Shown in pieces: positions 1-64,000 of a stretch of 64,000 nucleotides of DNA (positions are counted from its first letter, which is position 1; each line of letters opens with the position of its first letter). The stretch lies in contig NZ_VWSH01000001.1 in the NCBI RefSeq assembly GCF_008629695.1, positions 1,267,990 through 1,331,989 on the forward strand, given 5' to 3'. The notes under the pieces are model-generated. The model did not search any database, was not told where the DNA came from, and saw only the letters and a list, made by a program, of their open reading frames with translations. The translations under genes were made by a program, and so were the position numbers. This DNA is from Taibaiella lutea (GTDB lineage Bacteria > Bacteroidota > Bacteroidia > Chitinophagales > Chitinophagaceae).

Positions 1-533
1 ATGCAACCTAATACCACCTCCAGCAATCCCAGATATTTAATGTCGGAAACAGTGTATTTGCTGCCGTTTATTAATGATAAACCATAGAAAATAAGGCAAC
101 CTGAGGAAACGTATTGCCAATCACCATTGTTAATAAGTGCCAGTACGAAAACTGCCCCTGCAGCAAACGGAATGCCAAGGTTTACAATCATTTTCTTTGA
201 AGCGCTGTTCCAGATACTTACACCTGCTTTTTTATTCTTTCTGTAGGTGAAGTAATAACCGCCTAAAAGTGCAATAACGAAAACTATTATTGCTAATGGA
301 AGTAATTCAAGGGTTAAAGCCTGAATATCGTTTCTTGAACGTTGATGGCCTTCAATCAAATTTTGTTCGTACTCCTTTAATTGAAAATACGCAATACCGG
401 CACCAATTAATCCAACACTGCCCGCCCAGATACCGCTCCATCCGCTCAATGACAAAAACCTTGCAGAACGTTCCATCATAGAACGTATTTCTTTCAATGT
501 TTCAAGAGATGATTCTGTTGTATGCTCGCTCAT
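1..533 (-). CDS. Partial multi-pass membrane protein (C-terminus outside window)
   Basis: The reading frame opens at ATG (complement of 531-533) and stays open for 177 codons to the left edge, so the C-terminus is missing. The first 27 residues are hydrophilic and acidic/polar with a METMET-rich stretch (ERSARFLSLSG). Hydrophobic segments follow at roughly residues 28-50, 76-95, 117-134, 141-155 and from 165 on. I recognise this as the style of a conserved Bacteroidota membrane protein that usually precedes a small winged-helix regulator, but that neighbour would lie outside the window. No catalytic motif is visible, and no function is assigned. Confidence 0.8.
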   Translation of the reverse strand, partial: MSEHTTESSLETLKEIRSMMERSARFLSLSGWSGIWAGSVGLIGAGIAYFQLKEYEQNLIEGHQRSRNDIQALTLELLPLAIIVFVIALLGGYYFTYRKNKKAGVSIWNSASKKMIVNLGIPFAAGAVFVLALINNGDWQYVSSGCLIFYGLSLINGSKYTVSDIKYLGLLEVVLGC

Positions 534-618
534 AAAAAAGGACTTTGAAATACAAAGTAAATGAATGCTTTTTAAATATCCAAATGTTTTTACAGAAAAT
601 ATTATAAGACAAAAAACA

Positions 619-2727
619 TTAGCTGATCTTATTCCATTGCTGTACCTGCTTATTGCGGCTATGATGAATTTGTATTTGTAATGCTCTGTGCATTGGCTGC
701 TCCAACATAGGATCATTATTCAGGATGGTTTGAGCCGCTACTTTTGTTTCTTCCATTATTTCCACATCATGTATGATGTCTGCTATCTTAAAGTCCAGTG
801 CACCGCTTTGCCTTGTACCATAAATATCACCGGGTCCGCGCATTTTCAGATCTTCTTCTGCAATAACAAAGCCATCCGAAGTCTGCGTCATTATAGACAT
901 ACGTTGACGGCTTTCTTTCGATATCTCAAAACCGGTCAGTAAAATACAATAACTCTTTTCACTACCACGACCAACACGTCCGCGTAGCTGATGCAATTGC
1001 GACAAACCAAAACGTTCCGAACTTTCAATAACCATAACCGAAGCATTCGGAACATTAACACCCACTTCTATGACGGTCGTAGCCACCAGAATATGCGCAT
1101 CGCCGCTTACAAAACGATGCATATTGCGTTCTTTCTCGTCTAAAGGCTGTTTGCCATGCACCATTGCTACTCTGTATTTCGGGTCAGGAAACCAGGCCTT
1201 TACTTGTTCATAACCTGCTTTCAGGCTTTCATAATCCAGCTTTTCGGATTCTTCAATAAGAGGGTAAACGATATAGATTTGCCTTCCCTTTTCAATTTCA
1301 TTTTTCAGGAATTGCATCACTTTCGGCCTGAAATTTTCACTCCTGTGAATGGTTTCAATCGGCTTTCTTCCCGGAGGCAATTCATCAATCACCGATACAT
1401 CCAGATCACCGTAAACAGTCATCGCTAAGGTACGCGGAATGGGCGTTGCAGTCATGACAAGCACATGGGGCGGATGGTCGTTTTTTGTCCAGAGTTTCGC
1501 TCTCTGCGTCACACCAAAACGATGTTGTTCATCAATAATAGCCAGACCAAGATTTTGGAATTTGACGGTATCTTCTACCAATGCATGGGTGCCGATAACA
1601 ATAGGTATAACGCCTTTTGCCAGTCCTTCCAATACTTGTTTGCGCTCTTTTCCTTTAACAGTTCCGGTAAGTATAGCAACCGGAATATGCAGCGGGGCAA
1701 GTAATTCTTTAATTCCCTGATAGTGTTGTTGGGCAAGAATTTCGGTAGGTGCCATTAAGAGCGACTGAAACCCGTTATCCCATGCCAGAAGCATAGACAT
1801 CAATGCTACCATGGTTTTCCCGCTTCCTACATCGCCCTGCACCAAGCGGTTCATCTGCTTACCGCTGAAAGTGTCCTGCCTTATTTCCTTGATGACACGC
1901 TTTTGTGCATTCGTAAGGCTGAATGGTAAATGATTATTAAAGAATTCGTTGAAATGCGCCCCCACATTAGGAAATATAAAACCAGCCTGTTGGTGATGGT
2001 TCAGCTTTAATTTTAAAATTTTCAGTTGCGACAACAATAATTCTTCCCATTTCAAACGCCTTTCCGCATGCCATTTGTGCTTTTCGGATGCGGGAAAATG
2101 TATCTGTCTGAATGCCTCAAAACGTGGCATTAATTTATAATGCTGCAATACATCGGCAGGTAAAATTTCAGGAATACTTTGTTCATTTATTTTTTCAAAT
2201 AAACCCTGCATCAACTTTGCAAATGAACGGTTGGTAACACCTTTAGCCTTTAATTTTTCTGTGGTTGAATAAACAGGCTGCATACTGTTTACAGGTGCAG
2301 AAGCATTGAACAACTCAATCTCCGGGTGCGATATATTTGCATTTCCGTTAAAGAAACTCAACTTGCCGAAAACATTGTAAACGGCATTTGGCTGAATGTT
2401 TTTCTGTACGTAGCTGCCACCCTGAAACCAGATTAATTCAATACTGCCCGTTTTGTCGTAAAGTGTTGCCGTGTGCCGTTTGCGGAAAGATTGTCCTTCT
2501 TCTTTAAAATTGAAAATAACACCACGCAGTTGTACATACTCGTGCTCATGTGTAAGTTCACTTATGTTTGTTATACCCGCAGTATCTATATATCTCATCG
2601 GGAAATGCTTCAGCAAATCGCCGTAGGACTGTATATTTAATTCTTTAAGCAATAAGGCACCCCTGAGCGGGCCTACGCCTTTCAGAAATTCAACGGGGGT
2701 ATCTAATATGTTGTTGTTGAGAGTCAA
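619..2727 (-). CDS. recG: ATP-dependent DNA helicase RecG
   Basis: RecG reverses stalled replication forks and processes Holliday-type junctions. The 702-residue length is normal for the family. The N-terminal wedge/OB region starts with the typical phrase on a fixed-distance FLKGVGP motif. Walker A (GDVGSGKT) lies near residue 300, and the RecG-specific DEQHRFG box near residue 400. Motif III is TATPIPRT, and the C-terminal helicase half carries QLRGRVGRG. The start codon is TTG: in frame, TAG lies two codons upstream and there is no ATG before residue 44, while the residues right after the TTG align with the usual RecG N-terminus. The gene stands alone, with no obvious operon partner. Confidence 0.97.
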   Translation of the reverse strand: MTLNNNILDTPVEFLKGVGPLRGALLLKELNIQSYGDLLKHFPMRYIDTAGITNISELTHEHEYVQLRGVIFNFKEEGQSFRKRHTATLYDKTGSIELIWFQGGSYVQKNIQPNAVYNVFGKLSFFNGNANISHPEIELFNASAPVNSMQPVYSTTEKLKAKGVTNRSFAKLMQGLFEKINEQSIPEILPADVLQHYKLMPRFEAFRQIHFPASEKHKWHAERRLKWEELLLSQLKILKLKLNHHQQAGFIFPNVGAHFNEFFNNHLPFSLTNAQKRVIKEIRQDTFSGKQMNRLVQGDVGSGKTMVALMSMLLAWDNGFQSLLMAPTEILAQQHYQGIKELLAPLHIPVAILTGTVKGKERKQVLEGLAKGVIPIVIGTHALVEDTVKFQNLGLAIIDEQHRFGVTQRAKLWTKNDHPPHVLVMTATPIPRTLAMTVYGDLDVSVIDELPPGRKPIETIHRSENFRPKVMQFLKNEIEKGRQIYIVYPLIEESEKLDYESLKAGYEQVKAWFPDPKYRVAMVHGKQPLDEKERNMHRFVSGDAHILVATTVIEVGVNVPNASVMVIESSERFGLSQLHQLRGRVGRGSEKSYCILLTGFEISKESRQRMSIMTQTSDGFVIAEEDLKMRGPGDIYGTRQSGALDFKIADIIHDVEIMEETKVAAQTILNNDPMLEQPMHRALQIQIHHSRNKQVQQWNKIS

Positions 2728-2937
2728 AATCTAAGCCCCAAAAATAGAAAAGAAAACAGAGTTATTTTGTTTTGTACAATAATCACAAGTTTAATTGGCC
2801 TGATTTTCGATAAGCTGTTGTACTTCAAAGCAAATTGATTGATTATTCTCAATTAATGATAGCAACGAGCATCTATTTTGCTATAAATGTCGTGTAGCCG
2901 ACATTCCGAAGAAAATGAGTTCTATAGCTTTACGATT

Positions 2938-3876
2938 ATGAATGGCTTAAATAAAATTATCGGCTTTTTTTCATGGAGCGTTGCGGTTATCATGTTTAGC
3001 TGTGATGCACATGCTCAAGGTTGCTCCGATGCAGGTTTTTGTACTGCAGGCGCAATACAGGCATCAGATAATAAAAATGAGTCAAAATTTAATGCTGTAG
3101 GCTTAGGCATGAATATAGCAAATGGCGAGAAGAAAACGGCTGTTTTGATACCGCAATTATCTTATACCAGAAATCTTAATCAGCATTCGTTTTTAGAGAT
3201 AAGGTTGCCTTATTATATTGCTTCCGGAGATTTGGGGAATTATTCAGGTATTGGCGATCCGATTATTTCTTATACCAATAAATTTTTCGGTGAAAAAGAT
3301 TTTCAGCTTTCTTTTACCGGAGGTATCAAAATAGGCTTAGGTAAAACAAATGCTATAACAACAAAGGATCATCCATTGCCAATGCCTTATCAGCCGGGCC
3401 TGGGCACTACGGATATTATTCTGGGCTTACGTGCCGATTATAAGAATTTCCTTTCGTTTGCTGCGGGTTATCAGCAGCCCTTGTTTCAATACAATAACAA
3501 TGGTTACTTAAGCGCTCAGTATCCTGATGAACCGGAGGCTTACAAATCTTTTCCCGATTCAAGGCATTTAAGGAGGAAAGGTGATGCTTTGTTAAGAACT
3601 GATATTCATTTCGATGTCAGGAGATTTCGTATTACCGCCGGACCGCTGCTTATATATCATTTAGGAAATGACAAAGCGACTGATTTGAGCGGAACACAAT
3701 TTGAAATTTCCGGCAGTAAAGGAATAACACTGAATGCCACCGCCGGATTGCAGTACGTAAACGAAAGAGTTACGTTACAATTACTGGCCGGTGCGCCCGT
3801 AATTGCTCGCAAAAGCCGTCCTGATGGACTTACGCGCAGCTGGAGCATTACACCCACATTTATTTATAAATTTTAA
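2938..3876 (+). CDS. Outer-membrane beta-barrel protein, transporter-like
   Basis: The protein has about 312 residues. The start chosen is the ATG at 2938 because it gives a clean signal peptide (MNGLNKIIGFF...AHAQ) with cleavage before GCSDAGFC; an in-frame ATG 51 bases upstream would bury that signal behind a charged tail. The mature part has alternating polar and hydrophobic strands, ends in a terminal aromatic (FIYKF), and has short turns typical of a 10-14 strand barrel. The fold resembles the phenol_MetA_deg/transporter barrels common in Bacteroidota. It is followed after 18 bp by an Omp28-like cargo protein, so the two are probably co-transcribed. The three cysteines near the mature N-terminus are unusual. 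Substrate unknown. Confidence 0.75.
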   Translation: MNGLNKIIGFFSWSVAVIMFSCDAHAQGCSDAGFCTAGAIQASDNKNESKFNAVGLGMNIANGEKKTAVLIPQLSYTRNLNQHSFLEIRLPYYIASGDLGNYSGIGDPIISYTNKFFGEKDFQLSFTGGIKIGLGKTNAITTKDHPLPMPYQPGLGTTDIILGLRADYKNFLSFAAGYQQPLFQYNNNGYLSAQYPDEPEAYKSFPDSRHLRRKGDALLRTDIHFDVRRFRITAGPLLIYHLGNDKATDLSGTQFEISGSKGITLNATAGLQYVNERVTLQLLAGAPVIARKSRPDGLTRSWSITPTFIYKF

Positions 3877-3894
3877 TTCTTTAATACTGAAAAT

Positions 3895-4902
3895 ATGAAA
3901 AATATGAAAATTGCATCCGGGACTTTAATGGTTATGCTTATGTTTTCTTTCTCAAGCAAGGGACAGCAAGTAGATAAACAAGTGGTGGTAGAACACTTTA
4001 CCAATACTTATTGTAGCGTATGTGCCAGCCGTAACCCGGGATTCTACAATAACCTTATGAACTTTCCACAGATTATTCATATCGTTTATCATCCAAGTTC
4101 GCCTTATGCATCCTGTCCTTTCAGTCAATATAACAAAGTAGAAAATGATGCACGTACTAACTTCTATGGAGTTTTTGGTGGCACACCACGTTTGGCTATT
4201 CAGGGAGCTCCCATTCCTGCCAGCGATAACTATGCAAATCCAACAATGTATGACGAGGCGTTAACAGGCAAAACGTCATTTGCCATGACGGCTGATCTAA
4301 AGCGGGAAGGCGGAAACATTAATTTGCGTATCGTAGTGAAAAAAGTGGATACATCTTCCGTTAATGCCTTGAGCTTATATGCTGTAGTTGTAGAAGACAC
4401 TATAAATTTTACGGGAAACAATGGTGAAACATTGCAGCAGGATGTATTCCGTAAATCCTTTGCAGGAGCCGCTCCTACTACTTTTGCCGTTCCTGCAAAT
4501 ATTGGGGATTCTACAGTATATACGCAATCGATGGCTATTGATCCGATCTGGGAAATCAATCAGGTTTATGCAATCGGTATATTAAGTACTCCGGACAAAA
4601 AAATAGAACAGGCAGCCAGATCATTAAAGCTGACAGGTAATACAACAGGCATCGGTAAAATTTCTACTGAAAAGAACTTTAAGGTTTATCCGATACCAAA
4701 TAATGGTAAACTATACATATCCGGGCCGTTCCATTCTGGTATGCACGCAGAAATCTGGAGCATTACAGGCAAATTATTAAAGACGGCTGCAATAAGTGCC
4801 AAAAACAATTTAATTGATATACATAGCCTGGCAAAAGGCAATTATATTTTGAAGATAAAAACGGAACATGGATTAGAGATAACGAAATTCAATCGTTTGT
4901 AA
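3895..4902 (+). CDS. Omp28-like thioredoxin-fold protein with T9SS type A sorting tail
   Basis: The 335-residue protein carries an N-terminal signal peptide ending near SSKGQQ. A thioredoxin-like Omp28 domain follows, opening with VVEHFTNTYCSVCASRN; the CSVC pair sits where a thioredoxin active site would be. The middle is beta-rich. The last ~75 residues (from FKVYPIPNNGKLYISG to KFNRL) are a Por secretion (type A) C-terminal domain, which sends the protein through the T9SS and anchors it at the cell surface. It lies 18 bp after a beta-barrel gene and 68 bp before a Crp/Fnr regulator. The redox role is inferred from the CxxC and not proven. Confidence 0.85.
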   Translation: MKNMKIASGTLMVMLMFSFSSKGQQVDKQVVVEHFTNTYCSVCASRNPGFYNNLMNFPQIIHIVYHPSSPYASCPFSQYNKVENDARTNFYGVFGGTPRLAIQGAPIPASDNYANPTMYDEALTGKTSFAMTADLKREGGNINLRIVVKKVDTSSVNALSLYAVVVEDTINFTGNNGETLQQDVFRKSFAGAAPTTFAVPANIGDSTVYTQSMAIDPIWEINQVYAIGILSTPDKKIEQAARSLKLTGNTTGIGKISTEKNFKVYPIPNNGKLYISGPFHSGMHAEIWSITGKLLKTAAISAKNNLIDIHSLAKGNYILKIKTEHGLEITKFNRL

Positions 4903-4970
4903 TGGTTTTAGTTGTGTCTGCAAGTAAATAAAAGCATTTAGCCGTCGCAAATATTTGTATTTTTATAGCG

Positions 4971-5690
4971 ATGAGCATGGAAAACCATTTACTTATAATC
5001 AGGCAAAATGATTTTTTGGCGCAGCTATCCGATGATGATTATGAGAATCTCGATATTGCGCATAATATCGTTTTGGCTGAAAAAAGCTCATATATTTATT
5101 TTGATGCACATCAGATTGATAAACTTTATTTTGTGAAAGAAGGGCTGGTGCGTATTGGTAATGTAGATAATGAGGGCAACGAATTTATAAGAGACATATT
5201 GCAGCCCGGAGATGTTTTCGGACAGGTGAATTTAATGCCGGATAACTTAAGGGGTGAGTTTGCACAAGCGTATAAAAGCGATGTAGCATTGTGCTCTTTT
5301 ACAATACAGCGTTTTGAAAGGTTATTGGGACAACGTCCTGATCTTGCTATAACTTTTGCCAAAAAAGTTGGATTGCGTATGCGACGCATTGAAAACAGAT
5401 TATTGAACCTGTTACAGAAGGATGTGCGTACCAGAGTACTTTATTTTTTCTGGACTTTGGTAGCCCAAAACGGCGAATCGGATTTAAATACTTTTGTTTT
5501 GCCTAATTACCTCACACACGACGATATTGCCCGCCTCACAGGTACCAGTCGTCAAACCGTAACTATGCTTATCAACCAGTTTGCGGCCGAAGGTTTACTT
5601 GAAGTAGACAGACAGACTATTAAATTGCATGACATTAAGCTTTGGAGAAAGAGGCCAAAATCGGATAAACAAAGCCTCCCTTATCGGTGA
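4971..5690 (+). CDS. Crp/Fnr family transcriptional regulator
   Basis: The product has 239 residues. Residues ~10-130 form a cyclic-nucleotide-binding-type beta roll (LVRIGNVDNEGNEFIRDILQPGDVFG), followed by a dimer helix and a C-terminal winged helix (HDDIARLTGTSRQTV, recognition helix near residue 190). The Fnr iron-sulfur cysteines are absent, so this is not an oxygen sensor of that type. The cAMP-contacting arginine motif is also not clear, so the ligand is unknown. Two ATGs two codons apart (4971, 4977) are possible. A perfect 10-bp palindrome CAAATATTTG lies at 4948-4957, just upstream, and could be an autoregulatory site or part of the promoter. Confidence 0.9.
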   Translation: MSMENHLLIIRQNDFLAQLSDDDYENLDIAHNIVLAEKSSYIYFDAHQIDKLYFVKEGLVRIGNVDNEGNEFIRDILQPGDVFGQVNLMPDNLRGEFAQAYKSDVALCSFTIQRFERLLGQRPDLAITFAKKVGLRMRRIENRLLNLLQKDVRTRVLYFFWTLVAQNGESDLNTFVLPNYLTHDDIARLTGTSRQTVTMLINQFAAEGLLEVDRQTIKLHDIKLWRKRPKSDKQSLPYR

Positions 5691-5713
5691 GGTTGTCAAT
5701 ATTACTGAAGTGC

Positions 5714-6682
5714 TTATATCAATCCCTCCCGCACCAAATCGTGTAAATGGATCATGCCGGCATAGGAATTATTTTCGGTTACTATGAGCTGAGTAATGTC
5801 ATTTTCCCGCATTAACTCCAGTGCCTGTACCGCAAGTTCAGTAGCCTCAATGCTTTTGGGATTTTTACTGCAGATGTCTTTTGCTTTCAATGAAGAAGGA
5901 TTGCTATTCGTTTCCAGCATCCGGCGTAAATCGCCGTCCGTAATGATGCCATATAATTTTCCATATTCAAGAACTGCTGTTGCACCGAGATATTTACCGG
6001 AAATTTCAATAATGATTTCACGCAACGAAGCAGTGGTTGTCACTTGTGGCTGTGCATTTTTGCTGCTCAAATCCTGTACTTTAAGATAAAGTCTTTTTCC
6101 AAGATTCCCTCCCGGATGAAACCTGGCGAAATCCCTGTCTGTAAAGCCTTTTAACTGCAATAAACTTACAGCCAGTGCATCGCCCATTACCAATTGCGCA
6201 GTGGTGCTTGTTGTCGGAGCAAGATTATTGGGACATGCTTCAGAATCGACTGTCGTATTAATGAAATGATCTGCGTTTAATGCCAGATAAGAATGGCTGT
6301 TTCCACAAATAGCTATAACCTTATTTCCGAAATTTTTAATAAAAGGCAGCAAAGCCTTTATTTCAGGGCTTTCGCCGCTTTTGGAAATCAGGATGACCAC
6401 ATCGTCCGGTTGTATCATGCCCAGGTCTCCGTGAATAGCATCAGCTGCGTGCATGAAAAGGGCAGGTGTACCTGTGGAATTCATGGTGGCTACTATCTTC
6501 TGAGCTATAATAGCGCTTTTGCCTATACCCGTAATAACAATCCTGCCTTTGGCTTTATGCATCAATGTTACAGCCTCGACAAAAGCTTCATCAACGAAGT
6601 CATGCATTTTTTGCATGGCATCAATCTCGCTTTGTATAGTGTCTTTAGCGTATTTACGGATGTTGTCGGAATATGGTAACAT
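5714..6682 (-). CDS. kdsD: KpsF/GutQ family arabinose-5-phosphate isomerase
   Basis: The enzyme interconverts ribulose-5-phosphate and arabinose-5-phosphate, the first step toward Kdo for lipopolysaccharide. The 322 residues split into a SIS domain (about 35-175, with GKSAIIAQK and the SGES-type phosphosugar motif SKSGESPE) and two CBS repeats (about 205-322). Length and layout match KdsD/KpsF. A near-perfect promoter element TACCTTTG lies on the minus strand at 6688-6695, so the transcript would begin at or next to the ATG: a leaderless or almost leaderless mRNA. Confidence 0.93.
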   Translation of the reverse strand: MLPYSDNIRKYAKDTIQSEIDAMQKMHDFVDEAFVEAVTLMHKAKGRIVITGIGKSAIIAQKIVATMNSTGTPALFMHAADAIHGDLGMIQPDDVVILISKSGESPEIKALLPFIKNFGNKVIAICGNSHSYLALNADHFINTTVDSEACPNNLAPTTSTTAQLVMGDALAVSLLQLKGFTDRDFARFHPGGNLGKRLYLKVQDLSSKNAQPQVTTTASLREIIIEISGKYLGATAVLEYGKLYGIITDGDLRRMLETNSNPSSLKAKDICSKNPKSIEATELAVQALELMRENDITQLIVTENNSYAGMIHLHDLVREGLI

Positions 6683-6687
6683 GTTGG

Positions 6688-6695
6688 CAAAGGTA
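6688..6695 (-). promoter_or_regulatory. Bacteroidota -7 promoter element of kdsD
   Basis: On the minus strand the sequence reads TACCTTTG, a full match to the TAnnTTTG consensus, ending only 5 bases before the gene's ATG. The predicted transcription start therefore falls on or next to the start codon. Confidence 0.6.
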
Positions 6696-6743
6696 AGGGC
6701 TGTAGATTAAACATAAAATTGCTGCTGTATATAATCCGGGAAG

Positions 6744-7316
6744 CTATTTTTCTATTATATAAACACTATTATCCGATTCAGAGCCACCTATCCTGAATGC
6801 AAGAGAGTCGGTGTTCATCTCTTTTCCATTTATTTTAATTTCAGTTATCTGATGAGTACATTGACAAGGAACAGAAGTTATTTTGTTGTCTGCTACCGAT
6901 TGTATTTCTATATTCAATGTGTCAATTTTCCCGTCAGCAAACTGCAAATAAAAGTCATGAACCCCTGATTTTGCTACGATATTAAGGACATAATAAGAAG
7001 AAAAAATGCCCGGAGCTTTGTATTCCGAAACACCATCATAAGCATATGGTCGTTGTAACAGTACTGTATCATTGTACATTATGCTGTTTGGACTGTTTTT
7101 ATCCTTATTTGGATCAGTTATTTTAATTCCATCCTGATAATAATACATTTGAACATCATTCATAAAGCTATCAGGATATGGCTGTCCGTGTTGTTTGACA
7201 GACAGATATAAATTACCGGGGTTAGGTGGGATTGGGTCGCAGCATTTATTGCAATTACTGCAACCTGATAACACTGAAAATAATAACAGAATTAAAAGCA
7301 AGTTTAAATTTTTCAT
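6744..7316 (-). CDS. Lipoprotein of unknown function
   Basis: A 190-residue protein with a lipoprotein signal: hydrophobic run from residue 5 to 16, then LSGC with the lipidated cysteine at position 19. Four more cysteines follow at once (SNCNKCCDPIPP). The rest is beta-rich with no motif I recognise; a pair CQC near residue 153 gives further cysteines. It stands alone downstream of kdsD on the same strand. The cysteine cluster could be disulfide-bonded or bind metal, but that is speculation. Confidence 0.75.
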   Translation of the reverse strand: MKNLNLLLILLLFSVLSGCSNCNKCCDPIPPNPGNLYLSVKQHGQPYPDSFMNDVQMYYYQDGIKITDPNKDKNSPNSIMYNDTVLLQRPYAYDGVSEYKAPGIFSSYYVLNIVAKSGVHDFYLQFADGKIDTLNIEIQSVADNKITSVPCQCTHQITEIKINGKEMNTDSLAFRIGGSESDNSVYIIEK

Positions 7317-7439
7317 ATAAAATAGTTGGTTTATAATTTATTCAGACGATTACAAAGAAAATAACCTTTGGTAATCAATATTCTAATGTTATTAAAATTC
7401 TCAATACCCGTAATTATATCTTTCCATAAATCTAAACTA

Positions 7440-7469
7440 TTTCGCTCTCAACTATTTTCCATACCTTTG
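7440..7469 (+). promoter_or_regulatory. Promoter of typA
   Basis: TACCTTTG at 7462-7469 matches the Bacteroidota -7 consensus, followed by the common GCACCC. A weak -33 (TTTC, 7440-7443) lies 18 bases upstream. The leader to the typA ATG would be about 90 bases. Confidence 0.6.
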
Positions 7470-7562
7470 CACCCTTTTAGAAGAAAACATTAGGGAAAAG
7501 GCTATTTTAATTTAATGGAAAAATAAACCAAAGCCTCTTTTTCTAAGCTTTATTTTGCATTT

Positions 7563-9368
7563 ATGAATATACGCAACATTGCCATCATCGCCCACGTTGA
7601 CCACGGCAAAACATCTTTGGTGGATAAAATTATCCATGCTACGCAGGTATTCCGTGATAATCAGGAAACCGGCGAATTGATTATGGATAATAATGACCTT
7701 GAGCGTGAGCGTGGTATTACTATCCTGAGCAAAAACATTTCTGTAACATACAAAGGCACAAAAATCAACGTTATTGATACTCCGGGTCACGCCGATTTCG
7801 GTGGTGAAGTAGAGCGCGTATTAAAAATGGCTGACGGTGTATTGCTATTGGTAGATGCATTTGAAGGTCCGATGCCTCAAACGCGTTTCGTGTTGCAAAA
7901 AGCTTTAGGTCTTGGTCTTCGCCCGATTGTTGTAATCAATAAAGTGGATAAGCCAAACTGTCGTCCGGATGAGGTTCATGACAAAGTTTTTGACCTTTTC
8001 TTCCAATTGGATGCTACAGAAGAACAATTAAACTTCCCTACTTTGTATGGTTCTGCTAAACAAGGTTGGTATAATACTTCATTAACGCAAACCGAAGATA
8101 TCAATCCTTTATTGGATGCGGTATTGGAGCATGTTCCGGAACCTGCGGTTTCTGAAGGAACAGTTCAGATGCAAATCACTTCTTTGGATTATTCTTCTTT
8201 CTTAGGTCGTATCGCCGTAGGCCGTGTAGCTCGTGGCGTACTTAGAGAAGGTCAGAATATTCAATTGTGCAAATTAGACAGCAGCCTTGTAAGAGGTAAA
8301 GTAAAAGAACTTTACGTATTTGAAGGGATGGGCAAGAAGAAAGTAGCAGAAGTAGCTGCAGGTGATATTTGTGCGGTTGTTGGTATCGAAGATTTCCAGA
8401 TTGGTGAAACAATCGCTGATTATGATAATCCTGAAGCATTGCCGGTTATCGCTATTGATGAGCCTACAATGAACATGCAGTTCAGCATCAATAACTCTCC
8501 TTTCTTTGGCCGTGAAGGTAAATTCGTAACCAGTCGTAATTTGCGTGACCGTCTTTACAAAGAATTGGAAAAAAACCTTGCATTACGTGTAAAAGATACA
8601 GATGATGCTGATAAATTCCTGGTTTATGGCCGTGGTATCCTTCACCTTTCCGTATTGGTAGAAACCATGCGTCGTGAAGGCTATGAATTGACAATTGGTC
8701 AGCCACAGGTTATCACTAAGGAAATTGACGGTGTTAAATGTGAGCCATTTGAAAATCTGGTTGTTGACGTTCCTGATGAATTTGCAAGTAAAGTAATCAA
8801 TCTGGTTACAATACGTAAGGGCGAAATGCTGATAATGGAGTCTAAAGGCGAAATGCAACACCTTGAATTCGATATGCCATCCCGTGGTTTGATTGGTTTA
8901 CGTTCACAAATGCTTACTGCTACTGCAGGTGAGGCTGTAATGGCGCATAACTTCTCCGAATACAAACCCTGGAAAGGTGTTATCCCCGGACGTAACAACG
9001 GCGTATTGGTAGCTAAACAAGGTGGTACTTCTACCGGGTATTCTATCGATAAGTTACAAGATCGTGGTTCGTTCTTTATCGATCCGGGTGAAGAAGTTTA
9101 CGGTGGTCAGATTTTGGCAGAGCACATCAAACCGGGCGATTTAAGCGTGAACGTTATTGAAGGTAAAAAATTGACAAATATGCGTTCGAGTGGTACTGAT
9201 GGTGCTGCAAATATCGCTCCTAAAATTCAATTGAGCCTTGAAGAATGTATGGAGTATATCCAACAGGATGAGTGTATCGAGTGTACGCCTCAAAGCATTC
9301 GTATCCGTAAAATTTATCTGGACGAAAACGATCGTAACAAGTATTCAAAAACACAAAAAGTTAGTTAG
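7563..9368 (+). CDS. typA: Translational GTPase TypA/BipA
   Basis: TypA/BipA is an EF-G-like GTPase that binds the ribosome and assists 50S assembly and stress adaptation. The 601-residue length is normal. G1 (AHVDHGKTSL, residues ~10-19), switch I with ERERGITI, G3 (DTPGHADFGGEVERV) and G4 (NKVDK) are all intact, followed by the beta-barrel domain, the EF-G domain III/V-like parts, and the TypA-specific C-terminal region with GTDGAANIAP. A putative degenerate AGTCGTTAGT-family repeat starts at the stop codon, and a stem-loop follows at 9466-9494. Confidence 0.98.
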   Translation: MNIRNIAIIAHVDHGKTSLVDKIIHATQVFRDNQETGELIMDNNDLERERGITILSKNISVTYKGTKINVIDTPGHADFGGEVERVLKMADGVLLLVDAFEGPMPQTRFVLQKALGLGLRPIVVINKVDKPNCRPDEVHDKVFDLFFQLDATEEQLNFPTLYGSAKQGWYNTSLTQTEDINPLLDAVLEHVPEPAVSEGTVQMQITSLDYSSFLGRIAVGRVARGVLREGQNIQLCKLDSSLVRGKVKELYVFEGMGKKKVAEVAAGDICAVVGIEDFQIGETIADYDNPEALPVIAIDEPTMNMQFSINNSPFFGREGKFVTSRNLRDRLYKELEKNLALRVKDTDDADKFLVYGRGILHLSVLVETMRREGYELTIGQPQVITKEIDGVKCEPFENLVVDVPDEFASKVINLVTIRKGEMLIMESKGEMQHLEFDMPSRGLIGLRSQMLTATAGEAVMAHNFSEYKPWKGVIPGRNNGVLVAKQGGTSTGYSIDKLQDRGSFFIDPGEEVYGGQILAEHIKPGDLSVNVIEGKKLTNMRSSGTDGAANIAPKIQLSLEECMEYIQQDECIECTPQSIRIRKIYLDENDRNKYSKTQKVS

Positions 9369-9465
9369 TTGTCAGTGAATAATTGATAGTCAATCGTAGA
9401 AAGTTTCTGATAAACGTATTCGCAATTGAGCATTCAAAATTCACTATTTACTACACATAATAATA

Positions 9466-9494
9466 GAAAAAGCTGCCCAAACGGTAGCTTTTCC
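9466..9494 (+). terminator. Stem-loop after typA
   Basis: AAAAGCTGCC and GGTAGCTTTT form a 10-bp stem (one G-T pair) around a short loop, ending in a short T run. It sits 100 bases after typA and 18 bases before arfB. Confidence 0.5.
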
Positions 9495-9511
9495 TATTTA
9501 TAGAGGGGCTT

Positions 9512-9904
9512 ATGATTGATTTTTCATCAGAAATATTCTTCCGGACTGCCAGAAGCGGAGGAAAAGGCGGACAAAATGTGAACAAGGTAGAAACCATGGT
9601 GGAAGCATATTGGCAGGTGAGTTCGTCCGTTTTCTTTAATGCTGAACAGAAAATGATGATTGCTGAAAAGCAGCAAAACAGAATTAATTCGGAAGGTTTT
9701 TTGATTGTAAAAAGCAGTGAATCCCGCACTCAGTTAGCTAATAAGAAAATTGTATTGGGAAAAATACTGCTTCTGGTAAATCAGAGCATTGTAAAACCTA
9801 AAAAACGATTGGCCTCAAAACCAACTAAAACCATCATTCAGAAGCGCCTGGATGCCAAGAAAATGCTTGGTGAAAAGAAGATGCGCAGACGAAAGGATTG
9901 GTAA
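9512..9904 (+). CDS. arfB: Alternative ribosome-rescue factor ArfB (peptidyl-tRNA hydrolase)
   Basis: ArfB releases nascent chains from ribosomes stalled on truncated mRNA. The 130-residue protein carries the catalytic GGQ at residues 19-21 inside RTARSGGKGGQNVNKVET, the release-factor signature. The C-terminal third is a lysine/arginine-rich helix (QKRLDAKKMLGEKKMRRRKDW) like the tail that enters the empty mRNA channel. There is no second release-factor domain, so it is not a normal RF1/RF2. Confidence 0.93.
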   Translation: MIDFSSEIFFRTARSGGKGGQNVNKVETMVEAYWQVSSSVFFNAEQKMMIAEKQQNRINSEGFLIVKSSESRTQLANKKIVLGKILLLVNQSIVKPKKRLASKPTKTIIQKRLDAKKMLGEKKMRRRKDW

Positions 9905-11434
<1,530 letters not shown>

Positions 11435-11444
11435 ATTATATTGT

Positions 11445-11474
11445 ACTTGTCAGACCTTTAAATGTCAGACAAGT
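11445..11474 (+). repeat. Small inverted/direct repeat after spt
   Basis: ACTTGTC (11445-11451) and GACAAGT (11468-11474) are inverted repeats, and TGTCAGAC occurs twice as a direct repeat inside them. It lies just before the spt terminator. Its function is unknown. Confidence 0.4.
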
Positions 11475-11485
11475 AATTTTAATAG

Positions 11486-11520
11486 AAAATGTCCTGTAAA
11501 TTTTTTGCAGGACATTTTTT
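11486..11520 (+). terminator. Rho-independent terminator after spt
   Basis: A 10-bp stem AAATGTCCTG / CAGGACATTT with a T-rich loop, followed by a T run. Confidence 0.8.
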
Positions 11521-11599
11521 GTAGAATATCCGATCGTTAACCAGTTGCTATTTTCATGTAAATAGTAACAACATTTCATTTCTGTTTTATCTTTATGAC

Positions 11600-12739
11600 A
11601 TGATCCAGATTAAGCCAATCCAAAATAAGGGAAGTGAACTGCGCACCTTCATTGACTTTCCGCACGATTTATACAAAGACGACCCGTATTATGTGCCAGA
11701 GCTATTTATGGCACAACGCGATTTGCTTTCACCAAAACATCCCTTCTTTCTGCATGGAAGAATCCAGTTGTTTCTTGCTTATCAGGACAATAAGGTTGCA
11801 GGCCGTATTGCTGCCATTTTTAATGGTAACCACAACGATTTCAACAAAGTCAACGATGGCTTTTTTGGCTTTTTTGATGTTATCAACAATCAGGAAGTGG
11901 CAAATGCACTTTTGAGCGCCGCTGAAAAATGGTTGAAAGATCAAAAAGTCGATTCCATGATTGGTCCTGTAAATCATTCTACCAACGAAGCCTGTGGTTT
12001 ATTGGTTGATGGTTTCGATTCCTCTCCCATGGTATTGATGACCTATAACAAACCTTATTACCTTCCCTTGTTGGAGCACTATGGCTTGACAAAGCAGGTA
12101 GACCTTGTTGCATATGCTTTATATGATAATGATTTGGGAGATAAGCCTGTTCGTTTGCAGGAAGCATTGACGCAACGCCTTGCTCAAAAAGGCATTACCA
12201 TCCGTTCCTTTGATTTGAAGCATAATTTCAAAAGTGAGCTTGAAAAGTTCGGGAAAGTATACAATGCAGCATGGGATAAAAACATGGGTTTTGTGCCGAT
12301 GACTGCCGAAGAATTTAATTTTATGGGTAAGGACCTTAAGATGATTGCAGATACCGATTTTTGCCTTGCTGCCGAGCATAATGGAGAAGTTGTCGGTATA
12401 GCGCTGTGTTTGCCCGATATCAATCAGGTTTTAAAGAAAATCAAAAGAGGCCGTTTGTTTCCTACAGGTATTTTCAAATTATTATTTGGCAGGAAAAAAA
12501 TCAATGCGCTCAGAATTATTGCTTTAGGCGTAATGGAGCCTTATCGTAAAATGGGTATTGAAGCATGTTTTTATGCTACTATTATGAAAAACGGATTAGG
12601 AAAAGGAATAAAATTTGGCGAAGCTTCCTGGATGCTGGAACATAATGATATGATGAATAAGGCTATTGAGCACATGAACGGAAAACGATATAAGACTTAT
12701 CGTTTGCTGGAAAAGAAACTCAATACTGCAGAAAATTAA
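11600..12739 (+). CDS. GNAT-fold acyltransferase, candidate ceramide synthase
   Basis: The 379-residue protein reads as a double-length GNAT protein. Residues ~1-130 contain the substrate-side half (FIDFPHDLYKDDPYYVPE, then AGRIAAIFNGNHN). The C-terminal half holds the acyl-CoA-binding strand and pyrophosphate loop, ALGVMEPYRKMGIEACF near residues 310-327. It lies directly after serine palmitoyltransferase. In Caulobacter a GNAT-family protein was shown to be the bacterial ceramide synthase; the position next to spt and the fold make the same job (N-acylation of dihydrosphingosine) plausible here. This is an inference from context. Another N-acyltransferase substrate is possible. No membrane segments are evident. 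A strong terminator follows. Confidence 0.7.
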   Translation: MIQIKPIQNKGSELRTFIDFPHDLYKDDPYYVPELFMAQRDLLSPKHPFFLHGRIQLFLAYQDNKVAGRIAAIFNGNHNDFNKVNDGFFGFFDVINNQEVANALLSAAEKWLKDQKVDSMIGPVNHSTNEACGLLVDGFDSSPMVLMTYNKPYYLPLLEHYGLTKQVDLVAYALYDNDLGDKPVRLQEALTQRLAQKGITIRSFDLKHNFKSELEKFGKVYNAAWDKNMGFVPMTAEEFNFMGKDLKMIADTDFCLAAEHNGEVVGIALCLPDINQVLKKIKRGRLFPTGIFKLLFGRKKINALRIIALGVMEPYRKMGIEACFYATIMKNGLGKGIKFGEASWMLEHNDMMNKAIEHMNGKRYKTYRLLEKKLNTAEN

Positions 12740-12764
12740 TTAAAAAGTAGAATTTCAGAAGGAT

Positions 12765-12796
12765 AAAGGCTGCTTTCATGCAGCCTTTATTTTTTT
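12765..12796 (+). terminator. Rho-independent terminator after the GNAT gene
   Basis: A 9-bp perfect stem AAAGGCTGC / GCAGCCTTT with a 6-base loop, followed by a T run. Confidence 0.85.
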
Positions 12797-12899
12797 ATTT
12801 CAAAATAAATAAGCCTGAATTTCGTTTCTGTTTTTGAAATACAGGAAAAAATCAGTTGACTACTTCAACTTTTCTAAATAAGGCAATTGATAAAACTAA

Positions 12900-12915
12900 T
12901 TAAACGTTTGTTTAA
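12900..12915. promoter_or_regulatory. Palindromic candidate operator at the MIPS promoter
   Basis: Perfect 6-bp arms TTAAAC / GTTTAA are separated by 4 bases (GTTT). The site overlaps the -33 region of the MIPS promoter, where a bound repressor would block RNA polymerase. The cognate regulator is unknown. Confidence 0.45.
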
Positions 12916-12939
12916 ATGGTAGATTAATTATTATCTTTG
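12907..12939 (+). promoter_or_regulatory. Promoter of inositol-phosphate synthase gene
   Basis: TATCTTTG (12932-12939) followed by CACCC is a full -7 match, and TTTG (12907-12910) about 21 bases upstream can serve as -33. Confidence 0.6.
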
Positions 12940-12986
12940 CACCCTGAAAAGGAGAATACGAGTATAAAATATTTTATAATAAAACA

Positions 12987-14318
12987 ATGAATATGGAAAA
13001 TCAAGTAGCAGCAGCAAGTGGTAAGTTGGGCGTTCTGGTACCGGGTATGGGTGCCGTAGCCACCACGTTTATCGCGGGTGTAGAAGCAACCAAAAAAGGA
13101 TTAGCAAAACCAATTGGCGCATTGACTCAAATGAGCAACATCCGTTTAGGTAAACGCACTGAAAACCGCTATCCGAAAATTAAAGATTTCGTTCCCTTGG
13201 CAAGTTTGGAGCAAATCGTTTTTGGTGGTTGGGACGTTTATAATGAAAATGTATATCAGGCTGCAACCAATGCGAAAGTTTTACAACAAACTCAATTAGA
13301 TGCTATCAAAGCGGAATTGGAAGCTATTACCCCAATGCCTGCTGTATTTGACAGAGAATATGTTAAGAATCTTGACGGACAACACATTAAAGCAAAAGAC
13401 ACCAAATGGAACTGGGCATTAGCTTTGATGGAAGATATCAAAAATTTTAAAGAAAAAAATAATTGCGAACGCCTGGTAATGGTTTGGTGTGCTTCCACTG
13501 AGAAATACATTGAAACTACCGACATTCATGAAACTATTGAAGCATTCGAGGCAGCAATGCAGGCAGACGATGATCGTATTGCACCTTCAATGATTTATGC
13601 TTACGCGGCTATTAAAATGGGTGTTCCTTTTGCAAACGGCGCGCCTAACTTAAGTTGCGATATTCCTGCTTTGGTTGATTTAGCTAAAGAATTGGGCGTT
13701 GCAATTGCAGGTAAAGATTTCAAAACCGGTCAAACCTTAATGAAAACAATCGTTGCTCCCGGTCTTGCTGCACGTGCATTGGGCGTTAACGGTTGGTTCT
13801 CCAGCAATATTTTAGGTAACAGAGATGGTTTGGTATTGGATGATCCGGATAACTTCAAAACAAAAGAAGTATCTAAACTAAGCGTTTTAGAAGAAATATT
13901 CCAGCCTGAAGACAATCCTGATCTTTATGGTGAATTATACCACAAAGTTCGCATCAACTACTATCCGCCGCACGGTGATAACAAAGAAAGCTGGGATAAT
14001 ATCGACATCTTCGGATGGATGGGCTACCCTATGCAAATCAAGATCAACTTCCTGTGCCGTGACTCTATTTTAGCTGCACCGATTGTACTTGATTTGGCTT
14101 TATTTATGGATTTGGCACAACGCGCCAACATGAGCGGCATTCAGGAATGGTTATCTTTCTATTTCAAATCTCCGCAAACTGCCGAAGGTTTGAAACCGGA
14201 ACATGATATCTTCAAACAACTAATCAAATTGCAAAACACATTACGCCACATGATGGGTGAAGATTTGATTACACACTTAGGTTTGGATTATTATCAGGAT
14301 TTAGTAGAATCGTTGTAA
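12987..14318 (+). CDS. ino1: Myo-inositol-1-phosphate synthase
   Basis: MIPS converts glucose-6-phosphate to inositol-3-phosphate with NAD as internal cofactor. The 443-residue protein starts with a Rossmann NAD loop (GKLGVLVPGMGAVATT, residues ~11-26) and contains conserved stretches such as ANGAPNLSCDIPALV, GKDFKTGQTLMKT and LGVNGWFSSNILGNRDG, which are MIPS hallmarks. It has its own promoter with a palindrome on it. It precedes a PgpA-type phosphatase by 87 bp. In Bacteroides, MIPS and a PgpA-like phosphatase likewise sit together in an inositol-lipid cluster. No inositol-catabolic gene is nearby, which argues for lipid or osmolyte synthesis. Confidence 0.95.
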   Translation: MNMENQVAAASGKLGVLVPGMGAVATTFIAGVEATKKGLAKPIGALTQMSNIRLGKRTENRYPKIKDFVPLASLEQIVFGGWDVYNENVYQAATNAKVLQQTQLDAIKAELEAITPMPAVFDREYVKNLDGQHIKAKDTKWNWALALMEDIKNFKEKNNCERLVMVWCASTEKYIETTDIHETIEAFEAAMQADDDRIAPSMIYAYAAIKMGVPFANGAPNLSCDIPALVDLAKELGVAIAGKDFKTGQTLMKTIVAPGLAARALGVNGWFSSNILGNRDGLVLDDPDNFKTKEVSKLSVLEEIFQPEDNPDLYGELYHKVRINYYPPHGDNKESWDNIDIFGWMGYPMQIKINFLCRDSILAAPIVLDLALFMDLAQRANMSGIQEWLSFYFKSPQTAEGLKPEHDIFKQLIKLQNTLRHMMGEDLITHLGLDYYQDLVESL

Positions 14319-14328
14319 ATAATGGTTG

Positions 14329-14376
14329 AATTATCAGATGGTTGAATTGTTTCCATATTATAACCATCTGATAATT
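14329..14376. repeat. 15-bp perfect inverted repeat between MIPS and pgpA
   Basis: AATTATCAGATGGTT (14329-14343) and its exact reverse complement (14362-14376) flank an 18-base loop. There is no T run, so it is not a standard terminator. TGGTTGAATT also occurs twice as a direct repeat at the left arm. Confidence 0.75.
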
Positions 14377-14405
14377 AAGCAATAAAACCATTAAACAATT
14401 AATCA

Positions 14406-14852
14406 ATGAAACTAATCGCTTCCATTTTTGGAATTGGATATATACGCAAAGGCGGTGGTACGGTTGCTGCCGCCTTTGCTGTACTTATTTGGTGGCTTTT
14501 GTTTAAAAATATTGGCACGGATTTTGCTGTAGAGATAGGTATTACATTTTTAGTAACAGCATTAGGAGTCTGGGCAGGCAATAAAGTAGAACCCGAATGG
14601 GGGAAAGATAGCTACAGAGTTGTAATTGACGAAGTAGCCGGTATGTTTATCAGTCTTTTATTCATACCCCTTGATTGGAAATGGCTTTTAACAGGATTTG
14701 TATTATTCCGCTTTTTTGATATTGCGAAACCATTGTATATCAGACGTATGGAAGCCTTTAAAGGAGGCTGGGGTGTTATGCTCGATGATGTTTTGGCCGG
14801 CATTTACGCAAATATTGTTTTGCAAATCATCATTTTATTTGTGAATAAATAA
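14406..14852 (+). CDS. pgpA: PgpA-family phosphatidylglycerophosphatase-like protein
   Basis: A 148-residue integral membrane phosphatase with about four hydrophobic segments. The PgpA signature is present: GTVAAAF near the N-terminus, and the acidic pair in VVIDEVAGMFISL (residues ~75-85). PgpA removes phosphate from phosphatidylglycerophosphate. Next to MIPS in Bacteroidota, homologues act in inositol-lipid synthesis on phosphatidylinositol phosphate, so that substrate is likely here. Both activities cannot be told apart from sequence. It probably shares the MIPS transcript, given the 87-bp gap and same strand. Confidence 0.88.
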   Translation: MKLIASIFGIGYIRKGGGTVAAAFAVLIWWLLFKNIGTDFAVEIGITFLVTALGVWAGNKVEPEWGKDSYRVVIDEVAGMFISLLFIPLDWKWLLTGFVLFRFFDIAKPLYIRRMEAFKGGWGVMLDDVLAGIYANIVLQIIILFVNK

Positions 14853-15006
14853 TCTCCGGTTCCCGGACCAAATTTATTTACATACCCTTCTCTTCCGTTT
14901 AAAAGAGGAAATTGATTTAAAAAAATAGCAGCAGCTATAGGGGTTTTATTGCATCAGAGTGTTTCTATATATTGGAAGAGATGCACGTAAATTTTAACAA
15001 ACAGAC

Positions 15007-15408
15007 ATGAAAACATTTCTAAAAGCACAAGCAACATCTCTCATTTCAACAATGGTGGATTATGTTATGTTTGGACTGCTTCATGAAATTTTTGGTGTTT
15101 GGTACCTCATTGCAAACGTAATAGGCGTTGCATCAGGAGGATTGACAAATTTTCTATTAGGAAGATATTGGGCTTTCTCGTCTAAAGAAGAAGAAATTCA
15201 GGGGCAAGCCTTGAAATTCTTCATTGTGTGGATGGGAAATCTGATCTTAAACACAAGCCTTCTGTTCGGCCTGAACGAAACGCTTGGAAATAAAAATGCG
15301 TGGATATCAAAAATTGTGGTATCCATAATAATTGGAATAGGTTATAACTATGTACTTCAGAAATTTTTCGTTTTTAAAAAGGACAATGACCAGCTCGCAG
15401 AAGCCTAA
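15007..15408 (+). CDS. GtrA family membrane protein
   Basis: The 133-residue protein has four predicted transmembrane helices, and the GtrA-like phrases NVIGVASGGLTNFLLGRYWAF and NYVLQKFFVFK sit at the usual places. GtrA proteins are thought to flip polyprenyl-linked sugars or to help modify cell-surface lipids and polysaccharides. Its last 23 bases overlap the start of the DUF5686 gene, so translation of the two is probably coupled. Confidence 0.85.
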   Translation: MKTFLKAQATSLISTMVDYVMFGLLHEIFGVWYLIANVIGVASGGLTNFLLGRYWAFSSKEEEIQGQALKFFIVWMGNLILNTSLLFGLNETLGNKNAWISKIVVSIIIGIGYNYVLQKFFVFKKDNDQLAEA

Positions 15409-17932
15409 ACAACTCATTGCGCTTGTCCTCGTTATGTTGACGGCGTTCAGCATTCATGCCCAGACCTTGATAAAAGGCGTTGTCAAAGATGCCAAGTCGG
15501 GTCAGGTTATGCCCTTTGTCAGTGTTGGCATTAAAGGAACCACATCGGGTACAACTACCGATGTGAATGGCTATTATGAAGTCGGCACTTCAGAAAACGT
15601 AACTAAAATCGAATATTCTTTTTTAGGTTACATTACCGTTACAAAAAGTTTTACCGTCGGGCAGACTCAAACCATAAATGTGACTATGGAGGAAGATGCA
15701 CATACGTTAGATGAAGTTGTCGTTAAACCAAAAAAAGAAAAATACAGAAATAAAAATAATCCTGCTGTCGAACTCATTCGTCAGGTAATTGACCATAAGG
15801 AGCAAAACAGGATGAAGCACTATGACTATACCCATTATCTGGAATATGATAAAATGCAGATGGCGCTTAATAACACACCTCAGGGTTTTAAGAACAGCAA
15901 ATTATTAAAGAAATATCAGTTCGTATTAGATAATGTAGATACAACGAGATTTGAAGGAAAAGCATTATTGCCTATTTATATCGAAGAGAACATCTCTCAA
16001 AAATATTTTAAAAGATCACCTGAAAAACATAAAACAATTGTTACTGCCAACAAGCACGTAACCTTTGATGAAAGATATATCAACAACGAAAGCATTTCTA
16101 CATATATGAAGAACCTGTATCAGAATGTGGATCTGTATGAAAACAATATTTACGTTGTTACTAATTCCTTTTTGAGTCCCATTGCAGACATGTCGCCTTC
16201 ATTCTACAAATTTTACATTACCGATACGGTTATGAACCAGGGCGTCAAATTGGTGGAGCTCTCTTTCTACCCCAGAAATAAAAGCGACCTTTTGTTTCAG
16301 GGTAAAATGTACGTAACCTTAGACGGCCATTACGGTGTGCAAAAAGCCGTAATGACAGTAAATAAAGATATTAACCTTAATTGGGTTACCGATCTTCACC
16401 TTACCCTCGATTTTGAACGCAGTGCTGATGAAACCTTTCATTTATCCAAAACAGACTTGTTAGTAAACTTTGGCGTGTTCCAGGGCAAAAAAGGATTGTT
16501 TGGTGAGCGTACTGTTACCATCAAGAATTTTGACATGACCACACCGATTGCCGATTCTGTATTTGATGGTCCGTCTACTGTAACACTTGCAGATGCTTCT
16601 TCGCATTCCGATAGTTATTGGATGGAGAACCGTCCGGATTCTTTGTCTACTACTGAGGCCAATACCTATAAAAATATGGACAGCCTCAACAACATGAAAT
16701 CCTTCAAAAGACTGATGTGGTTTACCACAACTTTCCTTGCGGGCTATAATGTGAACGGGCCCGTAGAGTTTGGTCCATTAAGTACTTTTTACAGTTTCAA
16801 CCCTGTTGAAGGTTTCAGGTTAAGGTTTGGTGGCAGAACAACCCCCGAACTGAGCAAACGTGTGTTTGGCGAGGCTTACGGCGCCTATGGTTTTAAAGAT
16901 AAACGATGGAAATACTACGTTGGAGGCACCTACTCCCTCAACAATAAAAGTATTTATGCCTATCCCTTAAATTATATAAGAGCAAGCGTGCAGGAAGAAA
17001 CCAGTATTCCCGGACAAAGCCTTCAGTTTGTACAGGAAGACAACTTCTTGCTTTCCTTTAAGCGTGGTGTGAATGATAAATACATGTACAATAAAATCTA
17101 CAGCCTGGATTGGGTTGCAGAGTTTGGCGACCACATGGGTGTAAAAGCAACTTTTAAAAACTGGAAGCAGGAAGCTGCCGGCGGTTTGAACTTCATTCAT
17201 GCCGATGGCACCAACGATACTATCCCTACCATCCATACATCAGAAGTAGGACTGGAATGGAGATGGGCCCCGCACGAACAATTCTTTCAAAGAAAACTGT
17301 ACAGAACGCCCATACCAAACGTTTATCCTATTATGACCTTAGGTGTGAAATGGGGTATTCCTGATTTCCTGGGAGGTGATTATAAATACAAAACTTTTTA
17401 CGGAAGCGTTTACAAAAGATTCTATTTATCGCAATTAGGTCTTGCTGATGTAGTAGTAAATGCCGGTTATATTTTCGGAAGCGTGCCTTATCCCTTATTG
17501 AATATTGCACAGGCCAACCAGACCTATGCCTATCAATTGCAGGCTTACAGTATGATGAACTTCCTGGAATTTGTAAGTGATAAGTACGTGAGCTTAAATG
17601 TTGATTATCACATGTACGGTTTCATCTTTAATAAAGTCCCTTTATTTAAAAAGCTGAAACTACGTGAAGTTGCTACCTTTAAATTATTGTACGGTGGTTT
17701 GAGAGATGAAAACCGTCCTGATAAAAATCCTGATCAGTTGAAATTCCCTACCGATCAGTTTGGGAACGTGTCAACTTATTCATTGGAGAAACAACCTTAT
17801 ATGGAAGTCAGCGTTGGTGTGGAAAATATCTTCAACCTCATTCGTGTCGATTTCGTGAAAAGGCTTTCTTACCTCGAGTATCAGAACGTGCCTAAATATG
17901 GTGTCAGAGCAAGAATCAATTTCGATTTCTAA
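15386..17932 (+). CDS. DUF5686 outer-membrane protein with carboxypeptidase-like regulatory domain
   Basis: The protein has about 848 residues. The start at 15386 is chosen because a good ribosome site (AAAGGAC) lies just upstream and a signal peptide (LIALVLVMLTAFSIHAQ) follows at once. Residues ~25-110 form a carboxypeptidase-D-like beta sandwich (GVVKDAKSGQVMPFVSVGI...), then the large DUF5686 region with a C-terminal half of amphipathic beta strands ending RARINFDF, as in outer-membrane barrels. The family is abundant in Bacteroidota and its substrate is not established. The start overlaps the GtrA gene by 23 bases. An inverted repeat sits just past its end. Confidence 0.88.
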   Translation: MTSSQKPKQLIALVLVMLTAFSIHAQTLIKGVVKDAKSGQVMPFVSVGIKGTTSGTTTDVNGYYEVGTSENVTKIEYSFLGYITVTKSFTVGQTQTINVTMEEDAHTLDEVVVKPKKEKYRNKNNPAVELIRQVIDHKEQNRMKHYDYTHYLEYDKMQMALNNTPQGFKNSKLLKKYQFVLDNVDTTRFEGKALLPIYIEENISQKYFKRSPEKHKTIVTANKHVTFDERYINNESISTYMKNLYQNVDLYENNIYVVTNSFLSPIADMSPSFYKFYITDTVMNQGVKLVELSFYPRNKSDLLFQGKMYVTLDGHYGVQKAVMTVNKDINLNWVTDLHLTLDFERSADETFHLSKTDLLVNFGVFQGKKGLFGERTVTIKNFDMTTPIADSVFDGPSTVTLADASSHSDSYWMENRPDSLSTTEANTYKNMDSLNNMKSFKRLMWFTTTFLAGYNVNGPVEFGPLSTFYSFNPVEGFRLRFGGRTTPELSKRVFGEAYGAYGFKDKRWKYYVGGTYSLNNKSIYAYPLNYIRASVQEETSIPGQSLQFVQEDNFLLSFKRGVNDKYMYNKIYSLDWVAEFGDHMGVKATFKNWKQEAAGGLNFIHADGTNDTIPTIHTSEVGLEWRWAPHEQFFQRKLYRTPIPNVYPIMTLGVKWGIPDFLGGDYKYKTFYGSVYKRFYLSQLGLADVVVNAGYIFGSVPYPLLNIAQANQTYAYQLQAYSMMNFLEFVSDKYVSLNVDYHMYGFIFNKVPLFKKLKLREVATFKLLYGGLRDENRPDKNPDQLKFPTDQFGNVSTYSLEKQPYMEVSVGVENIFNLIRVDFVKRLSYLEYQNVPKYGVRARINFDF

Positions 17933-17944
17933 TTATTAGCAGTC

Positions 17945-18009
17945 AGTAAATAGTCGTTAGTTGTTAGTAAAAGATATCCTCCATTACTATCCGCTAACGA
18001 CTATTTACT
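17945..18009. repeat. AGTCGTTAGT-family inverted repeat
   Basis: Perfect 16-bp arms (17945-17960 and 17994-18009) around a 33-base loop, between two convergent genes. The core AGTCGTTAGT and the internal TTACTATC are shared with the repeat at 23434-23567. It could work as a two-way terminator but has no T run. Confidence 0.75.
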
Positions 18010-18014
18010 ACGAC

Positions 18015-18401
18015 TCAATCAGAGATCTTTACCGGCTTTTTGTTTTCATCAAGAGCCACAAAAGTGAAAGTGCCTGTAATGGCTTTTTCACGTACCTCTG
18101 AATACATTTCCTCTATAAAAATATCCACCTTTACCTTCAGGCTTGTAGAACCTATATAACTTACCTTTCCTATCAGTTCTATAATAGTGCCACCCGGAAT
18201 AGGCATTTTAAAATCTATTTTATCGGAAGAAACCGTAACCACCTTTTTTCTTGTAAATCTGGTAGCAGCAATAAACGCCACCTCATCCATTAATTGCATG
18301 GCAGTACCGCCAAATAAAGTATCGTAATGATTGGTATCGCTTGGGAAAACTGCCTTGAATATTCTTGTTTCCGATTGTTGAATTTTTTGTTCTAAGGTCA
18401 T
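18015..18401 (-). CDS. Acyl-CoA thioesterase, hotdog fold
   Basis: A 128-residue single hotdog domain of the YciA/BACH type: DTNHYDTLFGGTAMQLMDEVAFIAA carries the catalytic-site asparagine/aspartate region around residues 22-40, and the central strand has VVTVSSDKIDFKMP. Members hydrolyse acyl-CoA, and which chain length is not readable from sequence. It converges on the DUF5686 gene, with an inverted repeat between them. Confidence 0.88.
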   Translation of the reverse strand: MTLEQKIQQSETRIFKAVFPSDTNHYDTLFGGTAMQLMDEVAFIAATRFTRKKVVTVSSDKIDFKMPIPGGTIIELIGKVSYIGSTSLKVKVDIFIEEMYSEVREKAITGTFTFVALDENKKPVKISD

Positions 18402-18621
18402 TGATTGGCTTTGATGTGATTGCTTTACTTTTAGCGGGCCAAAGATAAGTTATCGCAGCAGTATAGCTTCCATCTTAATTCATAATTGCTGTATTTGCAA
18501 TATTCAAGACCTATAAAATCAATCGTTGTTCTTTTTATCTTTCACAAAAAAAGAATACAAATAATCGAATAAGCAGAAATTAACAACCACGTCTTAAATT
18601 TTTACGATATTTGCATTCTAT

Positions 18622-19059
18622 ATGCGTAAATTAATTGCCATACCATTACTTGTCTTGTACATCACAGCCGTTTCGGGCATGATGATACAGTTGCATTTCT
18701 GTGGCAGTAAATTACTTTCGTGGAATGTAAATAAAGCAAAAGCATCCTGCTGTTGCGAGTCTACGCCAAAATCAACAAAGAAAAATCCTGAAGCAAAACA
18801 GCTGGAAAGCAAAGGAGATGATTGCTGCAAGGATAAAACTATTACACTAAAGATAAATCAGGATCAGAACAGGGCAAGTCAGTTACAATTGCAATTAGGC
18901 GAATTGCAAACAGTTGCAATGATTACCTATGTTGTACCACAGGTTTTCGCATTATCACAATCTGATACGCATGCTGCTTATCAGGCCAACGCCCCACCCG
19001 GCCTCTGGCAAAACATTCCGCTTTATAAACTCCATGCCCGTTTTACTTATTACGGTTGA
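18622..19059 (+). CDS. HYC_CC_PP family small cysteine-rich protein
   Basis: The 145-residue protein has an N-terminal membrane/signal segment (residues 4-22), then QLHFCGSK, a CCC run near residue 43 and DDCCKD near residue 68, and a late APPGLW. This order (HxC, CC, PP) is the pattern of a Bacteroidota family that sits beside HMA proteins and TonB receptors. The paired cysteines suggest binding of copper or another soft metal in the periplasm. An ATATTTG element ends about 9 bases before the ATG, so the leader is very short. A stem-loop at 19078-19106 follows. Confidence 0.75.
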   Translation: MRKLIAIPLLVLYITAVSGMMIQLHFCGSKLLSWNVNKAKASCCCESTPKSTKKNPEAKQLESKGDDCCKDKTITLKINQDQNRASQLQLQLGELQTVAMITYVVPQVFALSQSDTHAAYQANAPPGLWQNIPLYKLHARFTYYG

Positions 19060-19077
19060 TTTGTTTTTATGAGATCA

Positions 19078-19106
19078 CTTCTCTTTGCTTCAAAACAAGA
19101 GAAGAA
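19078..19106 (+). terminator. Weak stem-loop between HYC_CC_PP and HMA genes
   Basis: CTTCTCTTTG and CAAGAGAAG can pair (one bulge), followed by A/T-rich sequence. It may terminate or attenuate transcription into the HMA gene. Confidence 0.4.
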
Positions 19107-19150
19107 AATTTTATTATTAAAAACATTTCTTACCAGATAATTAAAACAAA

Positions 19151-19510
19151 ATGAAAACAATATTCGGCATTATTGCCATCCTTCTGAGTTCCTTCACAGT
19201 TTCTTTTGCACAAGACAATAAAGACATCACTACCGAAAAAATCAAAGTTTCGGGCAATTGCGGCGATTGCAAAAAACGCATTGAAAAAGCTGCTTACATA
19301 CCGGGTGTAAAAAGAGCAGAATGGGACAGCCATTCGCAAATCCTGACAGTTGTCTATCGCCCTTCCAAAACATCGGCAGAAAAAATCGAAACGAGCATAG
19401 CCAATGTTGGTTATGATGCCGGAGATATTAAAGCCACAGACGAAGCCTACAAAAAATTACCTCAATGCTGCGCTTATAGAGAAGATGATGCGCATGTTCA
19501 TGAAGATTAA
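19151..19510 (+). CDS. Secreted heavy-metal-associated (HMA) domain protein
   Basis: A 119-residue protein with a signal peptide (MKTIFGIIAILLSSFTVSFAQ) and one HMA ferredoxin-like domain. The usual metal-binding loop GMxCxxC is here SGNCGDCKKR, with cysteines at about residues 37 and 40. A further CC near residue 109 and a histidine-rich tail (DDAHVHED) could also bind metal. Its end overlaps the following TonB receptor by 11 bases, so the two are surely co-expressed. It probably carries copper or a related ion in the periplasm. Confidence 0.88.
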   Translation: MKTIFGIIAILLSSFTVSFAQDNKDITTEKIKVSGNCGDCKKRIEKAAYIPGVKRAEWDSHSQILTVVYRPSKTSAEKIETSIANVGYDAGDIKATDEAYKKLPQCCAYREDDAHVHED

Positions 19511-21794
19511 TTTCGCATTACATCAAACTTTTAAAATAAAAAGACATACCCCTCTTTTTATTACCGGAATATTGACTTTATCCGGCTTTCTCCTTTCCGC
19601 CAAAACATCTGCGCAGGATGCAGGAAAGCATACGGTTAGCGGAAAAGTCTCTGATATTCAAACTAAAGAAACGTTACCCGGTGCGGCTGTCAGTACAATT
19701 CCTGCAGAAGCCGGGACATTCAGTGCTGCCGACGGGACATTTTCTCTGGAGCTTGAAACAGCCCGGCAATTAGTGGTTACTTATGTGGGTTATAAAAATG
19801 ACACTATTCCTCTGTCACAAGGGCCGGAACAGCTTTCCATAGAACTAAAACCTTTGAAGACGCTGAAAGAGGTAACCATTACAAGCCGCAGAAAGAGTAC
19901 GGAGATCGGTTTATTGGAGCCCGCAAAAATGGAGAAAATCGGTTCCAAGGAATTGATGAAAGCTGCATGTTGCAATCTCAGCGAGAGCTTTGAAACCACA
20001 CCTTCCGTAGACGTTGGCTTTACAGACGCAGTGAGTGGTTACAAACAAATCCAGATGCTCGGACTTGCGGGCAGCTATACTTCTTTCACAAGGGAAAACA
20101 TTCCTGACGTAAGAGGATTGGCGGCTATTACAGGCCTTACTTTTACGCCGGGCGCTTTTGTGGAAAGCATGCAATTGAGCAAAGGTACCGGCAGCGTAGT
20201 AAATGGTTATGAAGGCACTGCCGGACAAATCAATATTGAATGGCGCAAACCTTTTGAAGAAAAGGAGCCTGCTTTATTCCTGAATGGCTATCAAAGCGCT
20301 CAGGGGCGTTCTGAAATGAATGCTATATTAAGCCATAAGTTTAATGACGAATTGAGCAGTAACTTATTGCTGCATGCCAAGAGCAATTGGATGAAAGTAG
20401 ACCAGAATCATGATGGCTTCCTCGATAATCCTTTGGGTAATTCTTTTGTGGGTTCCAACCGTTGGTTCTGGTTCAGTCCGAAAGGCTGGGAAATTCAGGG
20501 TGGCGTAAAAGCTGTTTACCTTGACAATACAGGTGGACAAAAGTCCTTCGAAAAAGGTACGGAACAGATTGCAGGCAACCCCTGGGGCTATCAACAAAGC
20601 CTGACAAGAATGGAAGCCTGGGCCAAAATAGGGAAAATAAACCTTACCAAACCCTACCAAAGCATGGGATTGCAATTGTCGGGTGTATATCATGATCAGC
20701 AAAGCCAATATGGTATAAGGGAATATGACGGCAGACAGCAGAGTTTTTATGCCAATTATATTTACCAGAGCATCATCAATAATACCAATCATGTTATTAA
20801 AGGAGGTGTCAGTTTCTCTGCCGATGCTTATAAGGAAACATTTGTAGGCACTGCTTATAACCGTACCGAAATTGTGCCGGGCGCTTTTATGGAATATGCT
20901 TATAACTATCAGAAGAAATTCAATATGGTAGCAGGTTTGAGGGCAGATTACCACAATCTTTTCGGGGCATTTGTAACACCTCGTTTACATCTCAGGTATG
21001 CACTATCCGATAATAGTGCTTTGAGGGCATCTGCAGGCAGGGCGCAAAGAACAGCAAATATTTTTGCAGAGAATACAGGCTATCTGGCCAGCAGCCGCAA
21101 TTTCGTAGTATCGGGCACCGACCCCGAAACACCTTACGGACTGAAGCCCGAAGTGGCCTGGAATATGGGTTTGAACTATACAAAAAAGTTTATGCTCGAT
21201 TATCGTGACGGCGCTTTCAGTGTAGATTATTATTATACAAACTTCACCAATCAGGTAGTAGTAGATGTTGAAAAACCGGGTGAAGTTTCGTTCTACAATC
21301 TGAATGGTAAATCTTATGCTCATAGTTTTCAGGCACAATTAGATTATGAGGTAATCCATAAACTGGATGTAAGGCTGGCTTACCGTTTTTATGACGTAAA
21401 AAGCACTTATAACAATATCCTGAAAGAGAAACCATTGGTGGCTGCCCATCGTGCATTCATCAACCTGGGTTATGAAACAAACAGCAACTGGAAGTTTGAT
21501 TATACGTTCCAATGGACGGGCTCCAAGCGTTTACCGGAGCGTTATACGCATCATGAAATGATTGTAGCGGAAGGTAATTCTCCTTCCTTTATCCAGATGA
21601 ATGCACAGATAAGCAAAAGCTGGAAGGAAGGAAAAATTGAAGTTTATGCCGGTGGTGAAAACCTGACGGGTTATATGCAGCACGATATGATTTCAGGCGC
21701 TGAAAATCCTTTTGGCAAAAGCTTTGACGGCTCACTTATCTGGGGGCCTGGCATGGGGAGGAATTTCTATGTTGGGTTCAGGTATGGGTTGTAG
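19500..21794 (+). CDS. TonB-dependent receptor of a metal-handling module
   Basis: The protein has about 764 residues. The start at 19500 is used because a signal-like segment (LFITGILTLSGFLLSAKTSAQ) follows, and the ATG overlaps the HMA gene stop. Domains: carboxypeptidase-like regulatory region (~residues 45-130), plug (~140-280), then a 22-strand barrel ending FYVGFRYGL. The plug begins with AACCNLSESFETTPSVDVG, a cysteine pair found in receptors linked to copper genes. With the HMA and HYC_CC_PP proteins upstream it forms a probable metal uptake or export module. Which metal is not shown by the sequence. Confidence 0.88.
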   Translation: MKINFALHQTFKIKRHTPLFITGILTLSGFLLSAKTSAQDAGKHTVSGKVSDIQTKETLPGAAVSTIPAEAGTFSAADGTFSLELETARQLVVTYVGYKNDTIPLSQGPEQLSIELKPLKTLKEVTITSRRKSTEIGLLEPAKMEKIGSKELMKAACCNLSESFETTPSVDVGFTDAVSGYKQIQMLGLAGSYTSFTRENIPDVRGLAAITGLTFTPGAFVESMQLSKGTGSVVNGYEGTAGQINIEWRKPFEEKEPALFLNGYQSAQGRSEMNAILSHKFNDELSSNLLLHAKSNWMKVDQNHDGFLDNPLGNSFVGSNRWFWFSPKGWEIQGGVKAVYLDNTGGQKSFEKGTEQIAGNPWGYQQSLTRMEAWAKIGKINLTKPYQSMGLQLSGVYHDQQSQYGIREYDGRQQSFYANYIYQSIINNTNHVIKGGVSFSADAYKETFVGTAYNRTEIVPGAFMEYAYNYQKKFNMVAGLRADYHNLFGAFVTPRLHLRYALSDNSALRASAGRAQRTANIFAENTGYLASSRNFVVSGTDPETPYGLKPEVAWNMGLNYTKKFMLDYRDGAFSVDYYYTNFTNQVVVDVEKPGEVSFYNLNGKSYAHSFQAQLDYEVIHKLDVRLAYRFYDVKSTYNNILKEKPLVAAHRAFINLGYETNSNWKFDYTFQWTGSKRLPERYTHHEMIVAEGNSPSFIQMNAQISKSWKEGKIEVYAGGENLTGYMQHDMISGAENPFGKSFDGSLIWGPGMGRNFYVGFRYGL

Positions 21795-21821
21795 TATAAT
21801 TGCTGATAAATGATTGATTAA

Positions 21822-21865
21822 CAAGAGCTCTGAAGATTCATCATCTTCGGAGTCTTTGTTTTTAT
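21822..21865 (+). terminator. Terminator after the TonB receptor
   Basis: CTCTGAAGAT and ATCTTCGGAG pair (one G-T) across a short loop and are followed by TTTGTTTTT. Confidence 0.65.
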
Positions 21866-21937
21866 GAATAATAATGTGCTCCAAAACAACTTAGTTCCAA
21901 AAAAATCCGGTTAACAGGTCCCTGAAATAGGTCTTAA

Positions 21938-22025
21938 TACGTATAGGAACGTCCTTTAGTACGTCTCCATACCTCCTTTGGTACGTTCCGGACGTATCAG
22001 GAGTACGTTCAGGGACGTATAAAGA
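21938..22025. repeat. Intergenic 22-bp-period tandem repeat, four units
   Basis: Units begin with TACGT at 21938, 21960, 21982 and 22004, exactly 22 bases apart. Most units carry a second ACGT 9-11 bases later (21949, 21992, 22015). The rest of each unit has diverged. A still more degenerate unit may precede at 21916. Confidence 0.7.
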
Positions 22026-22303
22026 CCCATTTCAACAACGTCCAAAAGCCCTTTTTAGGCATAACTATGATGGTTCAAGTACACACATAATGAAAATATA
22101 TCATTTTAGATAAGAGAAATTAATTGATTTAAAAAATCGCTTAGGAACTACTAAAGAAGTAACATTATAGCAATAAGTACAAATTTATCGTTAACAGATA
22201 GAATTGGTGCCCTATCCTATTGTCTGCCGTCCTTGCAGGACTTGTAAATATATCATCCGAGCATGTATATAATTGCCAAAACAGCTCCTCCCCATAGCAA
22301 TCA

Positions 22304-22338
22304 AAAAGCGCCCTGCAAATTTTGCGGGGCGCTTTGTT
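22304..22338 (-). terminator. Rho-independent terminator after nusG
   Basis: A long stem AAAGCGCCC.GCAAA / TTTGC.GGGCGCTTT, with the T run on the minus strand right after the nusG stop. It ends the secE-nusG transcript. Confidence 0.85.
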
Positions 22339-22354
22339 TATAAATTCAGTCTGA

Positions 22355-22930
22355 TTAAGCAATCTTTTCTACCTGAGAATAGTTCAACTCTACCGGAGTA
22401 GCGCGGCCAAAGATTTTTACTACAATCTTCAGTTTCTTTTTCTCTTCGTTTACTTCTTCAATAGTACCGTTGAAATCGTTGAACGGACCGTCGATAATTT
22501 TAATAGTTTCACCAACGATGTAAGGTTCTGCATAGCCAATACCTGCTTCAGAAACTTCATCCAGCTTACCGAACATTTTGTTTACTTCACTTTTGCGCAA
22601 AGCAATCGGATGTTCCTTGCCTAAAAAGTGTATAACGTTGGTTACACTTTGAATGCCTTGAATCATAGTATCGTTCAATTTGCCATCCAAAGCCTCCATC
22701 ATGATATAACCGGGAAACAATGTTTTTTCGCGCAGCACTTTCTTGCCATTCACCACTTTGAATACCTTTTCTACCGGGCAAAGGATCTGAAGAATTACAT
22801 TTCCCCAACCATAAATCTTTACCTCTTTATCAAGGTGTTCTTTTACTTTTCTTTCTTTACCGCTTACTATACGAAGCACATACCATTTGGTATCCTGCTC
22901 GGTTGCTTGCGGCGTATTGATATCACTCAT
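22355..22930 (-). CDS. nusG: Transcription termination/antitermination protein NusG
   Basis: NusG binds RNA polymerase and couples it to ribosome or Rho. The NGN domain (KWYVLRIVSGKERKVKEHL) and the C-terminal KOW motif (IIDGPFNDFNGTIEEV) are both present. The start is set at 22930 (MSDINTPQATEQ); an upstream in-frame ATG would add eight atypical residues. The protein is about 191 residues. It lies 45 bp after secE but, unlike in most bacteria, is not followed by rplK. Confidence 0.97.
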   Translation of the reverse strand: MSDINTPQATEQDTKWYVLRIVSGKERKVKEHLDKEVKIYGWGNVILQILCPVEKVFKVVNGKKVLREKTLFPGYIMMEALDGKLNDTMIQGIQSVTNVIHFLGKEHPIALRKSEVNKMFGKLDEVSEAGIGYAEPYIVGETIKIIDGPFNDFNGTIEEVNEEKKKLKIVVKIFGRATPVELNYSQVEKIA

Positions 22931-22975
22931 TATTTGTATATTTCTGGTTTTCAAAAATTGAAATACCCTGGTTTA

Positions 22976-23173
22976 TTAGTTTGCAGCCATGCCGTAAACA
23001 AACTTCATAATTGCTTCAGATCCTGCATCCATACCGAAAATCATTGCGGTAACCAGAATCAACGCTACAATTACAATAGCAGTAGTTTGTTGAAGCTCAC
23101 TCCATGAAGGCCAGCTTACTTTGTGTATTAATTCGTCGTAAGACTCCTGAATGTATGTTCCGAAATTGCTCAT
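22976..23173 (-). CDS. secE: Preprotein translocase subunit SecE
   Basis: A 65-residue single-helix SecE of the short bacterial type: an amphipathic N-terminal helix with SYDELIHKVSWPSWSELQQ (the conserved KVxWP motif), then one transmembrane helix (residues ~30-48). It forms SecYEG with SecY and SecG. It is co-transcribed with tRNA-Trp upstream and nusG downstream. Confidence 0.97.
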   Translation of the reverse strand: MSNFGTYIQESYDELIHKVSWPSWSELQQTTAIVIVALILVTAMIFGMDAGSEAIMKFVYGMAAN

Positions 23174-23247
23174 AAAAAATATTGTAAATTAAAAATGCAA
23201 AAATCAAATTTAGAAAATAAAATCAATTTTTGCATTAAAAAAATTAG

Positions 23248-23318
23248 CACGGGCACTAGGATTCGAACCCAGATCAAAGGTTTTGGAGACCCGTATGCTA
23301 CCGTTGCACCATGCCCGT
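23248..23318 (-). tRNA. trnW: tRNA-Trp (anticodon CCA)
   Basis: The minus strand folds as a cloverleaf. Acceptor stem ACGGGCA/TGCCCGT; D stem; anticodon loop CTCCAAA with CCA; T arm with GGTTCGAATCC; discriminator G73 as expected for Trp. The first anticodon-stem pair is mismatched. The 3' CCA is not encoded (genome reads CTA). It is the first gene of the tRNA-Trp, secE, nusG unit. Confidence 0.95.
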
Positions 23319-23380
23319 GTGTATCAAAAAGAACTGCAAACAAAAAGCCAAAAGAATCCTTTTGACTTTCGAATGGAGTG

Positions 23381-23412
23381 CAAAGAAACGAAGCTTTTTT
23401 GTAATCAGCAAA
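23381..23412 (-). promoter_or_regulatory. Promoter of the tRNA-Trp, secE, nusG unit
   Basis: On the minus strand TTTG (23409-23412) is separated by 20 bases from TTTCTTTG (23381-23388), a one-mismatch -7 element followed by CACTCC. Confidence 0.6.
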
Positions 23413-23433
23413 TTTTTCAGGAAAAATTAGTCG

Positions 23434-23567
23434 GTGAAGAAGTCGTTAGTGATTAGCTCTTGGTGAATAAACGATTCCATACCGGCTATTTATTTTATCA
23501 CACTATCAAATTCCAATTATACCCATAAGGCGTTATGCCCCTTACTATCAACTAACGACTTCTTCAC
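23434..23567. repeat. AGTCGTTAGT-family inverted repeat with 100-base loop
   Basis: Perfect 17-bp arms at 23434-23450 and 23551-23567 face each other across 100 bases. The right-arm region (TTACTATC..CTAACGACT) also occurs in the repeat at 17945-18009. Confidence 0.75.
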
Positions 23568-23588
23568 ATCCTGTAAAAGATTTAACCC

Positions 23589-23596
23589 TATCTTTG
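23589..23596 (+). promoter_or_regulatory. Promoter -7 element of the LOG-family gene
   Basis: TATCTTTG followed by CCCC matches the consensus. No clear -33. The leader would be about 50 bases. Confidence 0.55.
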
Positions 23597-23652
23597 CCCC
23601 ATAGCTTTTTGCATTTTTTAATACGAAGGCTATATAAGAAAGGATAATTAAT

Positions 23653-24351
23653 ATGAAGGATCAAATTCAGCAAATACCGGTTCGTGATTGGACTGAAACA
23701 CAGGCGCATTCCAGTTGGCAGATATTTAAGATAATGGCGGAATTTGTGGATGGCTTTGAAAAACTGGCTAAAATCGGCCCCTGCATTTCCATATTTGGTT
23801 CAGCAAGAACACAACCGGGTCATAAGTATTACGACCTTACTGTCGAGATTGCCCAAAAGCTTTCCAAAGAAGGTTTTGGCATTATAAGCGGCGGCGGCCC
23901 CGGCATTATGGAAGCGGCTAATAAAGGCGCAAATATGGCGGGAGGTATTTCAGTAGGACTTAATATTGATCTTCCGTTTGAACAACATTACAACCCTTAT
24001 ATTGACCGGGACAAAAATCTCAATTTTGATTATTTCTTTGTCAGGAAGGTAATGTTTACCAAATATGCACAAGGCTTTGTTATGATGCCGGGTGGTTGGG
24101 GTACTATGGATGAATTTTTTGAGGTAGCTACCTTGGTTCAGACAAAAAAATTCACACAGACACCTTTAATTTGTATTGGCCGTGATTACTGGAAAGGCTT
24201 GTTTGACTGGATGCGTACCATTATGCTGGAAAGAGACAGCAATATCAGCCCGGGTGATCTGGATTTAATTAAAGTTTTTGATACGGCAGATGAGGTGGTA
24301 AATTATATTGGTGAGTTTTACACACACAATAAATTGAAACCGAATTTCTAA
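23653..24351 (+). CDS. LOG-family protein (TIGR00730), nucleotide 5'-monophosphate phosphoribohydrolase-like
   Basis: The 232-residue Rossmann-like protein carries the family signatures GGGPGIMEAANKGA (near residue 79) and PGGWGTMDEFFE (near residue 150), the active-site PGGxGTxxE. Homologues release cytokinin-like bases from nucleoside monophosphates or act as general AMP/GMP nucleosidases. The residues before position 40 are longer than in the plant enzymes. No partner gene gives the in vivo substrate. Confidence 0.88.
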   Translation: MKDQIQQIPVRDWTETQAHSSWQIFKIMAEFVDGFEKLAKIGPCISIFGSARTQPGHKYYDLTVEIAQKLSKEGFGIISGGGPGIMEAANKGANMAGGISVGLNIDLPFEQHYNPYIDRDKNLNFDYFFVRKVMFTKYAQGFVMMPGGWGTMDEFFEVATLVQTKKFTQTPLICIGRDYWKGLFDWMRTIMLERDSNISPGDLDLIKVFDTADEVVNYIGEFYTHNKLKPNF

Positions 24352-24484
24352 TTCCGGATTTTGCCCTTAATTTTTAGTAAAAAAAGAAACAATCGTTATC
24401 GATTGTAAAAGATTCATTTTACTTTTACTAAGTATTCATTTCGAAGCAAGGCATATTTTGTTTCTCAACGAAAATATATACCAT

Positions 24485-25132
24485 ATGCAACACACAATTA
24501 CTCCGGATCCTATCAACTACTACGCAGAACAATATACAACTCCCGAAAATCAGGTACAAGCTGCATTGAACAGGGAAACGCATGCTAATGTACGCGGTTC
24601 TCAAATGATATCAGGCCATTTGCAAGGCATGGTTCTGGAAATGCTGAGTTGTATGATAAGACCAAAGCAAATTCTGGAATTAGGCACTTATACAGGCTAT
24701 TCGGCTATCTCACTGGCAAAGGGCCTGCAGGATGGCGGCAAACTACACACTATTGATATTGACCCTTATTTACAGGAGATGCGCGACAACTATTGGCAGA
24801 TGTCGGGCATGAGTAATAAAATTGTACAGCATGTGGGAGAAGCATCTGCGATTATACCCAAAATTAAAGGTGACTTCGATTTGGTGTTCATTGATGCTGA
24901 TAAGAAAAATTACGGCCTTTATTTCGACATGGTTATCGACCGCATTCCTTCAGGTGCATTTATGATTGCAGATAATGTTTTGTTTCAGGGCGAGGTTATC
25001 TTACCACAGGAACAACAAAGCAATACTTCTTTGCATATGCACGATTTCAATAAAAAAATAGCAAACGACAATCGGGTGGAACAAGTAATAATGCCACTCA
25101 GAGATGGCCTGATGTTGATTCGAAAAAAATAA
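24485..25132 (+). CDS. O-methyltransferase family 3 (SAM-dependent)
   Basis: About 215 residues. The start at 24485 is favoured because residues from QHTITPDPINYYAEQYT match the conserved family start, while an upstream in-frame ATG adds only nine residues. SAM motif I is LELGTYTGYSAISLAKGL, and the metal/substrate loop is FIDADKKNYGLYFD. These are hallmarks of catechol/caffeoyl-CoA-type O-methyltransferases. In bacteria the substrate is usually a diphenol or unknown. A terminator follows at 25144-25175. Confidence 0.9.
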   Translation: MQHTITPDPINYYAEQYTTPENQVQAALNRETHANVRGSQMISGHLQGMVLEMLSCMIRPKQILELGTYTGYSAISLAKGLQDGGKLHTIDIDPYLQEMRDNYWQMSGMSNKIVQHVGEASAIIPKIKGDFDLVFIDADKKNYGLYFDMVIDRIPSGAFMIADNVLFQGEVILPQEQQSNTSLHMHDFNKKIANDNRVEQVIMPLRDGLMLIRKK

Positions 25133-25143
25133 AATTGCTGTTA

Positions 25144-25175
25144 CAGAAAGGGCTTCCCGCCCTTTTCTGATTATA
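25144..25175 (+). terminator. Terminator after the O-methyltransferase
   Basis: CAGAAAGGGC / GCCCTTTTCTG stem with a TTCCC loop. The T run lies in the stem's 3' arm and the tail is weak. Confidence 0.55.
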
Positions 25176-25299
25176 GTGACTTTCTAATCCGGATATACAG
25201 TGTAATTAAATCACGGGGTTTCAGGGAACAAACAATTGCATCGAAATTCAAAAAATCAATCTGCTAAAGAACATAAAGCACTCTTTAAACAAAAAATTC

Positions 25300-26970
25300 A
25301 TGATTCGTAAATTAATACTGCTGCTGACACTGACGGCAGGAACAATAACAGGTTTCTCACAACAATCTTATGATGACCAGGTGGCTGATTATATTGCAAA
25401 ATATAAAAGCATGGCCATTGAAGAACAAAAAAGGAGTGGTGTACCTGCTTCTATCACATTGGCTCAAGGCATTCTGGAAACTTCTGCCGGTCAAAGTGAA
25501 CTTTGTAATAACGCCAGCAACCACTTTGGTATTAAATGTAAAAATACCTGGACCGGTGAAACTTATTCTTATACCGATGATGCGAAGGATGAATGTTTCA
25601 GAAAATACGATTGCGCAAAAACTTCTTATGCCGATCATTCCGATTTCCTGAAGAGCAATAAGAGATACAGCAATCTGTTCAGTCTTTCTCCTACTGATTA
25701 TGCAGCCTGGGCTTACGGCCTGAAACGTTGCGGCTATGCCACCAATCCTCAATATGCACAGAAGCTGATTAAGTTTATAGAAGATTATAAACTGCAACAA
25801 TATACTTACGCTGCGCTTGATAATAGCGGAGAAGAAATATTATACGCAGCAGCGCAACCCAAAGCCATTTATAAAACCACCAATGTTTCGAACGTAACAC
25901 CGGGTGAAAATATTCCGCGCAATGATGCAAATTATACTTCATCCGGTACGCTGAACGAGCAACCTGAAATCTACGTTGAGAAAGCAAGACAACAACAGGA
26001 AGAAACAAATAGCGTGGCAAAAGATTATTACACTATCACAACAAAAAACGGGTTAAAAGGCTTCTATGCCCGCAAAGGTGATATTTTACTGGAGTTTGCC
26101 ATTAAAAACAAAGTGCGCTATGCCAAGCTATTAGAGTTCAACGACTTGCCTGACGCACCGTTGGAAGCTGATATGTTTATTTATTTATCCAAAAAACCTA
26201 AAACTTCAAATACATTTACACATACTGTGGTTGCAGGTGAAACAATGCTTCAGATAAGCCAGGATGAAGGCATTCAGCTGGGGGAATTATTGGCATTAAA
26301 TCATTTATCAAAAGGTCAGGAAGCTGTGCCGGGAAGTGTACTTAATCTTCAATCGCCGTCGGATAAAGTTCCTGAAATTTATGTAAATGCGCCTGCGAAC
26401 AATAACAATGCACCTACCCAACGTGTAGTTCAGTTATCTAATGATGCAGGATTTGTGCCGGCAGGAAAACCTGTAGAAATCAATGATTCGGACAATGAAA
26501 CAGTAACAGATTTGTCACAAGGCCGGACTGAAGCTCCGGTAAATATTGCCAACGAACAACCGGTTGAAGAAACAATAGTAGAAACCAGGCCTGCTAAACA
26601 ACAGCCACAAATCACGCCTAAAAACCAGACAGCTTTGGACAAGCTAAAAGCGCACATGGATAAGGTTGTGTATAACCAGACTGAATTTGAACCAAAATCC
26701 AGCGGTAATTATGATCGTAATGATTCAGATGAAGAGACAGTAACGCCGAGTACTACTAAAAATGAAACTGTAAAAACTACTGCTAAGCAAAACAAAACAA
26801 AAATAACGCCAAAAGCTGCCGCAAAACCTAAAGTACATACGGTGAAAAAAGGTGAAACATTATTCGCCATTGCAGACAAATATGGCATGACAGTTAAGGA
26901 ACTACAGAAACTCAACAAATTGAAGTCGAACAATATTCAACCCGGCACAAAATTGAAAGTGGTAAAATAA
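25300..26970 (+). CDS. Secreted N-acetylglucosaminidase with LysM domains
   Basis: This 556-residue peptidoglycan hydrolase begins with a signal peptide (LILLLTLTAGTITGFSQQ). Residues ~28-160 are a glucosaminidase (GH73-like) domain with the catalytic-glutamate phrase LAQGILETSAGQSEL and NNHFGIKC. A LysM-like segment follows (~240-295), a clear LysM near residues 305-350 (HTVVAGETMLQISQDEG), a proline/threonine-rich linker, and a C-terminal LysM (HTVKKGETLFAIADKYGMT). It probably remodels cell wall during growth or division. A strong palindromic terminator follows. Confidence 0.93.
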   Translation: MIRKLILLLTLTAGTITGFSQQSYDDQVADYIAKYKSMAIEEQKRSGVPASITLAQGILETSAGQSELCNNASNHFGIKCKNTWTGETYSYTDDAKDECFRKYDCAKTSYADHSDFLKSNKRYSNLFSLSPTDYAAWAYGLKRCGYATNPQYAQKLIKFIEDYKLQQYTYAALDNSGEEILYAAAQPKAIYKTTNVSNVTPGENIPRNDANYTSSGTLNEQPEIYVEKARQQQEETNSVAKDYYTITTKNGLKGFYARKGDILLEFAIKNKVRYAKLLEFNDLPDAPLEADMFIYLSKKPKTSNTFTHTVVAGETMLQISQDEGIQLGELLALNHLSKGQEAVPGSVLNLQSPSDKVPEIYVNAPANNNNAPTQRVVQLSNDAGFVPAGKPVEINDSDNETVTDLSQGRTEAPVNIANEQPVEETIVETRPAKQQPQITPKNQTALDKLKAHMDKVVYNQTEFEPKSSGNYDRNDSDEETVTPSTTKNETVKTTAKQNKTKITPKAAAKPKVHTVKKGETLFAIADKYGMTVKELQKLNKLKSNNIQPGTKLKVVK

Positions 26971-26988
26971 TTGAACTATCAATAAAGC

Positions 26989-27036
26989 AAAAAGGAAAGC
27001 GGTTATGCCTGATCAGGCATAACCGCTTTCCTTTTT
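26989..27036. terminator. Bidirectional terminator, long perfect palindrome
   Basis: A 24-bp-arm palindrome centred on TGATCA, with A run before and T run after, between convergent genes. It ends both the glucosaminidase and the CHU_C protein transcripts. Confidence 0.9.
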
Positions 27037-27050
27037 ATAAAATAATTTTA

Positions 27051-28841
27051 CTATCTCAATAAAGTAACATCACCTTTAAAGTATTTCTTTGTTCCATCTA
27101 CAAACTGAACATCGATATAGAAGTAATAAGTTCCGGTCGGAGCACTTTTGTCTTCATTAAAATAACTGCCGTTCCATCTGGCTCTCTTTGTAGCGGCAGC
27201 CTGATAAATCAGTTTACCCCATCTGTCAAAAACCTTAAAGTCCTTTACAATATATCCGCTTTTGTTTACAAAATAAGGTTCAAAAACATCGTTCAGTCCA
27301 TCGCCGTTTGGAGAAAATGCATTGGGCATAATAACTACAGGAACCAATGTATCGGCTTTAACAAAGATCTTAGCTGTATCAATACATCCGTTCGGACTGG
27401 TGCCAACTACAATAATAGTATCGGAATGAGGAATAATATAGCTTTGTGAGAAAGAAGACTGATTTGGAAAAAGCTCAGAAGGGCTCCAGGATTGAACACC
27501 ATATCCATCGACATTACCCGATACTGTAAGCGTAACATAGTCGCCGATAACTGGTTCAGGCGGATCCGCAGTAACCGATATTGTCAAATGTTCCGGAACA
27601 ATATGATAAACATGCAACAAGCTATCGCAACCCAGATGGTTTTTGAAAGTATCAATTACAGTGGCTTCTGAGGTATAAGTAGTCCCACGAAAAGTCACAG
27701 AATCACAATGGCCTACTGTTTCATTTACAGTAAGAGGATTTAACGGATAAACTGTAATGTTTGCTATATAATAAATACTGTCGCAGCCGCCTGCGTTGCG
27801 GACTGTATCGTGAAGTACTATACTCTGAGTATATGTATTACCATTAAAGACAACAGAACCACAGCCTTCTGTATCTACCGGGATAGTAACCCTCTGATCC
27901 GGATAGACGGTAAATTTTATAGAATCGCCCACGTTCATGGGAAGATTACAAAGATCAAACAGCGTATTGTTATCTGTACCGTTTTTAATTTTTAAATAGT
28001 AAGTTCCCGAAGATAAACTCTGATTAAATGTTACGGTCATTTCGTCGGAGTAACCCTGATTCAGACTGTTACAATTCAGGCCGGCGGCAGAAGTAACAGT
28101 AGCAGTCGTAGGTCCTATCAATGTAAAATCACTTCCATTGGTAGCTATTGAGCTGCATAAAACGTCTTTGTTAAGTGCTACCGTTACCTGTGAACCCTGG
28201 ATACAAATATTGGAAGCAGACGCAAACTTAGGCGCCGCATTATTATTATAAATAGCAGTAGAACCGGAAAAATCTATTGTAAAACCGGAGCCCAAATCTC
28301 CGCCTGTAGCACCGGAACCGAAATTGTTCACCATAACAAGATAAACTTGCCCTGCCGTTACGTCCAGTTTTCTTAAAAAGGAATGTCCTGTAATTCCTGA
28401 AGTTGCACTTAATTCGTTGGAGGAGGTATTTAAACCCGTAACCCCGCCATTAAAAATAGGACTGTTATTATTGAAATTACACCTGACAACATCCGTTTCA
28501 TTAAAGTTATCACAGGGTTTACCCGTAATGTCTACTACAGCCCAGTCATAGTCATCTGAAGATACATTGGGCGTTACTGTAAATACAATTACACCTGAAG
28601 TAACAATATTTAGTTTTAACCATACGGAATTGCTCTCACCTGCACCACATTGCGTACCTGGCAAATCAAGTTCGAAACCTTCACCCTGATAACTATATGG
28701 AGTATGAAACTGATTACCGCAAATTTGCAATGCATTACAGGCATCCTGCTCTGCTCTGAAAGCCGGTAACAACTGAGCATTTAAAGTATTGGTAATAACC
28801 AAAAAAGATAACAGCAAGATTCCTTGCAATAAGTATTTCAT
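27051..28841 (-). CDS. Large surface protein with gliding-motility-type (CHU_C) C-terminal domain
   Basis: The 596-residue protein has an N-terminal signal peptide (LLQGILLLSFLVITNTLNAQ) and then a ~170-residue region with ACNALQICGNQFHTP, common in Bacteroidota surface proteins. Two short repeated modules follow, each with GCGSVVFNGNTYTQS or CDSVTFRGTTYTSEATV style, typical of adhesin-like tandem units. The C-terminal ~95 residues (MPNAFSPNGDGLNDVFE ... GDVTLLR) are the CHU_C type B T9SS sorting domain. It is probably secreted by T9SS and held at the surface; binding partner unknown. Confidence 0.88.
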   Translation of the reverse strand: MKYLLQGILLLSFLVITNTLNAQLLPAFRAEQDACNALQICGNQFHTPYSYQGEGFELDLPGTQCGAGESNSVWLKLNIVTSGVIVFTVTPNVSSDDYDWAVVDITGKPCDNFNETDVVRCNFNNNSPIFNGGVTGLNTSSNELSATSGITGHSFLRKLDVTAGQVYLVMVNNFGSGATGGDLGSGFTIDFSGSTAIYNNNAAPKFASASNICIQGSQVTVALNKDVLCSSIATNGSDFTLIGPTTATVTSAAGLNCNSLNQGYSDEMTVTFNQSLSSGTYYLKIKNGTDNNTLFDLCNLPMNVGDSIKFTVYPDQRVTIPVDTEGCGSVVFNGNTYTQSIVLHDTVRNAGGCDSIYYIANITVYPLNPLTVNETVGHCDSVTFRGTTYTSEATVIDTFKNHLGCDSLLHVYHIVPEHLTISVTADPPEPVIGDYVTLTVSGNVDGYGVQSWSPSELFPNQSSFSQSYIIPHSDTIIVVGTSPNGCIDTAKIFVKADTLVPVVIMPNAFSPNGDGLNDVFEPYFVNKSGYIVKDFKVFDRWGKLIYQAAATKRARWNGSYFNEDKSAPTGTYYFYIDVQFVDGTKKYFKGDVTLLR

Positions 28842-28907
28842 AATTTCAAAAAAACAATCTATTCAAATGCAAAACAACGAAACATTTGACTATAATAAAA
28901 TTAAATC

Positions 28908-29318
28908 CTATCTATTCCTTTCAAAAAGCATTCCGGCTACAATTTTATCAATGGGTAATGAGATTTCAGACATAAGCGTATCGTCAATTTCCCTGAAGTA
29001 AAAATGCTCTCTGCCATTAAAGACCGGAATACTAAACGTATGAGTTGGACAAATCGTATAATAAATGCTAATAACTTGAGAATTATCAAAGGCGGATGGC
29101 TGAAAAAAGTCTGTAGTATAAAAATGTGCTGAAATTTCAATCTCAGCATTCAATTCTTCCATCCATTCTCTTTTGAGGCAATCAGTAGTTCCCTCCCCAA
29201 ACTCCAAACCACCGCCGGGAAATTTCACAATCTCCTTTCCTCTGATATTTTCCTTACAAACCAGCACCTTTTTATCTTCCAGCCAGAGCCCGTAAACCCT
29301 GATATTAAAATTCTTCAT
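28908..29318 (-). CDS. NUDIX hydrolase
   Basis: About 136 residues. The start at 29318 (MKNFNIRVYGLW) removes a six-residue extension from an earlier ATG. The NUDIX box is GGGLEFGEGTTDCLKREWMEEL, with the catalytic REWMEE acidic cluster and the expected glycine spacing. The substrate, some nucleoside diphosphate-linked compound, cannot be told. It lies 72 bp downstream of gldJ, behind a terminator. Confidence 0.9.
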   Translation of the reverse strand: MKNFNIRVYGLWLEDKKVLVCKENIRGKEIVKFPGGGLEFGEGTTDCLKREWMEELNAEIEISAHFYTTDFFQPSAFDNSQVISIYYTICPTHTFSIPVFNGREHFYFREIDDTLMSEISLPIDKIVAGMLFERNR

Positions 29319-29337
29319 TGAACAATAGATTAACAAT

Positions 29338-29370
29338 AAAAACCCCTTCTAAGTGTTAGAAGGGGTTTTT
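29338..29370 (-). terminator. Rho-independent terminator after gldJ
   Basis: Perfect 15-bp stem AAAAACCCCTTCTAA / TTAGAAGGGGTTTTT with a 3-base loop. It lies between the gldJ stop and the NUDIX start. Confidence 0.9.
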
Positions 29371-29389
29371 AAAAATTTTTATTGTTGGA

Positions 29390-30904
29390 TTAACCACGTT
29401 TACGCTTTCCGAAGATATTTCCACCCGGATCATTATTGAATCCTGCGCTTCCTAATCTATCCATTACACAACGGAAACCTACAGTACTGCTTGCATGGGC
29501 TGCCTGCATGAAACGACGTGTACCCGGAGACAACCAATATGCTCTGTCATTCCATGAACCACCTTTGATAACACGGCTATCATTGTTGATTAATGTGGTA
29601 TTACCATAGTCATACGTGAAGCGTGATGTTGAATCACCATCTTCGATATTACGGGCATCATAACCAGTATAATCACGGTCATAGCGGCCGGCAAGATCAG
29701 TTGAATCAATGTATTTTTTACTAAGATTTCCTAAACTGTCTTTTTCAGATAATGTTCCGTCAGCTTCGTAGATATTTTTAGTAAACTCATTACCACGATA
29801 AGGGTTAACATCATTTACGTCATAACTTGAACCAGGACGGTAAACATCCAACACCCACTCATTTACGTTACCGGCCATATTATATAAACCATAAGCATTT
29901 GGCAAGTAAGAATATATGTTTTCAGTGTAGACAGCACGGTCATTCAAACCACCGGCAACACCCATCGCATCACCGCCTGAACGTTTGTAGTTAGCTTGGT
30001 ATTGACCACGATATTTATTACGGGCTTGAGTACGAGTGCTACGTGTATCACCCCAAGGATAAACTTTACGGTCAGTTATAGCTTCTTCACCACGGCGACG
30101 TTTAGTTTCAGGTTCAGGATTTTTTTCAACCAGAGCTAATGCAGCATATTCCCACTCTGCTTCTGTCGGAAGACGATAGTTTGGCAATAAAAATCCATCA
30201 GAATAGCCTGTATTTCTTCTACCTGCACCATTTGGATCCAAATCACGTTTTTGTCCTTTACCCGGAGTTCCAAGATATTGACCGGAAGTGTATGTTTCAG
30301 AAGTAAATACATCTTCATTTACCTGATTCTGATTTTTCTTCAACATACCATTCTTAATCAAAATCATTTCATTCACACGGTCACTACGCCATTTGCAATA
30401 AGCGTTAGCCTGATACCAGTTAACACCGACTACAGGGTAGAAGTTGTATGCAGCGTGACGAAAATAATTAGTTACCATCGGCTCGTTATAAGACAATGCT
30501 GAACGCCAAACAGTGCTATCAGGCAATGCTTTAGCTATTTCTTCCGGATAATCGGCAGCATAAGAACGCGAAAGCCAATATGTGTATTCACGATAATGAA
30601 CGTTGGCAACTTCTGTTTCATCCATATAGAATGAAGAAACGGTTACGTTACGAGGAATATTATTACGCTCATAAGTAAGGTCTTCTTCGGTCTGTCCCAT
30701 GGTAAAACGTCCACCTTCGATAGGTACAAGACCCGGGCCGGTTTGTTGTCCTGGGTAGTTTGCCACATCGAAACCGCCTAAACGGGAATCGTTGTAGTTC
30801 CATCCGGTTTTATCCGAAACACCCTTGGTTTTAGATGAACAGGCCGAAAAGATGGTCGCTGTTCCGACACATAACAAACTCAAGCCTAATAGTGTTCTTT
30901 TCAT
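29390..30904 (-). CDS. gldJ: Gliding motility lipoprotein GldJ
   Basis: GldJ is an outer-membrane lipoprotein of the gliding/T9SS apparatus. The 504-residue protein carries a lipobox (FSAC, Cys22) and a SUMF1/FGE-type formylglycine-generating-enzyme fold. TGWNYND, ETGPGLV-like QTGPGLVPIEGGRFTMG, FYMDETEV, the YPVVGVNW phrase, YRLPTEAEWEYAALALVE and GNVNEWVLDVYRP all align with Flavobacterium GldJ. C-terminal GGSWNDRAYW and VGFRCVMDRLG complete the fold. It is about 60 residues shorter than Flavobacterium GldJ, mainly near the end. In Flavobacterium it is next to porU/porV; here those are 18 kb away. Confidence 0.9.
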   Translation of the reverse strand: MKRTLLGLSLLCVGTATIFSACSSKTKGVSDKTGWNYNDSRLGGFDVANYPGQQTGPGLVPIEGGRFTMGQTEEDLTYERNNIPRNVTVSSFYMDETEVANVHYREYTYWLSRSYAADYPEEIAKALPDSTVWRSALSYNEPMVTNYFRHAAYNFYPVVGVNWYQANAYCKWRSDRVNEMILIKNGMLKKNQNQVNEDVFTSETYTSGQYLGTPGKGQKRDLDPNGAGRRNTGYSDGFLLPNYRLPTEAEWEYAALALVEKNPEPETKRRRGEEAITDRKVYPWGDTRSTRTQARNKYRGQYQANYKRSGGDAMGVAGGLNDRAVYTENIYSYLPNAYGLYNMAGNVNEWVLDVYRPGSSYDVNDVNPYRGNEFTKNIYEADGTLSEKDSLGNLSKKYIDSTDLAGRYDRDYTGYDARNIEDGDSTSRFTYDYGNTTLINNDSRVIKGGSWNDRAYWLSPGTRRFMQAAHASSTVGFRCVMDRLGSAGFNNDPGGNIFGKRKRG

Positions 30905-31060
30905 AATAAAAAAACAGTGTGTTTTGCTGTAAAAAACAATTGCATTGTAAATTTCCGCTGCAATGATAATATTTAATAGTCGTAAATGAGTTACAATGAT
31001 AGAATATTCTTTTTGAAAAGCAAAGCCAATTGAGAAATTTCTTTCGATTTTTTTTTAACA

Positions 31061-31096
31061 AAAGAAAAAAGAGCCTTTTGAGGCTCTTTTTTCTTT
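31061..31096 (-). terminator. Terminator after the DUF6600 gene
   Basis: AAAGAAAAAAGAGCC / GGCTCTTTTTTCTTT form a perfect 15-bp stem with a 6-base loop. It ends the minus-strand DUF6600 transcript. Confidence 0.85.
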
Positions 31097-31123
31097 CAAA
31101 TCAAAATATACATTTATTTACTA

Positions 31124-32662
31124 CTACCTTCTCGTGTTGGGTGCCGGAGCCATTCTTACCGGTTGCTGGCTCCTTTCCGATTGTTGAGGTGGTGGAGCAG
31201 GTTGTTGCTGAACACGCTGTTGCATTTGTTGTTGCGCTCTTTGCTGTTGTTGCATTTGTTGCTGCTGTATTCTCTGTTGTTGCATTTGCTGTGCTTGTTC
31301 CTGCTGCATCCTTTGTTGTTGCATTTGTTGCTGTTGAACCTGCTGTTGCTGCATTCTCTGTTGCTGCACTTGCTGTTGTTGTATTCTTTGTTGTTGTGCT
31401 TGCTGCTGTACCTGCTGTTGCTGTATTCTTTGCTGTGCTTGCTGCTGTTGTGCTCGTTGCTGCTGCACTTGTTGTTGCTGTACTCTTTGCTGTGCTTGCT
31501 GCTGTTGTACTCTTTGTTGCTGCACTTGTTGTTGCTGAACCTGCTGCTGCTGTATTCTTTGCTGTGCTTGTTGCTGTTGTACTCTTTGCTGCTGAACCTG
31601 CTGCGTTGAACGTGTTTGTTGGATTTGTTGCAATTGTTGACTGTTTTTCAACTGCATTTGATTCGAACCTGATGTTACATTTCTGCCGGTTTTTACTTGT
31701 TGTTGTATTGAAACCGGTGTTCTGGCAGGTGCTTTTCCTCCACCGGGATTTGTAACTACAGATGCATCTAATCTTTTAACTTTTGCAGGTGCAATTTTTG
31801 CAACTTCGGTATTTGAAACTCTTCCGATTGTTGGTCTGTAAATATTAAGTTTATTACCTGCAATCTGATTAGCGCCTCTACCAGATGCATTATTTACTTT
31901 ATAGACACTAACAGGTCTGTGCGTAACATTTTCAATATCAGATCTGCGTGGGCCGCTTACATAAGTATTACGGGAACGATTATCTATATAGGTATTATTA
32001 ATGATGGTAGTATTATTAATGATATTCACAGTACGGCGGGGAGCGTAATAATTACTATAATCATGTGCATATATATTTCCGCAAGGAATAAATGTCCACC
32101 ATGGATTAGGAATGTTAAATCCTGAGCCAAAAGAAATGGAAATACTTATTCCGGGACCCATTGGCGCCCATCCATAGTAACCACCACCCTGACGCCAGCT
32201 TACCCAGGCAGGTCCCCATGTATTACCCGGAATCCAAATCCAGCCATAATAACTGCTTTGTGCCCAACGACCGTAATGGAACGGAGCCCAACCCCATGGA
32301 TAACCTGAAACCCAAGTATTTCCGTATTCTGTCATTACCCAATAACCATTGGTATAATAAGGACGAAAATTATTACCACCGTAAGGAGCCCAGACATATC
32401 CATATTGAGGGTCAGAAAGCCATTGTCCGTAAGGTGCTAAATCATTGTAGAATTCACGGTAATCACCATAAGCGCTGTAACCATAATCGTTATTACCATA
32501 ACTATTATTGCCATAACCGTCATCGTAGTTTTGGTAAGCGTCATCGTTATAATCGTTATTATTATATTGTGCTCTTACAAGTGGTGTGATGCTCATTGAT
32601 AGTAAAAAAACACCTGCAAACACGCTCATTATTGTCGTCATTCGATTGCTAAGAGATTTCAT
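31124..32662 (-). CDS. DUF6600 protein with glutamine-rich repeat tail
   Basis: The 512-residue protein has a signal/anchor region near residues 10-31, then an Asn/Tyr-rich segment. Residues ~68-170 form the DUF6600 domain, with aromatic repeats (GYWVMTEYGNTWVSGYPWGWAPFHYGRW, a YxWGxW pattern). A basic stretch follows, and the last ~160 residues are almost only Q, V, R, A and M in short repeats (QQQVQQQRVQQQ, QQQAQQRIQ). The DUF6600 domain occurs in envelope or stress-associated proteins, and its function is not established. The Q-rich tail may be a flexible scaffold or coiled coil. Its opposite strand also shows long open frames, which are shadows. Confidence 0.82.
   Translation of the reverse strand: MKSLSNRMTTIMSVFAGVFLLSMSITPLVRAQYNNNDYNDDAYQNYDDGYGNNSYGNNDYGYSAYGDYREFYNDLAPYGQWLSDPQYGYVWAPYGGNNFRPYYTNGYWVMTEYGNTWVSGYPWGWAPFHYGRWAQSSYYGWIWIPGNTWGPAWVSWRQGGGYYGWAPMGPGISISISFGSGFNIPNPWWTFIPCGNIYAHDYSNYYAPRRTVNIINNTTIINNTYIDNRSRNTYVSGPRRSDIENVTHRPVSVYKVNNASGRGANQIAGNKLNIYRPTIGRVSNTEVAKIAPAKVKRLDASVVTNPGGGKAPARTPVSIQQQVKTGRNVTSGSNQMQLKNSQQLQQIQQTRSTQQVQQQRVQQQQAQQRIQQQQVQQQQVQQQRVQQQQAQQRVQQQQVQQQRAQQQQAQQRIQQQQVQQQAQQQRIQQQQVQQQRMQQQQVQQQQMQQQRMQQEQAQQMQQQRIQQQQMQQQQRAQQQMQQRVQQQPAPPPQQSERSQQPVRMAPAPNTRR
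31209..31600 (-). repeat. Coding minisatellite encoding the Gln-rich tail
   Basis: Short repeats of 24-27 bases built from TTGTTGCTG-type codons (Gln on the minus strand) fill most of this stretch. Copies are imperfect. Such arrays can gain or lose units in frame. Confidence 0.6.
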
Positions 32663-32710
32663 GATATTGCCTTTTTTTAAGAAAAATATTGTTCAATTAA
32701 TACATAGACC

Positions 32711-32757
32711 TTTAGCATCGCAAAACGTTTAGTCAATACTCCTAAACTATTGCTAAA
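32711..32757. promoter_or_regulatory. Nested inverted repeat between aminotransferase and DUF6600 genes
   Basis: Outer arms TTTAGCA / TGCTAAA (32711-32717, 32751-32757) and inner arms GTTTAG / CTAAAC (32727-32732, 32742-32747) can form one bulged hairpin. There is no T run. It sits downstream of the aminotransferase stop and about 50 bases upstream of the DUF6600 gene start, so it could be regulatory. Confidence 0.4.
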
Positions 32758-32765
32758 TATTACTT

Positions 32766-33986
32766 TTATTGATGTATATCAGATGTTTTTTCAATAGCAG
32801 AAATCAATACAGCGCATGCTTTCCTGATTTCCGCCTCTGTAATATTTAAGGGTGGCACCAAACGAATGCAGTTGGGAGCAAACAAAAACCAGTCTGTAAA
32901 TACTCTGCTCATGCCGTTTTCCAATTCATAACCTTTCAGGCAATTGGTAATTACATTTTTCACCACTTCAAAATCTGCCAACTCTATTGCCATCATTAAC
33001 CCTTTGCTTCTTACTGCTTTTATTGCCGGATGTTTTAATAAAGACAAGAATAATTGTTCTTTTTTAAAAACTTCGTCCGGCATTTTTTCTTCTAAAAGCG
33101 CTTCCATTGCTGCTTTTCCGGCCACACAACTCAATGGATGCCCACCAAAGGTCGTAATATGACCCAATACAGGCTTATCTGCCAAAGACACCATTTTCTC
33201 CTGAGATGCAATAAAAGCCCCCAAAGGCAAACCACCGCCCAGCGCTTTTCCTAACAATAGAACGTCAGGAATGATATCAAATTGTGTAAAGCCCCAAAGG
33301 CTGCCGGTTCTTCCAAAACCAACCTGTATTTCATCCAGTATTAATAAAGTTCCGGTTTCATCACATCTTTCGCGTAAAGCTTTCATCCATGCTGTGTCTG
33401 GAACCAACACGCCGCCTTCAGCCTGTACCGGTTCAAGAATAATACAGGCTGTTTTTGTAGTTATATATCGAAGAGATTCAAAATCATTATGCCAGACATG
33501 ACGTATATCCGGCAATAAAGGCCTATAAGCATTGCGCCAGTATTCATCGCCAATAATACTTAAAGCACCTTGTGTAGAACCATGATAACTATTGTGACAA
33601 GCTAATATTTCCGTACGGCCGGTAACTCTTTTAGCCAGCTTCATGGCTCCTTCCACTGCTTCTGCACCGGAATTGGTAAAGTAAACAGAATTAAGTGTTT
33701 CAGGTAAATGCCGTGTCAACAAAGCTGCATATTGCACCTGCGGGCTCTGAATTACTTCACCATAAACCATAACATGCAAATATTTCTCTGCCTGTTCCTT
33801 AATGGCTGCTACCACTTTTGGATGGCAATGCCCTACATTGCAAACACTGATGCCTCCAATCAAATCAATATATTCATTGCCTTCATCATCAAACAAACTA
33901 CTGCCTTTCGCCTTGCTTATGGGCAATGCCATAGGTTCTAAAGATGTTGGCGCCAAATGCTTTTGAAATAATTGCCTGTCGTTCAT
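32766..33986 (-). CDS. Class III aminotransferase (acetylornithine/ornithine aminotransferase-like)
   Basis: The 406-residue PLP enzyme shows FTNSGAEAVEGAMKLA, the YHG loop (NSYHGSTQGALS), the catalytic aspartate in ILDEIQVGFGRTG, and the PLP lysine in LLGKALGGGLPLGAF (near residue 242). The length fits acetylornithine, ornithine or lysine/4-aminobutyrate transaminases, and the substrate cannot be told from motifs alone. No other arginine-pathway gene is near, so the argD label would be a guess. It precedes a sugar nucleotidyltransferase on the same strand (27 bp gap on the far side). Confidence 0.85.
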   Translation of the reverse strand: MNDRQLFQKHLAPTSLEPMALPISKAKGSSLFDDEGNEYIDLIGGISVCNVGHCHPKVVAAIKEQAEKYLHVMVYGEVIQSPQVQYAALLTRHLPETLNSVYFTNSGAEAVEGAMKLAKRVTGRTEILACHNSYHGSTQGALSIIGDEYWRNAYRPLLPDIRHVWHNDFESLRYITTKTACIILEPVQAEGGVLVPDTAWMKALRERCDETGTLLILDEIQVGFGRTGSLWGFTQFDIIPDVLLLGKALGGGLPLGAFIASQEKMVSLADKPVLGHITTFGGHPLSCVAGKAAMEALLEEKMPDEVFKKEQLFLSLLKHPAIKAVRSKGLMMAIELADFEVVKNVITNCLKGYELENGMSRVFTDWFLFAPNCIRLVPPLNITEAEIRKACAVLISAIEKTSDIHQ

Positions 33987-34013
33987 GCCGGGTATTTTGA
34001 GAAATTGTGCAGT

Positions 34014-34739
34014 TTAAAAAATGTCTTTAAATAATTCAGAAGCTTTTATCAGGCTTTCAGGTTTTCCTACATCCAAAAGCAAATCGCCCGAATGATCTAA
34101 ACCTGCAATTTTCTCAGTAACGCACAAATCAAGATAAATATCTACTAAAGAAAATTTACCTTGTCTGTTGATTTTTGAAAAAATATCCTGATCCAAAATC
34201 TGTATCCCGCTAAAAGCATATTGCTTAACAGAATCTTCCGCTATAGCTGGTTTACGCTCTCCTGTGTTAACATTCTCCCACCCTTTTAATTGCATCTCAT
34301 CATCGAATAGAAAATAGCGGGAAGAGCTACGTTGCTGAACGGCCAAGGTTACCAAAGTGTCGTTTTTCTGATGTTGTTGAATCATTTCTCTCAGATTTGC
34401 ATTGGTCAGCATATCAACATTCATCACCAGAAAATCTTTTTCATCTTTAAAGAAAGGAGCTGCTTTTTTTAGCCCGCCGCCTGTTTCCAACACCTCGTCA
34501 CTTTCGTCAGAAATCTGAAACCTGCTTCCAAAACCATTTTCATGCTGTAATTTCTCTACAATCTGCGAAGCAAAATGATGCACATTCACTACCACATCAT
34601 AAATACCGAATCTTTGCAGGTTACGGATATTAATTTCCAGAAGGCTATGACCGTTTACAGGTGCCAATGCTTTCGGATGATTATCTGTAAATGGCTTGAG
34701 CCGGGTGCCTAATCCGGCAGCTAATAAAAGTGCTTTCAT
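34014..34739 (-). CDS. Sugar-phosphate nucleotidyltransferase, MurU-like
   Basis: The 241-residue NTP-transferase starts with LLAAGLGTRLKPFTDNHPKAL, the signature loop that binds the nucleotide phosphates. The second part has LETGGGLKKAAPFF and FLVMNVDMLTN, where the aspartates bind metal. Size and the LETGGG motif resemble N-acetylmuramate-1-phosphate uridylyltransferase (MurU) and glucose-1-phosphate thymidylyltransferase-type enzymes. Without a MurNAc kinase neighbour the exact sugar is unproven. It lies 27 bp upstream of the aminotransferase and may be the first gene of a pair. Confidence 0.83.
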   Translation of the reverse strand: MKALLLAAGLGTRLKPFTDNHPKALAPVNGHSLLEINIRNLQRFGIYDVVVNVHHFASQIVEKLQHENGFGSRFQISDESDEVLETGGGLKKAAPFFKDEKDFLVMNVDMLTNANLREMIQQHQKNDTLVTLAVQQRSSSRYFLFDDEMQLKGWENVNTGERKPAIAEDSVKQYAFSGIQILDQDIFSKINRQGKFSLVDIYLDLCVTEKIAGLDHSGDLLLDVGKPESLIKASELFKDIF

Positions 34740-34892
34740 ATGTAAGCCGCAAATTTAGTTGAGTAATTCAGAACTTAGTCCTTTATTTACCTAATATTTC
34801 AATCAGAAGCATGAAAATCAGTTCCTGAAAGAATTAAAGGTATCGCCGATAGGCCTTATAGAATCATTCCATATTCACGCGTGTATTTTCCT

Positions 34893-34900
34893 TAATTTTG
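34893..34900 (+). promoter_or_regulatory. Promoter -7 element of the rhomboid gene
   Basis: TAATTTTG matches the TAnnTTTG consensus 45 bases before the rhomboid ATG. No clear -33. Confidence 0.45.
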
Positions 34901-34944
34901 ACGGCTGAAAGGAAATTTTTCAAATTAACAGAATTGCTTTTTCC

Positions 34945-35682
34945 ATGAATGAATACCGTCCGGGCGGATTCCAGATTCTGCCCCCAGTAGTTAAGAATCT
35001 TTTGATTATAAACGTATTGGTATATGCTGCAACCTATATCCTGCAAAAAACGCACATTGTCGATTTAGATTATTATCTGGCCTTATTTCATTGGAGTTCG
35101 CCATTGTTTAAGCCATGGCAAATTGTTACGCACATGTTTATGCATGATCAGTCAAATATCACGCATTTGCTGTTTAATATGTTTGCGTTATGGATGTTTG
35201 GAAGTGCCATTGAGAATACCTTAGGACCCAAAAAGTTTTTAATATTTTATTTCGTTTGTGGCATCGGTGCGGCAATATGCTATTCTTTGGTTTTTACATG
35301 GGAAAATGCTGCGGATATCCAATGGTTTCACCAGTTAAGCAATTTGCAACAACACCAAATTGTTGACCAGCTTGTCGCTACAAAATATGGCCCAAAGCAA
35401 GCCTTCCCTATGGTCAGTCCGATGTTAGGCGCATCAGGAGCTATTTTCGGTTTACTTTTTGCCTTCGGATATTTATTTCCGGATGCAATGATTTATTTGT
35501 ATTTCTTCGTCCCAATCAAAGCAAAATATTTTGTTGCGATATATGCAGCTATTGAATTATTCTCAGGCATCAGAAATAACCCGGCAGACAATGTAGCGCA
35601 CTTTGCACATATTGGCGGTATGATTTTTGCGTATCTGCTGCTTTTGTTTTGGAAGAAATCAAAACGTTTTGTCCGTTATTAA
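34945..35682 (+). CDS. Rhomboid family intramembrane serine protease
   Basis: The 245-residue protein has six predicted membrane helices. The rhomboid catalytic dyad is visible: Ser164 in LGASGAIFGLLF and His222 in HFAHIGGM. The loop HMFMHDQSNITHLLFNMFALWMFG (about residues 63-88) carries the HxxxN-type structural motif. Such proteases cut membrane proteins inside the bilayer. It is followed 106 bp later by a second rhomboid-like gene that lacks the dyad, suggesting a pair of active and inactive partners. Confidence 0.92.
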   Translation: MNEYRPGGFQILPPVVKNLLIINVLVYAATYILQKTHIVDLDYYLALFHWSSPLFKPWQIVTHMFMHDQSNITHLLFNMFALWMFGSAIENTLGPKKFLIFYFVCGIGAAICYSLVFTWENAADIQWFHQLSNLQQHQIVDQLVATKYGPKQAFPMVSPMLGASGAIFGLLFAFGYLFPDAMIYLYFFVPIKAKYFVAIYAAIELFSGIRNNPADNVAHFAHIGGMIFAYLLLLFWKKSKRFVRY

Positions 35683-35788
35683 AAATTAAATTTCCAACAT
35701 CGGGAACTTTAGTAATTCATTAATGTTTAGTAATGAAAATATTCTTGAATTATAAGTAAATTGCTATAGATTTTTTTGAACAGAGATT

Positions 35789-36733
35789 ATGAAAACAGCT
35801 TTCAGCAGAGGTAACTTGAATAAATTGTCGAATTATGGTCAAAATGCACTAATGCAGCTTGTTCTTGCATCTGCCATCGGATTTATCCTTTCTTATATTA
35901 TTTGCGTTATTATTATTGTTATTACACCCGGCCAGCAAATTTTGGTTAATGGTTCTCTTGAAACAGTCAGTTTTAGTAATGTAATCAGTCCGCACATAGC
36001 ATTACAACCATTTTCAGCATTCATTCATAAACCCTGGGTTTTGCTTACCTATCCCTGGGCGCATACTGGTCCTACTATATTTGCGGCTTTTTTCAACCTG
36101 TTAAGCAATATGCTTTGGCTTTACTGCTTCGGTTCTGTAATACAAACATTGATTGGATATAAAGAAATCATTCCGCTTTTCATCTTTTCATATATCCTGA
36201 GCGGCTGTATTTATTTAGGCGTTACGGCTATCTGGCCCGATATACCCGGCAGTACAATGGCTTTAGGGGCCCTGCCAAGCATTACAGCTTTTGCAATAGG
36301 AGCGATTACACTTTCACCGAAATACAAATTCTATTTAGGAGAAAGATTATCTATTCCTTTATGGGCAATACTTGCCTTGTTTTTATTATTGAATATAGGT
36401 GTATTTTCAAATGGAAATTACAACATGCTGATATTGGCAGCCGGTGGGGCTTTAGTGGGTTTTACCTATATTAAATTATTGAAATCAGGTTATCAGCCGG
36501 GCGGCATCCTTTATGGTATTTCATCAAAGATTCAAAGCTGGTTTTCACCTGAGGAATACAACGAAAAATATCATCAACGTAAAAGGCAGGAAACTTTCAG
36601 GCAATTGCAACCCAAGCCGAAATCCAATGAAGATTCCATCGACTCTATCCTGGACAAAATAAACATGAAGGGTTATGATTCGCTTACTGCCGAAGAAAAA
36701 GAGACTTTGATGAAAGCAAGTAAGGAAAGCTAG
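35789..36733 (+). CDS. Inactive rhomboid-like membrane protein (pseudo-rhomboid)
   Basis: The 314-residue protein follows the rhomboid layout (LLTYPWAHTGPTIFAAFFNLLSNMLWLYCFGSV) with about six membrane helices. At the catalytic site GASG is replaced by LGALPSITA, and the last helix reads ILAAGGALVGFTYIK with no histidine in place of HxGG. Both catalytic residues are therefore missing or displaced. The C-terminal ~60 residues form a soluble tail with charged helices (EEYNEKYHQRKRQETFRQL, then SIDSILDKINMKGYDSLTAEEKETLMKAS), typical of Bacteroidota rhomboid relatives. It may be a chaperone-like or regulatory partner of the upstream active protease. Confidence 0.82.
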   Translation: MKTAFSRGNLNKLSNYGQNALMQLVLASAIGFILSYIICVIIIVITPGQQILVNGSLETVSFSNVISPHIALQPFSAFIHKPWVLLTYPWAHTGPTIFAAFFNLLSNMLWLYCFGSVIQTLIGYKEIIPLFIFSYILSGCIYLGVTAIWPDIPGSTMALGALPSITAFAIGAITLSPKYKFYLGERLSIPLWAILALFLLLNIGVFSNGNYNMLILAAGGALVGFTYIKLLKSGYQPGGILYGISSKIQSWFSPEEYNEKYHQRKRQETFRQLQPKPKSNEDSIDSILDKINMKGYDSLTAEEKETLMKASKES

Positions 36734-36801
36734 ATATTCCTTGTTATATTTACGGCCGATAAGGCCTATGACAATAGTAAATATAATACAGCTTTTAAAC
36801 G

Positions 36802-37983
36802 TTGAAGAAATCCTTTTCATTCCCTAAATTTATCCGCAGTACCTACGTTGCTGTCAATACCATATTTGTTATATGGTTGCTGTTATGCAAATGGGTATCT
36901 TTTCACGATCCGAGCAATAGCCCTACCTCATTAAGCCTGATAAGCTTTACCTGCCTCTTTGCAGCCTTCGGTAATGTGGCCTTTATTTTTCTATGGTTAT
37001 TTACAAAAAAGAAACTCAGGGCTTTATTTTCAATTATTGCTATTGCAATTTGCTGGAGCGTTTGCAGGCCGTTAATCGGTTTAAATTATTTTGGCAGGAA
37101 TAATATATCGTCTGCAGAAACAACAGGTTTGAAAGTCATGACATGGAATGTACACATGTTTGACCTTGGCGAGTGGACTAAAGACAAGGCTTCTAAAGCA
37201 AAAATCCTGAAACTGATTGAAGATGAAAACCCTGATATTCTTTGTCTGGAAGAGTTTTATTGGGATTCAAAAGAACCAACAGAACCTTATACTGATATTC
37301 TGCAAAAATTAGGTTATCCGTATGTAAAATTGGTTACCGAAAATATTAACAGAAAAGAAATGATCACTTCTAATGCATCTAAAACTGATATGATAAATGT
37401 AGGTCATGCCATTTTCTCAAAATATCCTTTAAGAAATGAACAACACTATGAAATACATAGCGAGAACAAAAAAATGCTCGGTGTTGAGGTCGTAGTTGAC
37501 AGTAATAACATTTTCTGTTTGAATGTCGTTCACCTGACGTCTGTTGGTTTCGGAAGAAAAGAAATGGATTATATTTCGGATGTAAAACAAAAGGGTGTAG
37601 AAGCACAGGATGAAGATCAATCAAAATCATTATTAAAAAAACTCAGGAATGCTTCTGCCAGTCGCGCAGGTCTGGCTAATAAGATCGATTCTTTTAAGAA
37701 GACAATGGATTATCCTGTTATCATATGCGGTGATTTTAATGATGTGCCGGGCTCCTATGTTTATAGCAAAGTAAAGGGTGATTTGCGGGACGCATTTGTT
37801 GAAAAAGGCGCAGGCTTAGGAAGAACTTACAGAAACATATCGCCCACTCTTCGCATTGATTACATTTTCTACGATAATGAAGCATTACAAATAGAGGGCT
37901 ATAACAGACCTAATGTTGCCTTATCTGACCACTTTCCGGTAATTGCTAATTTTTCTTTAAAGAAAAAAACAATAAAAAATTGA
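36802..37983 (+). CDS. Endonuclease/exonuclease/phosphatase family protein with membrane N-terminus
   Basis: The 393-residue protein starts with TTG: a TAA stop lies one codon further upstream, and the first ATG in frame is only at about residue 113, past the membrane helices. Two to three hydrophobic segments occupy residues ~15-90. The EEP core begins at MTWNVHMFDL (metal-binding Asn) and continues with LCLEEFYW (catalytic Glu), ICGDFNDVPGS (GDFND box) and LSDHFPVIANF (SDHxP). All EEP active-site motifs are intact. Such enzymes act on DNA, phosphoinositides or sphingomyelin; which one is not readable. Confidence 0.85.
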   Translation: MKKSFSFPKFIRSTYVAVNTIFVIWLLLCKWVSFHDPSNSPTSLSLISFTCLFAAFGNVAFIFLWLFTKKKLRALFSIIAIAICWSVCRPLIGLNYFGRNNISSAETTGLKVMTWNVHMFDLGEWTKDKASKAKILKLIEDENPDILCLEEFYWDSKEPTEPYTDILQKLGYPYVKLVTENINRKEMITSNASKTDMINVGHAIFSKYPLRNEQHYEIHSENKKMLGVEVVVDSNNIFCLNVVHLTSVGFGRKEMDYISDVKQKGVEAQDEDQSKSLLKKLRNASASRAGLANKIDSFKKTMDYPVIICGDFNDVPGSYVYSKVKGDLRDAFVEKGAGLGRTYRNISPTLRIDYIFYDNEALQIEGYNRPNVALSDHFPVIANFSLKKKTIKN

Positions 37984-38121
37984 TTAACAACAAAAAATAA
38001 GTTTAAAATAATTTTATTTATTTAAAACCCAACGGCAAGATGTGCCGCTTCGTCTATATTGTTGACAAAAGGCATAAAAAGAAAATTATTCATTAATTAA
38101 CTTTTCATTTGCTGAATAGTA

Positions 38122-38129
38122 TATATTTG
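38122..38129 (+). promoter_or_regulatory. Promoter -7 element of the sigma-factor gene
   Basis: TATATTTG, followed by CCACC, fits the consensus. The transcript would start near 38135, upstream of the chosen ATG at 38244 and downstream of an earlier ATG (38109), which supports the shorter protein. Confidence 0.5.
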
Positions 38130-38243
38130 CCACCTCAAACCTTAAACGCTTATAGGCTCATACTTTTACAACATTTTTTTAAAATCAATTACTGCGCAAG
38201 CACACACGACGCTTTATTGTTTAAAATTGTTGAATCAATCCAT

Positions 38244-38831
38244 ATGACAAACAGCCTGAAGCAACATTCAGACCAAGATTTAGTACAGTCATTCCGCCTT
38301 GGCGACGAAGCAGCAATAACCGAATTGGTTCATCGCTATCAAAGTAATGTTTATACTTCCATATACATTATGGTTAAAGATAAATATGTAGCAGAAGATC
38401 TTTTTCAGGATACATTCCTGAAAATAGTGAACAACATCAGGAATGATAAATATTCCGAACAGGGAAAGTTTTTACCCTGGGCTTTACGGATTGCGCATAA
38501 TCTTTGTATTGATCATTTCAGAAGAATTAAACAGCAAGTACGGATTACTTTGTCTGACGGGACTGATTTTTTCTCTTTGCTACCGATGAAAGAAGAGAAT
38601 GTTGAAGAGCGTATCATGCGGCAGCAAACAGAGTTTAGTGTTCAACAAATAATTGATCATCTTCCGGAAGAGCAACGAGAAGTTGTGGTGATGCGTATTT
38701 ATGGCGAAATGAGCTATAAGCAAATTGCCGAAATTACCGGTGTGAGTATTAATACAGCTTTAGGCAGAATGCGTTACGCCCTTATCAATTTACAAAAAAT
38801 GATTAATGAATATAAGTTGGTTCTTAGGTAA
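38244..38831 (+). CDS. ECF-type RNA polymerase sigma factor
   Basis: About 195 residues. The start at 38244 (MTNSLKQHSDQDLVQSFRLGDE) matches the conserved sigma-70 region 2 N-terminus; the upstream extension is atypical and its ATG lies before the promoter. Region 2 has KYVAEDLFQDTFLKIVNNI and the promoter-melting WALRIAHNLCIDHFRR. Region 4 is a helix-turn-helix (YKQIAEITGVSINTALGRMRYALINLQKM). No anti-sigma gene is adjacent, so the signal is unknown. A long terminator follows. Confidence 0.92.
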   Translation: MTNSLKQHSDQDLVQSFRLGDEAAITELVHRYQSNVYTSIYIMVKDKYVAEDLFQDTFLKIVNNIRNDKYSEQGKFLPWALRIAHNLCIDHFRRIKQQVRITLSDGTDFFSLLPMKEENVEERIMRQQTEFSVQQIIDHLPEEQREVVVMRIYGEMSYKQIAEITGVSINTALGRMRYALINLQKMINEYKLVLR

Positions 38832-38843
38832 ATCCTTCTTACC

Positions 38844-38895
38844 ATAAAAATATAAAGCGGTTACATTTCAAAATGTAACCGCTTTATATTTTTAT
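38844..38895. terminator. Bidirectional terminator, 25-bp stem
   Basis: A near-perfect 25-bp-arm hairpin (core GCGGTTACATTT / AAATGTAACCGC), A-rich on the left and T-rich on the right. It separates the sigma-factor gene and the convergent DUF4834 gene. Confidence 0.9.
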
Positions 38896-38929
38896 GATTG
38901 TTTAAATCCAAAAGTAGAATAACAATATA

Positions 38930-39142
38930 TTATTTCACTTCTTCGTAATCAATATAATCTCCATCTACTCTTTTGGATTGTTTTTGCTGTTGCTGTTGTT
39001 CCATGTTTTCCATCTTCCTGCGCATTTCGCCCATCTGATGATGCGTCATTTTTGTAATCTTCAGAATCGGCATCAGATATCGATTTACAAATCGTACAAC
39101 AAAATAAATAATAATTACAAATAAAATGATTCTTACTTCCAT
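38930..39142 (-). CDS. DUF4834-type small membrane protein
   Basis: A 70-residue protein with one N-terminal membrane helix (VRIILFVIIIYFVVRFVNRYLMPIL) and a charged, Gln/Met-rich cytoplasmic tail (MENMEQQQQQKQSKRVDGDYIDYEEV). This layout matches the Bacteroidota DUF4834 family. No function is known. It follows the barrel protein gene on the same strand, 89 bp away. Confidence 0.75.
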   Translation of the reverse strand: MEVRIILFVIIIYFVVRFVNRYLMPILKITKMTHHQMGEMRRKMENMEQQQQQKQSKRVDGDYIDYEEVK

Positions 39143-39231
39143 GCACCAAAGATACTAATCTTTAAAAATCTCCTGAATTATGAATGTTCTTTTAACATAC
39201 CAATATTCAATTTGCCAATATGCTTTCTTTA

Positions 39232-40059
39232 TTAAAGAAGGTTGAACGCAGCCCTGATACCAAAGCTAAACTGACTTAAGTAAATCTTCTGCTGCCCCAC
39301 TGTATTGAAATTTTCATCTTTATATTCCATCAACGAATAGCCAGCATTCGAGTTAGACATTGGCAATGTGGCCTGGATACCCAATGAGAATTTGTTTAGA
39401 AATTCATTGTCTGTTTTCTGCCATTTTAAGCCCACGTAAATATTACCCACCACACTTCCGAAAACACCCGGATTACCATAAACGGCGCTTTGAGCAAAAT
39501 AGTATTTGTAGGTATAAGCCATTTTTCTTTCCGTAACAGTACCACCTGAAACTTTTACCGAATCGCCATTATGACCCAAATATGTCTGCAGACCAACACC
39601 TGCTCTCACTTCTATTAAATACATATCCTTAATAGGTCCGAAAATGTAGCCCAATTCAACCTGCGGCTGCACAAAGCTTGTCGGGTTTTTGGTCTTTTCA
39701 TATTTATTAAACCCTGCTTTAGTTCTCGGTTGATAATCCAATCCGATGCTATCATATTCAGAAGCATATTTATATGCATTAGACATGTGCCCTAAAGAAA
39801 AGCCGACTCTTACCGACAATCTATTGCCAATTCCTTTCTGATAATAAATGCCAATGACCGGGACTGTACTGATTGCCCCTTTTCCAGTGTTGGAATATCC
39901 AAACGTATTGTGAATCAGGGAAGCGGAAGAACTAAAAGATAAAGAGGTAAAAATTCCTATGTTATCTTTATTGCCGTTAGGATCAAGGCCATAAATACTT
40001 TGTGCATCTGATCTATAAAAACTCAATAAAAACAACCAACCTAAAAGGCAATATTTCAT
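39232..40059 (-). CDS. Outer-membrane beta-barrel protein (PorT-like size)
   Basis: The 275-residue protein has a signal peptide (MKYCLLGWLFLLSFYRSDAQ) and a series of amphipathic strands ending in FGIRAAFNLL, as in 10-12 strand barrels. I do not see a family-specific motif. The size and neighbourhood resemble the small barrels near T9SS/cell-envelope loci in Bacteroidota, but no PorT motif can be claimed. It lies just downstream of the ABC transporter gene on the same strand. Confidence 0.7.
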   Translation of the reverse strand: MKYCLLGWLFLLSFYRSDAQSIYGLDPNGNKDNIGIFTSLSFSSSASLIHNTFGYSNTGKGAISTVPVIGIYYQKGIGNRLSVRVGFSLGHMSNAYKYASEYDSIGLDYQPRTKAGFNKYEKTKNPTSFVQPQVELGYIFGPIKDMYLIEVRAGVGLQTYLGHNGDSVKVSGGTVTERKMAYTYKYYFAQSAVYGNPGVFGSVVGNIYVGLKWQKTDNEFLNKFSLGIQATLPMSNSNAGYSLMEYKDENFNTVGQQKIYLSQFSFGIRAAFNLL

Positions 40060-40146
40060 TATAATTTATACTTTAATATCAAAATAAAACAAAGTTCTCC
40101 ACACCACAAAAAAAAGGCAGATATATATAATTAACTATTGTAATTT

Positions 40147-41904
40147 TTAAGACAACTGCTGCTCCTGTGCCATTGCTGTGGTATACATCTTGTGATAAAC
40201 GCTTTGTTGTGATAATAAAGTATCGTGTGTACCTTTTTCTATAATAACTCCTTTCTCAAGGACAATAATCTGGTCAGCTTCTCTGATGGTTGAAAGCCTG
40301 TGTGCTATTACAATTGCAGTTCTTCCGGCAATTAATTTTTCTATAGCTTTCTGAATTAAAATTTCAGATTCAGTATCTACTGAAGCAGTTGCCTCATCAA
40401 GTATCAGTAATGACGGATTGTATAATAACGCACGCGCAAATGACAATAGTTGGCGCTGCCCCTGAGAAAGCATATTGCCGCGTTCTCTGATATTGAAATG
40501 ATAATTATCAGGCAATTGCATAATGAAATTATGAATATCAAGCAGCTTGCATATCTCAATTACTTTTTCTAAAGTAATTGCATCATTTCGCATAGTTATG
40601 TTTTCATAAACAGTTCCGGAAAACAAAAAGACATCCTGTAATACAATGCCTATATGCTGGCGCAGATATTCAATATCATAATCTTTCAAATCATGCCCGT
40701 CAATAAGAATTTGTCCCGACTTTATTTCATACATGCGATTCAGTATGCTGATAATAGAAGATTTTCCGGCTCCGGTATGGCCCACCAATGCAACAGTCTG
40801 GCCCGGTTGTACTTCAAAAGAAATACCACGTAAAACGGGAACATTCTCTTTGTATTCAAATTCAACGTTCCGGAATTCAACTTTACCTTCCAGTGATTCA
40901 GGTTTGAGGTGTCCATTCTCCTGCATAAATTCAGGACTGTCCAAAACTACCAGAACACGCTCTGCTGCCACCAATCCCATTTGCAATGTATTGAATTTAT
41001 CCGCAAGCATCCTCAACGGGCGAAACAGCAAATTGAGATACATGATGAAGGCAATAATAACGCCTTGCGTAACATGCATATCTAACATTTGCGAAGCGCC
41101 ATACCAAACTAACAAACCCGTAGAAATGGCAAGAATAATTTCAACTATAGGAAAGAATATGGAATAAGCAAAGATGGCTTTGATGTTGGCATCACGGTGG
41201 TCCTTGTTGATTTCAGTAAATTTTTCCTGTTCCCTCTTTTCAGCCGCAAACACCTGTACCACATACATTCCTGCTATGTGCTCCTGCACAAAAGCATTCA
41301 GTTTTGCTACTGCATTCCGCACCTGATGAAAAGATTTGTTTACGCTTTCTTTGAAAAAATAAGTTGCGAGAATTAACAAGGGAAAAGCTGCAAGACTTAT
41401 AAGCGTTAATTTCCAGTCGGTGTAGAACATGATAGCGATAATAGCAATGATAGTCAATACATCTGCAATAATAGAAATAAGCCCTTCGGAAAAAATATCA
41501 TTAATAGCTTCAATGTCATTGACCGTCCTGGTCGTCAGCGTTCCGATAGGGGTATTATCAAAATAAGACAGGTTCTGATGAATGATTTTCTTAAATACGT
41601 CTTGCCTCAGATCATTCACAACCGTTTGTCCAAGCCAGTTTGTAATATACATAAACACAAAACGCAATAAACTTTCTGCCAGTAAGATCCCTAACTGGAT
41701 AAGCGTTATATCAATCAAAGCCGCCAGCATCTTATGAATAACAAATTTATCAACAGAATACTGAATGAGATAAGGACGTACCGGTGCCAGTACAGCAAGA
41801 ATTATAGCCAGGGCCAGACTGGTGACCAGCCTTGAACGATAAGGTAATGTGTAAACAAAAATTCTTTTTAACGAAGTAAAACCACCGCCCTTCTTAGGTT
41901 CCAA
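40147..41904 (-). CDS. ABC half-transporter (MsbA/multidrug type)
   Basis: The 585-residue protein fuses a six-helix membrane domain (residues ~1-320) to an ATPase. Walker A (GHTGAGKSSIIS, near residue 378), Q-loop, signature LSQGQRQLLSFARALL and Walker B LLILDEATASVD are intact, so it works as a homodimer. Candidates are lipid A-core flippases and drug exporters. With lipid synthesis genes in the window, a lipid export role is attractive but not shown. Its minus-strand promoter (TAACTTTG at 42006-42013) lies 102 bp upstream. Confidence 0.92.
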   Translation of the reverse strand: MEPKKGGGFTSLKRIFVYTLPYRSRLVTSLALAIILAVLAPVRPYLIQYSVDKFVIHKMLAALIDITLIQLGILLAESLLRFVFMYITNWLGQTVVNDLRQDVFKKIIHQNLSYFDNTPIGTLTTRTVNDIEAINDIFSEGLISIIADVLTIIAIIAIMFYTDWKLTLISLAAFPLLILATYFFKESVNKSFHQVRNAVAKLNAFVQEHIAGMYVVQVFAAEKREQEKFTEINKDHRDANIKAIFAYSIFFPIVEIILAISTGLLVWYGASQMLDMHVTQGVIIAFIMYLNLLFRPLRMLADKFNTLQMGLVAAERVLVVLDSPEFMQENGHLKPESLEGKVEFRNVEFEYKENVPVLRGISFEVQPGQTVALVGHTGAGKSSIISILNRMYEIKSGQILIDGHDLKDYDIEYLRQHIGIVLQDVFLFSGTVYENITMRNDAITLEKVIEICKLLDIHNFIMQLPDNYHFNIRERGNMLSQGQRQLLSFARALLYNPSLLILDEATASVDTESEILIQKAIEKLIAGRTAIVIAHRLSTIREADQIIVLEKGVIIEKGTHDTLLSQQSVYHKMYTTAMAQEQQLS

Positions 41905-42005
41905 AATAAATTATATTTAAATTGCCAATAAAATAGCTAAACGTTTGCCAATATTTTTCAGGATTCAAATGCAATCCAACAATTCAATATTTTCGCAAAC
42001 AGGTG

Positions 42006-42013
42006 CAAAGTTA
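42006..42013 (-). promoter_or_regulatory. Promoter -7 element of the ABC transporter gene
   Basis: Minus strand reads TAACTTTG, a full consensus match, followed by CACC. Confidence 0.5.
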
Positions 42014-42084
42014 AGGCTAATTGTGGCATGTATCCGACCGACAATGGCCCGATGAATTCTATCTATATTCATAAGAATTAAGAT

Positions 42085-42092
42085 TACTTTTG
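42085..42092 (+). promoter_or_regulatory. Promoter -7 element of ftsK
   Basis: TACTTTTG matches TAnnTTTG 47 bases before the ftsK ATG. -33 not clear. Confidence 0.45.
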
Positions 42093-42138
42093 CCTGTCCG
42101 TATTTTACAATAATTACAATAGGATATTACAAGAACAA

Positions 42139-44772
42139 ATGGCAGCAACGAAAACGAAGAAACCTACTGAAAACACAACTAAGAAAGCACAATCAGCTCC
42201 TAAGGCCGGCAAAACTGTTGACCCTGCCATAAGAAAGAGAAATATTCGTCTGGCAATAGGTTTTATTTGTTTGCTGTTGGGAAGTTTTTTCACGCTTTCC
42301 ATTATTAGTTATTGTTTTACGTGGCAGGAAGATCAAAATAATTTAATATCCTCTCAAGGGGTTTTTAATTTTTTGTTTCATGATAAAAGCCCCGTTGAAA
42401 ACTGGTGCGGCAGGTTAGGTGCTGCAGCAGCACATTTACTGGTTTTTAAAGGCGTTGGTATTGCATCTCTGCTGTTTACAGTATGGCTGGGAGCCTGGGG
42501 CGTCAACCTCATCAATGGCAGTAAAATTATTCAAACCGGAAAATGGATACGCTGGATGGCTTTAGGCTTTTTATTCCTTTGCCCGTTCCTTTCCTTTACG
42601 TTCGCATCAGGTTCATTTCCGTTAGGAGGTGCATTAGGCAATGGTTTGGTAAATTGGAGCAACGGCTTTATAGGCAAAGCCGGAAGCATTTTCATGCTGG
42701 TAACCGTGTTTTGTTTTTTTGCATTCATTGTATTTCAATGGGATATCAAACCCTTATTGCATCGTGCCAAAAGCCTTATTCCCGCTAAAAGAGTGGACGT
42801 AGAAGATGTGCCGTTCAGCACCGATGAAAAGAAAAATAATGAAGAAGCAGAAGAGAAATTTAAGGGATATAAAAATTATCAGCCTGAGCCAGAGGCCAAA
42901 GAAGACAAACAGGAGATGACTATTGCGGGCAATAGCAATAATAAGCTAAAAGAACCCGAGTTTGAAATTAACGGATTACAGGCTGAAGAAGATTATGAGC
43001 CGGAAGATCTGGAAATGACAATGATTGAAAAACCAATGGAAGAATCCAACAAGACATTGGAAATCAATAAAGGCGGTATTCATTTAGAACTCCCGCAGGA
43101 AGCACTTTTCCTGACAGATGAACTTGAAGAAGATATTTCATTGAAGGAGGAAATGCCGGAAACCGAAGAAAATGAAGAAGGTCTTGATTTTGAAATAAAA
43201 ACCGTGGAAGAACCGGCGAAAGTACCAGCAAACGGAGCACACATCACAGTTCAGAGCGGCGAACCTTACGATCCTTCTTTAGATTTGCCGAACTACAAAT
43301 TTCCGACTTTAGATTTGTTGGATGAAATGGAGCAAAGCGCTATTTCATTTGACAGGGAGGAATTGGAAAAAAATAAAAACCAAATCATTTCTACCTTAAG
43401 AAGCTTTGGTATAGAAATTCAACGTATTACAGCAACAGTCGGCCCAACCGTTACACTATATGAAATTGTTCCTGCAGAAGGTGTGCGTATTTCAAAAATC
43501 AGGAATCTGGAAGATGATATTGCGCTAAATCTTGCTGCGCTTGGCATTCGTATCATTGCTCCTATTCCCGGAAAAGGTACCATTGGTATAGAAGTACCCA
43601 ATACCAATAAGCAGATCGTATCTATGCGCTCTTTGCTTGCAAGCGATAAGTTTGTAAATAATAAGATGAGCCTGCCCATTGCCTTGGGTAAGAAAATTGA
43701 CAATGACAATTATATTGTCGATCTGGCAACCATGCCGCACTTATTGATGGCCGGTGCCACAGGTCAGGGTAAATCGGTTGGTATCAATGCTATTCTTGTC
43801 TCTTTGCTGTATAAAAAACATCCGTCGCAATTAAAATTTGTAATGGTTGATCCTAAAAAGGTGGAACTTTCCATTTACAGATTGATCGAAAAGCATTATC
43901 TGGCCATGCTTCCAAATGAAGAAGAGCCGATTATTACCGATACCAAAAAAGTGGTGAATACCGTTAATGCATTGTGTATTGAAATGGATAACCGTTATGA
44001 ATTATTGAAAGATGGCGGTGCGAGAAACATTAAAGAATACAATGACAAATTCATCAAACGCAGATTAAATCCTAATAACGGCCATAAATATTTGCCATTC
44101 ATTGTTTTGGTAATAGATGAGTTTGCGGATTTGATTATGACTGCCGGAAAAGAAGTGGAAATGCCGATTGCCCGTTTGGCGCAATTAGCGCGTGCTGTCG
44201 GAATTCATATCATCATTGCTACACAACGTCCGTCTGTCAACGTTATCACCGGTATTATCAAAGCGAATTTTCCTGCCCGTATGGCTTTCAAAGTTTCTGC
44301 AAAAGTAGACAGCCGAACCATTCTGGATGCAGGCGGTGCAGACCAGCTGATTGGCCGTGGAGATATGCTGGTTTCTCACGGCAGTGAATTATTGCGTATC
44401 CAATGTGCTTTTGTTGACACACCCGAAGTTGAAAGAATTGTAGAATTTATAGGTAATCAGCAAGGCTATAGCTCTGCTTTCGAATTACCCGAATATGAAG
44501 GTGCGGAAGATGACAGAGTCGAAAAAGAATCGGTGGATTTATCCAAACGAGATAAAATGTTTGAAGAGTGCGCACGTATGGTTGTAAACTCACAAAGTGG
44601 TTCTACATCCATGTTACAGCGAAAATTCAATCTTGGTTACAACCGGGCCGGAAGAATTATGGATCAACTGGAAGCAGCCGGAATCGTCGGTGGTGCATCG
44701 GGCAGTAAACCAAGAGATGTTTTAATAACTACGGAATATGAATTGGAAAGACATCTGGAGGAATTATTTTAA
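42139..44772 (+). CDS. ftsK: DNA translocase FtsK/SpoIIIE
   Basis: The 877-residue protein pumps chromosomal DNA through the division septum. A basic N-terminus precedes about four membrane helices (residues ~30-215), then a long acidic linker (~230-400). The motor domain (~410-790) has the FtsK alpha fold, Walker A (MAGATGQGKSVGINA) and Walker B (FIVLVIDEFADLIM). The C-terminal gamma winged helix (MLQRKFNLGYNRAGRIMDQLEAAGIVG) binds the polar sequence KOPS-like motifs. Length and organisation are normal. A terminator at 44785-44819 follows. Confidence 0.96.
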   Translation: MAATKTKKPTENTTKKAQSAPKAGKTVDPAIRKRNIRLAIGFICLLLGSFFTLSIISYCFTWQEDQNNLISSQGVFNFLFHDKSPVENWCGRLGAAAAHLLVFKGVGIASLLFTVWLGAWGVNLINGSKIIQTGKWIRWMALGFLFLCPFLSFTFASGSFPLGGALGNGLVNWSNGFIGKAGSIFMLVTVFCFFAFIVFQWDIKPLLHRAKSLIPAKRVDVEDVPFSTDEKKNNEEAEEKFKGYKNYQPEPEAKEDKQEMTIAGNSNNKLKEPEFEINGLQAEEDYEPEDLEMTMIEKPMEESNKTLEINKGGIHLELPQEALFLTDELEEDISLKEEMPETEENEEGLDFEIKTVEEPAKVPANGAHITVQSGEPYDPSLDLPNYKFPTLDLLDEMEQSAISFDREELEKNKNQIISTLRSFGIEIQRITATVGPTVTLYEIVPAEGVRISKIRNLEDDIALNLAALGIRIIAPIPGKGTIGIEVPNTNKQIVSMRSLLASDKFVNNKMSLPIALGKKIDNDNYIVDLATMPHLLMAGATGQGKSVGINAILVSLLYKKHPSQLKFVMVDPKKVELSIYRLIEKHYLAMLPNEEEPIITDTKKVVNTVNALCIEMDNRYELLKDGGARNIKEYNDKFIKRRLNPNNGHKYLPFIVLVIDEFADLIMTAGKEVEMPIARLAQLARAVGIHIIIATQRPSVNVITGIIKANFPARMAFKVSAKVDSRTILDAGGADQLIGRGDMLVSHGSELLRIQCAFVDTPEVERIVEFIGNQQGYSSAFELPEYEGAEDDRVEKESVDLSKRDKMFEECARMVVNSQSGSTSMLQRKFNLGYNRAGRIMDQLEAAGIVGGASGSKPRDVLITTEYELERHLEELF

Positions 44773-44784
44773 TTTATCAAGTAT

Positions 44785-44819
44785 CAAAGAAGTCAAGTTT
44801 TGAAAACTTGACTTCTTTG
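44785..44819 (+). terminator. Rho-independent terminator after ftsK
   Basis: A 16-bp stem CAAAGAAGTCAAGTTT / AAACTTGACTTCTTTG, followed by TATTTTTC. Confidence 0.85.
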
Positions 44820-44863
44820 TATTTTTCAGCTAAATGGATGTCGTTTTAAAAAATTGATTGAAT

Positions 44864-46561
44864 ATGAAGCATTTTTTTTCAGTATTGGTTTTGACGCTCT
44901 CTGTAATATCGTTAAATGCACAAAATAATTATCCCCGGAATTATTTCCGTAACCCTTTAGATATTCCCGTAAGGCTTGCCGGAAATTTTGCAGAATGCAG
45001 GCCCAATCACTTTCATACAGGCCTCGATTTAAAAACCAATGAACAGGAAAATATGAATGTTTATGCCGCAGCAGATGGCTATGTAAGTCGCATATCCATT
45101 TCTCATAGCGGTTACGGAAATGCTGTTTATATAACACACCCAAACGGATATACTACGCTGTATGGTCATCTCAATGATTTCTTTCCGGCTTTGCAAACTT
45201 ATGTATTGAATCAGCAATACAACAAAGAATCATGGAATCTGGATATCAGCCTTACGCCACAACAATTTCCCGTTAAGAAAGGGCAATTCATTGCTTATTC
45301 CGGTACGACGGGTGGCAGCACAGGGCCGCATCTGCATTTTGAAATAAGAGATACAAAAACGGAACACGTGCTGAATGCTGCTTTGTTTGGCATTCCTTAT
45401 GAAGATAATATAGCCCCGGTTGCTAAAAGTATTGCTATATATAATTCACAAAACATTTATGAACAGAGCCTCAAAATATTTCCTCTAAAAAAGGTTGGCA
45501 AAATTTACACGACATTGAAACCTGTGGATATTGCAGGAGGTTCAATAAGAATAGCAGTTAAAGCGGACGATTATATGAACGGCAGCCCAAATACATTAGG
45601 GGTTTATGAAATGAAATTATACATGGACGATTCGTTGCAAGCCGCATGGAAGCTAAATGACATTGACTTTGACGAAAACAGATACGTGAATGCTTTTGCC
45701 GATTATAAATTGAAAGAGGAAAATAAAGGGTGGTATCAGACTTTATTTAAAACATCAGGCAATAAATTGAGCAACTACACTTTTCTCAATAAATATAACG
45801 GTGAATTGATGTTAGGTGCTGATAAAAAGCATGCTATAAGGATTGAATTATTTGATGTTTTAGGAAATAATGCTACCATAAAATTTGATGCCGTCAGCAA
45901 TTTGGCGTTGGCCACCAAAACCGGCAATTGCAATTATTGGAGAACAAGTGAAATACATTCCATAAACACAAAAACACTTTCGTTCCAATGCAATGCTGCC
46001 GCTTTGTATGACAATATATGTTTCAAATATTCAGAAGAAGATTCTAAAAAGGGAATTTCAAAAGCAGTGCAGTTAATGAATACCAAAGTTCCGTTGCAAA
46101 ATGAAGCAATGTTAAAGGTGAAACTCAATAAAAATATATCCGGTTATTTGCAGAGTAAACTTGTATTTATACATCATGTAAAAGCGGCAGCATTGCCCGG
46201 CAATAATCCGCAAGATGCTGCCGCTGCAAGCTTCGAAAACGGTTGGGCAAAAGCTTCAATAAAAACGTTCGGCAATTATTATGTTGATATTGATACAACA
46301 GGGCCGGCAATTAAGCCTTTGCAAAAAGAAGGCGACTTAGGTACGGCAAAAACTATCCGGTTTACGGTAACGGACAATCTTACTTCTGTACAGAATTTCA
46401 GGGCAGAATTGGATGGAAAATGGTTGCGTTTTGTTCGTGTGGGCGATACTTACATTTATACTTTTGATGAACATTGTGATTCAGGTAATCATAACCTGAC
46501 CGTCAAGGCTTCGGATGAAAATAATAATGACAGTAAGCTTATCTTTACTTTCAGCCGTTAG
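44864..46561 (+). CDS. M23 peptidase (LytM/EnvC-like)
   Basis: About 565 residues, start at the ATG at 44864 (a TTG two codons upstream is less likely). A signal peptide (FFSVLVLTLSVISLNAQ) precedes the LytM domain at residues ~45-170: the zinc site is FHTGLDLKT (His/Asp) plus HLHFEIRD, and GNAVYITHPNGYTTLYGHL is intact. The remaining ~390 residues form unassigned beta-rich domains. It cuts peptidoglycan cross-links. The following gene is a FtsX-like permease, which recalls the FtsEX-EnvC pairing of other bacteria. Confidence 0.88.
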   Translation: MKHFFSVLVLTLSVISLNAQNNYPRNYFRNPLDIPVRLAGNFAECRPNHFHTGLDLKTNEQENMNVYAAADGYVSRISISHSGYGNAVYITHPNGYTTLYGHLNDFFPALQTYVLNQQYNKESWNLDISLTPQQFPVKKGQFIAYSGTTGGSTGPHLHFEIRDTKTEHVLNAALFGIPYEDNIAPVAKSIAIYNSQNIYEQSLKIFPLKKVGKIYTTLKPVDIAGGSIRIAVKADDYMNGSPNTLGVYEMKLYMDDSLQAAWKLNDIDFDENRYVNAFADYKLKEENKGWYQTLFKTSGNKLSNYTFLNKYNGELMLGADKKHAIRIELFDVLGNNATIKFDAVSNLALATKTGNCNYWRTSEIHSINTKTLSFQCNAAALYDNICFKYSEEDSKKGISKAVQLMNTKVPLQNEAMLKVKLNKNISGYLQSKLVFIHHVKAAALPGNNPQDAAAASFENGWAKASIKTFGNYYVDIDTTGPAIKPLQKEGDLGTAKTIRFTVTDNLTSVQNFRAELDGKWLRFVRVGDTYIYTFDEHCDSGNHNLTVKASDENNNDSKLIFTFSR

Positions 46562-46625
46562 GTAATATGATGAGCTTCTAAAAACGACTTTTTGAGTATT
46601 TAATATCTGAATTTAATTTCCAATT

Positions 46626-47813
46626 GTGCAGCAAGATAAAATCATTTTAAAATTATTAAGACCGGGCAATCAAAAGATGCGTATGTACGGATCATGGATT
46701 GCATTATGTATCGGTTTGCTATTGCTTTTCATTGCAGCCCTTGCCTGGTTTGATTTCCGGAGCATCCTTTCCAATAAAGGGAAAGAAGACAGCATGGCTT
46801 CTTATCTGGTAATCGGCAAGAAAGTTACCAATGAAAGCATGATGCGAAATCCCGAAGACAATTTATTTACACAAGCAGACATTGAAGGATTACAGCATTT
46901 AAAAAACGTAAATGAAGTTGGTTCGCTCAATTCCAATAACTATCCTGTTTCAGCAAGTATGGGTGGGCATCTTGGATTTTACACTGAAATGTTTTTGGGT
47001 TCTGCTGACGATAAATACCTGGACGTATTGCCGGAAGACTGGTCATGGCAATCTGGTCAGCAATCTTTACCTATTATAATGTCCACAGACTTTCTGAATT
47101 TGTATAATTATGGTTTTGCGCTGAGTCAGGGCTTACCGCAGCTTTCCCAACAATCCATCAAAGCACTGCCTCTGGAAATATCCATTGCAAGAGGAAAAGA
47201 AAAGTATCGCGCTCAGATTGTAGGTTTTACTGACAGAATAAGCTCCGTATTGGTGCCTCAGAATTTCATGGATGAAATGAACAAAAAGTATGGCGTAACT
47301 GCAACGCATAAGCCATCCCGTTTAATATTAAAAGTGCAGGATCCTTCTGAAAAAACATTTGTTTCCTATTTAAAAACAAAAGATTATACTACCAATGAAG
47401 AACAATTACGCTGGAATAAAATAAGAACCATCGTGCAGGCAATCGTCACTTCTGTCGGAGCAATTGCTGTTATTGTAGTTGGCATGGCTTTGCTTTCTTT
47501 TATTCTGTTTATAGAGATAACGGTACAAAAAGCAGCAGGCCACATCCGATTGATGAAGCAAATTGGTTATGCACCGGGTAAATTGAGAAAAATATTGAAT
47601 CGTTTTTTCCTGCCTTGGGTAAGCTCTGCAGTTATAGTTGCAGCAATCATAGCATTTGGCATTCATGTTTTTATGGTGCAATGGCTTAAAACATTAGAAC
47701 TTCATTTAAACATCAGCGATGCATGGATTATCGTAGTGTTGGTTCTGGCGTTATTGAGTTTGTTATTTTTATTACTGAGAAAATCTGTAAAAAATATTCT
47801 TCAAAAAGTATAA
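46626..47813 (+). CDS. FtsX-like/MacB-type permease without an ATPase
   Basis: The 395-residue protein starts with GTG (a TAA stop lies four codons upstream; the alternative ATG at 46677 would remove 17 residues). Topology is one N-terminal helix (~23-45), a ~240-residue periplasmic domain, then three helices (~275-300, ~335-360, ~368-388), the FtsX/MacB permease layout with ARLMKQIGYAPGKLRKIL-like coupling loop (HIRLMKQIGYAPGKLRKI). No ATP-binding partner gene lies beside it. It follows an M23 peptidase by 64 bp and precedes porU, so it may control cell-wall cleavage. Its partner ATPase must come from elsewhere. Confidence 0.82.
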   Translation: MQQDKIILKLLRPGNQKMRMYGSWIALCIGLLLLFIAALAWFDFRSILSNKGKEDSMASYLVIGKKVTNESMMRNPEDNLFTQADIEGLQHLKNVNEVGSLNSNNYPVSASMGGHLGFYTEMFLGSADDKYLDVLPEDWSWQSGQQSLPIIMSTDFLNLYNYGFALSQGLPQLSQQSIKALPLEISIARGKEKYRAQIVGFTDRISSVLVPQNFMDEMNKKYGVTATHKPSRLILKVQDPSEKTFVSYLKTKDYTTNEEQLRWNKIRTIVQAIVTSVGAIAVIVVGMALLSFILFIEITVQKAAGHIRLMKQIGYAPGKLRKILNRFFLPWVSSAVIVAAIIAFGIHVFMVQWLKTLELHLNISDAWIIVVLVLALLSLLFLLLRKSVKNILQKV

Positions 47814-48017
47814 TTATCAACTAATAAATATATCTAATCATTTGTCTTACAGAATCCTGTTGCTTAAAGTGACAGAATATTTTTTGTCTATATGCTACCA
47901 ACTTAGTTCTGCTTTGTATCTGTCTTTTTTAGCGTAATTTTGAATGCCTTTTAATGATATACTATACGTACTGATTTTACGTTATAACTAATATAAAGGG
48001 CTCTAAAAAGAATAGGA

Positions 48018-51000
48018 ATGAAAAAATTTATTTTGTGTGTAAGTCTGTTGATGGGATTTAATATTGCTTTGAACGCGCAACAAAGCAGTAGAAGTTTACA
48101 TCATACAGTCAGTGATGTAGATATTTCCAATCAGGGAATTGCTTCTCAAAAGATAACCCTTACAAGTAATAGCACACCATTAGTAAAATTAGCCAATATA
48201 CAAACCACACCGGTTGCATCATTGCCTTTAGGTGCAAAAGCTTCCAATAGTTTTGAACCCGATGTTATTCGTACAAGTGAGCGCAAGAAACAATTTGCGT
48301 TTATAAATGTCCCGGTATTCAGAAAAGTAAACGGCCAGTTAGAACAGCTGCTGAGTTATGATTTAGAGATAACCGAATTTCAGGACGGAAGCAATAATCA
48401 CACAGCTCAAAAACCTACAGGCGTTGAAAATTCTGTTTTAGCTTCCGGAACCTGGTTTAAAATTGCAGCGCCGACAAGAGGTGTTTATAAGATCACTTAT
48501 CAGTTCCTCGAAAGCCTTGGCATTAATCCTGCATCCATTAATCCTAATAATTTCAGGGTATATGGCAACGGAGGCACTGTTCTTCCTGAAAAAGCATCTT
48601 CCGAGCAACCGGACGATCTTATTGAGAATGCCATTTATGTAAGCAGCACCGGCAATACATTCGGCACGAACGATTATATATTATTTTACGCTAACGGCCC
48701 GATTTTATGGGAAAATGATACCACTAACCATCTTTTTGACCATATATCTAACTACTACGAAAATCAGAGTTACTATTTCCTGAATTATGATATTGGTCAG
48801 GGAAAACGTATTCAAACGGAAACCGCTACAGGCAATGCCGATTATGCTGTAACAGGAGTAGATGATTACATGCTTATTGAAAATGACAGCGTTAACCTTA
48901 ACAGGATTGGCAAAATATGGTGGGGAAACAGGATGAGTTCTTTGAGTTCCGCTTATTTAAGCCAGAATTTCACGCTTAACCTGGGAAATGTTACTGGACA
49001 GGTAAAAGCAAAAAGCGCAGTAGCAAGCGACTGTTCAGAATATGCAAATATGGCTGTGAAGGTAAATGGTACTACTGTTAAAACTTATACAATACCTCCC
49101 AACAGCTCTAATGTTCCGATTGGAAATGTGTCAGAGCCATATCAATTCACAGCTCCATCAGGAAACTTCAACTTGAGTTATACTTATGGCACTTCAGGTT
49201 CAGGAAATGGTTATATCGATTATATTGAATTGAATTATCGCAAATCGTTGCAATTTCAAAATGCGCAATTCAATTTCAGGGATTGGCAGGCATTTTTACA
49301 ACCTGCGGGTCAGAATGCAGCCTATAATATTCAGAGCGCAAACGCAAATTTAAAAGTATGGGATGTTTCAGATCCATTGAAACCAATCGCATTAAATGGT
49401 TCATTTAACAACAATACTTATACCGTTATTCGTCCTACACATACATTGAGTGAGCTTGTGGCATTTGACGGAAGCGATTTCCGGACTCCTGTCAAAATAG
49501 GCGCTGTTCCTAATCAGGATCTTCATGGGTTATCACAAACAAACCTGCTTATTATTGCTCCCGATTCTTTTATGGATGCAGCCAATGAACTGGCAGAATT
49601 TCACAGGCAGAAAGACAATATTCTTGTAACCGTTGTGCAGGTTGACAAGATCTATAATGAATTTTCTTCAGGCGGACAGGACATTGCAGGTATCCGCAAT
49701 TTTATCAAGATGTTTTATGACAGAGCACAGGACGATGGTTCAGATATACCTGAAAATGTATTATTCTTTGGCGCTGCCTCCTTTGATTATAAAAACAGAG
49801 TAGCTCCGTTTTCCAATTTTGTACCTACCTACGAAACATACGAAAGTATGAATGCAGATGCTCCGTATTCTTCCGACGACTTTTATGCAATACTTGCCGA
49901 TGGTGCCAGTATTGACAATAATGGTTCAAATGATGTTGCAACAGGACGTATTCCGGCACATAACAGAACCGAAGCCGCGCAAGCTGTTGCAAAAATTAAA
50001 AATTATGTAAGCAGCAATTCTTTTGGTCCGTGGAAAAATACGGTAACTTATGTAGCAGATGACAGAGACCCGAATCAGGGAATGAACCACATGGGAGATT
50101 GCGAAACAGTAAGCGAATTTTTTGTTGACAGCACTCCGGTGTACAATGTTTACAAAATATACTCAGATGCCTATCAGATTGTAGCAACTCCAAGTGGCGG
50201 GCGTTATCCGATGGTGAATAAAGCAATTGACGATCAAACCTATAATGGCACCTTCCTAATGAGTTACAGCGGGCATGGAAGCCCCGACAGATGGGCTACT
50301 GAGGCTATCTTAACCTCTGACGATTACGGTAACTGGACCAATATCAACAAACTTCCTGTTATGGTAACGGCCACCTGCGATTTCGGAAGATTTGACGACC
50401 AGGTACATCCTTCAGCCGGAACAAAGCTGATGCTGCAACCTACCGGTGGTTCCATTGCGATGATTACCACAACGCAGGCTGTTTATCAAAGCCAGAATAC
50501 TGCATTAAGCCAGCAATATGTAAATGCCCAGTTCACAAAGGATAGCAATGGTAAATGGAGGACGATAGGTGAAGCATTAAGAACAGCAAAAAATGCATTT
50601 ACATCCGGATTCTCCAATAACCATAAATATGTTGTACTTGGAGATCCCGCTTTGAAAATGGCAATGCCTGTTCATAATGTGGAGACAGTAAAACTGGAAT
50701 TTATTAACGGTAATGTGCTTACCCCTACAGATACGATCAAAGCATTAGGCCGATACTTGTTATCCGGAAAAGTTACGGACGCTAACAATAATATAATTAC
50801 GGATTTTAACGGACCGGTTTACATAACCATTTTTGACAAAGTAAAAAGAATTCACACCGTAAATAGCGAACAAACCGGCCCCGGCTCCACTCCTGAATTC
50901 GATCTTCAGACAAACATTGTTGCCAAAATGAAAGGAACAGTTGTCAATGGGTTATTTTCTGCTTCTTTCGTAGCGCCGAAAGATATCAATTATAATTATG

Positions 51001-51758
51001 GCAATGGAAAAATTAGTTATTATGCTAATACACAAAATACTGATGCAGCAGGCATAGACAATCATTTTACGGTCGGAGATTATAACCATGATGCTGTTGA
51101 TGACAACACGCCTCCTGTAGTAAAGCCTTATATTGACAACGATAAATTCAGAGATGGAGGCGTTACAGATCCTAATCCTTTGTTATACGTTAAACTTTTT
51201 GACGAAAACGGTATTAATGTATCAGGTACTTCCATCGGACATGATTTAGTAGCAATTTTGGACGACGATGTTCAGAATCCTTTTGTGATGAATAATTATT
51301 ATGAAACAGTCCAAAATGATTTTAGCAATGGTTATGTAAATTTTCCGATGTATAATTTACCTGAAGGAAAGCATACACTGAAAGTTATTGCCTGGGATAC
51401 GTATAATAATTCAGGAGAAGGAACCGTTACATTTGAAGTAAAAAACAAGGACAAAGGTTTTATAAGTGATATTTATAATTACCCGAATCCTGCATCGGAT
51501 TATACTACTTTCGTTTTCCAGCATAATCAGAAAGGAGAAGAAATGGATGTTTCTATATTGATTTATACGGCAAACGGCAGATTGATTAAAACAATTAAAC
51601 AACATATTTTGCCTGATGCGAACAGGACTGAAATACCCTGGGATTGTACTGCAGACGGTCTTCCGTTGGGAAGAGGCCTTTACTTTTACAAATTAAATGC
51701 AAAAACTACTGAAGGAAAAACAGCAACCGCATACCAAAAGTTAGTTTTATTGCGTTAA
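48018..51758 (+). CDS. porU: T9SS C-terminal signal peptidase/sortase PorU
   Basis: PorU removes the C-terminal sorting domain of T9SS cargo and joins them to surface lipopolysaccharide. The 1246-residue protein starts with a signal peptide (LCVSLLMGFNIALNAQQ). The gingipain-type C25 peptidase core has its catalytic His753 in MSYSGHGSPDRW and Cys787 in VTATCDFGRFDD. The C-terminal ~90 residues (DIYNYPNPASDYTTFVF ... YQKLVLLR) are a T9SS type A sorting-like domain, which PorU keeps. Length fits family. It is followed by porV after 193 bp, the standard pairing. Confidence 0.96.
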   Translation: MKKFILCVSLLMGFNIALNAQQSSRSLHHTVSDVDISNQGIASQKITLTSNSTPLVKLANIQTTPVASLPLGAKASNSFEPDVIRTSERKKQFAFINVPVFRKVNGQLEQLLSYDLEITEFQDGSNNHTAQKPTGVENSVLASGTWFKIAAPTRGVYKITYQFLESLGINPASINPNNFRVYGNGGTVLPEKASSEQPDDLIENAIYVSSTGNTFGTNDYILFYANGPILWENDTTNHLFDHISNYYENQSYYFLNYDIGQGKRIQTETATGNADYAVTGVDDYMLIENDSVNLNRIGKIWWGNRMSSLSSAYLSQNFTLNLGNVTGQVKAKSAVASDCSEYANMAVKVNGTTVKTYTIPPNSSNVPIGNVSEPYQFTAPSGNFNLSYTYGTSGSGNGYIDYIELNYRKSLQFQNAQFNFRDWQAFLQPAGQNAAYNIQSANANLKVWDVSDPLKPIALNGSFNNNTYTVIRPTHTLSELVAFDGSDFRTPVKIGAVPNQDLHGLSQTNLLIIAPDSFMDAANELAEFHRQKDNILVTVVQVDKIYNEFSSGGQDIAGIRNFIKMFYDRAQDDGSDIPENVLFFGAASFDYKNRVAPFSNFVPTYETYESMNADAPYSSDDFYAILADGASIDNNGSNDVATGRIPAHNRTEAAQAVAKIKNYVSSNSFGPWKNTVTYVADDRDPNQGMNHMGDCETVSEFFVDSTPVYNVYKIYSDAYQIVATPSGGRYPMVNKAIDDQTYNGTFLMSYSGHGSPDRWATEAILTSDDYGNWTNINKLPVMVTATCDFGRFDDQVHPSAGTKLMLQPTGGSIAMITTTQAVYQSQNTALSQQYVNAQFTKDSNGKWRTIGEALRTAKNAFTSGFSNNHKYVVLGDPALKMAMPVHNVETVKLEFINGNVLTPTDTIKALGRYLLSGKVTDANNNIITDFNGPVYITIFDKVKRIHTVNSEQTGPGSTPEFDLQTNIVAKMKGTVVNGLFSASFVAPKDINYNYGNGKISYYANTQNTDAAGIDNHFTVGDYNHDAVDDNTPPVVKPYIDNDKFRDGGVTDPNPLLYVKLFDENGINVSGTSIGHDLVAILDDDVQNPFVMNNYYETVQNDFSNGYVNFPMYNLPEGKHTLKVIAWDTYNNSGEGTVTFEVKNKDKGFISDIYNYPNPASDYTTFVFQHNQKGEEMDVSILIYTANGRLIKTIKQHILPDANRTEIPWDCTADGLPLGRGLYFYKLNAKTTEGKTATAYQKLVLLR

Positions 51759-51768
51759 TCATAATATT

Positions 51769-51804
51769 TCATTGGTAGTGCATATTTTGTTTGTGCTACC
51801 AATG
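51769..51804. repeat. Stem-loop between porU and porV
   Basis: CATTGGTAG (51770-51778) and CTACCAATG (51796-51804) form a 9-bp stem, loop 17 bases. There is no T run, so the role (mRNA stability or weak terminator) is open. Confidence 0.5.
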
Positions 51805-51816
51805 TCCAAAAATTAC

Positions 51817-51845
51817 TTTGAATTATTATAATATCCTTATCTTTG
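51817..51845 (+). promoter_or_regulatory. Promoter of porV
   Basis: TATCTTTG (51838-51845) followed by CCCC, and TTTG (51817-51820) 17 bases upstream as -33. porV may thus be transcribed separately from porU. Confidence 0.6.
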
Positions 51846-51951
51846 CCCCTCCCAAAAAAGGGGGTTATTTTAAAAACAACTACTCACACAGCCTATTGTA
51901 GCAATACCTCTACACTTTTAAAATTAAAATTATTAACTAATAAGAAGAAGA

Positions 51952-53133
51952 ATGGCTAAACGCATTGCAGTTGCCGGGTTAACGGTTTTGTCCGGTTTGA
52001 TAGGGTTTCAATCTTTTGCACAGACAGCTTTGGACGGTAGAGTTGGTGCTATTACCACCGCAGTTCCTTTTTTACGTATTTCGCCTGATGCCCGCAGCGG
52101 TGCAATGGGAGATGTAGGTATTGCTTTATCACCTGATGCAAACGCTCAGTATTGGAACGTAGCCAAGTTGGCAATGAGTCCGAAAGATGCCGGTATTTCC
52201 GTAACATATACTCCATGGTTGAAAGATTTGGTGCCCGATGTGTTTTTGGGTTACATATCTGCTTACAAAAAACTAAATGCCACCAGTACTATCAGTGGTT
52301 CATTAAGATATTTCAACCTCGGTAACATTGATTACACCAATGACCTTGGCTTTAATACAGGAAGCGGAAAACCAAGAGAATTTTCTTTTGATTTCGGTTA
52401 TTCTATCAAGTTATCGCCAAATTTATCTACAGGTGTAACATTACGTTATATATCATCAAATATTGCTGCAGGCGATCCTAATCCGGGTACAGTTTACAGC
52501 CCGGGTAAAGCATTTGCTGCAGATATCGGAATTTTCTACACCAAAACACATGAGATTACCGAAGACCGTAGCGGTACTTTCAATGCAGGTGCAGTATTAT
52601 CTAACGTAGGTTCTAAAATCAGCTATTCCCAACAGGAAAAAGATTTTCTTCCTATTAATTTAGGTATCGGCGTTGCTTACACTTATAAAGTGGATGCATA
52701 CAATAAAATCACGGCTTCGCTGGATTTAAACAAGGCGTTGGTACCCGCTCCGAGATATTACCTGACTGTTAATGGCGAAGATTCAACTGCAGGCTATATT
52801 CCTAATGATGGTATTATTTCCGGCATGTTAGGTTCATTTACAAAAGCGCCTCCGGGTTATGGTACAACTGTTTCTCTTGGTGGTGAATATTGGTATCAGG
52901 ATCAATTTGCAGTAAGGGCGGGTTATTTTTATGAAAACAAAAACAATGGAGACCGTCAATACTTTACCTGTGGCCTTGGAGTGAAATATCAAGTCTTCGG
53001 TTTGAATTTCTCTTACCTGATTCCTTCAGGTTCAGGTGTTGCAAGAAACCCATTGTCAAATACGCTACGTTTCTCTTTATTGTTTGATTTCGACAAACTG
53101 GCTTTTTCAAAGAAAACATCGGACGAAGGTTAA
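51952..53133 (+). CDS. porV: T9SS outer-membrane shuttle protein PorV
   Basis: PorV is a FadL-like barrel that picks up cargo at the Sov translocon and delivers it to PorU. The 393-residue protein has a signal peptide (VLSGLIGFQSFAQ), then the conserved N-terminal AVPFLRISPDARSGAMGDVGIALSPDANAQYWN, a hallmark of PorV, and a beta-barrel ending LLFDFDKLAF. Directly downstream of porU, its own promoter lies at 51817-51845. A terminator follows at 53156-53205. Confidence 0.95.
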   Translation: MAKRIAVAGLTVLSGLIGFQSFAQTALDGRVGAITTAVPFLRISPDARSGAMGDVGIALSPDANAQYWNVAKLAMSPKDAGISVTYTPWLKDLVPDVFLGYISAYKKLNATSTISGSLRYFNLGNIDYTNDLGFNTGSGKPREFSFDFGYSIKLSPNLSTGVTLRYISSNIAAGDPNPGTVYSPGKAFAADIGIFYTKTHEITEDRSGTFNAGAVLSNVGSKISYSQQEKDFLPINLGIGVAYTYKVDAYNKITASLDLNKALVPAPRYYLTVNGEDSTAGYIPNDGIISGMLGSFTKAPPGYGTTVSLGGEYWYQDQFAVRAGYFYENKNNGDRQYFTCGLGVKYQVFGLNFSYLIPSGSGVARNPLSNTLRFSLLFDFDKLAFSKKTSDEG

Positions 53134-53155
53134 TCCCTTTGAATTATTAAATTAT

Positions 53156-53205
53156 AAAAAAGCCTTCTTTACGATATTTGTAAAGAAGGCTTTTCTATTT
53201 TTGCC
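53156..53205 (+). terminator. Terminator after porV
   Basis: AAAAGCCTTCTTTAC / GTAAAGAAGGCTTTT form a 15-bp stem with a 7-base loop and T-rich tail. The tail overlaps a -7-like element (TATTTTTG, 53196-53203) that could start ispF transcription. Confidence 0.8.
53196..53203 (+). promoter_or_regulatory. Candidate -7 element of ispF
   Basis: TATTTTTG matches TAnnTTTG and lies within the T tract of the porV terminator, 49 bases before the ispF ATG. Confidence 0.4.
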
Positions 53206-53252
53206 TAAATTTTATATTTAATACAATCATTATAAAAAAATAAATTACGGTC

Positions 53253-53732
53253 ATGCAAATTAGAATTGGTAACGGCATTGATTTCCATAGGCTTGAAGAA
53301 GGCATCCCTTTCTGGTTAGGAGGCGTAAAGCTCGATCATCATAAAGGAGCAGTAGGACATTCAGATGCGGATGTTTTACTTCATGCTATTTGTGATGCTA
53401 TGTTAGGTGCCTGCGGACTTGGAGACATAGGAGTACATTTTCCGGATACGGACATGCAGTATAAAGGTATTGACAGTAAAGTTCTTTTACGCCGTAGTTA
53501 CAACCTTGTAAGAGAAGCAGGTTACTGGATTGGCAATATTGATACGACGCTTTGCCTGCAGGAGCCAAAGATCAAACCATATATACCTAAAATGATTGAA
53601 GCAATTGCTTCAACGTTGGGCATTCCACGTGCGGATGTTTCTATCAAGGCTACTACTACCGAGAAATTAGGGTTTGTTGGAAGGGAAGAAGGCGTAATGG
53701 CCTATGCTACTGTTTTGTTAACTAAACACTAA
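53253..53732 (+). CDS. ispF: 2-C-methyl-D-erythritol 2,4-cyclodiphosphate synthase
   Basis: IspF makes the cyclic diphosphate in the non-mevalonate isoprenoid pathway. The 159-residue length is normal. The zinc-binding residues sit in GNGIDFHRLE (Asp/His, residues 6-15) and VGHSDADVLLHAICDAMLGACGLGDIG; VSIKATTTEKLGFVGREEG, the CDP-binding loop, is intact. It stands alone. Confidence 0.97.
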   Translation: MQIRIGNGIDFHRLEEGIPFWLGGVKLDHHKGAVGHSDADVLLHAICDAMLGACGLGDIGVHFPDTDMQYKGIDSKVLLRRSYNLVREAGYWIGNIDTTLCLQEPKIKPYIPKMIEAIASTLGIPRADVSIKATTTEKLGFVGREEGVMAYATVLLTKH

Positions 53733-53762
53733 ATCTTTTTACAGATATATTCATTCATTCTT

Positions 53763-53816
53763 GTTTATTCCGTAAGAATCTAAAAAAGCACTCGCATAGA
53801 TTTTTACGAAATAAAC
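53763..53816. repeat. 19-bp near-perfect inverted repeat between ispF and DUF502
   Basis: Arms at 53763-53781 and 53798-53816 differ at two positions. It lies between convergent genes and may terminate both. Confidence 0.65.
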
Positions 53817-53820
53817 GCTT

Positions 53821-54417
53821 TTAATGATGCGCTTCATGAACGTTGTGATGCATCCCGGCAATACCGCCACTTACAGCAAACTTCATTGCTTCTGCCGCAT
53901 TCATGCCCTCTACAGGTTTTACTTCATCAATTGAAACGATAATAACCCAGCCGGAAATAGCATAAGAGTGCGGCAGATAAACTGAAACTTTATCCGGTTG
54001 ACCCAAATCGGTTAAATCATTCTGGGTTAAAAACCCGATACGCCATATTTCAGGATTGGCATTGGTACGCACCCAAACCGGATGGTTGAATTTCTTTTTG
54101 TCGCCCACAAAAGAATCCATTACATCTTTAACGGAAGAATAAATATGTTTGATGCCGGGCGTATGTTCCAACAGATAACTGAAACCTTCTACCAGCCAAC
54201 GGCCAAAAAAGAAACGTGTTCCCGAATAACCAACTATAGTAATGAAAGCTACAATAATAAGGAAACCTATGCCCGGCGCTTGTTCTGAAAACCAGGGCAA
54301 CATGCCGTCCAAGCCTCTGAAAACGAAGATAATAGCATAAGCAGTTATACCTATCGGACCTAAAATAACTATGCCCTGAAGAAAGGAACGAAACAGGAAA
54401 CCGGCAATTCGGCGCAT
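53821..54417 (-). CDS. DUF502 family membrane protein
   Basis: The 198-residue protein has two membrane helices (about residues 12-33 and 48-70) and a soluble C-terminal domain with HTPGIKHIYSSVKDVMDSF and VSVYLPHSYAISGWVIIV, the DUF502 pattern. The family is widespread and uncharacterised, with plant homologues called LCV-like. It ends in a histidine-rich tail (HHNVHEAHH), which may be worth noting. It faces ispF tail-to-tail, and its start lies about 100 bp from the divergent desaturase gene. Confidence 0.85.
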   Translation of the reverse strand: MRRIAGFLFRSFLQGIVILGPIGITAYAIIFVFRGLDGMLPWFSEQAPGIGFLIIVAFITIVGYSGTRFFFGRWLVEGFSYLLEHTPGIKHIYSSVKDVMDSFVGDKKKFNHPVWVRTNANPEIWRIGFLTQNDLTDLGQPDKVSVYLPHSYAISGWVIIVSIDEVKPVEGMNAAEAMKFAVSGGIAGMHHNVHEAHH

Positions 54418-54480
54418 GAAATGAATATTTAAAAATACAGTTATAGGAAATTGCTAAGCCAATATTAACGCAGGATTTAT

Positions 54481-54488
54481 TATTTTTG
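54481..54488 (+). promoter_or_regulatory. Candidate -7 element of the desaturase gene
   Basis: TATTTTTG matches the consensus 28 bases before the ATG. -33 not recognisable. Confidence 0.45.
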
Positions 54489-54516
54489 TCAATTATTTTT
54501 CAGCTACAATATTGAA

Positions 54517-55527
54517 ATGGCAAAATTAACTTCTTTTATCTGGTCGGACAACCCTGAACCACACAAAGCTCGCACTAAAGAGATTATTCAAAAGCATCCT
54601 GAAATCAGAGGCCTGATCGGACGTAATCCTTACACTTTTTTAGTTATTTTATTGTGCGTTGCTGTCCAGGTTGGCCTTGCAGCGGTAATCTATTCGTATA
54701 ATCTGCCTTGGTGGGCTGTTTTTGTGGTATCCTACCTCGTGGGTGCTTTCGCTTGCCACACTTTGTATGTGTGTGTACACGAATGTTCGCATAACCTTAT
54801 TTTCAAAAACAGGACTTTAAATATTATAGCAAGCCTGATTGCTAATTTGCCGCAGGTTTTCCCAAGCTCTATTTCTTTCACCAAATACCATCTGAAACAC
54901 CACTCTTTCCAAGGTGTAGAAGCGGTTGATGCCGATATGCCTTTCCGTTGGGAGGCCAAGCTTATCAATAATGCTCCGGTTGGTAAAACTTTATGGTTGC
55001 TATTCTACCCTGTGTTTCAGGCATTGCGCCCGTTGCGCCTGACCAAAGAAATCAAAATCTTTGATGCATGGACAGTGGTAAACTGGCTTATCCAGATCGT
55101 TTTTATGGTGGCTATTTTCAAATTCCTGGGCGTGAAAGCAGGTATTTATTTAATAGCAAGTTTCTTCTTTTCTATCGGCCTGCATCCGTTGGGCGCACGC
55201 TGGGTTCAGGAACACTTCCTTACACATGGCGATCAGGAAACTAAGAGCTATTACGGACCTTTGAATACTGTAAACCTTAACGTTGGTTATCATAACGAGC
55301 ATCATGATTTCCCTTCTGTTCCATGGAATAAGTTACCAAAAATCAGAGAGTTTGCAGGGCATTATTATAATACTTTGGGCTACCATACTTCATATACTGT
55401 TTTGTTGTTTCAATTCTTGTTTAATAAAGAAATATCGGTTTATTCGAGAGTCGCGCGCGACAACAGAGGTAAAAAGAAAGTAGAAAAAACCAATGCGAAA
55501 GACGTGGTTTTAGATAGTAACGATTAA
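54517..55527 (+). CDS. Sphingolipid delta-4-desaturase-like protein (dihydroceramide desaturase family)
   Basis: The 336-residue membrane protein reads much like animal DEGS1. The N-terminal lipid-desaturase segment has FIWSDNPEPHKARTKEI and KHPEIRGL (DEGS1: EWVYTDQPHADRR, KYPEIKSL). All three histidine boxes are present: HECSH at 88-92, HLKHH at 125-129 and HNEHH at 259-263. The phrase SYYGPLN, then NVGYHNEHHDFP, is nearly identical to the eukaryotic enzyme, as is YSR near the end. Four or more membrane helices lie around residues 40-80 and 180-225. It would introduce a trans double bond at C4-C5 of dihydroceramide, using O2. Delta-4-desaturases are rare in bacteria, and the same window has SPT, so the substrate match is strong. 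A C4-hydroxylase or an acyl desaturase remains possible. Confidence 0.88.
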   Translation: MAKLTSFIWSDNPEPHKARTKEIIQKHPEIRGLIGRNPYTFLVILLCVAVQVGLAAVIYSYNLPWWAVFVVSYLVGAFACHTLYVCVHECSHNLIFKNRTLNIIASLIANLPQVFPSSISFTKYHLKHHSFQGVEAVDADMPFRWEAKLINNAPVGKTLWLLFYPVFQALRPLRLTKEIKIFDAWTVVNWLIQIVFMVAIFKFLGVKAGIYLIASFFFSIGLHPLGARWVQEHFLTHGDQETKSYYGPLNTVNLNVGYHNEHHDFPSVPWNKLPKIREFAGHYYNTLGYHTSYTVLLFQFLFNKEISVYSRVARDNRGKKKVEKTNAKDVVLDSND

Positions 55528-55550
55528 TTCTAATATTGAATAAATATTTT

Positions 55551-55580
55551 AAAAAAGAGACCTGTTTGGTCTCTTTTTTG
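55551..55580 (+). terminator. Terminator after the desaturase gene
   Basis: AAAAAAGAGACC / GGTCTCTTTTTT, 12-bp stem, 5-base loop, with T run. Confidence 0.88.
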
Positions 55581-55596
55581 TTTTGGCATTTATATA

Positions 55597-55948
55597 ACCT
55601 AAGAAAAAGCAAAGGGATACCTATAAAAAAGCAATGGGGGTACCTAAGAAAAAGCAAGGCACTACCTAAGAAAAAGCAAGGTACTACCTAAGAAAAGGTA
55701 AGGTGATACCTAAGAAAAAGTAAGGTACAACCTAAGAAAAAGCAAGGTATTACCTAAGAAAAAGCAAGGTACAACATAAAAAAAGTAAGGTACAACATAG
55801 GAAAAGGTAAGGTACAACATAAGAAAAGGTAAGGTACAACCTAAGAAAAGGTTAGGTTATACCTAAGAAAAAGCAAGGTACTACCTAAGAAGAAGTAAGA
55901 TACTACCTAAGAAAAAGTAAAGTACTACCTAAGAAAAGGTTAGGTAAG
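55597..55948. repeat. Noncoding 22-bp tandem repeat array, about 16 units
   Basis: Units start with ACCTAAG (or ACATAAG) at 55597, 55619, 55642, 55664, 55686, 55708, 55730, 55752, 55774, 55795, 55817, 55839, 55861, 55883, 55905 and 55927. Spacing is 22 bases, with single 23- and 21-base exceptions. The unit is ACCTAAGAAAA, then A/G, G, C/T, A/T, AGGTA and two variable bases. ACCT and AGGT are inverted within it, and some junctions read AGGTACTACCT, an 11-bp 5-1-5 palindrome. There are no unique spacers, so it is not CRISPR. Confidence 0.92.
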
Positions 55949-55987
55949 CTGTATTTTGAACATATACTATCTAATTGGTTCATTAAT

Positions 55988-56021
55988 AAAAAATCCCGAC
56001 GCATCAAAGACGCACCGGGAT
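55988..56021 (-). terminator. Terminator after the TonB receptor (minus strand)
   Basis: ATCCCG with nested GCGTC and GATGC closes on CGGGAT and is followed by a T run on the minus strand. Confidence 0.8.
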
Positions 56022-56050
56022 ACTGTTCACTCATCCTTAATCAAAAATCG

Positions 56051-58042
56051 TTATTTCCACCAGGCCCATTTCAGGCCAAGCGTCACCCAACGTCCGGGCA
56101 TAGGAACTGCCGCAGCTTCAATGTATTGAACATCGGTAAGATTATTAACCTCAGCATAGATATTGAACCTTTGAATCGCATACGAAACTTTGGCATCCAG
56201 CAGGAAATAATCGATATAATTAACCCTTTGCTGATAACGGCCTGCAAGCGTTATGTTCAGGGTATGGAAAAATTCAAAATTAGCATTGGCACAAACCTGA
56301 TTCCTTAAATTCTGCAATGCGTAGTTAGATAATTTTGCATCACCGTCAAGGCTCTGGCTCCCTTTTGATTTTACATCAAGATAAGAATAAGAAAACCCTG
56401 TGATGATAGCAACCTTAGCATATTTGGCATCCTCGCTTCTCCATCTGTAATCTACAGCAAAGCTAATCCCTTGCGTGTTTATTTTCTGGTAATTTACTGT
56501 GGTCCAGGGGTCGGTAATAGTATCTTTTACCCAATCAATAAAACCTTCTGTACGACGGTTAAAATAACTGATGGAAGCATTCAATTGCTTGTCGTTATAC
56601 TTCAATCCCCCTTCTACATTATAAGAATATTCAGGCAGCAGATTCGGATTGCCGATATTGGCCGGACCTTTATAATAAAGGTCCGTATAAGTTGGCAAAC
56701 GTTGACCCACCCCTGCATTTGCAAACACACGTAATCCGCTGTAAATACGGTACCCGGCATCAATACCCGGCATTACTCTCCAGCCAAAATCAGAATTGTA
56801 ATTCGCATAAGCGCCTATGTTGACCAATAATCTTTCTATTTTATTGAAACTATATTCACCAAAAAAACCATAGTTATCCCTGTTCCTTTTTCCGAGACTG
56901 TTACTGTTTATTTTATCGTTCCTTAACTCAAGCCCTAAACCGAAATCACCAATGTCTGTATTAAAAGTATTATTCAACTCGGCATCAATCACATTTGTTT
57001 CATGACGGTTGTTATATACTGCAGGTTTCTGGCGTATATAGATATAATCATCATTATTGTAACGATAGCTCACTCTCGGCTTGATAGTCCAGTAAGGCGT
57101 TGCCTGGATAGTTGCACCGATACCTGCAAGACCGGTCTGTACCGTTTCTTTTGATTCTTTATCGCCGGGCGCAGAATAGAACGCATTGGCACCAAAACTA
57201 TTATAAACAAAGCCTCCCATAAGCTGAAGGCTTACAGCTTTGCTTAGAGTTGTCTGGTTCTGGTAATAAACCTTGTCGTTATTGAAAGCGGTATTATATC
57301 TGTAACCCGAAGCCTGTTGCCTGCTGAAAGACAATAAATGCTGTGTATAATCTCCTGCAAGGCTCGCAGAAACCTCTGCACCATAGCCGCCAAAGAGCTT
57401 ACCATTACTGGTATCTTTATTAAAGCTGCTTCCGGCATATACATTGGCCATTATCCCGGTTTGTGTCGGTTTCTTTGTAATAATATTGATAGCGCCGTTC
57501 AGTGCATTCACACCATAAATCCTTGCCGCCGGACCTCTCAGCACTTCAATCCTGTCAACGGCACTAAGCGGCACAGGTATATTCATCATATTATGCCCCG
57601 TTTGCGGGTCACTGATTTTAATACCGTCTATTAATACCAGGGTTTCGTCAAATGTTCCTCCGTCAATGCCTATATCCGCCTGTGTTCCCCAGGGGCCGCG
57701 CTGACGCACATCCACACCGGCAACATAGGTCAGCAATTCATTGACAGACTTTACCGGAAGCGTTCTGATAATGCTTTGGTCAAGGATAGTAATATTCCTG
57801 TTTTGCTTGGCAAAAGGAATCTGCAACCTGTTTTCCTGAATGGTAATTTCATTCAGCGGCTGGATATAATACTTTAAATCCGAAGAAGTATCTGCAGGCC
57901 CGTTAGAATACAAGCTATCATCTTCGCCCATCACAGGATTATCATATTCCGGGTCATCATCGGTCTTGATGGGTATTTGTGCATGAGCCTGCTTTATTCC
58001 GAAAACAGAACAAAATAATAATGCTGTAAAAATGTATTTCAT
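56051..58042 (-). CDS. TonB-dependent receptor, small (BtuB/FecA size)
   Basis: The 663-residue protein has a signal peptide (IFTALLFCSVFGIKQAHAQ), a ~50-residue N-terminal extension with acidic residues, a plug domain (~80-200; ITILDQSIIRTLPVKSVNELLTYVAGVDVRQRG and the INIITKK end) and a 22-strand barrel ending WVTLGLKWAWWK. No carboxypeptidase-like domain precedes the plug and no SusD partner follows, so it probably takes up a small molecule such as cobalamin, siderophore or metal. It is divergent from a MarR gene with palindromic sites between, so MarR probably regulates it. The leader is too short for a riboswitch. Confidence 0.9.
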   Translation of the reverse strand: MKYIFTALLFCSVFGIKQAHAQIPIKTDDDPEYDNPVMGEDDSLYSNGPADTSSDLKYYIQPLNEITIQENRLQIPFAKQNRNITILDQSIIRTLPVKSVNELLTYVAGVDVRQRGPWGTQADIGIDGGTFDETLVLIDGIKISDPQTGHNMMNIPVPLSAVDRIEVLRGPAARIYGVNALNGAINIITKKPTQTGIMANVYAGSSFNKDTSNGKLFGGYGAEVSASLAGDYTQHLLSFSRQQASGYRYNTAFNNDKVYYQNQTTLSKAVSLQLMGGFVYNSFGANAFYSAPGDKESKETVQTGLAGIGATIQATPYWTIKPRVSYRYNNDDYIYIRQKPAVYNNRHETNVIDAELNNTFNTDIGDFGLGLELRNDKINSNSLGKRNRDNYGFFGEYSFNKIERLLVNIGAYANYNSDFGWRVMPGIDAGYRIYSGLRVFANAGVGQRLPTYTDLYYKGPANIGNPNLLPEYSYNVEGGLKYNDKQLNASISYFNRRTEGFIDWVKDTITDPWTTVNYQKINTQGISFAVDYRWRSEDAKYAKVAIITGFSYSYLDVKSKGSQSLDGDAKLSNYALQNLRNQVCANANFEFFHTLNITLAGRYQQRVNYIDYFLLDAKVSYAIQRFNIYAEVNNLTDVQYIEAAAVPMPGRWVTLGLKWAWWK

Positions 58043-58062
58043 TTCTTTTTGATTGTGGGGCG

Positions 58063-58070
58063 CAAAGTTA
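58063..58070 (-). promoter_or_regulatory. Promoter -7 element of the TonB receptor gene
   Basis: Minus strand reads TAACTTTG followed by CGCC, a full consensus match 20 bases before the ATG. Confidence 0.6.
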
Positions 58071-58148
58071 GCCGGCTTTTACCGCTAAAAAAATTCCGCC
58101 GGATGCAAATATATTAATATATATTCTGAAGTATGTTTTATTTGCTCT

Positions 58149-58169
58149 TTAGATAGCATTGCTAACTAA
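58149..58169. promoter_or_regulatory. Palindrome 1 of the MarR/TonB intergenic region
   Basis: A 21-bp dyad with core TAGCATTGCTA (58154-58164) and outer TTAG / CTAA arms; one mismatch pair. It is a good MarR-type operator candidate. Confidence 0.65.
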
Positions 58170-58183
58170 AATGAACAGAACAA

Positions 58184-58214
58184 TTGGTTTTTCATTCAAT
58201 TTGCACGACTTTTG
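58184..58214 (+). promoter_or_regulatory. Promoter of the MarR gene
   Basis: TTGG (58184-58187) and GACTTTTG (58207-58214, one mismatch) at 19-base spacing. Palindrome 2 starts about 12 bases further on. Confidence 0.5.
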
Positions 58215-58226
58215 CGCTCCGGTAGT

Positions 58227-58237
58227 TAGCATTGCTA
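58227..58237. promoter_or_regulatory. Palindrome 2, same core as palindrome 1
   Basis: TAGCATTGCTA again, exactly as at 58154-58164, here just downstream of the MarR promoter, where a bound repressor would block elongation. GGTAG and CTACC arms flank it. Confidence 0.65.
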
Positions 58238-58281
58238 CCTTTTACAAATAACCGCTATTTTACAAATCATTAACCATTGAC

Positions 58282-58749
58282 ATGGCAAAAACCGTATTTG
58301 AAAAAGCGTTTCTGCAAAAAGACATTAATGCCATATTGGTGTTAAGCTTGGAGAAACTAAACCAGTCTATTGACGACCTCTTGTGGCGGCAGGCTATGGA
58401 ACACGGATTAAGTCCTTTACAAATCCGGTTATTGCTCATAATACGGCACAAAGCCGAAATATTTACAGCAAGCCAGTTAGCTGCTGAACTGAATGTGGCT
58501 AAAGCGACTATAAGTGTAGCCTTAAAACCATTGATAGAAAAGAAACTCATCTTAAAAAGAAAATCGGCAACAGACAACAGGGCTTCTGCACTGAAATTAA
58601 CGGAATGGGGCGAACAGATTGCACATATTGCAGGTTTCTATTTCGAGCCTTTATATCAGTTAATAGTTCCCATTGACAAGTCAGAAAAAGAATTGATGCT
58701 AAAGAATATATCAGGAATTTTGGGGAAACTGAACGCTTTGAAAAAATAA
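58282..58749 (+). CDS. MarR family transcriptional regulator
   Basis: A 155-residue winged-helix protein: dimer helices at both ends and a DNA-binding part FTASQLAAELNVAKATISVALKPLIEKKLILKRKSATDNRASALKLTEWG (residues ~65-115), with the conserved wing DNRA. MarR proteins bind palindromes and are released by small ligands. Two copies of TAGCATTGCTA flank its promoter, so self-regulation is likely, together with the divergent TonB receptor. The ligand is unknown. Confidence 0.93.
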   Translation: MAKTVFEKAFLQKDINAILVLSLEKLNQSIDDLLWRQAMEHGLSPLQIRLLLIIRHKAEIFTASQLAAELNVAKATISVALKPLIEKKLILKRKSATDNRASALKLTEWGEQIAHIAGFYFEPLYQLIVPIDKSEKELMLKNISGILGKLNALKK

Positions 58750-58786
58750 TAGAAAGCTTTCTTTCATGAAAAAAAGGATCCGGTAT

Positions 58787-58826
58787 AAAAAAGGGATGTT
58801 ACAACCGTAACATCCCTTTTTTTATT
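58787..58826. terminator. Bidirectional terminator between MarR and metalloprotease genes
   Basis: AAAAAAGGGATGTTAC / GTAACATCCCTTTTTT, a perfect 16-bp stem with a 4-base loop. Confidence 0.9.
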
Positions 58827-58841
58827 GCTATAATCTTCAAT

Positions 58842-61142
58842 TTACTTCAGAACAACTTTTTCTGCACTACGCTCACCTGTATTTTCATTTACTACCTGAA
58901 TCAGGTAATTACCTCTTGCAAAAGATCCAACCTGAATATTGGTTTGATCCTTAACTTGTCCGGACCATACCTGTTGACCGATTATATTGTACATTACAAG
59001 CTTAAGAGTTGTACTGGCAGTTTTATTTGTAACGGTTATCTGATTGTTTGCAGGATTCGGATAAATGGAAACATTGCTCACAGCGCTGACTTTCGGAATG
59101 CCTGTAACGGTTCCGTTAATCAATATTTTGCCTTTGGCAATATCAAAATAAGCATTACCCACGCCTTTCACTTTTACTCTGCCTTCAGTTGAGTAACCAA
59201 CATCAGCAGGCACTGTAAATGTGTATGACCCTGCAGTTCCATTTGCATTTGAAACCAATAGCTTAGGGAAAGTAACACCATTATCATAAGACAGATAGAT
59301 ATTTACCCAGTTACATTTTACAGAATCAGGCACAGTAGGCTGATCTTTCGGAACTACCCATTTTACTGTTTTTGTTTCGCCCGGATTCCAGGTTTCATCT
59401 GCACTTGGTTCAGTTGCACGGAAATCATGTACATTCGGGTCTGTTTTAAGATAAACAGTATTATCCATAAAGCGGAAGGTACCCCAACCTTGATAGATAC
59501 TTCTTACAGACAATTTAAAATTAATATCACGGGAAACTTTCGAAATTCTTTGTCCTGCTCCTGTTGCACCGTCACCATAAGTACTGGCATTAATATTAGT
59601 ATATTCAGGATAAGAACGAATCCTGCTGGTAGTAGGATAATAAGATTTAAATAATGGCCCTTTTGCTGCGCTGGCTGCATTGGCTTCAACCGGATCCGGT
59701 GTAGCAACAGCATCCAAAACATCCCATTGCTCCCAGTTAAACAATACAGATGTTTGAGTGGGGTTGGTAGGCGCCGTAACTATCGGTGCTGTTAATTCAA
59801 ACGGCGTATTTCTTGGTATGTAAAAAGTATCTTTGATATCAGGAACAGTAATCGGGTTTGTGCCTGTAGCAGTTGTACCGCAACTTGAGCCCTGGCCGGC
59901 AAGGAAATTGCCGATTTCAAGTAATGAACTTACATGGAAATAATCATCTGAAGGTCCTCCGACATTATTAGGGTCGCATAAGCCTGAATAAGACATGGTG
60001 CTGATACCACCGCCCGGTTCATAAGCCGTAGCATCTCCGCGATTACCGTTACATCCACCTGTATTTGCACTGAATGTATGATTGGATCCAAATTGATGTC
60101 CCATTTCATGCAATGGCACGTGTATATCATTAGAACCACCGGAAGAGCTGGTACCTCTTGCTTTTCCGCCGCCACATACAGCACTCAACTGTGCAAGACC
60201 GCCACCGGCTGTGCAAAGAATGTGCCCGATGTCATAATTGGCATCGCCAATGACATTTCCGATTGTAGTGTTAACTTCTCCAATCAGACAGTTAAGATTG
60301 TTATTGCAGGCATAAGGATCTGTTGTAGGATCAAGGAAAATGACAGCATCGTTGTTTCCTATAAGATTCATAGAAACAGAAAATTCTCTTTCATAATATC
60401 CATTGATACGATCTACAGTGACACTCATTATGGTCAGAATCTGAGATACGGTAGGATTGGCGCCTCCTACAGCTATAGCATATTCACCGGTACAGCTTAA
60501 TGCCAAACGATAAGTATGACGCACGGAACCATTTACTTTATTCCCGGTCACGCCATCATCACCTGTATTTATTTCCGTCGGAATTCCATTATCAGCAGGT
60601 TTTATCTGATCTGCTTCCGTAACCATGCATGGCACTGACTGGATGGTTGAATAAAAATCTTTTTTATAATAAGCAACGTAATAACCGTCAACATCTTTGT
60701 TATAAGCGTCAATAAAGAAGGTATTTGCGCCGTTATAAACCAATGCGCTGAAACCAAACATGGTATATTCTACTTTGGCGGTAACAGAAGGATCATCATC
60801 AGAAACTGCAGTAAAAGTCTGAATATCCGGGTATTTATCCGCCAATGCTTTTTCCATCATCGGAGTTTTCCAGATATGAAAATTCATAAACTTATGATCA
60901 GGAGTGGGAATGATTATCGCTTGCGCCTGATTTGGATCCGTACCTACATTGGAAAGGAAGCTTTTCATTGCATTCTGATCCAATGAAAAAACAGTGTAAT
61001 CTCTTGTGGTTACTGCCAGTGCATGACGTGACGGAGGTGTTTTTCCGTCAAAATTTTGCCAATAGTTGGTTGCCGCAAAGCTTTGGCTACAAGCAAGCAC
61101 CATTAAGCCCGCCGTAACTTTTATGAATAAATTTCTAATCAT
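58842..61142 (-). CDS. Reprolysin-like (M12) metalloprotease with T9SS sorting tail
   Basis: The 766-residue protein begins with a signal peptide (LFIKVTAGLMVLACSQSFAA), then a ~180-residue propeptide region. The catalytic zincin domain has HEMGHQFGSNHTF (HExxHxxGxxH, His345-355) and a Met-turn at STMSYSGLC. Downstream beta domains lead to a C-terminal type A sorting domain (SVSNVSIYPNPANNQITV ... EKVVLK). It is thus secreted by T9SS and probably cleaves extracellular protein. Length and pattern match other Bacteroidota reprolysin-like enzymes. Confidence 0.92.
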   Translation of the reverse strand: MIRNLFIKVTAGLMVLACSQSFAATNYWQNFDGKTPPSRHALAVTTRDYTVFSLDQNAMKSFLSNVGTDPNQAQAIIIPTPDHKFMNFHIWKTPMMEKALADKYPDIQTFTAVSDDDPSVTAKVEYTMFGFSALVYNGANTFFIDAYNKDVDGYYVAYYKKDFYSTIQSVPCMVTEADQIKPADNGIPTEINTGDDGVTGNKVNGSVRHTYRLALSCTGEYAIAVGGANPTVSQILTIMSVTVDRINGYYEREFSVSMNLIGNNDAVIFLDPTTDPYACNNNLNCLIGEVNTTIGNVIGDANYDIGHILCTAGGGLAQLSAVCGGGKARGTSSSGGSNDIHVPLHEMGHQFGSNHTFSANTGGCNGNRGDATAYEPGGGISTMSYSGLCDPNNVGGPSDDYFHVSSLLEIGNFLAGQGSSCGTTATGTNPITVPDIKDTFYIPRNTPFELTAPIVTAPTNPTQTSVLFNWEQWDVLDAVATPDPVEANAASAAKGPLFKSYYPTTSRIRSYPEYTNINASTYGDGATGAGQRISKVSRDINFKLSVRSIYQGWGTFRFMDNTVYLKTDPNVHDFRATEPSADETWNPGETKTVKWVVPKDQPTVPDSVKCNWVNIYLSYDNGVTFPKLLVSNANGTAGSYTFTVPADVGYSTEGRVKVKGVGNAYFDIAKGKILINGTVTGIPKVSAVSNVSIYPNPANNQITVTNKTASTTLKLVMYNIIGQQVWSGQVKDQTNIQVGSFARGNYLIQVVNENTGERSAEKVVLK

Positions 61143-61244
61143 TTTGAATGTTACTTTTTTATGCTGTAATAACCTTAAGTATGAGAATATAACAATAGCA
61201 AGATAGCAAATTATTAATAAAAAGTTGGGTACGAGGCATATTTT

Positions 61245-61628
61245 TTAATTATCCATAAAGTCATCCAGATCCCTGCGCTGCAATTTTGTAGGCCTCCCTA
61301 CTTTGCTTAATCGCTTTCCTGTATAGAAACTTGATGCCTGACTTTTATTAAAATCCAAATCTTCTTCGGGAGTCAAATCTTCATAAAAATTAATAGCCTC
61401 AGAATATGCTTTCCGGTTATGCAATAAGCCCGTTACTTTTATAGTCCATTTTCTGTCAGGAGTCCTTATGTCATATTGTTCACCTATATGTACTTGTTTT
61501 GAAGCTTTTACTGAATTTTCATTCCATTTAACTCTTCCGCTATCACATGCATCTGCAGCCTGGGCCCTCGTCTTAAATATCCTGATAGCCCATAAATATT
61601 TGTCTATTCTTAATTTTTCGTTTTCCAT
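61245..61628 (-). CDS. RNA-binding S4 domain protein (HslR-like)
   Basis: A 127-residue protein with an S4 domain at residues 5-75 (LRIDKYLWAIRIFKTRAQAADACDSGRVKWNE) and a basic C-terminal tail (KRLSKVGRPTKLQRRDLDDFM). The layout follows HslR, which recycles stalled 50S subunits with peptidyl-tRNA. It lies 37 bp downstream of ung on the same strand. Confidence 0.88.
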   Translation of the reverse strand: MENEKLRIDKYLWAIRIFKTRAQAADACDSGRVKWNENSVKASKQVHIGEQYDIRTPDRKWTIKVTGLLHNRKAYSEAINFYEDLTPEEDLDFNKSQASSFYTGKRLSKVGRPTKLQRRDLDDFMDN

Positions 61629-61665
61629 TGTTTAAGATTTTAGATTTGGAATTGGGAATTTCAAA

Positions 61666-62343
61666 TCATGCATCCAGTTTCCAGTTAATTTCAGCCTTGC
61701 CTTGTTGTTTCAATAGCTTGTTAGTCTTACTGTATGGCATAGAGCCGAAAAAACCCTGCGCCGCAGAAAACGGAGAAGGATGTGCAGACTTTAGAATGAA
61801 ATGTTTGCTTGTATCTATCAAAATCTCCTTTTGCTGTGCAAATCTGCCCCAAAGCAAGAATACTACACCTTCCAGCTTATCAGAAACAGTTTTAATAACC
61901 GCATTGGTAAATTGCTCCCAACCTATCTTGGCATGCGACATGGGTTTTGATGCTTCAACAGTTAAAGACGCGTTCAGCATTAAAACGCCTTGCTTCGCCC
62001 ATTGCTCCAGATATCCATGACCCGGCGGGGCTATGTTCAGGTCTGCCTTCAGTTCTTTGTACATATTCACCAAAGAAGGCGGGACAGTAACCCCTTTCTT
62101 TACCGAAAAACTAAGCCCGTGCGCCTGGCCCTCACCATGATATGGGTCTTGTCCTATGATGACCACTTTCACTTTTGAGAAAGGAGTCAGTGTAAAAGCG
62201 CTGAAGATATCAGGGCCCGCAGGATAAATGATTTTACCTGCTTTTTTTTCGTCTTTTAAAAACTCAACTATCTTTTCGAAATAAGGTTTATCAAACTCAT
62301 CTTTGAGCGCTTCGCCCCATTCCGGTTCAATCTTTACATTCAT
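61666..62343 (-). CDS. ung: Uracil-DNA glycosylase, family 1
   Basis: The 225-residue enzyme removes uracil from DNA. Catalytic motif [22 protein letters not shown] (Asp in GQDPYHG), substrate Asn in [10 protein letters not shown], and [11 protein letters not shown] with the catalytic His are all present. It lies 6 bp after recJ on the same strand, probably in one operon with recJ and the S4 protein. Confidence 0.97.
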
Positions 62344-62349
62344 AGTCTC

Positions 62350-64000
62350 TTAATAATTATTTTCTGCCGAAGGCCTGACATCAATGACTTTCATTTGAAT
62401 ACTTTTATTGCCGTTCCAGTCGTTTTCATCCAAAGTATATAAAATATCAAATGGCTGACCTGAAGCAATAATATCATATTTATCTGCCATTCCGAAACCG
62501 ATTCCGGAAATCGTCGCGCCTTTATCCTGCTCTATTACAAAGCGGATATGCATTTCTTTTACTACTCTGGTATATCCCTTATAATTGCTTACGTTTCTGC
62601 TTATGAATACAGGCCTTAAATTGGTCGGTCCAAACGGTTCAAACTGACGAATAATATTATAAAAACCGTCATTAATGTCCTTCAATCGTAATTCGGCATC
62701 AATTTCAATAACAGGTTTCAATGATGTTGACTCTATCGTGTCGCATACCACCCGCTCAAATTTTTCCTGAAAAGCGATAAGGTTTTCAGGGCACAAAGTC
62801 ATACCCGCGGCAAAAAAATGGCCGCCGTAATTTTCCAGCAAATCACCACACTGATGAATTGCTTCATAAATATTAAAGCCGTTTACAGATCTTGCCGAAC
62901 CCGTTACCTTACCATTAGACTCTGTCAGAACAATCGTAGGGCGATAGTAATGATCTATCAACCTCGAAGCTACTATGCCGACAACACCTTTATGCCAATG
63001 AGGTCTGAAAAGCACTGTGGACATGTGGCTTGACATTGCAGTATCATTTTGCAAAATGTCCAGCGCTTCGTCCGTCATATTTTTATCTACTTCCTTTCTG
63101 TCAAAATTATCGGAACAAAGTATTTCGGCAAGTTCCCTTGATTTTACCGGTTCTTCTTCAATAAATAATTCAATGGCCTTACGCGCATCATCCATCCGGC
63201 CTGCCGCATTGATACGTGGCGCAATGATGAACACAAGATCGGATATAGTAAAATTGCGGGTAACGCCTGCTATTTCTTTTATGGTTTTTAGCGCCAGAGA
63301 TGGATTTTCATTTGCACGTATAATACCAAAAGCCGCTAATATCCGGTTCTCGCCATCCATCGGAACAATATCTGCGGCAATACTTGTAGCAACCAAATCA
63401 AGATATCTTTCGGTAGTTTCAGCAGGCAAATCTCTATGCTGTGCAATCGCTGAAATAAGTTTATAACCAATACCGCAACCGCTTAATTCTTTAAATGGGT
63501 ACGCACAGTCTGTCTGTTTAGGATTTAATATAGCAAGAGCTTTCGGGATTTGCGTTTCATCCGGAGTATGGTGGTCGCAGATAATAACATCTATTCCCAG
63601 ACTGGCGGCATAATCAATCTTATCTGCCGATTTAATGCCGCAATCCAAAGTTATCATCAGACTTACACCCTGTTCAATGGCAAAGTCTATTCCTGCTGTG
63701 GAAATGCCATAACCTTCGCGATAACGGTGTGGTACGTAAAACAATATATTGGCACCGGGATTTGTTTTCTTCAAAAAGGAAAATACCACCGCAACAGCCG
63801 TAGTACCATCTACATCATAATCGCCATAAACCATAATAGTTTCATTGCGCTGAATAGCTTTTCCTATACGCTCAACAGCAATTGCCATTCCTTTCATCAA
63901 AAAAGGATCATGTAATTGGCATAAAGCAGGACGAAAAAATGATTTTGCGCTTTCGTAATCTGCAACTCCTCTGAATGACAATAATTTGCAGATAACAGGA
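62350..64000 (-). CDS. recJ: Single-stranded-DNA exonuclease RecJ (N-terminus outside window)
   Basis: RecJ degrades ssDNA 5' to 3' in recombination and base-excision repair. The frame stays open to the right edge, so roughly the first 30-50 residues are missing; upstream codons (ICKLLSFRGVADYESAKSFFRP) follow the RecJ pattern. The DHH catalytic motifs are MVYGDYDVDGTTA and VIICDHHTPDE. The DHHA1 part contains the GGHFFAAGMT motif. The stop lies 6 bp before the ung start. Confidence 0.95.
   Translation of the reverse strand, partial: PVICKLLSFRGVADYESAKSFFRPALCQLHDPFLMKGMAIAVERIGKAIQRNETIMVYGDYDVDGTTAVAVVFSFLKKTNPGANILFYVPHRYREGYGISTAGIDFAIEQGVSLMITLDCGIKSADKIDYAASLGIDVIICDHHTPDETQIPKALAILNPKQTDCAYPFKELSGCGIGYKLISAIAQHRDLPAETTERYLDLVATSIAADIVPMDGENRILAAFGIIRANENPSLALKTIKEIAGVTRNFTISDLVFIIAPRINAAGRMDDARKAIELFIEEEPVKSRELAEILCSDNFDRKEVDKNMTDEALDILQNDTAMSSHMSTVLFRPHWHKGVVGIVASRLIDHYYRPTIVLTESNGKVTGSARSVNGFNIYEAIHQCGDLLENYGGHFFAAGMTLCPENLIAFQEKFERVVCDTIESTSLKPVIEIDAELRLKDINDGFYNIIRQFEPFGPTNLRPVFISRNVSNYKGYTRVVKEMHIRFVIEQDKGATISGIGFGMADKYDIIASGQPFDILYTLDENDWNGNKSIQMKVIDVRPSAENNY

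Follow-up and report, generated by a model that had tools for sequence, protein, structure and literature searches.

A DEGS-like gene in the Taibaiella lutea window

Does the reading frame at positions 54517-55527 of a 64,000-nucleotide stretch of the Taibaiella lutea genome (the window) encode a sphingolipid delta-4-desaturase of the kind known from animals as DEGS1, and if so, on which lipid would it act? A first-pass annotation of the window had called the product a desaturase of this family (DES), proposed dihydroceramide as its substrate with an SPT encoded in the same window, and regarded the resulting delta-4 lipid as a notable and possibly unreported feature.

The frame opens with an ATG and runs without interruption over its whole length (Table 1). 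Its product carries a Lipid_DES domain (PF08557) at residues 5-39 (E 6.1e-14; 51.6 bits, Pfam cut-off 23), an FA_desaturase domain (PF00487) at residues 64-279 (E 6.7e-27; 95.3 bits, Pfam cut-off 29.7), and three histidine boxes, HECSH (88-92), HLKHH (125-129) and HNEHH (259-263), the third of which lies within NVGYHNEHHDFP (residues 255-266). Bar the Y/F alternative, the third-box motif NVG[YF]HNEHHDFP is kept in 26 of 30 aligned sequences, window DES included; the variants were NIGYHNEHHDFP in L034 and L035, NVGYHNEHHDFA in L019 and NVGYHNEHHDFQ in L025 (L and G numbers are our own designations for loci or contigs and for genomes). Lipid_DES matched once in the 4.27-Mb T. lutea genome (5 contigs) and in none of 14 control genomes, so the DES assignment is not a chance one; FA_desaturase matched seven times, DES being one of the seven. 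The open 336-residue frame, both domains, the histidine boxes and NVGYHNEHHDFP confirm a DES-type protein at this position, and membership of the DES/DEGS family is borne out by the domains, the third box and the similarity to DEGS1 described below. As judged from its sequence, the gene is predicted to encode a membrane di-iron, O2-dependent sphingolipid delta-4-desaturase.

An AlphaFold2 model of DES, built from an input alignment of the window protein and 19 relatives (pLDDT 84.1, pTM 0.85), gave two Foldseek matches in the PDB at E < 0.001, 8xks_K and 8xqw_M (TMq 0.59 and 0.61), titled as chloroplast motor complexes, which contain a fatty-acid desaturase subunit; the next PDB match was AlkB (8f6t, E 8e-3). 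No solved DES structure was among the Foldseek matches listed, and five of the six best viral fold matches were named desaturases. The few significant fold matches of the model appear to fit a membrane desaturase. Searches of PDB sequences with DES alone or as a profile returned weak matches to unrelated proteins only.

A comparison with DEGS1, which the first-pass annotation had proposed as a check, came out on the side of the animal enzyme: window DES was 36% identical to human DEGS1 over 320 residues (E 3e-71, with one approximate DEGS1 sequence), whereas the best match among five FA_desaturase paralogues of its own genome had an E of 3e-4. The comparison excluded a further paralogue, L005, which contains an internal TGA; L005 (G000:C1:115142-115822) and L006 (90082-90762) are FA_desaturase matches approximately 25 kb apart, both in frames of 282 residues, and it is the frame of L005 that holds the TGA. 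That DES is instead an ordinary acyl-lipid, fatty-acid or carotenoid desaturase or ketolase is hardly credible: the genome has six further FA_desaturase matches and DES itself weakly matches the NCBIfam models for GntB, CrtR and CrtW, but these scores (25.9-29.5 bits) lie far under the cut-offs of 350-475, Lipid_DES is found at DES alone, and the five compared paralogues are barely similar to it. A carotenoid or fatty-acid desaturase was rejected as the identity of the protein on those NCBIfam scores.

Window DES and animal DEGS1 have in common both domains, the length class, the three histidine boxes and an identical NVGYHNEHHDFP; unlike DEGS1, bacterial DES is found in relatives' operons together with bacterial-type SPT, GNAT and epimerase genes, and some bacterial members occur in genomes without a recognisable SPT. 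Two loci of family f24, L009 and L011, are 43-49% identical to the approximate human DEGS1 sequence (L009, 49%) versus 40-42% to window DES. In a tree that included this one approximate sequence, DEGS1 grouped with L009 and L011 (support 95/99) within the bacterial family; the DEGS1 branch was long, and the very long paralogue L003 of T. lutea was also placed among DES. A nesting of eukaryotic DEGS inside bacterial DES diversity, as this sequence tree would have it, is a lead only.

DES lies within a sphingolipid operon in relatives

A scan of named genomes yielded at least 581 DES relatives among 596 stretches, of which the best 80 were analysed as named loci. In two lineages of the window's DES clade (L042/L043 and L048; 72-75% identical), DES is found inside a tight operon with the order SPT, GNAT, epimerase, MIPS, PgpA, GtrA, DUF5686, CDP-alcohol transferase, DUF4833, fatty-acid hydroxylase, DES and PAP2. 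On the contig of L042 (L171), the genes from SPT through PAP2_3 to a TetR gene are carried by one strand with intergenic gaps of -50 to 48 bp (Table 1), and the contig of L048 (L172) has the same gene order. The L043 contig starts within MIPS, and the genes that it shares with L042 show 98-100% identity; since L042 is a Bacteroidota metagenome-assembled genome (MAG), L043, whose title names a MAG of the betaproteobacterium Azovibrio restrictus, is probably mis-binned, and the same may be true of L097 (titled KSB1).

Window DES was joined to L042 and L048 with 92% SH-aLRT support in a quick tree, and in a careful tree this was an open fork. Lipid-cluster genes were found in the DES flanks of 4 of the 80 loci (the best 80 of at least 581; flanks of at most 8 kb, some limited by contig ends), and two of these four, L042 and L043, are near-copies. 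A partial cluster in L098 lies on the opposite strand approximately 3 kb past DES and is without hydroxylase or DES. Clustering of the neighbours of these 80 loci and of the window gave no general partner for DES, the commonest family occurring in 8 loci.

The CDP-alcohol transferase passes the NCBIfam model PIPSynBT1523 (395.8 bits, cut-off 350), and the PAP2 proteins of L171 and of T. lutea score 324.5 and 339.3 bits, respectively, against the phosphoinositol dihydroceramide synthase model NF052609, under its cut-off of 480. The presence of a PF04116 hydroxylase within a sphingolipid operon makes hydroxylated ceramides likely products as well. With close relatives of DEGS inside the sphingolipid operons of two lineages, some bacteria probably make unsaturated ceramides of the animal type.

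The T. lutea genome holds the operon genes in three blocks

The SPT which the first-pass annotation had noticed in the window is real (Table 1); it scores 604 bits to the SPT chains 3a2b/8guh, versus 245 to SulA (7u7h) and 242 to cysteate acyltransferase (28eh). The genes of the relatives' operon, minus the epimerase and the regulator, are distributed over three blocks: window positions 10229-17932, DES itself, and a stretch upstream of the window (L177). DES is thereby placed outside the slot between hydroxylase and PAP2, at a distance of approximately 60 kb from it, and a distance of 43 kb within the window separates DES from SPT, so that the two do not share an operon. The GNAT protein of the window is 58.5% identical to the L171 protein encoded between SPT and epimerase. 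A genome-wide search for an orthologue of the epimerase found none (best match 61.5 bits, 32%); with SPT and GNAT present and no orthologue of this CerR-like protein found, another reductase must serve.

Table 1. Coordinates of DES and of sphingolipid and sulfonolipid genes in the window, elsewhere in the T. lutea genome, and in the operon of L171
Feature	Position	Strand or location	Remarks
DES, sphingolipid delta-4-desaturase homologue	54517..55527	+	336 aa; Lipid_DES, FA_desaturase and three His boxes
Serine palmitoyltransferase (SPT)	10229..11434	+	NF047600 732 bits, cut-off 640; Ala at the SulA Lys position
GNAT-fold protein, candidate bacterial ceramide synthase	11600..12739	+	PF00583 26.4 bits; bCerS-like by position and fold only
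Myo-inositol-1-phosphate synthase (MIPS)	12987..14318	+	PF07994 353 bits, PF01658 112 bits; 82% to operon MIPS
PgpA-family phosphatase, BT_1525 kind	14406..14852	+	PF04608 139.5 bits
GtrA-family membrane protein, BT_1524 kind	15007..15408	+	PF04138 74.5 bits; 44% to operon GtrA
DUF5686 protein, operon member in relatives	15350..17932	+	PF18939 170 bits; 52% to operon copy
CDP-alcohol transferase + DUF4833, single ORF	L177:6826-8154	upstream of window	79/54% to L171 genes
Fatty-acid hydroxylase	L177:8186-8809	upstream of window	PF04116; 60% to L171 gene
PAP2	L177:8767-9774	upstream of window	51% to L171 gene
SulA-type cysteate acyltransferase	G000:C3:373976-375109		600 bits to SulA 7u7h, 575 to 28eh, versus 235 to SPT
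L171 SPT	18458-19528	same strand as DES	operon start
L171 fatty-acid hydroxylase	9701-10309	same strand as DES	PF04116
L171 DES	8678-9655	between hydroxylase and PAP2	gaps of 45 and 5 bp
L171 PAP2_3	7722-8672	same strand as DES	after DES, before TetR

The BT_1522-BT_1526 cluster of Bacteroides thetaiotaomicron, as dissected by knock-outs in the published account, makes phosphoinositol dihydroceramide, with BT_1525 as the phosphoinositol-phosphate phosphatase (PMC9246714). MIPS, PgpA, GtrA, CDP-alcohol transferase and PAP2-type genes resembling those of this cluster, the last being like phosphoinositol dihydroceramide synthase, are all present in T. lutea; beyond what is described for BT_1522-BT_1526, the relatives' operons hold SPT, GNAT, epimerase, fatty-acid hydroxylase and DES (PMC9246714). 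As in the spt/bcerS/cerR arrangement reported for Caulobacter, SPT adjoins genes of acyltransferase and reductase type in L171 and L172; in contrast to that pathway, the bCerS and CerR identities here are by fold and position only, and the L171 epimerase is without an orthologue in T. lutea (PMC11087976). The word desaturase is absent from the main text of both accounts (PMC9246714, PMC11087976).

The CDP-alcohol transferase and DUF4833 domains, encoded by two genes in L171 and in L172, form one 442-residue reading frame in L177. A second, more distant copy of the PF04116 hydroxylase is encoded on contig C3 of T. lutea. Elsewhere in the window, the product of positions 3895-4902 carries a T9SS type A sorting domain and weakly resembles an Omp28-related family.

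DES occurs with SPT or with a SulA-type enzyme

Cysteate acyltransferase is the enzyme that initiates sulfonolipid synthesis, and a counterpart of SulA/cysteate fatty acyltransferase (7U7H, 28EH) is encoded elsewhere in the T. lutea genome; its route is a separate pathway which competes with SPT as a source of DES substrate. One residue, Lys281 in SulA and Ala in SPT, is described as separating the two enzymes (PMC9304779). We placed this diagnostic residue at the PLP-binding lysine + 30, where the T. lutea cysteate acyltransferase aligns with SulA (AKSLPM) and has the lysine. Alanine occupied the position in the window SPT and in all 30 loci L121-L150, two of which come from DES- genomes.

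Of the DES+ genomes that the phylum sample contains from the window's class, 9 of 15 had SPT over the cut-off; the remaining six (G150, G391, G146, G249, G371 and G387) have the lysine enzyme and no match to the SPT model above 358 bits. Among DES- genomes, 100 of 355 were examined for SPT. Within the window's class, 9/15 DES+ compared with 2/31 DES- genomes had SPT (Fisher p 0.00018, uncorrected for kinship). In other classes, SPT was found in 25/25 DES+ versus 62/69 DES- genomes examined (p 0.18); as SPT is nearly universal there, its co-occurrence with DES is uninformative. The SPT-like enzymes of the DES+ genomes from other classes (477-526 bits) were considered as possible cysteate acyltransferases, a reading that was rejected since the two compared with solved chains are closer to SPT: L142 scored 398 bits to SPT versus 219 and 189, and L135 scored 419 versus 244 and 229. 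Alanine was at the diagnostic position in all 20 loci read (L131-L150), against a total of 25 such genomes. In genus g8, DES is present and SPT absent in G150, and the converse holds for G383. The DES family pairs with either the SPT or the SulA-type pathway, and either N-acylated base may be a substrate across the family; the dependence of DES on the head group thereby becomes a testable enzyme question.

SPT was searched for in 50 of the 80 named DES+ genomes (the best 80 of at least 581 relatives). It was over the cut-off in 30, and the 424-bit partial match of L049 was also counted as SPT+; the other 19, that of Puia dinghuensis among them, were without SPT, including four not titled MAG (L072, L077, L115 and L119). 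Sixteen of these 19 have a 280-297-bit match spanning model positions 24 to 392-393, which by score only is of the cysteate acyltransferase class. SPT status, mapped onto a 57-row DES tree that lacks L115, changed 8 times compared with a shuffled mean of 17.2, and none of 500 shuffles was as low. The window's DES clade (31 rows, support 100/100) has SPT in 23 rows: the window, each of the 14 named rows whose title does not mention a MAG, and half of the 16 MAGs. The 8 rows that lack SPT are MAGs without exception and may be incomplete. In the sister clade, SPT was present in 13 of 26 rows, and cultured species without SPT are among the remainder. When the window's clade was taken together with four outgroup rows, SPT status was less clustered, with 5 changes compared with a shuffled mean of 7.3, and 7 to 11 of 500 shuffles were as low.

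Which lipid would DES desaturate?

We consider it probable, from gene content and operon context, that window DES is a delta-4-desaturase of dihydroceramide or phosphoinositol dihydroceramide. DES enzymes hold a di-iron site by histidines, use O2 and two electrons, and remove hydrogen at C4 and then at C5, leaving an E double bond beside the 3-hydroxyl. In T. lutea, an N-acylated dihydro-long-chain base, either dihydroceramide or its phosphoinositol form, would be supplied by SPT, the GNAT protein and a reductase; DES would desaturate the C4-C5 bond, adjoining the 3-hydroxyl, in the E configuration to give a sphingosine-type ceramide, and this would gain a phosphoinositol head group through the products of the MIPS, CDP-alcohol transferase and PAP2 genes. 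Reduction and N-acylation may follow the bacterial order here; CerR of Caulobacter is described as periplasmic and acting after acylation (PMC11087976).

The dihydroceramide substrate of the first-pass annotation is upheld in part. An SPT in the window does not suffice to fix the substrate, because a SulA-type enzyme is also present and some DES+ genomes have the SulA type only; what speaks for dihydroceramide is the linkage of DES in relatives' operons to SPT, GNAT and a phosphoinositol-ceramide-synthase-like gene, and this operon evidence, together with SPT status in the window's clade, favours a ceramide substrate here. Weighing against it are the SPT-less DES+ genomes, half the rows of the sister clade included, the discordance within genus g8, the small number of DES flanks with cluster genes, the open fork between window DES and L042/L048, the PAP2 scores under the cut-off and the lack of an epimerase orthologue in T. 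lutea. With the SulA-type enzyme (diagnostic lysine, 600 bits to 7u7h), N-acyl capnine is an available substrate in T. lutea, and it might be the physiological one, giving delta-4-unsaturated sulfonolipids, or both bases might be accepted regardless of head group. We regard this as unlikely, even though the enzymes of the six DES+ genomes with lysine are 57-68% identical to the T. lutea cysteate acyltransferase, 16 of 19 SPT-less named genomes have a match of its class (by score only), the sulfonolipid of Salinibacter has an allylic double bond, and some other sulfonolipids are unsaturated. Against it, a cysteate acyltransferase gene was present in 0 of the 80 fetched DES flanks, compared with a sphingolipid cluster in 4 of the 80 (best 80 of at least 581); in G031, G051 and G124, DES is accompanied by a single SPT-like enzyme, the sole match of its superfamily in each, so that no cysteate acyltransferase was seen; and SPT is present in 14/14 of the named non-MAG-titled genomes of the window's DES clade.

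Improbable, and more so than a sulfonolipid substrate, is that the enzyme is a C4-hydroxylase or, as DEGS2 is, a bifunctional desaturase/hydroxylase, producing bases of the phytosphingosine type. Sequence alone cannot separate the two activities, and the DES family includes bifunctional members with the same domains. The third box of window DES is, however, identical in every letter to that of human DEGS1 (approximate sequence), which is mainly a desaturase, and the operon already has a hydroxylase gene of the PF04116 family, which possibly acts on fatty acids. The (phosphoinositol) dihydroceramide desaturase is the preferred reading.

Implications

Flectobacillus major reportedly contains 4(E)-unsaturated bases (Batrakov and co-workers, 1999, 2000), which renders it doubtful that a bacterial delta-4 lipid is unreported, as the first-pass annotation had thought possible; the 4-ene lipid may have been known in bacteria ahead of the assignment of a gene. 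The literature matches listed (titles and abstract openings of open-licence papers) included no report that assigns a bacterial sphingolipid delta-4-desaturase, which is weak evidence of absence. The family itself is known, and operon linkage lends genomic support to its predicted substrate.

If DES is active, 4-ene bases of bacterial origin exist, so that 'd17:1/d18:1' species in environmental or host-associated samples are not necessarily eukaryotic, and bacterial sphingosine-type lipids could take part in host signalling. A joint reading would combine an animal-like sphingolipid branch that is encoded whole in one operon, from SPT, N-acyltransferase and reductase to fatty-acid hydroxylase, delta-4-desaturase and phosphoinositol-ceramide synthase, with a desaturase that serves both ceramides and sulfonolipids and a DES that crossed between domains; this combination is possible and somewhat doubtful, and if true, the sphingosine double bonds of eukaryotes and bacteria share one enzyme.

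Distribution of the DES family

Lipid_DES was over the cut-off in about a tenth of the sampled phylum genomes (40 of 395, in 26 of 171 genera) and in 43 of 195 genomes of the family (44 at E 0.001). In a correction to the first-pass annotation, the DES gene is not peculiar to this species, and its one-off acquisition by T. lutea was rejected on the same count. No DES relative was found in the viral contigs scanned, nor in plasmids by tblastn at 1e-20. All four genomes of the window's genus among the matches listed are DES+, and other members of the genus may lack DES; the closest relative among the matches listed is the DES of Taibaiella chishuiensis, at 86% identity.
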